A stretch of 32,157 nucleotides of DNA, taken from an uncultured Clostridia bacterium. Its GTDB lineage: Bacteria; Bacillota_A; Clostridia; Oscillospirales; Oscillospiraceae. The stretch spans positions 1 through 32,157 of the forward strand of contig CAMVIC010000002.1 in the NCBI GenBank assembly GCA_947167435.1, written 5' to 3'. The translations under genes and the position numbers were made by a program. A model generated the notes under the pieces. It had not been told where the DNA came from, did not search any database, and saw only the letters and a program-made list of their open reading frames with translations. This document shows positions 1 through 32,157 of this stretch, in pieces (position 1 is the stretch's first letter; each line of letters begins with the position of its first letter).

Positions 1-1491
<1,491 letters not shown>

Positions 1492-1502
1492 GCAAAAAAT
1501 AC

Positions 1503-1531
1503 TTGTACGGACAGGGGAAACCCGGTATACT
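1503..1531 (+). promoter_or_regulatory. Sigma-A type promoter for the AGCS symporter gene
   Basis: TTGTAC at 1503-1508 and TATACT at 1526-1531 are separated by 17 bp. The site lies in the 66-bp gap before the symporter gene, whose ribosome binding site CGGAGGAG and ATG follow within 27 bp of the -10 box. Confidence 0.7.
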
Positions 1532-1557
1532 GATAAAAAACGACGGAGGAGTATTCA

Positions 1558-2967
1558 ATGATTCAAGCGATCGACCAGGTTGTCAACGCCGTGAGCGGCG
1601 TTTTGTACAAGCCCTATATGGTGCCGCTGATTCTGGTGCTGGCGGGTCTGTATTTCAGCATCCGGCTGGGCTGGATCCAGTTCTCCCTGTTTGGGGAGTC
1701 CATCCGCGTCATTCAGGAGAAGCCCATGAATCTGGATGCCACCTCCTCCTTCGGCGCGCTGATGGTCTCCACCGCCTCCCGCGTGGGCACGGGCAATATC
1801 ATGGGCGTGTCCACCGCCCTGTGCTTGGGAGGGCCGGGCGCCATCTTCTGGATGTGGGTCACCGCGATTCTGGGCGGCGCCTCCGCCTTTGTGGAGTCCA
1901 CCCTGGCCCAGATCTATAAGAAGCGGGACGCCGACGGCAGCTGCTACGGCGGTCCCTCCTACTACATGCAGGACGCGCTGGGCCAGCGCTGGCTTGGCGT
2001 TGTTTTCTCCGTGGTGCTGATTCTGACCTACGCGGTGGGCTACAATATGCTGGCCGCCTACAACACCCAGGATACCTTCTCCGTATTCTCCTTTTACGGC
2101 GCGAAAACGCCCTATTATGTGGGCGGCGTACTGGCGGTCCTGTTCGCCGTCTGCGTGCTGGGCGGCGGCAAACGGCTGACCAAAGTGACGGAAGTGCTGG
2201 TGCCCGCCATGGGCGTTCTGTACGTGCTGGTCTCGCTGGTGGTGGTGATCCTGCACATCGGCAGTCTGCCCCGGGTCTTCTCCGCCATTTTCTCTTCCGC
2301 CTTCGATTTCAAGGCAATCCTGGGCGGTTTCTCCGGCTCCTGTATCATGTGGGGCATCAAGCGCGGCCTGTACTCCAACGAGGCGGGCATGGGCTCCGCC
2401 CCCAATGCCGCCGCGGCGGCGGACGTGAGTCACCCGGTCAAGCAGGGCCTGGTGCAGATGCTCTCCGTATTTATCGACACGCTGCTCATCTGCTCGGCTA
2501 CCGCCTTCCTCTGCCTCTTCTCCGGGGTGGAGCCCAGCGCGGAGATGGCAGGCGCCGCCTACGTGCAGTCCGCCACTGCCAGCGCCCTGGGCCGTTTCGG
2601 CCCCGTCTTCATCGCCGCGGCTGTCAGTCTCTTCGCCTTTACCACCCTGCTGGGCAATTATTACTACACCGAAGGCTGCCTGCGCTTCCTCCTGCGCCGC
2701 CAGCCCTCCAAGGCCTTTCTGCTGGTGTTCCGCCTCTGCGCCACGGTGCTCATCTTCCTGGGCGCGGTGAACTCCGCAAGCCTTGCCTGGGACACGGCGG
2801 ACCTGCTGCAGGCTCTGATGGTAATCATCAACGTGCCGGTGATCCTGCTGCTTTTCGCCCCGGTCAGGGCCGCGCTGAAGGATTATCAGGCCCAGCGCGC
2901 CGCCGGGAAGGACCCGAGATTTCGGGGCTCCCTCTCCGGTGTGCAGGGTACGGATTTCTGGCAGTGA
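1558..2967 (+). CDS. Alanine/glycine:cation symporter (AGCS family)
   Basis: This 469-residue polytopic membrane protein of usual AGCS length imports alanine or glycine with Na+ (or H+) in characterised members. The family segment with SSFGALMVSTASRVGTGNIM lies near residues 61-80. GGPSYYMQ follows around 127-134 and SNEAGMGSAPNAAA around 272-285. Hydrophobic segments recur throughout, consistent with about ten membrane helices. The ATG at 1558 follows GGAGGAG with good spacing, and a promoter lies just upstream, so it is probably transcribed alone. There is no clear strong terminator after it, only a weak GGACGGA/TCCGT hairpin around 2978-3000. Substrate preference within the family is inferred, not shown. 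Confidence 0.93.
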   Translation: MIQAIDQVVNAVSGVLYKPYMVPLILVLAGLYFSIRLGWIQFSLFGESIRVIQEKPMNLDATSSFGALMVSTASRVGTGNIMGVSTALCLGGPGAIFWMWVTAILGGASAFVESTLAQIYKKRDADGSCYGGPSYYMQDALGQRWLGVVFSVVLILTYAVGYNMLAAYNTQDTFSVFSFYGAKTPYYVGGVLAVLFAVCVLGGGKRLTKVTEVLVPAMGVLYVLVSLVVVILHIGSLPRVFSAIFSSAFDFKAILGGFSGSCIMWGIKRGLYSNEAGMGSAPNAAAAADVSHPVKQGLVQMLSVFIDTLLICSATAFLCLFSGVEPSAEMAGAAYVQSATASALGRFGPVFIAAAVSLFAFTTLLGNYYYTEGCLRFLLRRQPSKAFLLVFRLCATVLIFLGAVNSASLAWDTADLLQALMVIINVPVILLLFAPVRAALKDYQAQRAAGKDPRFRGSLSGVQGTDFWQ

Positions 2968-3008
2968 GCGGCAGGACGGAAAACGCGCTGTCCATCCGTA
3001 CTTTTCTC

Positions 3009-3037
3009 TTGTTCTGTCAGGCTTTTTCCTGTATAGT
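3009..3037 (+). promoter_or_regulatory. Sigma-A type promoter for the exported duplicated protein
   Basis: TTGTTC at 3009-3014 and TATAGT at 3032-3037 are spaced 17 bp apart. They lie 78 bp upstream of the ATG at 3116, giving a leader of about 70 nt with the ribosome binding site AAAGGAGG at 3101-3108. Confidence 0.6.
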
Positions 3038-3115
3038 AAAAGCAGCAAAACAAAATCAGTCGATTGCGAAACGGGTTTCACACTTGCCTGGAAAAATGAA
3101 AAAGGAGGTTCCCCT

Positions 3116-4354
3116 ATGAAACGCGCACTTGCTCTGGTTCTGATTCTGGTCATGTTCTTCACCTTCTCCGGCTTTGGCTCCAAGATCAGCAACACCCCCG
3201 CCGAGGCCCCTGCAGCCGACACGGCAAACAGCATCCCCGAGGGCTTTGAGACAAGCAGCTATATCTACGAAAGCTCCTACGGCGACACCACCTTCTTCCT
3301 GGTCATCAAGAACAATACTGACTCCGCTGTCTCCATCAGCGGCAACGCCCTTGCCAAGGACGCAAACGGCGGCTCCATCGGCGCCGGCAACTTCTCCGTG
3401 GACGTGCTGGGTCCCGGCGAGGAAACCATCACCTATTCCTATTTCAACAACGTCTCCGGCGTGGACTCCGTCAGCTTCCAGATGGTCACCAAGACCGACC
3501 CCCGTTACACCCCGGTGCTGGGCAGTCTGGACGTGAAGCGCTTTGACAACGGGCAGAACGTGTCCCTTTCCGTCACCAACAACGGCTCTGTCGGCGCCCA
3601 GTTTGTGGAAGCCTACGCCCTCTTTATGGACGCGGACAACAACGTGGTCCGCTACGCTTCCACCTACCTGACCGATGTGGACAACGAGATCAAGCCGGGC
3701 GAGACGATCTATGGCCAGCTGGACAGCTATGACAGCTATGACCACGCGCTGGTCTATCTGACCGGCCGGTCCGACGGCAAGGCCAACCATACGGAATATC
3801 CCTTTGACGCGGCCCAGCTGAGCGTGCGGGAATTCTGGTTTGAGAGCCGCTGGGGCGACACCTACGTGTTCCTGGCCGTCACCAACAATTCCGATACCGA
3901 CGTTGCGGTACAGGGCAACGCCGCCGCGCTGGACGCCGCCGGAAACGTGCTCGGCGCCGGCGATCTGTCCATCGATGTGATCGGCCCGGGTCAGGAATCC
4001 ATCGGTTACTTCTACTTCGACGACGTGACAGGCGTGGACCATGTGGACTACAAGCTTCAGGGCGACCCCGACAGCTACTATGTGGACATCATCGCCGGTC
4101 TGGAGGGGGATGCCAGCATCAATAACAACAACGTCGTCATCTCCCTGACCAACAACGGCCCCATCCCCGCCAAGTTCGTGCAGGTCTATGCGCTGTTCTT
4201 TGACGCCAACGACAACATGGTGGACTGGGATTACGTCTACGTCACCGATGATGACAACGAGATCAAGCCCGGCTCCACGCTGAGTGCCCAGCTGGATACC
4301 AACGAAGCCTTCGATTACGCGGAGCTCTTCATCACCGGCCGCGGCAGCAAATAA
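3116..4354 (+). CDS. Exported protein with duplicated FxLYD-like beta-sandwich halves, unknown function
   Basis: The start at 3116 is fixed by AAAGGAGG 7 nt upstream; an earlier in-frame ATG at 2939 would overlap the symporter gene and has no good site. The product has 412 residues. Residues 1-22 are a signal sequence, and the rest is two copies of about 190 residues (about 42-225 and 228-412). Each copy has two beta-rich units: one with a YGDTxFFLVIKNNxD-like motif and a GPGxExIxYxYF motif, the second with LTNNG, VYALFxDA and DDDNEIKPG-like motifs. These resemble FxLYD-type extracellular sandwich domains. It probably sits outside the cell. The signal end reads FSGFGSK, where a lipoprotein would have a Cys (a TTT codon at 3173-3175 in place of TGT or TGC). 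Attachment to the membrane is therefore uncertain. Function unknown. Confidence 0.85.
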   Translation: MKRALALVLILVMFFTFSGFGSKISNTPAEAPAADTANSIPEGFETSSYIYESSYGDTTFFLVIKNNTDSAVSISGNALAKDANGGSIGAGNFSVDVLGPGEETITYSYFNNVSGVDSVSFQMVTKTDPRYTPVLGSLDVKRFDNGQNVSLSVTNNGSVGAQFVEAYALFMDADNNVVRYASTYLTDVDNEIKPGETIYGQLDSYDSYDHALVYLTGRSDGKANHTEYPFDAAQLSVREFWFESRWGDTYVFLAVTNNSDTDVAVQGNAAALDAAGNVLGAGDLSIDVIGPGQESIGYFYFDDVTGVDHVDYKLQGDPDSYYVDIIAGLEGDASINNNNVVISLTNNGPIPAKFVQVYALFFDANDNMVDWDYVYVTDDDNEIKPGSTLSAQLDTNEAFDYAELFITGRGSK

Positions 4355-4374
4355 TCCCGATACAGCCTTTCTTC

Positions 4375-4399
4375 AGCGGGCCGCTTCAGGCGGCCCGCT
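4375..4399 (+). terminator. Hairpin terminator, weak U tract
   Basis: AGCGGGCCGC and GCGGCCCGCT form a perfect 10-bp stem with a 5-nt loop, 20 bp after the stop of the exported protein. Only TTTCC follows, so termination is probably incomplete. No clear separate promoter precedes the dehydratase gene, which may depend on read-through. Confidence 0.65.
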
Positions 4400-4448
4400 T
4401 TCCAACAATTCTGATGAACAACATTCATTTCCGCAAAGGAGATTCAAC

Positions 4449-6200
4449 ATGGAACTTGTCAGCCAGAAGCTGAGACAGATTGCCCCGGAGCTGGACCCCC
4501 TGCGTCTGGGCACCGGCTGGAAGCCGGAGGACCTGTCCAGACCCCAGATTCTGATTGAGAGCACCTTCGGCGACAGCCACCCCGGCTCCGGCCATCTGGA
4601 CAAGCTGGTGGCGGAGGTGCGCCGGGGCGTGGCCGACGCCGGCGGCTTCGGCGCCCGCTATTTCTGCACGGATATCTGCGACGGGGAGAGTCAGGGCCAT
4701 GACGGCATCAATTTCTCTCTGGCCAGCCGGGAGTGCATTGCCAACATGATCGAGATTCACGCAGGGGCCACGCCCTTTGACGGGGGCGTCTTTCTGGCCA
4801 GCTGCGACAAGGGCCTGCCCGGCAACCTGATCGGCATGGCCCGGGCGGATCTGCCCTCCCTGCTGGTGCCGGGCGGCACCATGAACGCCGGGCCGGAGCT
4901 GCTGACGCTGGAACAGCTGGGCGCGTATTCCGCCCGCTGCGAACGGGGCGAGATTGGGGAGGACAAGCTCCGCTGGGCCAAGGAGAACGCCTGTCCGTCC
5001 TGCGGCGCCTGCTCCTTTATCGGCACCGCCTCCACCATGCAGATCATGGCAGAGGCCCTGGGTCTGGCGCTGCCGGGCAGCGCCCTGCTGCCGGCGGAGA
5101 GTCGGGAGCTGGCGGACTGCGCCTACCGGTCCGGCCGGAGGGCCGTGGAGCTTGCCACGGAGGGCAGCCTGCGCCCTTCCCGGATCGTGACCATGGAGAG
5201 CCTGGAAAACGCGGTGCTGGTCCACGCGGCCATCTCCGGGTCCACCAACTGCCTGCTGCACCTGCCCGCCATCGCCCACGAGCTGGGTCTGACCCTCAGC
5301 GGCGACGACTTTGACCGGCTCCACCGGAGCGTGCCCTGGCTGCTGGATCTCCGCCCCGCCGGGCGCTGGCCCGCCGAGTTCTTCTACTATGCCGGGGGAC
5401 TGCCCGCGATTCTGGAGGAGCTGCGGCCTCGGCTGCACCTGGACGCCATGACCGTCACCGGGAAGACCCTGGGCGAAAACCTGGAGGAGCTGAAGCAGAG
5501 CGGCTATTACGAGCGCTGCCGGGCGGCGCTGGAAAAAGCCAACCGGAGGCGCGGACTGCATCTGACAAAAGAGGACATCATCCGCCCCGCCGACAGGCCC
5601 CTTGGCCGGGACGGCTCCGTGGCGGTGCTCAAGGGAAACCTGGCCCCGGAGGGCGCGGTCATCAAGCACACCGCCTGCCCGAAGGAGATGTTCTCCGCCA
5701 CCCTGCGTGCCCGCCCCTTTGACAGTGAGGAGGAATGTATCGACGCGGTGCTGCACCACCGGGTACGGCCCGGCGACGCGGTGTTCATCCGCTACGAGGG
5801 GCCCCGGGGCTCCGGCATGCCGGAGATGTTCTATACCTCCGAGGCCATCTCCTCTGACAAAGAGCTGGGCAGAAGCATCGCCCTCATCACCGACGGCCGT
5901 TTCTCCGGCGCCTCCACCGGGCCGGTCATCGGTCACTGCAGTCCGGAGGCTCAATCCGGCGGTCCCATCGCCCTGGTGGAGGAGGACGACCTGATCCGCC
6001 TGGACGTGGACGGCCGGAGGCTGGATATCGTGGGCGTGAAGGGGGAAGAGAAATCGCCTGCTGAGATTGCCGCCATTCTGGAGCAGCGGCGGCAGGGCTG
6101 GCAGCCGAAGCCTCCCCGGTATCGGCGGGGCGTACTGCGCCTTTTCGCCGAGCATGCAGCCTCTCCCATGGAGGGCGCATGGCTCCGCTATGACGGATAA
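4449..6200 (+). CDS. YjhG-like sugar-acid dehydratase (IlvD/Edd family)
   Basis: The start at 4449 follows AAAGGAG at 4435-4441; the product has 583 residues. The family uses an Fe-S cluster and Mg2+ to dehydrate 2,3-dihydroxy acids to 2-keto-3-deoxy acids. Motifs seen are TDICDGESQG with Cys77, ASCDKGLPG with Cys119, CPSCGAC with Cys182/185/188, and near the C-terminus TDGRFSGASTG and IGHCSPEA. The IlvD PCN motif, source of one cluster cysteine, is replaced by HPGSGH at 44-49. The CDG cysteine and the CDKGLP, SCGAC and GSTN.LLHLPAIAH segments match what I recall of the YjhG/YagF (xylonate dehydratase) branch. A role in aldonic-acid breakdown is therefore more likely than branched-chain amino-acid synthesis. 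No ilv genes are nearby, whereas a GH2 enzyme is. The N-terminus is shorter than in YjhG. The exact sugar acid is unknown. Confidence 0.88.
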   Translation: MELVSQKLRQIAPELDPLRLGTGWKPEDLSRPQILIESTFGDSHPGSGHLDKLVAEVRRGVADAGGFGARYFCTDICDGESQGHDGINFSLASRECIANMIEIHAGATPFDGGVFLASCDKGLPGNLIGMARADLPSLLVPGGTMNAGPELLTLEQLGAYSARCERGEIGEDKLRWAKENACPSCGACSFIGTASTMQIMAEALGLALPGSALLPAESRELADCAYRSGRRAVELATEGSLRPSRIVTMESLENAVLVHAAISGSTNCLLHLPAIAHELGLTLSGDDFDRLHRSVPWLLDLRPAGRWPAEFFYYAGGLPAILEELRPRLHLDAMTVTGKTLGENLEELKQSGYYERCRAALEKANRRRGLHLTKEDIIRPADRPLGRDGSVAVLKGNLAPEGAVIKHTACPKEMFSATLRARPFDSEEECIDAVLHHRVRPGDAVFIRYEGPRGSGMPEMFYTSEAISSDKELGRSIALITDGRFSGASTGPVIGHCSPEAQSGGPIALVEEDDLIRLDVDGRRLDIVGVKGEEKSPAEIAAILEQRRQGWQPKPPRYRRGVLRLFAEHAASPMEGAWLRYDG

Positions 6201-6204
6201 AAGC

Positions 6205-6247
6205 GCCTCCGACCGGAGAACGCTGCCGGTCGGAGGCTTGACTTTTT
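6205..6247 (+). terminator. Intrinsic terminator after the dehydratase gene
   Basis: GCCTCCGACCGG (6205-6216) and CCGGTCGGAGGC (6226-6237) form a perfect 12-bp stem, followed by TTGACTTTTT. It starts 5 bp after the stop codon. Confidence 0.9.
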
Positions 6248-6265
6248 CTGAAAAAGGTGTAGGAT
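6238..6265 (+). promoter_or_regulatory. Possible promoter overlapping the terminator tail
   Basis: TTGACT at 6238-6243 and TAGGAT at 6260-6265 with a 16-bp spacer precede the broken AEC gene by 34 bp. The -35 box overlaps the T tract of the preceding terminator, so part of the match may be coincidental. Confidence 0.35.
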
Positions 6266-6298
6266 TTTTTGTTATTCTGAATCGGAAAGAGAGAAGCT

Positions 6299-7237
6299 AT
6301 GGAAAGCTTTCGCGTCAGTCTCAATGCCGTACTCCCCCTGTTCCTCTATATGGCCACCGGCTAAATTGCCAAGCTGTGCCGCCTGCTGGATGAGAAGGAT
6401 GTCTTCAAGTTCAACAAGGTCGTCTTCAACGTGTTTCTGACCATGAATATGTTCCGCTCCGTATACAGCTCGGAGCTGAGCAATGCCGTGCGTCCCCGGC
6501 TGATTGCCTTTTCCGTGTGCGGCGTGCTGGCCGCCTGCGGCATCGGCCTGCTGCTGGCCCGTGCTGTCTGTACGGAGAGAAACCAGCGGGGCGTATTCGC
6601 CCAGGGTGTGTTCCGTTCCAACTTCGTGCTCATCGGCCTTGCCATCGCCGGGGTCCTGGTCCCCTATGAGGATACCGCCCCCGTGGCCATTCTCAGCGCC
6701 GTGATTATCCCCCTCTATAACGTGCTGGCAGTCATCGTGCTCTCAGTCTATGCCGGAGAAAAGGTTACGCCCCGTATCATACTCGTGAAAATCGCAAAGA
6801 ACCCGCTGATTCTGGTAACTCTGCTCGGCTTACTGTTTCTGCTGCTGGGCATCCGCCTGCCTGAGCCGGTGGAGCTTGCCATGAACGCCATGTCTGCCGT
6901 GGCTACGCCCATGATGCTGTTTCTTCTGGGCGCCTTTTTCCATTTTGACAGTCTGGGCAGGTTTTCCGGGCAGTTGACACTGATCACCCTGTTCAAGCTG
7001 GTGATCATCCCCGGAATTTTTCTGACTCTCGGCTATTTTCTGGGCTTCCGGGGCATGGAGTTTGCGGGCTTGATTGCAGCCTTCGCCTCCTCTACGGCTG
7101 TCTCCTCCTTCACCATGAGCCAGCAGCTGGGCGGGGATGCGGAACTTGCGGGCGGTGCTATCGTGGTCACCGCGCTCTTTTCCTCCCTGACTCTGTTTCT
7201 CTGGTGTCTGCTTTTCAAAACCGTCGGCGCTTTCTGA
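6299..7237 (+). pseudogene. AEC (auxin efflux carrier) family transporter, in-frame stop at codon 22
   Basis: Translation from the ATG at 6299 reads a normal AEC N-terminus (NAVLPLFLYMATG), then TAA at 6362-6364. It continues in the same frame as IAKLCRLLDEKDVFKFNKVV and on to a complete C-terminal part ending at 7237. The family usually has an aromatic residue there, so one base change (TAC or TAT to TAA) explains the stop. The remaining frame codes for about ten membrane segments and ends with SFTMSQQLGGD-like family features, giving 312 codons in all, the normal length. AEC proteins export or import carboxylates such as malate. Re-initiation downstream (GTG at 6419 or ATG at 6431) would lose the first helix. 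A sequencing error is the other explanation. No further frame damage is seen, so the lesion is recent or artefactual. Confidence 0.85.
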
Positions 7238-7481
7238 GGGAACGGGTCACGGAATTTGCCTGTTCTCCGGCCTGTATCCCTGTGAACGCCTGCTGCTTTC
7301 GGCATTTTGTTCAAGTTTTTGCGTCATTTTTTGTACGCTTTTACAGTTTTGTCGTACCGTGCCGGATTCAGTCAACAAATCCAGGGTTTTTCCAAGAAAA
7401 ACGGCATTTTTGTTTCTCATCAGTGTCCAATTACTGTTCTGGAACAAAAGCGCTGTTTTTTCTTTTTATTTTTTTCGTAGC
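7238..7481 (+). other. AT-rich intergenic region upstream of dctP
   Basis: There is no gene here; the stretch is clearly more AT-rich than its surroundings. It holds an inverted repeat GTACG/CGTAC (7333-7337 and 7353-7357) and a small GTTTTT/AAAAAC hairpin near 7386-7402. It also has a copy of TTTCGGCA at 7297-7304 that resembles the repeat arms at the dct promoter. No convincing terminator for the preceding AEC gene was found. Confidence 0.5.
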
Positions 7482-7510
7482 TTGACGAATGCCGAAAAAG
7501 TCATTATGAT
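7482..7510 (+). promoter_or_regulatory. Sigma-A type promoter of the dctPQM operon
   Basis: TTGACG at 7482-7487 and TATGAT at 7505-7510 with a 17-bp spacer give a near-consensus promoter. The start point would be near 7517, leaving a leader of about 65 nt. No sigma-54 (-24/-12) promoter was seen in this region. Confidence 0.8.
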
Positions 7511-7553
7511 AATCACACAAACATTTATGCTTCCGCTTTAAATGTTTTCGGCA
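7490..7553 (+). repeat. Inverted repeat flanking the dct promoter start (possible operator pair)
   Basis: TGCCGAAAA at 7490-7498 lies inside the promoter spacer and is exactly complementary to TTTTCGGCA at 7545-7553 in the leader. The arms are 55 bp centre to centre, about five helical turns. The first arm lies upstream of the predicted transcript, so the pair cannot act as an RNA hairpin and is better explained as protein binding sites. Confidence 0.5.
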
Positions 7554-7581
7554 AAACCAAACAAAATAAGGAGGAAAAGAA

Positions 7582-8550
7582 ATGAAAAAACTTACCGCAC
7601 TGTTTCTGGCTCTGGTAATGGTCGTCGCCCTCGCCGCTGTGGGGATGCCCACTGCCGCCGCCGACGCTGTCCACCTGAAGCTCAACCACCCCGCCGCTGA
7701 CGGCGGCCCCTACGACCTGATGGCCAAAGAATTTGCCCGCCTGGTCGAAGAGAAGTCCGAAGGCCGCTACGTGATCGACATCTTCCCCGCCAACCAGCTG
7801 GGCACCCAGGAAGAGGCGCTTGACGCCGTCTCCCTCGGCACTCTGGATATGTGCGTCACCTCCGACGACATTCTGGCCAAGTACGCTCCCGAATGGGGCT
7901 ACATCGGCCTGCCCTTCCTGTTTGACGACGTGGACGACGTGGACGAGAACCTGAACGGCGAGCTGGGCGCTTACCTGTCCGGCCTGCTGGAGAGCAAGGG
8001 CATCATGGTCATCTCCTTCTTCGAGAACGGCTTCCGCAACGTCACCGCCAACAAGCCCATCGAGACCCCCGCTGATTTGAGTGGTCTGAAGATCCGCGTC
8101 ATGACCAACGAGCCGCTGCGCGCCATGTTCACCAACGCCGGCGCCGTCATCACCAACGTCTCCTTCTCCGAGCTGTACCAGGCCCTGCAGCTGAACACCT
8201 GCGAAGCCCAGGAGAACCCCTTCGCCAACATCCGCGACAAGAAGTTCTACGAGGTTCAGAAGTACCTGTGCGTCACCATGCACTCCCACACCGCTGAGCC
8301 CCTGGTCATGAGCGTAGACCTGTTCGACAGCCTGTCCCCCGAGGATCAGGAGATGTTCAAGGAGTGCGGCCTGGAGGCCTCCAAGTGGGCTTACCAGTAC
8401 GCCAAGGACACCGACGCTGAGAACCGCGCCTTCCTGGAGACCGTCATGACCGTCACCGATCCTGACCGTGCCGCATGGAAGGAATTCGCCGAAGAGACCA
8501 ACGCTCCCTACCTGGAGAAGTACACCGAGGCTGCTGCTCTCAAGAAGTAA
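7582..8550 (+). CDS. dctP: TRAP transporter solute-binding protein DctP
   Basis: 322 residues. AAGGAGG at 7568-7574 sets the start. A signal peptide with an AAA-D type cleavage region (about residues 1-28) is followed by the DctP fold. Conserved features are FPANQLGTQEEAL near 68-80 and LSGLKIRV at 167-173, with Arg172 as the likely carboxylate-binding arginine. DctP proteins capture an organic acid outside the cell and hand it to the DctQM permease, driven by an ion gradient. No lipobox cysteine is present, which leaves it unclear how the protein is retained in a Gram-positive cell. It is the first gene of dctPQM, separated from dctQ by a 15-bp hairpin. The ligand cannot be predicted from sequence; the neighbouring catabolic genes suggest a hydroxy- or dicarboxylic acid. 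Confidence 0.94.
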   Translation: MKKLTALFLALVMVVALAAVGMPTAAADAVHLKLNHPAADGGPYDLMAKEFARLVEEKSEGRYVIDIFPANQLGTQEEALDAVSLGTLDMCVTSDDILAKYAPEWGYIGLPFLFDDVDDVDENLNGELGAYLSGLLESKGIMVISFFENGFRNVTANKPIETPADLSGLKIRVMTNEPLRAMFTNAGAVITNVSFSELYQALQLNTCEAQENPFANIRDKKFYEVQKYLCVTMHSHTAEPLVMSVDLFDSLSPEDQEMFKECGLEASKWAYQYAKDTDAENRAFLETVMTVTDPDRAAWKEFAEETNAPYLEKYTEAAALKK

Positions 8551-8582
8551 TTTTCGCTAAGAACCCGTAAAAGAAGCTACAA

Positions 8583-8617
8583 AAGAATGAGTATAGGGTT
8601 ATCCTATACTCATTCTT
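8583..8617 (+). promoter_or_regulatory. Strong dctP-dctQ intercistronic hairpin
   Basis: AAGAATGAGTATAGG (8583-8597) and its exact complement CCTATACTCATTCTT (8603-8617) form a perfect 15-bp stem with a 5-nt loop. No T tract follows, so it is not a typical terminator. It lies 32 bp after the dctP stop, where a 3' stabiliser or partial processing/termination site would raise binding-protein mRNA over permease mRNA. Confidence 0.75.
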
Positions 8618-8646
8618 GATAAATCACTGAAAAAAGCAGGTGTTTT

Positions 8647-9198
8647 ATGTACAACGGACTTGTCAAGCTCAACGATGGCATTTTCAAGGTGTACAAGGTG
8701 ATTATGATGATCCTGCTGGCGCTGATGAGCATCTGGGTCTTCCTGGAGGTCGTCTTCCGTGAGGTGGGCTACAGCGCTCCCTGGATCGAAGAATTCACCA
8801 TATACGCCTTCAGCTGGCTGACCTATTTCGGCGCGGCAAACGTGCTGCGCAAGGACGGCCATCTAAGCGTCTCCGCCCTGACCGGCGTTATCGAGAAGAA
8901 ATCCCCCACGGCACGCAAGGTGCTGGCCGTGATTTCCTATGTGATCGTTCTGGTCTTCTGCATCGTGGTCTGCTACTATTCCACCCAGATGGTCATGAAG
9001 TATCTGCAGCGCGGTTCCACCACCACCAACGTGCGCTGGATCAAGATGGGCTGGATCTTCATCCAGATTCCCATTAACTACCTGGTTTACATTCTGCTCG
9101 AGATCGAGAAGATCTGGGGCGTCCTCAGAGGCAACAAGGTACATCCGGGCCGGGATTCCGAAGATCTCGGCAAGAACATCGGGAAGGAGGCAGAGTGA
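8647..9198 (+). CDS. dctQ: TRAP transporter small permease DctQ
   Basis: 183 residues with four predicted membrane helices (about residues 15-35, 50-70, 88-112 and 128-150), the DctQ layout. The pattern APWIEEFTIYAFSWLTYFGAA around 45-65, followed by RKDGHLSV, is characteristic of the family. The small subunit links the binding protein to the large permease DctM. The stop is 1 bp before the dctM start, so the two are translationally coupled. The ribosome binding site (AGCAGG) is weak compared with neighbouring genes. Confidence 0.93.
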   Translation: MYNGLVKLNDGIFKVYKVIMMILLALMSIWVFLEVVFREVGYSAPWIEEFTIYAFSWLTYFGAANVLRKDGHLSVSALTGVIEKKSPTARKVLAVISYVIVLVFCIVVCYYSTQMVMKYLQRGSTTTNVRWIKMGWIFIQIPINYLVYILLEIEKIWGVLRGNKVHPGRDSEDLGKNIGKEAE

Positions 9199-9199
9199 A

Positions 9200-10477
9200 A
9201 TGTTGGTAGCAATTCTTCTGATCAGTTTCTTTATACTGCTCCTGATCGGCGTGCCCATCTCTTTCTCCCTGTCCATTTCCTCCTTCCTGGCGGTGTGGCT
9301 CACCGGCGGCCAGGTAATCAACCTGGTGCAGAAAACCTTCCGCGCCATTGACTCCTTCACCCTGCTGGCCATCCCCTTCTTCGTCTTCGCCGGCAACGTC
9401 ATGGCCCGCGGCGGCGTGTCAAGGCGTCTGACCGATATGGCAGCCACCATCGTGGGCCGCATGCCCGGCGGCCTTGCCCACGTGGCGACCCTGTCGTCCA
9501 CCTTCTTCGGCGCCATCTCCGGCTCCGCGCCTGCCACCACCTCCGCCATTGGCGCCATCATGGTCCCCGATATGCAGCAGCACAAGTACGACAAGGCCTT
9601 CACCGCCGCCGTCGTGGCTGCCTCCGGTACCATCGGCCTGATCATCCCGCCCAGCAACACCATGGTCATGTACGGCACCCTCGCCAACGCCTCCGTGGGC
9701 AAAATGTTCATCGGCGGCATCGGGCCCGGCCTGCTGATGACCGTGGTCATCATTATCATCAACTTTATCATCTCCAAGAAACGCGGCTATGCCGGCACCG
9801 AAAAGCCCACCTGGAAGGCTGTCGGCAACGCGTTCAAAAACGGCGTCTGGGCGCTGCTGATGCCCGTCATCGTCCTGGGCGGCATCTACAGCGGTCTGTT
9901 CACTCCCACCGAGGCTGCCGCCGTCGCCGTGTTCTATGGCATCATCGTCAGCGCCCTCGTGTACCGCAACCTGGATTGGAAGAGCTTCAAAACCATCCTG
10001 TATGAATCCGCCTCTTCCACCGCTTCCATCCTCTTCCTGGTTGCCAACGCCCACATCTTCAGCTACCTGCTCTCCGCTGAGCAGATTCCCCAGAAGCTGG
10101 CGTACTTCATGACCGGCCTCACCACCAATCCCACGGCCATCATGTTCATGATCATGGTTGTGCTGCTGATTGCCGGCTGCTTCCTGGACAACGCCGTGGC
10201 CGTCATCCTGCTGACCCCGATTTTCGTCACCGTGGTGCAGGCGCTGAACATCGACATCTGCTACTTTGGCGTGTTCCTGGTCTTCGTGCTGGCCATCGGT
10301 CAGGTCACCCCGCCTGTGGGTCTCTGCCTCTTCGTGGCCTGTGACATCGGCAAGGTCTCTATTGAGAGCATCAGCAAAGAAGTCGTACCCTACATCATCG
10401 GTCTGGTTCTGGTCGCTGTTCTGCTGGTCTTCTTCCCGCAGATCATCATGTGGCTGCCAAGCCTGACCGGCCTGTAA
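9200..10477 (+). CDS. dctM: TRAP transporter large permease DctM
   Basis: 425 residues, the usual DctM length, strongly hydrophobic throughout, with about 11-12 membrane segments and the re-entrant loops of the IT superfamily. The motifs FFGAISGSAPATTSAIG near 107-123, GLIIPPSN near 150-157 and a second QVTPPVGLCLF segment near 370-380 are family hallmarks. It forms the ion-coupled permease with DctQ. The ATG at 9200 follows GGAAGGAGG, which overlaps the end of dctQ. A terminator 14 bp after the stop ends the operon. Confidence 0.95.
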   Translation: MLVAILLISFFILLLIGVPISFSLSISSFLAVWLTGGQVINLVQKTFRAIDSFTLLAIPFFVFAGNVMARGGVSRRLTDMAATIVGRMPGGLAHVATLSSTFFGAISGSAPATTSAIGAIMVPDMQQHKYDKAFTAAVVAASGTIGLIIPPSNTMVMYGTLANASVGKMFIGGIGPGLLMTVVIIIINFIISKKRGYAGTEKPTWKAVGNAFKNGVWALLMPVIVLGGIYSGLFTPTEAAAVAVFYGIIVSALVYRNLDWKSFKTILYESASSTASILFLVANAHIFSYLLSAEQIPQKLAYFMTGLTTNPTAIMFMIMVVLLIAGCFLDNAVAVILLTPIFVTVVQALNIDICYFGVFLVFVLAIGQVTPPVGLCLFVACDIGKVSIESISKEVVPYIIGLVLVAVLLVFFPQIIMWLPSLTGL

Positions 10478-10490
10478 CTTACGCAGAAAG

Positions 10491-10520
10491 CATCCCTCAC
10501 ATTGTGAGGGATGTTTTTTT
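10491..10520 (+). terminator. Intrinsic terminator of dctPQM
   Basis: CATCCCTCAC and GTGAGGGATG form a 10-bp stem with a 3-nt loop, followed by TTTTTTT. It lies between the convergent ends of dctM and the regulator gene and may also slow transcription from the other side. Confidence 0.95.
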
Positions 10521-10532
10521 ATCGGCATCTGT

Positions 10533-12413
10533 TCACTTTTCGTCCGTGTCTTCCAGGCTCTTCTGCATCCGCCAGAGCGTGGTGCGTCCCAGGCCCAGCT
10601 TGTCGGCGATGATGCTGTTGTTATAGCGGAGATAGTGCTTCATCAGGCCCACGCCCTCCAGCACCTGCTCTGCCGGGCTGTTGGCCGCGTCCAGCAGCGC
10701 CGGACAGCGCCGGTAGATATCCCGCAGCAGCTCCTCGTCCCCGATGGCGCGGATCAGCAGCAGCTGCCGGGCGCTGGGAGAGGGGTTTACCGCCTGGCGA
10801 AGATAGAGCGCATAGCGCTTGCTGACGCCGGCGAGGGCAGCCAGGTTCCCCGGCCAGGAGTAAAACTCCAGGGTCTCTGCCAGATCCCGCTGGCTCCGGG
10901 TGCGGGAGTGCCCCTCCTCGTGGGTCAGGTAATACTGAAACAGGGGCAGGATGTCCTCCTTCCGCTGCCGCAGCGGCGGCAGGGTCAGAGATAATACGCT
11001 CAGCCGCTGCCACAGGTCCTCCGGGATTTTCTCCCGGTCCGTCTCCCCCGCCAGGGTCACAAGGCGGGCCCGGAAGGGAACGTCCGTCACGCCGCCCACC
11101 CGGAAGAAGCTTCTCTCCGTCATAGCCTGCAGAATGCAGGCGGTGAAGGCGGCGCTTGCCTGGGCCAGGTTCTGCAGCACGACGGTTCCGCCGGCCGCCA
11201 GCTCCAGAAGCCCCGTGCGGATGCCGCCGGCCTCCTCGCTGCCGAAGAGCACGCGGGCCGCGTCCTGCTCTGCCAGGGTTGCCGCGTTCAGCACCAGATA
11301 GGGCGCCCTGGCCCGGGACGAACCGTTGTGAATGCACTGGGCCAGAAAGCGCTTGCCGGTTCCCGGTTCCCCCATGATCATCACCGGGTGTTCCTGGGCG
11401 GCTACCATTCTGGCTTCGCTGAGAAGTTCCTTCATCGCAGGCGATTCCGCGATCATCTGTTCCCATTTCCCCGGGGCGCTCAGGCCGTGATTCTCCGCCG
11501 TGTCCGTTCTCTTCCGGCGGGAATTGTCGGGCAGAAGCGTGGTCAGCATGCCGATGCTGTCCTTTCCGTCCCGGATGGGAGTCTGCGCGCAGCGGAGCAT
11601 GGCGCCGTTTATGATGTGCCGGCGATCCGTCGGCTCCTGCCCCCCCTTGCAGAAGGCCTCGTAGGACAGGCCCGGAAGCACCTCGGACAACAGCCTGCCG
11701 CGCACCCGGTCCTCCTGGGCGGCGGTGAGTCTGCGGGCCGCCGCGTTGAAGACCGTAATCCGCCCCTGCTCGTCGGTGACGATGAGGCCCGCCGGACAGT
11801 TTCGCAGGATTGCGGCGGTCACTTCCCGTTCTCTGGCCTCGCTGCGCAGCTCCGCCGCCCGGCGGCGGGCCCGCTCGATGCTGGCGCGGACGGTATATTC
11901 GCTCTCATAGATCAGCACGCTCTTCCGCCCCAGGTTCTCCGCCACCTCCTCGGCAAAGGAGGCGCCCACCAGCACGTCGCAGCTGCTGTTGCGCACCAGG
12001 GCGTAGAGCTCGGTGCTGTCCTCGTAGGTGATCACCTCGATGGGTACGTCGATCAGCTTTCGCAGCAGCTGCTCGTTGAGGGTGTTGCTGTAGCGGTAGA
12101 CGGCGATGCCCACGTGCTCCCCGCCCATGGCGACGGCTTTCCGGATGCTCAGCAGATAGTCGCGGATGTCCACCTTCACCTCCACCAGATGACGATAGGA
12201 GCGGTTTCGAAACTCCGCCGCGTTTGCCGAGCCTGCAATGAACACCTCACAGCCCTCCGCCAGGGCCTCGTTTACGGTCTCGGGCAGGTCGCTGATGTTG
12301 CAGTCCTTCTCGATGATCTGGGTATCGTCGTAATCCAGCTTGGCAATTACCTCCCGGGCGATTTCTCCCAGCTTCCGGTATCCCAAAAAGCAGATTTTGT
12401 AAGGTCTTTCCAT
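10533..12413 (-). CDS. PrpR-type transcriptional regulator with PAS and degenerate sigma-54 AAA+ domain
   Basis: 626 residues. Residues about 5-185 are a PrpR N-terminal sensor domain and about 195-300 a PAS domain. Residues about 315-540 are an AAA+ domain, and the last 40 residues are a Fis-type helix-turn-helix (NNSIIADKLGLGRTTLWR). Walker A is intact (GEPGTGK, 348-354). The GAFTGA loop that touches sigma-54 is missing: LFGSEEAGG leads directly to RTGLLELAAGGT. Walker B reads VVLQNL (411-416) where the family has the LDE acids. The protein therefore should not activate sigma-54 polymerase and probably hydrolyses ATP poorly. It may work like TyrR-type regulators at sigma-A promoters, which agrees with the promoters seen here. 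It is convergent with dctPQM and divergent from the CoA-transferase series, so both are likely targets. The ligand may be a hydroxy acid or its CoA ester. Confidence 0.9.
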   Translation of the reverse strand: MERPYKICFLGYRKLGEIAREVIAKLDYDDTQIIEKDCNISDLPETVNEALAEGCEVFIAGSANAAEFRNRSYRHLVEVKVDIRDYLLSIRKAVAMGGEHVGIAVYRYSNTLNEQLLRKLIDVPIEVITYEDSTELYALVRNSSCDVLVGASFAEEVAENLGRKSVLIYESEYTVRASIERARRRAAELRSEAREREVTAAILRNCPAGLIVTDEQGRITVFNAAARRLTAAQEDRVRGRLLSEVLPGLSYEAFCKGGQEPTDRRHIINGAMLRCAQTPIRDGKDSIGMLTTLLPDNSRRKRTDTAENHGLSAPGKWEQMIAESPAMKELLSEARMVAAQEHPVMIMGEPGTGKRFLAQCIHNGSSRARAPYLVLNAATLAEQDAARVLFGSEEAGGIRTGLLELAAGGTVVLQNLAQASAAFTACILQAMTERSFFRVGGVTDVPFRARLVTLAGETDREKIPEDLWQRLSVLSLTLPPLRQRKEDILPLFQYYLTHEEGHSRTRSQRDLAETLEFYSWPGNLAALAGVSKRYALYLRQAVNPSPSARQLLLIRAIGDEELLRDIYRRCPALLDAANSPAEQVLEGVGLMKHYLRYNNSIIADKLGLGRTTLWRMQKSLEDTDEK

Positions 12414-12481
12414 CCTGTTTCCCCTCTCTCGATCCCCCGGCTTTTTCGGGCCTTGTCCCGCTTTTGCGTTTCATTTTCTTC

Positions 12482-12510
12482 AGTATACCACGGGCTGAAA
12501 CAAAAACAAA
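12482..12510 (-). promoter_or_regulatory. Possible promoter of the PrpR-like regulator
   Basis: On the minus strand TTTGTT (12510-12505) and TATACT (12487-12482) are spaced 17 bp. The -35 is weak and the -10 good. The -35 box lies within an imperfect inverted repeat ACAAAAAC/GTTTTTTGT (12500-12519) that could be an operator shared with the divergent promoter. Confidence 0.45.
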
Positions 12511-12536
12511 GTTTTTTGTGGAATCATCCCAAACAT

Positions 12537-12564
12537 TTGACTAAAATCCAAGATGCGTTAAAAT
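12537..12564 (+). promoter_or_regulatory. Sigma-A type promoter of the CoA-transferase series
   Basis: TTGACT at 12537-12542 and TAAAAT at 12559-12564 with a 16-bp spacer lie 55 bp before the CoA-transferase start, back to back with the regulator promoter. Confidence 0.65.
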
Positions 12565-12619
12565 AAAAGCACCAGAAACCACCAGACCGGTAATGAAAAT
12601 AATAGGAGGAATAATCAAA

Positions 12620-13819
12620 ATGAGTGGACTGTTGGAAGGCGTTGTTGTTCTGGACCTGTGCCGCGTGCTGGCAGGCCCCTATGCATCCATGATTATGGCG
12701 GATATGGGCGCCACGGTCATCAAGATCGAGAACCCCAACGGCGGCGACGATACCCGCAAGATGGGCCCCTTCTTCGACAAGGAGCGCACCAAGAGCGCGT
12801 ACTACGTCAACTTCAACCGCAGCAAGCTGGGCGTCACGCTGAACCTGAAGGCTCCCGAGGGCAAGGAAATGTTCCTGGAGATGGTCAAGAAGGCCGACGT
12901 GGTCCTGGAGAACTACCGTCCCGGCACCATGGAGAAGCTGGGTCTCGGCTATGACGTGCTCAAGGAAGTCAACCCCGGCATCATTTACGGCTCCGTCTCC
13001 GGCTTCGGCCACACCGGCCCCTACTCCAAGCGCGCCGGCTACGACATCGTGGGTCAGGCCATGGGCGGCATGATGAGCACCACCGGCTGGCCTGGCGGAC
13101 AGCCCACCCGCGTCGGCACCCCCATGGGCGACGTGCTTGGCGGATTGAACATGTGCATCGGCGTGCTGGCCGCTCTGGTCAACAAGTCCAAGACCGGCCT
13201 GGGCGAGAAGGTGGACGTGGCGCTGGTGGACTCCGTGGTCTCCGCCATGGAAGCCATTACCATGATCTATCAGACCGAGGGGCGCATCCCCCAGCGTATC
13301 GGCAACCGCTATGAATCCACCTATCCCTACGACGTATTCCCCACCAAGGACGGCAGCGCCGTTATCGCCGCGGGCAACGACAAGCTCTACGGCATCCTCT
13401 GCGACGTGATGGGCAAGCCCGAGCTGAAGGAGAACCCCTTGTACCTGAAGATTCCCGATCGCGTGGCCAACCGGGATTCCCTGGCCGAGATCATCAACGC
13501 CTGGAGCACCCAGTACACCACCGCCGAGCTGGATGAGATGCTCAACGCCGCCGGCTGCCCCGCCTGCCCGGTGAACACCCTGGACCTGATGGTCAAGGAC
13601 AAGCAGATCGCGGACGCCCGCGGCATGTTCCCCGAGATCGACCAGCCGGGCATCGGCAAGATGCACGTTACCGCCACCGCCCAGAAGCTGACCCGCACCA
13701 AGTCCTTCCCCCGCAAGGCCGCGCCCCTGCTGGGCGAGGACAACCTGTCCGTCTACGGCGAGTATCTGGGCTTTGACGAGGCCAAGCTTGCCGAGTTGAA
13801 GGAGAAGGGCGTTATTTAA
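12620..13819 (+). CDS. Class III (CaiB/BaiF) CoA-transferase
   Basis: The start at 12620 is set by AGGAGG at 12604-12609; an upstream in-frame ATG at 12593 has no such site. The product has 399 residues, typical for the formyl-CoA transferase family. Seen are LDLCRVLAGPYASMIMADMGA near 11-31, the NFNRSKLGVTLNLK motif near 64-77, and GTPMGD with the likely catalytic Asp171, which forms an acyl anhydride with the incoming acid. The enzyme would move CoA from a donor such as succinyl- or acetyl-CoA to a carboxylic acid. It heads a series that continues with an HMG-CoA-lyase-family enzyme, so its product is probably the CoA ester cleaved there. The acid itself cannot be identified from sequence. 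Confidence 0.92.
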   Translation: MSGLLEGVVVLDLCRVLAGPYASMIMADMGATVIKIENPNGGDDTRKMGPFFDKERTKSAYYVNFNRSKLGVTLNLKAPEGKEMFLEMVKKADVVLENYRPGTMEKLGLGYDVLKEVNPGIIYGSVSGFGHTGPYSKRAGYDIVGQAMGGMMSTTGWPGGQPTRVGTPMGDVLGGLNMCIGVLAALVNKSKTGLGEKVDVALVDSVVSAMEAITMIYQTEGRIPQRIGNRYESTYPYDVFPTKDGSAVIAAGNDKLYGILCDVMGKPELKENPLYLKIPDRVANRDSLAEIINAWSTQYTTAELDEMLNAAGCPACPVNTLDLMVKDKQIADARGMFPEIDQPGIGKMHVTATAQKLTRTKSFPRKAAPLLGEDNLSVYGEYLGFDEAKLAELKEKGVI

Positions 13820-13825
13820 TCCATC

Positions 13826-13960
13826 GCGAAACTCCGTTTCGCAATGACGGTACTCGCGCTGATCGCCTTCGGCTTACGTGAGACGCCTCAGTTGGTCGGC
13901 GCGAGGCTTCGCGCCGCTCCGCTCAGGGTGTATTTGCCGAGGCAAAGCCCCGGCAAATAC
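13826..13960 (+). repeat. Intergenic cluster of three perfect hairpins (possible dispersed repeat)
   Basis: The gap between CoA-transferase and lyase genes carries GCGAAAC/GTTTCGC (13826-13842, 3-nt loop) and CGGCGCGA/TCGCGCCG (13897-13916, 4-nt loop). It also carries GTATTTGCCG/CGGCAAATAC (13930-13960, 11-nt loop with an inner GGC/GCC). There is no T tract and no ORF. The composition differs from the flanking genes and looks like a mobile palindromic intergenic element, though it is seen only once in this window. Confidence 0.55.
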
Positions 13961-14001
13961 CAATTGAAACGATACTGAATCAACATAAGGAGCTTGTGAT
14001 C

Positions 14002-14925
14002 ATGGAGAAGAAAAAAATCAACATCGTGGAAGTCGGCCCCCGGGACGGTTTCCAGTCTGTCAAGGGCGACTTTATCCCCACCGAACTGAAAAAGGAAATC
14101 ATCGACCTGCTGGTGGACGCGGGCGTGAAGCACCTGGAGTACTCCTCCTTTGTCAGCCCCAAGGCCATCCCCCAGCTGGCCGACGCCGCCGAGGTCACCG
14201 AGTACGTGCTCACCAAGTACCCTCAGCTTGACCTGATGGCTCTGGTGCCCAACATGCGCGGCGCCACCAACGCCTATAATCTGGGCCTGCGCAAGGTCTG
14301 CAACGTGGTGTCCTTCAGCGCAAGCCACAACAAGGCCAACATCAACCGCACCCACGAGGAGTCTCTGAACGCCTACCGGGAGATGCGGGAGACCTATCCC
14401 GATCTGGATGTGGTGCTGGACCTGGCCACCACCTTCGGCTGCCCCTTTGAGGGCAAGGGCGGCAAGTACAGCGACCCCGCCGCCGTGGTGGAGTTCCTGG
14501 CCCCCTACAAGGAAGCGGGCATGACCGTTGTGAACCTGTGCGATACCATCGGCATCGCCGATCCCGCCCAGGTGCGCAACACCCTGACCGCCGTGCAGAA
14601 GGCCTACCCCGATCTGGGCATCCATGTGCACATCCACGACACCCGCGGCCTGGGCGTTGTGAACACCCTGACCGCCGTGGAATGCGGCGTGACCGAGCTG
14701 CAGACCGCCCTGGGCGGCCTGGGCGGCTGCCCCTTCGCCCCCGGCGCCTCCGGCAACCTGTCCACCGAGGACATGGTCTGGATGCTCAACGAGATGGGCT
14801 ACGACACCGGCATCAACTTCTCCAAGATCCTGGCTGCCGCCAAGTATCAGCGCGAGCGGATTCCCGCCGGCAACTACAGCGGCCACCACATCAACATCGA
14901 GAAGGAGACCCCCTGCTGCTTCTGA
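14002..14925 (+). CDS. HMG-CoA lyase family acyl-CoA lyase
   Basis: 307 residues. The ATG at 14002 lies 9 nt after AAGGAG (13987-13992); the GTG at 13996 is too close. This is a DRE-TIM metallolyase. EVGPRDGFQ carries Arg14 and Asp15, VHIHD gives metal ligands His210 and His212, and GGLGGCPFAPGASGN carries the lyase-signature Cys243. HMG-CoA lyase splits 3-hydroxy-3-methylglutaryl-CoA into acetyl-CoA and acetoacetate; relatives cleave other 3-hydroxy acyl-CoAs. The CoA-transferase before it would supply the substrate. Malonyl/isopropylmalate-synthase type enzymes are excluded by the lyase signature. Whether the substrate is HMG-CoA or a related tertiary hydroxyacyl-CoA is open. The last residues (CCF) hold a vicinal cysteine pair. 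Confidence 0.9.
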   Translation: MEKKKINIVEVGPRDGFQSVKGDFIPTELKKEIIDLLVDAGVKHLEYSSFVSPKAIPQLADAAEVTEYVLTKYPQLDLMALVPNMRGATNAYNLGLRKVCNVVSFSASHNKANINRTHEESLNAYREMRETYPDLDVVLDLATTFGCPFEGKGGKYSDPAAVVEFLAPYKEAGMTVVNLCDTIGIADPAQVRNTLTAVQKAYPDLGIHVHIHDTRGLGVVNTLTAVECGVTELQTALGGLGGCPFAPGASGNLSTEDMVWMLNEMGYDTGINFSKILAAAKYQRERIPAGNYSGHHINIEKETPCCF

Positions 14926-14945
14926 GGAACTAAACACGACGTCAA

Positions 14946-14981
14946 AAAATACCGGGTCTCCCAACAAAGACCCGGTATTTT
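14946..14981 (+). terminator. Hairpin between lyase and racemase genes (terminator or attenuator)
   Basis: AAAATACCGGGTCT (14946-14959) and AGACCCGGTATTTT (14968-14981) form a perfect 14-bp stem with an 8-nt loop whose 3' arm ends in TTTT. It lies 20 bp after the lyase stop and 17 bp before the next start. As the following genes have no obvious promoter of their own, partial termination is the likely role. Confidence 0.7.
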
Positions 14982-14998
14982 CAGAAAGTGAGTATTGT

Positions 14999-16252
14999 AT
15001 GCGCTATGAGTTAGGCTTTGGCAAGAGCATCCAGCCGGTGGAGATCGACGAGAAGAACGTGCTGGACGTGCTGCTGCCAAACCCCATCGAGAAGGATCTG
15101 ACCGGAGAGGCAGAGGTGCGCCGCGCCCTGGCCGCGCCCCCCATCGGCAGCGCGCCCCTCAGTCAGATCGTAAAGCCCGGTGAGAAAATCGCCATCATCA
15201 CCAGCGACATCACCCGCCCCGTCCCCACCTGGAAGATCATGCCCGCCCTGCTGGACGCGCTCTATGCCGCCGGCTGCAGGGCAGAGGACCTTCTGCTGGT
15301 CTTTGCTCTGGGGAGCCACCGCTCCCACACGAGCGAGGAGCAGCGGCATCTGGCCGGGGAACGGGCCTGGAACGAGATTCGCTGCGTGGACTCGGACGTA
15401 AAGGACTGCGTCCATCTGGGCGTCACCAAAAACGGCACCCCCGTGGATATCTTCCGCCCCGTGGCAGAGGCGGATCGGGTTATCTGCCTGGGCAACATTG
15501 AATACCACTATTTTGCCGGATACTCCGGCGGCGCCAAGGCGGTGATGCCCGGCGTCTCCACCCGGGAAGCCATTCAGGCCAACCACAGCCGCATGGTGCG
15601 GCCGGAGGCCTGTGCCGGCCGCATCGCCGGCAATCCCGTCCGGGAGGACATTGAAGAGGCCGCCGCCCTGCTGGGCGTGGACTTCATTGTGAACGTGGTG
15701 CTGGACGAGCACAAGGAGATCATCCGCTGCTTCACCGGCGACGTGACGGCGGCCCACCGGGCCGGCTGCGCCTTTCTGGACACCCTGTACGCAAAGCCCA
15801 TCCAAAAGCGGGCGGACATCGTCATCGTCTCCCAGGGAGGCGCGCCCAAGGACCTGAATCTGTATCAGACCCAGAAGGCTCTGGACAACGCCAAGCACGC
15901 CGTGCGCGACGGCGGCATCATCATCCTGGTGGGCTCCTGCCGGGAGGGTCTGGGCGAAAAGACCTTTGAGGAGTGGCTCACCGGCGCCCCCACCTCACAC
16001 TCCCTGGTGGAGCGGATCGAGCGGGAGTTCAAGCTGGGCGGCCACAAGGCCGCGGCCATCGCCATGGTGCTGGAACGGGCGGAGATCTATCTGGTGTCCG
16101 AGATGGCGCCGGAGTTTGTGGAGAGCCTGTTTATGAAGCCCTTCCCGTCCCTGGAGGCGGCCTATGCCGCCGCGGCGGAGAAACTGGGGCCGGATGCCAG
16201 CGTCATCCTCATGCCCTACGGCGGCTCCACGCTGCCCAAATGTGAAAATTAA
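14999..16252 (+). CDS. LarA-type nickel-pincer racemase/epimerase
   Basis: 417 residues. Family features are DITRP (Asp70, Arg73), GSHR with His107, and EYHYFAGYSGGAK with His170 and Lys180, the Lys that binds the nickel-pincer cofactor. NHSRM follows with His196, the likely Ni ligand, and then SQGGAPKDLNLYQTQKAL. LarA racemises lactate; relatives act on malate, phenyllactate, hydroxyglutarate or gluconate by hydride transfer. Its place between an acyl-CoA lyase and malic enzyme favours a hydroxy-dicarboxylic acid such as malate or tartrate, which is inference. The cofactor-making genes larB, larC and larE are not in the window. The ribosome binding site (AAAGTGAG) is weak and the gene follows a strong hairpin. 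It ends 15 bp before the malic enzyme gene. Confidence 0.9.
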   Translation: MRYELGFGKSIQPVEIDEKNVLDVLLPNPIEKDLTGEAEVRRALAAPPIGSAPLSQIVKPGEKIAIITSDITRPVPTWKIMPALLDALYAAGCRAEDLLLVFALGSHRSHTSEEQRHLAGERAWNEIRCVDSDVKDCVHLGVTKNGTPVDIFRPVAEADRVICLGNIEYHYFAGYSGGAKAVMPGVSTREAIQANHSRMVRPEACAGRIAGNPVREDIEEAAALLGVDFIVNVVLDEHKEIIRCFTGDVTAAHRAGCAFLDTLYAKPIQKRADIVIVSQGGAPKDLNLYQTQKALDNAKHAVRDGGIIILVGSCREGLGEKTFEEWLTGAPTSHSLVERIEREFKLGGHKAAAIAMVLERAEIYLVSEMAPEFVESLFMKPFPSLEAAYAAAAEKLGPDASVILMPYGGSTLPKCEN

Positions 16253-16267
16253 AGGAGAAAAACCGTT

Positions 16268-17443
16268 ATGGATTTCATGAAAGAGTCTCTGAAAAAGCAC
16301 TACGAGTGGAAGGGCAAAATCGAAGTCATTTCCCGCGCGCCGGTAGACAGCCGGGAAGCCCTCTCCCTTGCCTATACGCCGGGCGTGGCCCAGGCCTGCC
16401 TGGAGATTCAGAAGGACGAGAGCCTCAGCTATGAGCTGACCCGCCGCTGGAACACCGTGGCCGTGGTCACCGACGGCACCGCCGTCCTGGGCCTGGGCGA
16501 TATCGGCCCGGTGGCCGGCATGCCCGTCATGGAGGGCAAGTGCGTTCTCTTCAAGGCCTTCGGCGACGTGGACGCCATTCCTCTGTGCGTGGCCAGCAAG
16601 GACGTGGATGAGATCGTCAACACCGTGGCCCTGCTGGAGGGCTCCTTCGGCGGCGTGAACCTGGAGGACATTGCGGCTCCCCGCTGCTTTGAGATCGAGC
16701 GGAAGCTGAAGGAGCGCTGCTCCATCCCCATCTTCCATGACGACCAGCACGGTACCGCCGTCATCACCCTGGCTGGCCTGACCAACGCCCTCAAGCTGGT
16801 GGGCAAGCAGCTGCCGCAGGTACGCATCGTGGTCAACGGTGCCGGCGCCGCCGCCACCGCCATCACCAAGCTGCTGATCTCCGCCGGTGCGGTGGACGTG
16901 ACCCTCTGCGACCGCAGCGGCGCCATCTTCGACGGCCGCACCGATCACATGAATCCCGCCAAGCAGGAGATTGCACAGCTCACCAATCCCCACAAGCGCC
17001 AGGGCAAGCTGGCCGACGTGGTACAGGGCGCCGACGTGTTTATCGGCGTGTCCGCCCCCGGCGTGCTCACCACCGACATGGTCAAAACCATGAACCGGGA
17101 CGCCATCATCTTCGCCTGTGCCAACCCCACCCCCGAGATCTTCCCCGAGGACGCCAAGGCCGGCGGCGCGGCGGTGATCTCCACCGGGCGCAGCGACTAT
17201 CCCAACCAGATCAACAACGTGCTGGCCTTCCCGGGCATCTTCCGCGGCGCCCTGGACGTGCGCGCCAGCGACATTAACGACGCCATGAAAATTGCGGCCG
17301 CCAAGGCCCTGGCCGGACTCATCTCCGATGAGGAGCTGAGCGCCGAATACATCATTCCCGCCGCCTTTGACCCCCGGGTGAAGGACGCGGTGGCCGAGGC
17401 CGTGAAAAAGGCCGCCTATGAAAGCGGCGTCGCAAGAATCTGA
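16268..17443 (+). CDS. NAD(P)-dependent malic enzyme (short bacterial type)
   Basis: 391 residues, start 16268 with AAAGGAG at 16253-16259. Malic enzyme oxidatively decarboxylates L-malate to pyruvate and CO2. Seen are LAYTPGVA with Tyr36, EGKCVLFKAFGDVDA with Lys91, NLEDI with Glu133/Asp134, and IFHDDQHGTA with metal-binding Asp158/159. The nucleotide-binding NGAGAAATA lies near 190-198. It lacks the phosphotransacetylase-like extension of the long form. It is tightly packed between the racemase (15 bp) and transketolase (18 bp) genes. Because the neighbours are unusual, an analogous 2-hydroxy-dicarboxylic acid such as tartrate is conceivable as substrate, but malate is the default. Confidence 0.93.
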   Translation: MDFMKESLKKHYEWKGKIEVISRAPVDSREALSLAYTPGVAQACLEIQKDESLSYELTRRWNTVAVVTDGTAVLGLGDIGPVAGMPVMEGKCVLFKAFGDVDAIPLCVASKDVDEIVNTVALLEGSFGGVNLEDIAAPRCFEIERKLKERCSIPIFHDDQHGTAVITLAGLTNALKLVGKQLPQVRIVVNGAGAAATAITKLLISAGAVDVTLCDRSGAIFDGRTDHMNPAKQEIAQLTNPHKRQGKLADVVQGADVFIGVSAPGVLTTDMVKTMNRDAIIFACANPTPEIFPEDAKAGGAAVISTGRSDYPNQINNVLAFPGIFRGALDVRASDINDAMKIAAAKALAGLISDEELSAEYIIPAAFDPRVKDAVAEAVKKAAYESGVARI

Positions 17444-17461
17444 AGCGAAAGGAGATTCTTT

Positions 17462-18295
17462 ATGAGCAGTATCAAAGAGCTGCAGGACATCTGCAAGACC
17501 CTGCGGAGTGATATTGTAAGTATGATTCATAAAGCAGGCTCCGGCCATCCGGGCGGTTCTCTTTCCGAGGTGGAAATTCTGACGGCCCTCTATTTCGGCG
17601 GCGTGATGAATATCCGCCCGGAGGAGCCCGACTGGCCCGGCCGCGACCGGCTGATTCTCTCCAAGGGGCACAGCGCCCCCGCTCTCTATGCCACGCTGGC
17701 CCGCCGGGGCTTCTATCCGGTGGAATGGCTGGACAGCCTGCGCAAGCTGGGCAGCCCCCTCCAGGGCCACCCCCACGCCGACCGGGTGCCGGGCATGGAC
17801 TGCTCCTCCGGCTCTCTGGGCCAGGGCCTGTCCATCGCAAACGGCCTGGGCGCCGCTTTCAAAAAGCAGGGCATGGCCAACCGGGTCTACTGCATTCTGG
17901 GCGACGGTGAGCTGCAGGAGGGCCAGGTCTGGGAGGCGATCATGTCCGCCGCCCACTACAGACTGGACAACGTCTGCGCCATTCTGGACTACAACGGGGT
18001 CCAGCTGGACGGCACGCTGAAGGAAGTCATGGACATGGGCGACATGGTCGCCAAGTGGAAGGCCTTCGGCTGGCACGTAATCGAATGCGACGGCCACGAC
18101 GTGGAAGCCCTGCTCCGGGCTTTTGACGAAGCGAAGGAGACCAAAGGACAGCCCAGCGTCGTCATCGCCCACACGGTCAAGGGCAAGGGCGTGTCTTTCA
18201 TGGAGGGCAAGGCCGCCTGGCACGGAAACGCCCCCAATGCCGAGCAGCTGGCACAGGCCCTGCAGGAGATTTGCGGAGAGGAGGCAAGAGCATGA
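17462..18295 (+). CDS. Transketolase, N-terminal (TPP-binding) subunit
   Basis: 277 residues with AAAGGAG before the start. It is the TPP-binding half of a two-subunit transketolase. SGHPGG carries His29, SKGH carries His70, and CSSGSLGQG lies near 114-122. The thiamine motif GDGELQEGQ (147-155) leads to Asn178. It overlaps the next gene by 4 bp (ATGA), so the two halves are coupled and must form a heteromer. Split transketolases serve the pentose phosphate pathway in many Clostridia and also act on apulose phosphate in plant-sugar pathways. Here no pentose phosphate gene is nearby and the pair sits with organic-acid genes, which suggests a special donor or acceptor. Confidence 0.94.
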   Translation: MSSIKELQDICKTLRSDIVSMIHKAGSGHPGGSLSEVEILTALYFGGVMNIRPEEPDWPGRDRLILSKGHSAPALYATLARRGFYPVEWLDSLRKLGSPLQGHPHADRVPGMDCSSGSLGQGLSIANGLGAAFKKQGMANRVYCILGDGELQEGQVWEAIMSAAHYRLDNVCAILDYNGVQLDGTLKEVMDMGDMVAKWKAFGWHVIECDGHDVEALLRAFDEAKETKGQPSVVIAHTVKGKGVSFMEGKAAWHGNAPNAEQLAQALQEICGEEARA

Positions 18296-19230
18296 AACAG
18301 GTACCCATGAGAGACGGCTACGGCAAAGCACTGCTGAAGCTGTGCGAGGCCGGGGAAAACATCATGGTGCTGGATGCGGACGTGTCCAAGTCCACCCGTA
18401 CCGTCTGGATTCACGACCAGTACCCGGAAAACTTCATGAACATGGGCATCAGCGAGCAGGATCTGGTGGGCACCGCTGCCGGTCTTGCGCTGGGCGGGGT
18501 CACCCCCTTTGCCTCTACCTACTGCGTCTTCCTCTGCGGCCGCGCCTGGGATGAAATCCGCACCACGGTTTGCTACAACAATCTGAACGTGAAGCTGGGC
18601 GGCGCCCATGCGGGCATCTCCGTAGGTCCCGACGGAGCCACTCACCAGGCGCTGGAGGACATCGCCCTTATGCGCGTACTGCCCAACATGACCGTCATCG
18701 CCCCCTGCGACGCGGTGGAAACCGAGAAGGCCACCCTGGCCGCCGCCAAATATCCCGGTCCGGTGTTCCTGCGCTTCGGGCGGGAGCCTGTGCCGGTGAT
18801 CACCGATGAGAACAGCCCCTTTGAGATCGGCAAGGCCAACGTGCTGCGGGAGGGCAAAGACGTATCCCTCATCGCCATCGGCGCGCTGGTGTATGAGTCT
18901 CTGCAGGCCGCCGAGGAGCTGGCCAAGGAGGGCATCGAGGCCGCGGTCATCAATCTGCACACCGTAAAACCTCTTGACACCGCCTGCCTGGAGAAGTATG
19001 CTTCTCTTACCGGCGCCATCGTCACCGCCGAAGAGCATCAGGCCGCCGGCGGCCTGGGCGGCGCCGTGGCGGAGCATCTGGCCCGCACCATCCCCACGCC
19101 CATCGAGCAGGTGGCCGTGCAGGACAGCTTCGGCGAATCCGGCCAGCCCGGCGAGCTGATGAGCAAATACGGCCTGGACGCCGCCGCCATTGTGGCCGCC
19201 GCCAAGCGCGCCATCGCCCGCAAAAAGTAA
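18292..19230 (+). CDS. Transketolase, C-terminal subunit
   Basis: 312 residues. The ATG at 18292 overlaps the stop of the N-terminal subunit and is preceded by GAGAGGAGG, which rules out the upstream in-frame ATG at 18271. The pyrimidine-binding domain carries NMGISEQDLVG with Glu55, the residue that activates the thiamine ring, then FASTYCVFL. The C-terminal domain (about 190-312) carries the VITAEEHQAAGGLGGAVAEHL segment typical of transketolase and DXS relatives. With the preceding subunit it would transfer two-carbon ketol units. Hydroxypyruvate is a known irreversible donor for transketolases in general, which may be relevant to the adjacent malic enzyme. Confidence 0.94.
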   Translation: MKQVPMRDGYGKALLKLCEAGENIMVLDADVSKSTRTVWIHDQYPENFMNMGISEQDLVGTAAGLALGGVTPFASTYCVFLCGRAWDEIRTTVCYNNLNVKLGGAHAGISVGPDGATHQALEDIALMRVLPNMTVIAPCDAVETEKATLAAAKYPGPVFLRFGREPVPVITDENSPFEIGKANVLREGKDVSLIAIGALVYESLQAAEELAKEGIEAAVINLHTVKPLDTACLEKYASLTGAIVTAEEHQAAGGLGGAVAEHLARTIPTPIEQVAVQDSFGESGQPGELMSKYGLDAAAIVAAAKRAIARKK

Positions 19231-19247
19231 GCAGCACTGGTTTCCCG

Positions 19248-19273
19248 GCCCCTCCCCTGCGGGAGGGGCTTTT
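19248..19273 (+). terminator. Hairpin with short U tract after transketolase
   Basis: GCCCCTCCC (19248-19256) and GGGAGGGGC (19261-19269) form a 9-bp GC-rich stem with a 4-nt loop followed by TTTTC. It lies only 18 bp before the next gene start, so partial read-through into the VOC genes is likely. Confidence 0.7.
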
Positions 19274-19290
19274 CGGAAAGGATGATTCCA

Positions 19291-20040
19291 TTGACAATCA
19301 CCGGTATCCCTCAATTTCAATTTCAGAGCCGGGACCTGGAAGCTGCCCGGCAGTTTTATCAGGGTCTCCTTGGCCTGTCCCCTCTGGCAAGTCAGGCGCA
19401 CGTCCTGTCTCTGGGCATGGCCGCAGGGCGGGTGGATATTTACCAAAAGCCCTATGACAGTCCGCTGCACGGGGAGAACGCCGCGGCCGTCGGCAGCCAG
19501 AATTTCTGTTTCCGTGCCTCCGGCGACGCGGAGGAGGCCATGGCCTATCTCCGCTCGGCCGGCGCAGATCTGATTGAGGAGCAGCTCCACGACCGCATCG
19601 GCGCCCTGGGCCCCATGAAGAGCTTTTATCTTTTCGACCCGGATCACAATCTGGTGGAGCTGGCCTTCTACGAGAAGAAAAACCGCCCCATGCAGGTGCT
19701 GGCCATCGATCACCTGGTGCTGATCTCCGCCGATTACCGGCGCAGTCTGGATTTTTATGAGGCTCTGTGCGGCACCGTCCAGCGCACGGAGGGGCACGGC
19801 GTTATCCAGGCCGGTCGGCAGAAACTGAACGTACACCACCTGAAGCCCCGCTACACGCCCCATGAGCCCTATGCCGCCATCGGCAGCGTCACCTGTACGC
19901 TGACCGCCGCGGGCAGCAGCGCCCTGGTGAAGAGCGCGCTGGAGGCGCTGGGCCTCAGCTTTCGGGAAGACCGCTCAGCCCTCTGCCTCTTTGATCCGGA
20001 CGGGAATCTGCTGCGGCTGATGCCGGAGGGCGGTGCCTGA
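19291..20040 (+). CDS. Two-domain VOC (glyoxalase/bleomycin-resistance fold) protein
   Basis: A TTG start at 19291 is preferred because AAAGGA (19277-19282) then has an 8-nt spacer; the ATG at 19282 would overlap that site. This gives 249 residues with two tandem VOC domains (about 4-128 and 136-248) resembling STM3117-like proteins. In this family metal is held by two His and one Glu. Domain 1 has Gln8 and Tyr51 in place of the His residues but keeps Glu123 (NLVE). Domain 2 keeps His141 and His182 but has Arg242 in place of Glu (NLLR). Neither domain has a full metal site on its own, so a composite or non-metal function is possible. The stop overlaps the next ATG (TGATG). Confidence 0.85.
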   Translation: MTITGIPQFQFQSRDLEAARQFYQGLLGLSPLASQAHVLSLGMAAGRVDIYQKPYDSPLHGENAAAVGSQNFCFRASGDAEEAMAYLRSAGADLIEEQLHDRIGALGPMKSFYLFDPDHNLVELAFYEKKNRPMQVLAIDHLVLISADYRRSLDFYEALCGTVQRTEGHGVIQAGRQKLNVHHLKPRYTPHEPYAAIGSVTCTLTAAGSSALVKSALEALGLSFREDRSALCLFDPDGNLLRLMPEGGA

Positions 20041-20417
20041 TGCAGCTGGACCGTTTTGACCACCTGGTGCTCACCGTGCAGGACCTGGACAAGACCCTGG
20101 ATTTCTACACCCGCGTGCTGGGCATGGAGGCCCGGGAGGAGAAAGGGCGCTGGTCCCTCCATTTCGGGCGGCAGAAGATCAATCTGCACACGGAAAAGGG
20201 ACAGTTTCAGCCCGCCGCAGCCGTACCCTGTTACGGCAGCCAGGACCTGTGTCTGATCGCCGTCGGGGATATCGGACAGATTCGGGAGGAGCTGGCTGCC
20301 GCCGGCTGGCCCGTTGAGCTGGGCGTGGTTCCCCGCACCGGGGCACTGGGCCCCATGGACAGCATCTATCTCCGGGACCCGGACGGAAACCTGATTGAGA
20401 TCGCCGTCTACCGATAA
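20040..20417 (+). CDS. Single-domain VOC protein, STM3117-like
   Basis: 125 residues, one VOC domain with a complete predicted metal site: His8 (FDHLVL), His50 (KINLHTE) and Glu120 (DPDGNLIE). The sequence follows the pattern of the STM3117 subgroup closely (FGRQKINLH, VPRTGALGPMDSIYLRDPDGN). In Salmonella the relative sits beside the itaconate-degradation genes that encode a CoA-transferase, hydratase and citramalyl-CoA lyase. Here too it lies near a CoA-transferase and a CoA lyase. The reaction of this subgroup is not established as far as I know. It is translationally coupled to the two-domain protein by a 1-bp overlap. Confidence 0.88.
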   Translation: MQLDRFDHLVLTVQDLDKTLDFYTRVLGMEAREEKGRWSLHFGRQKINLHTEKGQFQPAAAVPCYGSQDLCLIAVGDIGQIREELAAAGWPVELGVVPRTGALGPMDSIYLRDPDGNLIEIAVYR

Positions 20418-20444
20418 TTTTTCTCAATCTGTCCACAGTCTGAG

Positions 20445-20484
20445 ACACTGAAAGGGCCGGCATTTTTGCCGGCCCTTTCAGTGT
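20445..20484 (+). terminator. Bidirectional intrinsic terminator
   Basis: An 18-bp perfect inverted repeat (ACACTGAAAGGGCCGGCA at 20445-20462, complement at 20467-20484) with a TTTT loop, followed by TTATAATTATTTTT. It separates the convergent VOC gene and tcdA; the mostly even composition would allow function in both directions. Confidence 0.93.
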
Positions 20485-20490
20485 TTATAA

Positions 20491-21201
20491 TTATTTTTGA
20501 ACAAGGTCCCGCACCACCTGGGAGGCTATGATCAGCCCCGCCGCCGCGGGCACAAAGGCCGTGGAGCCCGGGATGGCCCGACGGGTGGAGCCCGGCTCCG
20601 GCTCTGCCGAAACCGGAATCGGCTCCTCCCGGGAATAGACCACCTTCAGCTGTTTCACACCCCGTTTTCGCAGTTCCCTGCGCATGACGCGCGCCAGAGG
20701 GCAGACGGCGGTCTCATACAGGTCGGCCACCTGCAGCGCCGTGGGGTCCAGCTTGTTGCCGGTACCCATGGCACTGATGATGGGCGTGCCTGCCGCCTGG
20801 GCGCAGAGCACCAGCTGAATCTTCCCGGTGACGGTATCGATGGCATCCACCACATAGTCGTACCGGGAGAAGTCAAATCCCCCCGCCGTCTCCGGCAGGA
20901 AAAAGCAGCGGCTGGTCTGCACCCGGCAGTCCGGATTGATGTCCAGCACCCGCTCCGCCGCAGCCTCCGCCTTGCTTCTGCCCAGGCTGCGGTGGGTGGC
21001 CAGAATCTGCCGGTTCAGGTTGGAAGGGCTCAGGCTGTCATTGTCGATCAGGTCAAGCGCCCCGATGCCGCTGCGGCACAGGGCCTCCACCACATAACCG
21101 CCCACGCCGCCCAGGCCGAACACCGCCACCCGCGCTGCGGCAAGCTTCTCCATGGCCTCCGGCCCCAGCAGCAGCTCTGTGCGGGAAAAAGCGTCTTTCA
21201 T
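20491..21201 (-). CDS. tcdA: tRNA threonylcarbamoyladenosine dehydratase TcdA
   Basis: 236 residues of the ThiF/HesA/MoeB fold. VFGLGGVGGYV (28-38) is the nucleotide-binding loop, followed by LIDNDSLSPSNLNRQ (51-65) with the ATP-binding Asp, Arg and Gln, and VVDAIDTVTGK in the middle. The length and the C-terminal PEPGSTRRAIPGSTAFVPAA region match TcdA (YgdL/YrvM), which cyclises t6A37 of tRNA to ct6A using ATP, rather than MoeB or ThiF. No Zn-binding CxxC pairs are present, as expected for TcdA. It is the third gene after sbcD-sbcC with a 29-bp gap, so probably co-transcribed. Confidence 0.93.
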   Translation of the reverse strand: MKDAFSRTELLLGPEAMEKLAAARVAVFGLGGVGGYVVEALCRSGIGALDLIDNDSLSPSNLNRQILATHRSLGRSKAEAAAERVLDINPDCRVQTSRCFFLPETAGGFDFSRYDYVVDAIDTVTGKIQLVLCAQAAGTPIISAMGTGNKLDPTALQVADLYETAVCPLARVMRRELRKRGVKQLKVVYSREEPIPVSAEPEPGSTRRAIPGSTAFVPAAAGLIIASQVVRDLVQK

Positions 21202-21230
21202 GGAGCTGTTCTCCCCTTTCTCTCCGCCCG

Positions 21231-24200
21231 TCAGGCCAGCTCCAGCGTCAGGCTGCTGCCCCGCTCGCCGCCCCGGACCCGTATTTTCTGGGCAATGCTC
21301 TCGTCCAGCTTGTCCACATGGGAAATGATGCCCACCAGCCGGTTCCCCTCTGTGAGCTGCCCCAGCACCTCCAGGGCCTTGGCCAGAACGTCGTCGCTGA
21401 GGCTGCCGAAGCCCTCATCGATGAACAGCGCCTCCATGCGTCTGCCTCCCGCGTGGTTCTGCACCACGTCCGACAATCCCAGCGCCAGCGCCAGGGACGT
21501 GAAGAAGGCCTCTCCCCCGGACAGGGACGCAGAGCTGCGCTGCTGCCCGGTGCTCCGGTCCAGCACCTCGATCTCCAGACCGGCCTTGGCATTGCGCCGG
21601 TCGGCGTCGGTTCTGTGTACCAGTTCGTATTTCCCTCCGCTGATTACGTCCATCCGGCGGTTTGCCGTCTCCAGCACTTCCCGGAACACCGCGCCCATGA
21701 CGTAGCGGTCAAAGCTCAGCTTGCCGCCCTCTCCGTTTGTGCCCACGGCCAGGTCCGCCAGTCGACTGATTCGCTGCCAGGCCCGCTCTGTTCCGGTGAG
21801 ACTTGCCTGAAGCGCTCCGGCCTTTTCCAACACCTGAACATGGTTGTCCAGCAGCTTTTCCAGAGCGGTGCACTTTCGCTCCGCCTCCTGCCGGTTCTGC
21901 TCCAGGCTTCGGAGCTGCCCGTCCATTTCCGCCAGATCCACCGGCTGCTCGCCGCGGGTCTGCTCCTCCAAGGCGGCAATCCGCTCCCGGCAGTGTTCGC
22001 AATCCGCGTCGTACTGATTCAGGGCCTGCTGCTCCCGCCGGAGCCAGCCCTCGCAGTCCTCCGTGCCGGTCGCCGACAGGCAGCGCTCCACCGCCGCCCC
22101 GTCCGCGAAGCCGGCCTCCGCAAGGCTTCGTTCCATGCTCTGTCGCGCGGTATCCCGTTCCTGCCCGCATCGGTTCAGGCTCTGCTCCAGCTCCCGGCAT
22201 CGGCCCGTCTCGGTATCCACTGCCTTCCGCGCCTGCGCAAGGGCCGCCTCGTCCTCCGCGATCTGCTTTTCCCAGGCCGACTGCCTGGCTTTCAGGATGC
22301 CGATCTGCTCATCCGCCGCCTTTCGGTCGGGATACGGCAGCTGCTTCTCCAGCAGGGCGACGGCCGCTTCCGCCGAAAGGCAGGCCGCCCGGGCGTCCTG
22401 CTCCTGCCGGAAGAGCTCCTCCCGTCTGGCCTGGGCCTCTGCCTGTCTCTGTTCCTTTTTGGGGATTTCCTCCCTGCAGGCGTCCCGCTCCTGGCGGCGC
22501 GCCAGGGCTCGGCTCAGTGCCTCCCCGGCCTGTGCGCTCTCCCGCTCCGCCGCAAGCACGGCGGCAGTCAGGCTGTCCTCCGCTGCCAGACTCTCCCAGT
22601 CCGCGGCGGGCAGCTGCAGCTCCCGGGCCAGGGCGCAGGCCTGCTCCTGCCGGTTGAAAAGCGTTGTGTCCAGGGCTGAGAGCTTCTTTTCCTGCCCGGC
22701 ACGGCGCCGCTCCGCTGCGGCGGCCTCTTCCCGGGCGGCGTTTACCGCCTCCTCCGTTGGGGTATCGTCCCCGATTTCCGCCAGCTGCCGGAGCTGCTCC
22801 CGGTGGAGCCGGGTCCCGCAGACCGGGCAGTCGGCCTCTCCTTTTTCGTTCAGAATCTCGCGGAGCTGTCCGGCCAGAAAACCCGCCTGTCCGGCCAGAA
22901 AGCGCTGGTACAGCCCGTGATGCCTCTGCTCCGCCTCGGCAGCCTTCCGCAGCAGAAGTTCCAGGCTTTCCCGTTCTTCCGCCGCCTCCCGTTCCAGCTT
23001 CCGGATTTCCCGGATTCGGCTTTGCAGACCTCCTTCGCCGCACAGGGCGTTCAGGCGCCGTCCGGCCTGCTCCTGCCGGTTTTCGCATTCCAGGACTTCC
23101 CGGTCAGCCGTCTCCCGCTCCGCCAGCGTCGCGCGCAGGGCGGAAAGCGCTTCGGCGGTCTGTGCCAGAATCGCCTCCTGTTCTTTTCTTGCCGCGGCGG
23201 CCTTCTCCGCCCCGGCTGCCGAAAAGCGGCGCTCCTTTTGCTTTTCCTCCAGTTCCTCATAGCGGGGCAACTGCTCCGCCAGAGCGCGGATTTCGGCGCC
23301 TGCCGCCATGACCGCTTCCTTCTGCTGCCCGCTGCGCAGGCAGCGGGTCTGGGCCTCCGCTGCGGCCCGCTCGCTCTCCGCCGCCTTTTCCCGGGCGGCG
23401 GCCAGCTGTTCCCGTGTTCCGGCCAGGGCGGCGTCTGCCCGCTCAAAAGCCTGTACCGCCGGCCGCGCCCTGTGCAGCGCCCGCTCGGTGAGAGCCAGGG
23501 TATCCCGCCGAAGGGCTATCTCCTGCCGGCGTCCTTCCAACTCCTGCATACGGCGCTTCTGGGAAACCAGTTCCCGGAGCTGCGCGTTTTTCATCTCTGC
23601 CGCCCCGCGCCGGATGCTGATTGCTTTGATGTCGTTCTGGATTTGCTCCTGGTTCTCCCGCATTTCCGCCAGCTGTCCCCTCTCGGCGGCTGTCAGCTCC
23701 TCCAGATTCCGGAGCAGCTCCGGGTGTCCGGGCAGAAAGCCCTCCCGCTTCTCCAGTTCTGCCGGCAGCTGCAGCCCGGTCTCCAGCAGGACCTTCAGCC
23801 TGTCGGTCGCGCTCTGCCGGCGTTCTCTCAGCCGGGTCCGGGCCCCGTCCAGCAGATTCTGATAGTTCACATAGGCGCTGTTGTCAAAAAGCTTTCCCAG
23901 GATGTCGCTTTTCCGGTCGCTGTCCGCCTTCAGAAATTCCCGAAACTCTCCCTGGGCCAGCATGATGATCTTCCGGAACTGCTGGGCGTTCAGGCCGAGG
24001 ATTTCCTCGCAGCGGGCAGTCACCCTTACGGCACCCTCCAGCATCTCTCCGTCCGGTCCCCAGAGCAGGGCCGAGGGCTTGGGGTCGCCGTACTGTTCCG
24101 CGGCGCCCCGCTTTTTCTGAAAGTGAAGCTTGCGCTGAACCGTGTAAATGCGTTCCCCCTGCTGAAAGCGCAGGGTCACCTCCGTGTCGGTGGACTTGGG

Positions 24201-24410
24201 CACGTGGTCGCAGTGGAGCATTTCCGGCCTGCGCTCGCTGCCGCTGGGCTCTCCGTAGAGGGCAAACATGATGGCGTCAAAAATGGTGGTCTTTCCGGCG
24301 CCGGTGTCGCCGGTTATCAGATACAGGCCTCCCCGCAGCTGCTCGAAAGGCAGCGGTGTGGCCTCGGCATAGGAGCCGAAGGCCGTCATCTCAAGATAGA
24401 GTGGTTTCAT
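21231..24410 (-). CDS. sbcC: DNA double-strand break nuclease ATPase subunit SbcC
   Basis: 1059 residues, the usual SbcC/Rad50 size. The N-terminal half of the ABC ATPase carries Walker A GDTGAGKT (34-41) with the Q-loop downstream. Two long charged coiled-coil arms, rich in Ala, Glu and Arg, flank the zinc hook CPVCG (Cys528, Cys531). The C-terminal half carries the signature SLSGGEAFF at about 962-970 and Walker B LFIDEGFGSL. With SbcD it opens hairpins and processes DNA ends. It overlaps sbcD by 4 bp (ATGA), the common arrangement. No oddities were seen. Confidence 0.97.
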   Translation of the reverse strand: MKPLYLEMTAFGSYAEATPLPFEQLRGGLYLITGDTGAGKTTIFDAIMFALYGEPSGSERRPEMLHCDHVPKSTDTEVTLRFQQGERIYTVQRKLHFQKKRGAAEQYGDPKPSALLWGPDGEMLEGAVRVTARCEEILGLNAQQFRKIIMLAQGEFREFLKADSDRKSDILGKLFDNSAYVNYQNLLDGARTRLRERRQSATDRLKVLLETGLQLPAELEKREGFLPGHPELLRNLEELTAAERGQLAEMRENQEQIQNDIKAISIRRGAAEMKNAQLRELVSQKRRMQELEGRRQEIALRRDTLALTERALHRARPAVQAFERADAALAGTREQLAAAREKAAESERAAAEAQTRCLRSGQQKEAVMAAGAEIRALAEQLPRYEELEEKQKERRFSAAGAEKAAAARKEQEAILAQTAEALSALRATLAERETADREVLECENRQEQAGRRLNALCGEGGLQSRIREIRKLEREAAEERESLELLLRKAAEAEQRHHGLYQRFLAGQAGFLAGQLREILNEKGEADCPVCGTRLHREQLRQLAEIGDDTPTEEAVNAAREEAAAAERRRAGQEKKLSALDTTLFNRQEQACALARELQLPAADWESLAAEDSLTAAVLAAERESAQAGEALSRALARRQERDACREEIPKKEQRQAEAQARREELFRQEQDARAACLSAEAAVALLEKQLPYPDRKAADEQIGILKARQSAWEKQIAEDEAALAQARKAVDTETGRCRELEQSLNRCGQERDTARQSMERSLAEAGFADGAAVERCLSATGTEDCEGWLRREQQALNQYDADCEHCRERIAALEEQTRGEQPVDLAEMDGQLRSLEQNRQEAERKCTALEKLLDNHVQVLEKAGALQASLTGTERAWQRISRLADLAVGTNGEGGKLSFDRYVMGAVFREVLETANRRMDVISGGKYELVHRTDADRRNAKAGLEIEVLDRSTGQQRSSASLSGGEAFFTSLALALGLSDVVQNHAGGRRMEALFIDEGFGSLSDDVLAKALEVLGQLTEGNRLVGIISHVDKLDESIAQKIRVRGGERGSSLTLELA

Positions 24411-25645
24411 GCCTGTCCCTCCTGTTTCAGCAGCTGCTCCAGAAGCTGCGCCGCCGCGTCCTCCGGTGCGTTGCGCGTTCCTGGATTTCGCAGCAGTTCC
24501 CCGGCAAAGCCCAGCAGCGCCAGGTCCGCCTCCTCCGGCGTCTCTCCGCCGCAGCGCTCAGCGTAAAACTCCCGGAACAGCTCCTCCACGCTCCTCTCCC
24601 GGACTGCCTCGGCAGCACGGGCGGCTGCGGTCCGGCGGGCGTTGTATTCCGAGCAGATCTCCATAAGGACGCTGCCGCGCCCCTCGCACAGGCCGCGGAA
24701 GAAGTCCGCCGCCTCCGGCGTAACCTGCTGATCAGTCAGCACCACCCGGAGGAACTCTCCTTCCCTTGTCTCCGCAAGCTCCGCCCGGCGCAGCTCGTCA
24801 AAAGCACCCCGCAGCTCCCGCATGGGGTGCAGGGGCGGGATGTGCAGGGTCTCGACCCGCGCTTCCTCGCCCTTGTCGCCCAGCTCCACCAGCAGGGGGC
24901 CCTTTGCGCGCTGCCGCAGCTCGTCGAAGTGGTAGCACAGCGGCGAACCCGCATAGCGTACCGTCGGACGGCCCACCGGGAAGGCTGCGTGGATATGCCC
25001 GAGCGCCACATAGTCAAAGCCGTCAAAGGCGTGATAGTCGATCTGGCCCACGCCGCCCACCATGGACTCTGAACCGCCGCGCTGCGCCTCTTTGCCGTTT
25101 GCCGTCACATTCTGATGCGCCACAAGCACGTTGCGCTGTCCGAAATCCACCGGCTGCGCCGCCAGCAGCGCGCGCACCGCACCATCGTAGTCCCGCGCGC
25201 CCTCCTCCCCCAACAGCTGGGCGATCAGAGCCGGGTACACGTAGGGCATCAGCCAGAACGTCACCGGTCCATGGGCGTCTGTCAGGGTCACATGGCTCAG
25301 CTCCGGGCCTTTCCCCGGCGCGGCGGAGATGTACAGCCGCTGCTTTGCCAGCAGCTGTCTGGCAAAGGCCAGCCGCTGGGCGGAATCATGGTTGCCCGCC
25401 ACCATCAGCACGGGGATTTCCTGCTCCGCCAGGGCGGTCAGCAGCCTGCTGAGCAGCGAAACCGCCTCGCCGGAGGGGCTTCCCCGATCATATACGTCCC
25501 CGGCAATTACAACCGCGTCGGGCCGCAGCCGCCCGGCCAGCTCCAGAAACCGATCGGTCCAGGCGGCCTGGTCCCCGCTCTCCAGCAGGGACAGGCCGTG
25601 GAGAGATTTTCCGAAATGCAGGTCTGCCAGATGCAAAAAGCGCAT
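24407..25645 (-). CDS. sbcD: DNA double-strand break nuclease SbcD
   Basis: 412 residues, Mre11-type metallophosphoesterase. Motif I is LADLHFGK (Asp8, His10), motif II GDVYDRG (Asp50, Asp53) and motif III GNHDS (Asn85, His86). VAHQNV and LGHIHAA follow as later motifs that complete the two-metal site. The C-terminal capping domain contacts SbcC. The start at 25645 is preceded by GGGAGGAG. It is the first gene of sbcD-sbcC-tcdA; TAATAT about 30 bp upstream may be its -10 box, but no good -35 box was seen. Confidence 0.97.
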   Translation of the reverse strand: MRFLHLADLHFGKSLHGLSLLESGDQAAWTDRFLELAGRLRPDAVVIAGDVYDRGSPSGEAVSLLSRLLTALAEQEIPVLMVAGNHDSAQRLAFARQLLAKQRLYISAAPGKGPELSHVTLTDAHGPVTFWLMPYVYPALIAQLLGEEGARDYDGAVRALLAAQPVDFGQRNVLVAHQNVTANGKEAQRGGSESMVGGVGQIDYHAFDGFDYVALGHIHAAFPVGRPTVRYAGSPLCYHFDELRQRAKGPLLVELGDKGEEARVETLHIPPLHPMRELRGAFDELRRAELAETREGEFLRVVLTDQQVTPEAADFFRGLCEGRGSVLMEICSEYNARRTAAARAAEAVRERSVEELFREFYAERCGGETPEEADLALLGFAGELLRNPGTRNAPEDAAAQLLEQLLKQEGQA

Positions 25646-25981
25646 AGCGTCACTCCTCCCGCTTCATTCCGTTTTCTCTCATATTACCATAGCGGCAAAA
25701 AAAGAAAAAGGGCCTCCCTTTAAGTTTTGTTTAAGGTTCATCCGATAGAATAATTGCGACGATCCCCGCAGCGGGTTCCCCCATGCCGCCCGGAGATGGC
25801 GAAGGCCGTGCCTTTTCCCCCAAGTCCGAAACGGCCGGCGCCGAGTCAGCATATTCTCTCTCCCACAGCGCGAACCCCCGAGACGGCGTTCCGGGGTTTC
25901 GCGCTGTAGGCACTTTTTTCTTGTAACCCCCGTTTTTTGTCCGGAAAGGTTCAAAAAGCGTTTTTTTATGCGCTGTAGGAT
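25646..25981 (+). other. Structured intergenic region between divergent genes, no ORF recognised
   Basis: More than 300 bp without a credible gene. It holds a strong hairpin at 25865-25907 (ACAGCGCGAA and CCCC against GGGG and TTCGCGCTGT with one bulged T). An outer GTGCCT/AGGCAC pairing (25808-25813 with 25908-25913) closes the unit and is followed by TTTTTT on the plus strand. GGCCGT/ACGGCC and CCCG/CGGG hairpins lie to the left, and a TAGAAT -10-like box at 25746-25751. GCGCTGTAGG occurs twice (25901-25910 and 25970-25979). It may encode a non-coding RNA; strand and identity are unresolved. Confidence 0.4.
25697..25721 (-). terminator. Terminator-like hairpin upstream of sbcD
   Basis: On the minus strand AAAGGG and CCCTTT form a 6-bp stem with a 3-nt loop, followed by TTCTTTTTTT. 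No minus-strand gene lies upstream, so it would end a transcript that begins inside the intergenic region, or attenuate the sbcD leader. Confidence 0.45.
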
Positions 25982-26010
25982 TTGACAAGAGGCGGAAAGA
26001 ATGGTACATT
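25982..26010 (+). promoter_or_regulatory. Promoter of the DUF6273-like surface protein gene
   Basis: A consensus TTGACA -35 box at 25982-25987 and TACATT at 26005-26010 are spaced 17 bp. The start point would be near 26017, about 38 nt before the ATG. One GCGCTGTAGG copy ends 2 bp before the -35 box. Confidence 0.7.
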
Positions 26011-26054
26011 TATATTTGGCTTTTTGCCAAGTTTCACGATGAAGGAGATTCCGA

Positions 26055-27659
26055 ATGAAGAAACGAATCTTTTCATTTTTGCTTTGTCTGCTCCTGCTTT
26101 CCGCGCTGGTCCCCGCCTCCGCCCGCGGGGAGGGGCCCAATACGGTGCAGGCCCGGGACATCGTATATTTCGGGGATTACGATGAGATTCCCGTCACCTG
26201 GGTAGTCCTGGACCCTGCAAATACCAACGTCGGGACCAAGGGCATGTTCCTGCTGTCCGAGTTCGTTCTGGACAACGGCAAGGTCGTATTCAACGACAAC
26301 GGCAAAAAATACTGGCAGGAGAGTACCGCCCAGGCCTGGTGCAAAACCTTCGCAGAGAACGCGTTCAGCGAGCAGGAGCTGGCGCTGATTCCCCGGGTCA
26401 GCAAGACAGAGGACCCCATCCAGCTGTTCAACCTGAGCTGGGGTGACACGGAGCTGGTCGAGGAGCAGGTTTTCTTCCTCTCCGTGCAGGAGATCGCCGA
26501 TTACTTCAACCCCGAGGACAACTACGCGGGACTGAGCACCACCGCCCTCAGCGCCGGCGCCCCCTACTGGTGGCTGCGCACCCCGCATGCCATGCATGAC
26601 GACTATGCCGGTATCGTATACGACGCCAGCATGGTCCATGATCAGATGGTCTACAGCGCCATGGGCGCCCGCCCGGTTATCAACCTGATGACCGAGAACG
26701 TGCTGCTCCTCGAGCCCGCCTCCGATGTGAAGAACGTGGGCAGCGTCGGCCCCATTGAAGCCAACGACGAGCGCACCTGGAAAGTGGTAATCCAGGACAC
26801 AGGCCGGAGCCTGAGTCTGGGCACCTCCGTTCTGGACGGCACGGTCCTCTCCGTGGATTACAGCGACGCCGCCACCGGCCAGAACGAGTATATCTCCCTG
26901 ATGGTCTGCGACGCCCAGGGCAAGGCTGTCCAGTACGGAAAGCTTGCCCGCGCCAACGAGTCCTCCGGCACCGTCAACGTGGACCTGTCCACGCTCACGG
27001 TTCCGGAAGGCGGCGGCATCTATCTGTTCTCCGAACAGGATAACGGCGCCAAGCACAGCAACTACGCAGGCGAGCTGCACCAGGTTGGTGTGCCCCTGAA
27101 CTTCGCCGCGGGAGCCGGTTCCGGCTCCATGGAGCCCATAATGGTCACTCCCGGTTCCTATGCCGTTCTGCCGGAATCCGGCTTCACGCCCCCCGAGTAC
27201 CAGAGCTTTGACCACTGGGAGCTCAACGGCACGCCTCTGGACGGGCAGGTTCTGGTTCAGGGCGAGACAACCGTCACTGCCGTCTATTCCAAGATTCCCG
27301 TCACCGGATTGTCCTTCATCCGCAGCAACTACTCCCTGATTCCCTCCGACCGGGTGGAGATCAAGGCCAGCTTCGAGCCGGACGGCGCCATGGACATGAA
27401 TCTGGAGTGGGAGAGCAGCAACGATCAGGTGGTCAGCGTGCTGAACAACCGGGACGGCAGCTGCACCATCACCGCCCGCCGGGGCGGCGTGGCGGTCATC
27501 ACCGCCACCAGTCCGGAGTACGGCGTCAGCTCCAGCGTCACCGTGGATGTGGTGGAGCAGAACGAGTCCCATGTGCTCCCGCTGCTGATCGGCCTGGGCG
27601 CCCTGGCTCTGCTGCTGATTCTGGGTGTCATCATCCTTCTGGTTCGTCGCCGTCGCTGA
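26055..27659 (+). CDS. Exported surface protein with DUF6273-like, repeat and Ig-like domains, C-terminal anchor
   Basis: 534 residues, start set by AAGGAG at 26042-26047. Residues 1-24 are a signal peptide. Residues about 35-215 resemble DUF6273, with the YWWLRTP motif (171-177) and ARPVINL (205-211), seen in many secreted Clostridia proteins and related to the C-type-lectin/formylglycine-enzyme fold. About 220-345 is a beta-rich stretch without a recognised family. About 345-415 resembles an InlB-type repeat (SFDHWELNG and TTVTAVYSK). About 415-503 is a Big_2-like Ig domain. One membrane helix (about 508-530) and RRRR close the protein, so it is anchored with the bulk outside the cell. Binding to a surface polymer is a guess. 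It has its own promoter and terminator. Confidence 0.88.
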   Translation: MKKRIFSFLLCLLLLSALVPASARGEGPNTVQARDIVYFGDYDEIPVTWVVLDPANTNVGTKGMFLLSEFVLDNGKVVFNDNGKKYWQESTAQAWCKTFAENAFSEQELALIPRVSKTEDPIQLFNLSWGDTELVEEQVFFLSVQEIADYFNPEDNYAGLSTTALSAGAPYWWLRTPHAMHDDYAGIVYDASMVHDQMVYSAMGARPVINLMTENVLLLEPASDVKNVGSVGPIEANDERTWKVVIQDTGRSLSLGTSVLDGTVLSVDYSDAATGQNEYISLMVCDAQGKAVQYGKLARANESSGTVNVDLSTLTVPEGGGIYLFSEQDNGAKHSNYAGELHQVGVPLNFAAGAGSGSMEPIMVTPGSYAVLPESGFTPPEYQSFDHWELNGTPLDGQVLVQGETTVTAVYSKIPVTGLSFIRSNYSLIPSDRVEIKASFEPDGAMDMNLEWESSNDQVVSVLNNRDGSCTITARRGGVAVITATSPEYGVSSSVTVDVVEQNESHVLPLLIGLGALALLLILGVIILLVRRRR

Positions 27660-27680
27660 ATTCCTGTTCAAAACAAGCTT

Positions 27681-27720
27681 ATCCCCGCTGTGCACTTCAA
27701 GGGCACAGCGGGGATTTTTT
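27681..27720 (+). terminator. Intrinsic terminator after the surface protein gene
   Basis: ATCCCCGCTGTGC (27681-27693) and GCACAGCGGGGAT (27703-27715) form a 13-bp stem with a 9-nt loop and end in six Ts. It lies between convergent genes, 30 bp from the stop of the thioredoxin-like gene. Confidence 0.95.
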
Positions 27721-27749
27721 CTGCCTTTATCAGGAATCTGCCGCAGGCA

Positions 27750-29174
27750 TCACGCCCCGCCGGCAGGCGCCACGGCCTCCAGTCCCAGCTGCCCGGCGTA
27801 GGACTGGAACACCTCCAGGAGTCCGGCGGTGTAGGCCGCGTAGTTTTCCGGCGCGTACACATAGTCCTCCCGGTCTGCCTTGAGCGTCAGCATCTGCTCC
27901 AGATAGGCGGTGATGGGTACAAAGTGGCCGATGTCATCCTCCAGCCCTTTGGTGTAGGCCAGCAGGTAGGGCACCTGGAGCTTGTTGACGGTGACGGTCT
28001 CGCCCTCGGCGTTGACATAGGTGATGCTGTTCTCGCTGTCGACGGCGTATTCCGTCTCGATGTTCGGAAAGGCTTCAGAGACCAGCTCCCCGTACAGGGC
28101 GACGAACTCGCTGCTGTTGTCGCGGATGTGCAGGTCCTTCTCATAGCCCCAGAACTTCCGGGCATAGCCGCCGTCCAGCTTGGTGTCAAAGTTGTAGACA
28201 GTCACGTGGTTTGCCACGGCGTAATCGTTGATGAGCTTGATGACCGCCTGGGTGTTGCCGCACCAGCTGCCGCCCAGCAGGATCAGATAACTGCCCTCCT
28301 GCTCCAGCAGCCACCGGAGCTGCTTATAGGTGACGGTCTCGATGTGGATGGGCTCGCCGGGTGCGAAGAGCTCTTCCCCGGACTTCTCGTTGTAGGCAAG
28401 GCGGATATAGTCCCCATCGCTGAAGGTGCTCAGTTCCACGGCACTGACCGCCTCAAAGACGCGCTCGCGCAGGATCTGCTTGTAGGCCGCGACGGCATCC
28501 CCATTTTCCTTCTCGCCGTCCACAAAGTCTTCCCGCACCTTCATCAGCTCCAGGCCAGCCGCAATGGGTGCTGCCTCGCCCTCCTCGCTCACATGGTCCT
28601 TGTTGTACAGGAACAGGAAGGGCACCTGCACCTTCGGCACCGTCACGTCCGTACCGGCCGCGTCGGTATAGGTGAGGGCGGACTCGCTGTCCACGGTGTA
28701 TTCCACAAAGTCGTTCAGGTTGGTGAGATAGCGGGTCACCAGCTCCCCATAGAGATAGTTGTAGAGGCTGCCGCTGATGAGCGCGTCCTTGGAACTTGCG
28801 CCGTTGGTCTCCCGGATATGGCTTGCGCGGCTGCTGCCGTCCAGGCGGAAATCCAGATTGTAGATGGTGTCCACCCCGTACTCCTTGGCCACCTCATTGA
28901 TGTAGCCGATCACCGGCGTGGTGTTGCCGCACCAGCTGCCGCCCAGCAGGATCAGATAGTTTCCCTCCTGCTGGAAGAGATAGACGGCTTCCTCCCAGGT
29001 GAGCGAGCGATAGACGGAATCTGCGTCGTTCAGATAGGCGTAGTCGCTGTTGTAGTAGGCCTTCTGCAGGTCAAGGTTTTCATCGGAGGACCGGAATTCC
29101 CCCTCGGCAAGCGCGGGGACAGACAGGGAGAGCAGCAGCAAAGCGGCTGTGAGGATCGATAAAAAGCGTTTCAT
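27750..29174 (-). CDS. Secreted protein with two monothiol thioredoxin-like domains
   Basis: 474 residues. Residues 1-23 are a signal peptide ending ALA. Two homologous domains follow (about 40-235 and 265-465). Each has LILLGGSWCGNT, the thioredoxin active-site position with a single cysteine (Cys82 and Cys305) in a CGNT motif where classic thioredoxins have CxxC. Each also has a downstream QVP segment (KVQVPFL, KLQVPYL) that fits the cis-proline loop. These appear to be the only cysteines in the mature protein. Monothiol sites suit binding, glutaredoxin-like exchange or mixed disulphides with small thiols rather than oxidation of proteins. Both domains also share WEE/KQLR-type helices and a DSExxxTY strand, so the gene arose by duplication. 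It is the last gene of an operon with a TcyP-like cystine transporter. Start follows AAAGGAAAGGAAG. Function is inference. Confidence 0.82.
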   Translation of the reverse strand: MKRFLSILTAALLLLSLSVPALAEGEFRSSDENLDLQKAYYNSDYAYLNDADSVYRSLTWEEAVYLFQQEGNYLILLGGSWCGNTTPVIGYINEVAKEYGVDTIYNLDFRLDGSSRASHIRETNGASSKDALISGSLYNYLYGELVTRYLTNLNDFVEYTVDSESALTYTDAAGTDVTVPKVQVPFLFLYNKDHVSEEGEAAPIAAGLELMKVREDFVDGEKENGDAVAAYKQILRERVFEAVSAVELSTFSDGDYIRLAYNEKSGEELFAPGEPIHIETVTYKQLRWLLEQEGSYLILLGGSWCGNTQAVIKLINDYAVANHVTVYNFDTKLDGGYARKFWGYEKDLHIRDNSSEFVALYGELVSEAFPNIETEYAVDSENSITYVNAEGETVTVNKLQVPYLLAYTKGLEDDIGHFVPITAYLEQMLTLKADREDYVYAPENYAAYTAGLLEVFQSYAGQLGLEAVAPAGGA

Positions 29175-29204
29175 GTTGAGTCTTCCTTTCCTTTGTTTTA
29201 TGGG

Positions 29205-29708
29205 TTATGGGCAAAGCTCCGGCGCCGCCACAAGCTGCGGCGCGGCCACGACAGGCGGCTGTGCGGCGGCGTCCGGCCCGTATTTGGCCCTGGCCGCCTC
29301 CAGATCCGCATAGTTTTTTACAAGCGGTGCGTCCTCCTCGCTCAGGCAGGAGGCGAAAGCCTCCTCCGCCCGGGCGAGTTTTTCTTCAATGATTTCAGTG
29401 GCTTCCTTGTCCCGGATTGCCAGGTACATGTCCTTGATGGCCAGCTTCACATATTCCACCTTGGCGTCTTTCAAGACCTGCAGCTGCGGGAGTTTTTCCT
29501 CCAGGTGCAGGTTCTCGTCGGCCGCGGCCAGTGCCGCGTCCGCCGCATCCAGGCGGGCTTTCGTCTCGTCGGAGTATTCCACCCGGCCGATGGCTTCGAT
29601 GGCGTCGGTGATCCGCCGGGCCTGCCAGCGCGCGGAGAAATATGCCAGAGCCCCCAGCACCAGCGCCAGGACCAGCAGCAAAAGCAATAGCCGGATCGGT
29701 TTTTTCAT
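29205..29708 (-). CDS. Small membrane-anchored helical protein, unknown function
   Basis: 167 residues. Residues 6-24 are a membrane anchor (RLLLLLLVLALVLGALAYF), and the rest is highly charged and helical. The segment RRITDAIEAIGRVEYSDETK followed by ARLDAADAALAA matches a helical repeat unit common in extracellular proteins of Firmicutes. An Ala/Pro-rich tail follows, with one Cys in the helical part (121) and one near the end (166). It overlaps the symporter gene by 4 bp (ATGA) and lies 30 bp before the thioredoxin-like gene, so it belongs to the same operon. It probably faces outward and may be an accessory part of the transporter or the secreted thiol protein. No function is known to me. 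Confidence 0.75.
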   Translation of the reverse strand: MKKPIRLLLLLLVLALVLGALAYFSARWQARRITDAIEAIGRVEYSDETKARLDAADAALAAADENLHLEEKLPQLQVLKDAKVEYVKLAIKDMYLAIRDKEATEIIEEKLARAEEAFASCLSEEDAPLVKNYADLEAARAKYGPDAAAQPPVVAAPQLVAAPELCP

Positions 29709-31063
29709 CTTTCCGTCCCCTCCTTCTCCCCCAGTCCGCTGCGCTCCGCCACGACCGCGGAGGCGATCGCCGCGCTGGAGACGTTGTCCGTCGTGCGGAT
29801 CATATCCGATATGGTGTTGATCGGGATCATCAGCACCACCGCCCCCACCGGAAGCCCCACCGCACTGAACAGCGCGATGGCCGAGACCACCGCGATCCCC
29901 GGTACGCCGGCGCTGCCCACAGAGAGGAACAGGGTGATTACCGCAAGGCTCAGGTATTCACCAAAACCCCATGGCAACCCGACTGCATGCACATAAAACA
30001 GCGCCAGCAGCACAGGCCACACGCAGGTGCAGCCGGGCATGCCGATGGTGGTTCCCAGCGAGGCGGTGAAGTCCGCCACCTCCCCGGCGACCCCGGCGCC
30101 CTCTTTCAGGCAGCGGATCGTGACGGGCAGGGTCCCCACGCTGGACTGGGTGGTGAAGGCCGTGGCCTGGGCGGGGAAGATCGCGCGGAAAAAGTGCAGC
30201 GGAGAGCGCCGGGCCGCCAGGCGGACCAGCAGTCCGCCCAGCACATAGATGTGCAGCAGGCATACGCCGTAGATCACGCCCACCAGGACCAGCAGCTGCA
30301 GGATGGCCTGCCGGCTTTGGAGCAGTCTGCTGGCGGAGTCTGCAATCAGGCACAGGACCGCATAGGGGGTCAGGTCGATGACCGCCTCCAGAATCCTGAA
30401 CACGATCCGCTTTGCCGCCTCCACCAGGTCGGCAAAGGCTTTCACCTTCTCCTCCCCCTCCTGCCGGGCGATTGCCAGGTAGGCCGCAGCCGCGGCGATA
30501 CCGGTCAGGATAATGGCGGGCACATTGTTAGCCGCCAGGTCCCCCGCCAGATTTTCAGGGAACAGGGCCTCCAGCACCCGGTCAAAGGACTGGGTCAGCC
30601 CCGCATAGGCGGCCACCGTGCCGCTGTCCAGGGAATCCAGCTCCGAGAAAACGGTGCCGGCCTCACTGCCGATGTGCAGCAGCTGCCCGGCCAGGAGGCT
30701 GAGCAGGATGGCCGTCAGGGCCTGGAACAGCAGCCAGAACACCGACTGCAGGGCGATCTTTTTGGCGTTGCCCCGGCCACTGAGACTGATAAAGCCGGAG
30801 ATGATGGAGAGAAAAATCACCGGCGCAACCAGCAGCTTGAGCAGCTTGATATACAGGCGGCCCAGCAGATTCACCCAGATCAGCCAGGCGTTGTTTTCTG
30901 AGGAGAAGATCATGCCGATCCCTACGCCCAGCGCCATCGCCAGCAGGATGACCAGCGTCCAGTTGATGCGCTCAGCCAGCAGATACAGCAGCACAAATGC
31001 AAGCAGGACCAAGTCAAGCGCCAGAAATGGCATCCAGTGGACCGACAGCAAAACATTCATCAT
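29705..31063 (-). CDS. TcyP-like cystine symporter (DAACS family)
   Basis: 452 residues of the dicarboxylate/amino acid:cation symporter fold. Features are LYIKLLKLLVAPVIFLSIIS (70-89), the AFTTQSSVGTLP re-entrant loop (302-313) in place of the SSSA type, and ASLGTTIGMPGCTC near 334-347. From memory the order and the IDLTPYAVLCLIA and NGC-like GMPGC segments follow B. subtilis TcyP more than glutamate (GltP) or C4-dicarboxylate (DctA) members. A cystine role is therefore favoured, and the Cys-rich leader upstream supports this. Two tandem ATGs (31063, 31060) follow AAAGGA at 31079-31074. It heads a three-gene operon with a helical anchor protein and a secreted monothiol thioredoxin-like protein. 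Family is certain; cystine as substrate is inference. Confidence 0.85.
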   Translation of the reverse strand: MMNVLLSVHWMPFLALDLVLLAFVLLYLLAERINWTLVILLAMALGVGIGMIFSSENNAWLIWVNLLGRLYIKLLKLLVAPVIFLSIISGFISLSGRGNAKKIALQSVFWLLFQALTAILLSLLAGQLLHIGSEAGTVFSELDSLDSGTVAAYAGLTQSFDRVLEALFPENLAGDLAANNVPAIILTGIAAAAAYLAIARQEGEEKVKAFADLVEAAKRIVFRILEAVIDLTPYAVLCLIADSASRLLQSRQAILQLLVLVGVIYGVCLLHIYVLGGLLVRLAARRSPLHFFRAIFPAQATAFTTQSSVGTLPVTIRCLKEGAGVAGEVADFTASLGTTIGMPGCTCVWPVLLALFYVHAVGLPWGFGEYLSLAVITLFLSVGSAGVPGIAVVSAIALFSAVGLPVGAVVLMIPINTISDMIRTTDNVSSAAIASAVVAERSGLGEKEGTER

Positions 31064-31083
31064 TTCATCTTCTTCCTTTCCGA

Positions 31084-31210
31084 TGATTCCGCTCTACAAT
31101 CAGGCGCGTTGATTTGTCTGCTTGAAGGATTGCATATGCCGAGACGACATCGCTCCGCGCCTGGCAGCCCTGCGGCAAACAGAAAACGATCCATAATATC
31201 ACCTGCAAAA
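31084..31210 (-). other. Spacer between attenuator and symporter gene
   Basis: About 125 nt of untranslated sequence lies between the leader terminator and the ribosome binding site of the symporter gene. An open frame beginning ATGGATCGT crosses it, but it has no ribosome binding site and no family features, so nothing is called. Confidence 0.4.
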
Positions 31211-31242
31211 CAAAAATCCGGGGAGCCCCGCGGGCTCCCCGG
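31211..31242 (-). terminator. Intrinsic terminator of the Cys-rich leader (attenuator)
   Basis: On the minus strand CCGGGGAGCCC (31242-31232) and GGGCTCCCCGG (31228-31218) form a perfect 11-bp GC-rich stem with a 3-nt loop, followed by ATTTTTGTTTTG. It lies 25 nt after the leader stop codon and 155 nt before the symporter start. CTCCC at 31264-31260 can pair with GGGAG at 31239-31235, the 5' arm of this terminator, giving a short competing antiterminator stem. Confidence 0.85.
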
Positions 31243-31267
31243 TCCTGCACAAGTACGGTGGGAGAAC

Positions 31268-31348
31268 TCAAACGGGCACGGCAAAGCGCGTGTGCATATC
31301 ACAGCACACGTCACAACACACCATGCAGCTGAAGCTTGCCTTACGCAT
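31268..31348 (-). CDS. Cysteine-rich 26-residue leader peptide (candidate attenuation leader)
   Basis: ATG at 31348-31346 follows AAAGGAG (31364-31358) with a 9-nt spacer and runs to TGA at 31270-31268, 26 codons in all. Five codons are Cys (residues 8, 11, 12, 15 and 16), in the core SCMVCCDVCCD; the tail is a normal mix ending in Pro-Val. A consensus promoter lies upstream and an intrinsic terminator 25 nt downstream, ahead of a TcyP-like cystine symporter. This is the layout of amino-acid attenuators such as trpL or hisL, with Cys as the sensed residue. A hairpin CGTGTGC/GCACACG (31310-31304 with 31295-31289) covers codons for residues 13-15. When Cys-tRNA is plentiful, a ribosome reaching the stop would cover CTCCC at 31264-31260 and let the terminator form. 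Stalling at the Cys codons would free it. A short secreted metal-binding peptide is less likely, as there is no signal sequence. Confidence 0.75.
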   Translation of the reverse strand: MRKASFSCMVCCDVCCDMHTRFAVPV

Positions 31349-31392
31349 TGACCCGTTCTCCTTTAACCCATTTTTCCCATCGGGATAGTATG

Positions 31393-31421
31393 TTTATACT
31401 ACAGACTTCTCCCTTTGTCAA
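31393..31421 (-). promoter_or_regulatory. Consensus promoter of the leader and cystine operon
   Basis: On the minus strand TTGACA (31421-31416) and TATAAA (31398-31393) are spaced exactly 17 bp. A palindrome TAGTAT-gttt-ATACTA (31386-31401, plus-strand reading) covers the -10 box and could bind a repressor. The start point would be near 31386, about 22 nt before the leader ribosome binding site. Confidence 0.85.
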
Positions 31422-31538
31422 GTCTTTTTTCATTCGCTCGGGCACTGCTGCCGGGCGGTCCCTCTCAGCCCCGCAAAGCCTGTCCCATATCCCGTTCGCC
31501 CTGCAAACACTTCCACCGTATCTGACGGAAGAACGGTA
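31422..31538 (-). other. Gap between nitrilase-like gene and leader promoter
   Basis: No gene is seen. A short ACCGT/ACGGT hairpin lies near 31516-31538 just after the nitrilase-like stop, without a T tract, so some transcripts from that gene may run into the leader region. Confidence 0.4.
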
Positions 31539-32157
31539 TTATTCATAACAGTCCGGCCGGCGAAGCTGGGTATAGGGCTTCGCGTCCCTGATCTCGCGGG
31601 CGCGGGACAGGTCCAGCTGGCACAGCAGCAGCGTCTCCTCCGCCCCGGCCAGCGCCAGGGTCGACCCGTCCGGCCCGCAGACCAGGGACTCCCCGGAAAA
31701 GTACATGCCGTCCTCCTGCCCAACCCGGTTGCACATAGCGGAAAAAACGCTGTTTTGAAAGGCCTGGATCTTAATCTCCCACTGAAACAGCGCTGAAGGC
31801 TCCGCGCTGGTGTTGGCCGTTGGGATCAGAATCAGCTCCGCGCCCCGCAAGGCCTCGGTGCGAATGCTCTCCGGGTAGTGCCGGTCGAAACACACCACGA
31901 TCCCGATCTTCCCCAGCTCGGTGTCAAACACGGAAAAGCCCTCCTCCGACGGGGTGTAGTAGTCCTGCTCATAAAGGCAGGGGCACTGGGCGATATGCAC
32001 CATCTTCTGCCGCCCGACAATCTGGCCCTCCCGGTCAATGAGAAGGCTGGTGTCATATGCCTTTCCGCCATAGCGGAGATAGAGATTCGGCGCGGCATAG
32101 ATCCGGGCCTCCCGGCAGGCTTCCCGGATCGCCCGGACCGCCGTGTCCTCTTCTCCC
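31539..32157 (-). CDS. Carbon-nitrogen hydrolase (nitrilase superfamily), 5' partial
   Basis: The frame stays open to the right edge of the window (first full codon ends at 32156), so the start and the catalytic Glu lie beyond it. The visible part has YDTSLLIDREGQIVGRQKMVH with the catalytic Lys (codon 32006-32004). IGIVVCFDRHYPE follows with the nucleophile Cys (codon 31892-31890), and then LILIPTANTS. Together these are the Lys and Cys of the Glu-Lys-Cys triad of amidases such as N-carbamoylputrescine amidase or omega-amidase. About 206 codons are present, roughly two thirds of the family length. The substrate cannot be assigned. It is upstream of, and in the same direction as, the cystine operon but has no clear terminator before that operon's promoter. 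Confidence 0.9.
   Translation of the reverse strand, partial: GEEDTAVRAIREACREARIYAAPNLYLRYGGKAYDTSLLIDREGQIVGRQKMVHIAQCPCLYEQDYYTPSEEGFSVFDTELGKIGIVVCFDRHYPESIRTEALRGAELILIPTANTSAEPSALFQWEIKIQAFQNSVFSAMCNRVGQEDGMYFSGESLVCGPDGSTLALAGAEETLLLCQLDLSRAREIRDAKPYTQLRRPDCYE

Follow-up and report, generated by a model that had tools for sequence, protein, structure and literature searches.

A probable leader-peptide attenuator with Cys and Met codons before a symporter operon of an uncultured Clostridia bacterium

The region upstream of a symporter gene in the window, i.e., the whole analysed stretch of 32,157 nucleotides, very likely harbors a ribosome-mediated transcription attenuator, through which a shortage of charged Cys-tRNA, and possibly of charged Met-tRNA, would turn on an operon for the uptake of sulfur amino acids. 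The first-pass annotation had proposed an attenuator sensing Cys, and our data support it: a leader ORF with clustered codons, an intrinsic terminator before the gene and, from covariation across copies, an antiterminator exclusive with that terminator are conserved as a set ahead of several sulfur-amino-acid operons. The comparison of the copies argues for each of these parts, for the richness of the ORF in Cys and Met, and for its repeated presence ahead of metY, cysK, and transporter genes.

The leader element and the operon behind it

The elements recognized in the window, in the order in which they are transcribed, are the following:

31416..31421, minus strand: -35 element TTGACA, read in the sequence, with a 17-nt spacer to TATAAA
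31393..31398, minus strand: -10 element TATAAA, read in the sequence
31376..31392, minus strand: candidate operator CATACTATCCCGATGGG, a diverged form (12/17) of CCTACTATGTCAATAGG; a weak resemblance, seen by eye
31358..31364, minus strand: Shine-Dalgarno site AAAGGAG of the leader ORF, read in the sequence
31268..31348, minus strand: leader ORF of 26 codons with five Cys and two internal Met codons, translated as MRKASFSCMVCCDVCCDMHTRFAVPV and then a stop
31261..31267, minus strand: strand B, GTTCTCC, the antiterminator 5' strand, abutting the stop codon (from alignment, pairing counts, and folding)
31234..31240, minus strand: strand C, GGGGAGC, the antiterminator 3' strand and part of the terminator 5' arm (from alignment and pairing counts)
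31218..31242, minus strand: intrinsic terminator hairpin of 11 bp, -24.7 kcal/mol, 25 nt past the ORF, with a conserved stem
31217-31211, minus strand: U-rich tract ATTTTTG after the hairpin, read in the sequence
31060..31194, minus strand: possible second leader ORF of 44 residues with three Cys (MDRFLFAAGLPGAERCRLGIC...), of putative function
29705..31063, minus strand: first regulated gene, of the sodium:dicarboxylate/amino-acid symporter family (PF00375, 299.7 bits)
29205..29708, minus strand: second operon gene, for a 167-aa protein with a relative in 21 of the 27 closer symporter loci (defined below)
27750..29174, minus strand: third gene, for a 474-aa protein with predicted thioredoxin-like domains and two SWCGNT motifs, with a relative in 23 of the 27 closer loci

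The TTGACA-17-TATAAA promoter, the AAAGGAG site, the 26-codon ORF with its five Cys, the 25-nt gap, and the 11-bp hairpin had all been listed in the first-pass annotation and were all found again in the sequence. The device lies on the minus strand between a carbon-nitrogen hydrolase gene (ending at 31539) and the symporter gene. In the leader peptide, Cys occupies residues 8, 11, 12, 15, and 16, and Met residues 9 and 18; in an ATGA, the stop of the second ORF and the start codon of the symporter gene overlap. An automated scan of the window listed no promoter; its rule requires the -10 element to end in T, and here it is TATAAA. TTGACA-17-TATAAA is present in seven out of the eight relatives' leaders examined (it is absent from the orphan L203; L163 and L179 are outside this count), and the -10 stretch TATAAACATA is invariant across the four leaders of alignment A3.

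When the 400 nt upstream of the symporter were dinucleotide-shuffled 400 times, an ORF of 15-45 codons preceded by a Shine-Dalgarno site and having five Cys in 14 residues never arose. Moreover, the folding energy of the 186-nt element is 3.05 standard deviations below that of its shuffles, none of 200 being equally low. The gathering-level Rfam search retrieved no T-box, S-box, or other family from the window, and only two tRNAs from eight relatives; neither the T-box consensus nor the specifier loop of a Cys T-box riboswitch was recognized by Rfam in any of them. Nine leader peptides searched against NCBIfam matched no family.

The symporter had been called TcyP-like. Its membership in the SDF family (PF00375) stands, but a TcyP identity is unproven, as no cystine-symporter model is among its NCBIfam matches; the best of these, DctA and GltP, are far below the cut-off, and NCBIfam may hold no TcyP model. 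The tie of the symporter to cysteine would come from the gene context rather than from the transporter sequence. The ends of the genes just upstream of the symporter in L009, L011, and L002 resemble, by eye, an aminotransferase or metY; the aminotransferase-like one in this group is presumably of the cystathionine beta-lyase (PatB/MalY) kind. The metY gene of G004 was placed just upstream of the symporter by homology search.

The 474-aa protein matched no Pfam family and had no convincing NCBIfam match. Its AlphaFold2 model has a mean pLDDT of 93, and PDI-like or thioredoxin chains make up most of the PDB matches listed for it. Single-domain thioredoxins match the model at a probability of 0.97-1.00 and a target TM of 0.51-0.60; none of the matches listed fits well over the full length of the model (query TM at most 0.18). 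This thioredoxin-like protein is kept near the symporter in Clostridia and, at lower identity, is found near many actinobacterial relatives.

Copies of the leader before metY, cysK, and transporter genes

In the Oscillospiraceae MAG RGIG3778 (G001), a leader of the window type is located ahead of metY, of cysK (twice), and of the orthologous symporter. The peptides are MRQASFNCMMCCDMRCEMRMRFGVPV for metY, MRRAIVNRMMCCDMCCERRVCFAIPI for cysK, and MKRTGSKSILCCATRCEMRVRFGMPR for the symporter, as compared with MRKASFSCMVCCDVCCDMHTRFAVPV in the window. A covariance model (R1), built from the window leader and from the metY, cysK, and symporter leaders of G001, was run on 400 genomes of the family of G001. 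Twenty-six out of the 400 genomes gave a match at an E-value of 0.01 or better, and 10 sites in five genomes exceeded 50 bits, the next best match scoring 35.5 bits. Matches at or below 35.5 bits were taken as background, since a 20.8-bit match on the opposite strand of the window is clearly spurious.

Three of the 10 strong sites were members of the model and seven were new. Four of the latter lie before metY (L176, L178, L179, and L202), one before the second cysK of G001 (L163), and one before a polar-amino-acid ABC permease pair (L177), while L203 is an orphan, without a terminator or a recognizable promoter; a sulfur or amino-acid gene is thus found downstream, in the same direction, at nine of the 10. 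As for gene identity, metY is above the cut-off of NCBIfam TIGR01326 in L124, L176, and L179; L178 and L202 match it with an E-value near 1e-97, below the cut-off, their genes being shortened by the contig or stretch end. The cysK gene is above the cut-off of TIGR01139 in L148 and L163, and the first permease of L177 is above that of TIGR01726. That the regulated gene serves the sensed amino acid is indicated by NCBIfam for metY and cysK, and by context for the symporter. Past the terminator, a second short ORF (NYRxxRM or HNFRNGRM) is seen in L124, L176, L177, L179, and L202, and none in L178 and L163; such an ORF may gate translation.

The symporter loci derive from one scan of genome contigs (80 out of 83 loci kept) and comprise 27 with at least 51% identity, referred to as closer, and 53 with 43% or less; the close relatives are mostly metagenome-assembled genomes. 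The search for Cys leaders upstream of related symporters, which had been suggested as a check, was successful in part. A Cys/Met-rich leader was found at 14 of the 27 closer loci (L001-L008, L010, L012, L020, L037, L079, and L080), but six (L013, L015, L017, L019, L021, and L023, the last with an unmatched gene start) have neither this class nor the different leader, ending with NFRxGRC, of the other seven (L009, L011, L014, L016, L018, L022, and L024). Variants of the NFRxGRC class are L014, which continues a few codons further, and L018, which reads NFKFGRC. On inspection by eye, the Cys-rich ORFs of L015 (a repeated stretch), L017, and L019 (far upstream) did not qualify as leaders and were left out of the count. 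No consistent Cys leader was found at the 53 loci with 43% identity or less; an ORF ending with MCMCCKLS was observed in L025, and L028 and L029 have a short stretch, RRCSCAA, in common.

Most of the 14 Cys/Met leaders cannot be aligned with that of the window. Among the loci, the most similar symporters are those of L079 (G002, 75% identical) and L020 (G001, 73%), and the Cys/Met leader of L079 goes unrecognized by R1; a protein sharing 94% identity with the symporter was retrieved as an amino-acid sequence only. Searching with R1 the 28 loci that have the leaders of other lineages gave a single weak match (L037, 17.7 bits). L001 carries two tandem attenuators (about -454 to 0 before the symporter): relative to L002, L004, and L008, the gene-proximal leader looks decayed in its start codon, in most of its Cys codons, and in its U tract, and the distal one has an intact Cys/Met ORF and a terminator further upstream. 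Probing by taxon retrieved the symporter from 2/295 genomes at an E-value of 1e-100, and from 8/300, 5/150, 4/46 (one family queried twice), 2/3, and 1/300 genomes at 1e-90; these searches added few copies, most being known already, and the viral contigs yielded one distant symporter.

Furthermore, metY and cysK were sought in 19 relatives' genomes, and 29 metY and 28 cysK loci were inspected upstream. A Cys-rich upstream ORF beats shuffles (p up to 0.03) at the metY of L118, L119, L121, L123, L125, and L126; at most of the inspected loci, no Cys-rich upstream ORF beyond shuffles was found with a Cys-only score applied to the longest ORF per locus. This script passed over the leaders of L124 and L148, which were found by reading, and its match at L128 is the leader of the neighbouring symporter. 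Two other leader types were observed. The NFRxGRC or HNFRFGRMC class occurs in other lineages, with metY examples in L100, L118, L119, and L121; a DNA pattern requiring CGA for Arg matched this class at 13 out of 16 loci, a codon constancy that we regard as a lead and not as a result. The third type, starting with MSSDC or MSGDCC followed by Cys codons, is found in L114, L115, and L125 and, in a gene-proximal position, in L006, L007, and L109; these leaders belong to Acholeplasmatales-like MAGs and precede metY, substrate-binding lipoprotein, symporter, or thioredoxin-like operons.

The sequence CCTACTATGTCAATAGG, which the candidate operator of the window resembles, is the reverse complement of a palindrome, CCTATTGACATAGTAGG, occurring at the sulfur-gene promoters of relatives. 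With at most one mismatch, the palindrome CCTAYTRACATAGTAGG has 19 sites in 14 relatives' genomes, versus two for the reversed control. Assigned by reading downstream, mostly in one direction only, eight sites precede the symporter, one a thioredoxin-like operon, three metY, three cysK, one a cysteine desulfurase, one a substrate-binding lipoprotein, and two genes without an evident link. The palindrome is probably a repressor site, and from its place we would guess one of the CymR or Rrf2 type; the promoter of the window appears to bear at most a diverged form of it. Predictions for clostridial CymR exist (PMC3828012, in its available part).

Alternative pairings, leader codons, and the proposed mechanism

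Eleven copies were aligned to R1, whose structure comprises the terminator and part of a helix between the Shine-Dalgarno site and the post-stop region, the antiterminator (B:C) not being included; L203 lacks a terminator, so 10 rows were counted. In the window, B:C pairs GUUCUCC with GGGGAGC (7 bp, two of them G-U). Across the rows it is paired in 91.4% of 70 cells, with changes on both sides in four of the seven pairs, and its covariation score was equalled by 1/500 shuffles. Kin copies may beat shuffles without any structure, while slid registers preserve relatedness, and these pair in 34-67% of cells. The terminator is paired in 98.2% of 110 cells, with five of 11 pairs double-changed and a score equalled by 0/500 shuffles. 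When the segment from B to C was folded alone, B:C was predicted in all 10 copies having it (5-7 of the seven pairs).

These data modify the antiterminator of the first-pass annotation: a pairing mutually exclusive with the terminator does exist and covaries across copies, but its register is the 7-bp B:C and not the proposed 5-bp CTCCC pairing. The antiterminator had been named the weakest part of the model; it gains from covariation, but in the window leader alone it is no better than shuffles of that GC-rich leader (p 0.41; 0.43 in a wider test whose terminators were located automatically, with three of 16 loci missed). The single-locus test paired the ORF end and the first 15 nt beyond it with the 5' arm of terminators set by hand. 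It gave p < 0.05 in nine of 16 loci (L003, L005, L006, L007, L008, L010, L012, L080, and L095), borderline values in L004 (0.053) and L001 (0.081), and non-significant ones in the window (0.41), L020 (0.72), L079 (0.16), L002 (0.64), and L037 (0.78); the Fisher combination is 9e-4 (eight groups, one p each, without L001). A pairing between the Shine-Dalgarno and post-stop regions, noticed by eye in the four copies examined first, was considered as the protector (1:2) stem, but covariation does not support it: this SD:B helix is paired in 84.6% of 65 cells, and its covariation score was equalled by 149/500 shuffles.

When the segment exposed by a ribosome at codon 16 is folded without the terminator 3' arm, strand C is taken by the ORF tail and not by B in the structure of lowest energy, and the stalled-state fold with the terminator complete still contains the terminator. 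The attenuator model therefore depends on kinetic order; the order of transcription matters in attenuators generally.

It is unlikely, in our estimate, that the leader acts instead on translation or mRNA stability, the hairpin being a partial terminator and some lineages being translational, as reported for mycobacteria. Such control would fit the second ORF overlapping the symporter start in the window, and the loci in which no terminator was seen by eye in the stretch displayed, between leader and gene at the symporter loci L009, L011, L014, L016, L018, and L024 and likewise in the metY loci L100, L102, L118, L119, and L121; however, the terminator stem is kept, with compensatory changes, in 10 out of 11 window-type copies.

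Concerning the codons, Met is enriched beside Cys, and the device may sense both. Nine leaders chosen by Cys alone contain 26 Met and 42 Cys out of 249 residues, and the seven additional copies retrieved with R1 have 31 Met and 25 Cys out of 173. In a set of 15 leaders (that of the window and the 14 Cys/Met leaders, minus L001 and plus L095), partly chosen by eye for Met too, there are 54 Cys and 54 internal Met out of 371 residues. Counting Cys and Met together per 14-residue span, 15 of 16 upstream regions beat shuffles (p 0.005 or less); with Cys alone, 12 of 16 do so at 0.05 (the exceptions are L003, L005, and L080, and L095, which failed the Shine-Dalgarno filter). Among window-type leaders, the five of metY have 5 to 6 Met versus 2 to 4 Cys, the two of cysK and two of the symporter have 3 to 7 Cys versus 1 to 3 Met, and that of the ABC permease (L177) has 5 Met and 4 Cys, in homologous and few copies counted by hand.

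The conservation of the Cys codons in homologous leaders, another check proposed beforehand, holds in large part, since Cys11, Cys12, and Cys16 are largely kept, but selection is mild. Over nine aligned rows (L163 and L203 omitted for gaps), the pN/pS of the leader ORF is 0.72 overall and 0.58 at codons 9-20, versus 0.79 and 0.92 in the other frames; pairwise values for nine locus pairs range from 0.41 to 1.7. Cys12 is conserved in nine of nine rows, Cys11 and Met9 in eight, and Cys16 in seven, with TGT and TGC swapping at codons 11 and 12. This weak signal would be in line with a peptide whose codons outweigh its sequence.

The same anatomy could also serve a nascent-peptide sensor, in which the Cys/Met-rich peptide, on binding a metal (copper or zinc) or being oxidized within or close to the exit tunnel, would stall its ribosome in the manner of arrest peptides. 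Both residues are metal ligands, and they co-occur in the leaders, where CxC and CC pairs are common; we nevertheless consider this quite improbable, for the downstream genes are those of sulfur amino acids or amino-acid transport, and the order and spacing of Cys and Met vary by lineage, with R1 missing the leaders of other groups (one weak match in 28 loci), as expected if the codons and not the peptide fold matter. A gene for a small functional Cys-rich protein with its own terminator and no tie to the symporter is hardly credible: promoter, Shine-Dalgarno site, ORF, and terminator do make a complete gene, but the leader recurs in the same direction before different sulfur or amino-acid genes at nine of the 10 strong R1 sites, and its post-stop nucleotides show covariation with the terminator arm, a feature for which an ordinary gene has no use.

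According to the attenuator model, with plentiful Cys and Met the ribosome would reach the stop codon (31270-31268) and hide strand B; with B covered, the terminator would form and transcription would end near 31211. When charged tRNA is scarce, the ribosome would stall at codons 8-18 and leave strand B free to pair with strand C, so that the terminator would be blocked and the symporter operon transcribed. Stalling, tRNA charging as the signal, and the direction of the response are what we infer from the sequence. Strand B begins directly past the stop; in the window, 33 nt separate it from the last Cys codon, and the Cys codons lie at nt 22-48 of the ORF; therefore, a terminating ribosome should hide B and a stalled one free it. 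This masking argument takes into account the size of the ribosome footprint. Sensing of Met is less certain than that of Cys, because a Met shortage should hamper initiation too.

A wider scenario, possible but short of probable, is that the leader reads Cys and Met codons together as an OR-type sensor for a regulon of uncultured gut Clostridia (the symporter with its thioredoxin-like partner, metY, cysK, and ABC permeases), the mix being tuned to the gene, and that the second leader peptide, of a conserved NYRxGRM(C) type in many copies, gates translation, giving two translation-based checks in series.

Comparison with known systems

In attenuators of the trp and his type, a short ORF contains codons for the regulated amino acid, and the antiterminator and the intrinsic terminator share a strand. 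The device described here is similar in its leader codons, in the shared strand, and in having a supply gene of the sensed amino acid downstream. It differs in the enrichment of two amino acids (Cys and Met), in strand 2 lying directly past the stop, and in a 1:2 protector pairing without covariation support.

The kind of control, ribosome-mediated attenuation, is known, and Cys versions are known or predicted in Actinobacteria and Rhodobacterales. The uORFC-8-2 motif before cysS in Rhodobacterales is a predicted attenuator with Cys codons in its uORF and an intrinsic terminator (PMC8632094); according to the available part of that paper, it has two tandem Cys codons and precedes a tRNA-synthetase gene in Alphaproteobacteria, with no mention of the Met enrichment found here. 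Mycobacterial polycysteine leader ORFs (Canestrari et al. 2020, as cited in PMC13236596) are Cys-responsive and leaderless by the title of that study, and act by translation attenuation in the accessible portion of the citing text. Leader peptides predicted for cys operons of Actinobacteria are described, in the part of the source at hand, as without a conserved terminator hairpin (PMC1262725). As far as these excerpts go, the mycobacterial and actinobacterial leaders resemble ours in the runs of Cys codons in a leader ORF ahead of cysteine genes; unlike the actinobacterial cys leaders, that of the window has a conserved terminator. Judging from the sequences, sulfur-amino-acid leader-peptide attenuation would extend well beyond Actinobacteria and Alphaproteobacteria.

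In T-boxes, the tRNA contacts the RNA directly and no translated ORF is known to take part. Ahead of cysK and cyst(e)ine transporter genes, Cys T-boxes of C. perfringens end transcription prematurely unless Cys is short, and the same clostridial study notes, in its available part, that genes without T-boxes suggest that other mechanisms may exist (PMC2940859). The device resembles them as termination control before cysK and transporters in Bacillota, but Rfam finds no T-box here. Leader-peptide attenuation has also been predicted in Bacillota for His in bacilli, which from the accessible text concerns another amino acid and another gene (PMC2965389). The first-pass annotation knew of no ribosome-mediated Cys attenuator described for this group, and our searches of open-access full texts showed no Cys or Cys/Met leader attenuator in Bacillota; the available portions of PMC7438776 and PMC8079986 hold nothing on Cys leaders.

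The leader may also be used as a functional tag, the genes behind such leaders being candidate sulfur-amino-acid genes, including the unnamed thioredoxin-like partner of the operon, and it would very probably let uncultured gut bacteria turn on sulfur uptake and synthesis when short. Cysteine control in Bacillota is described as CymR-type repression and Cys T-boxes; the leader device offers a specific candidate for a third mechanism, whose pairings can be tested.
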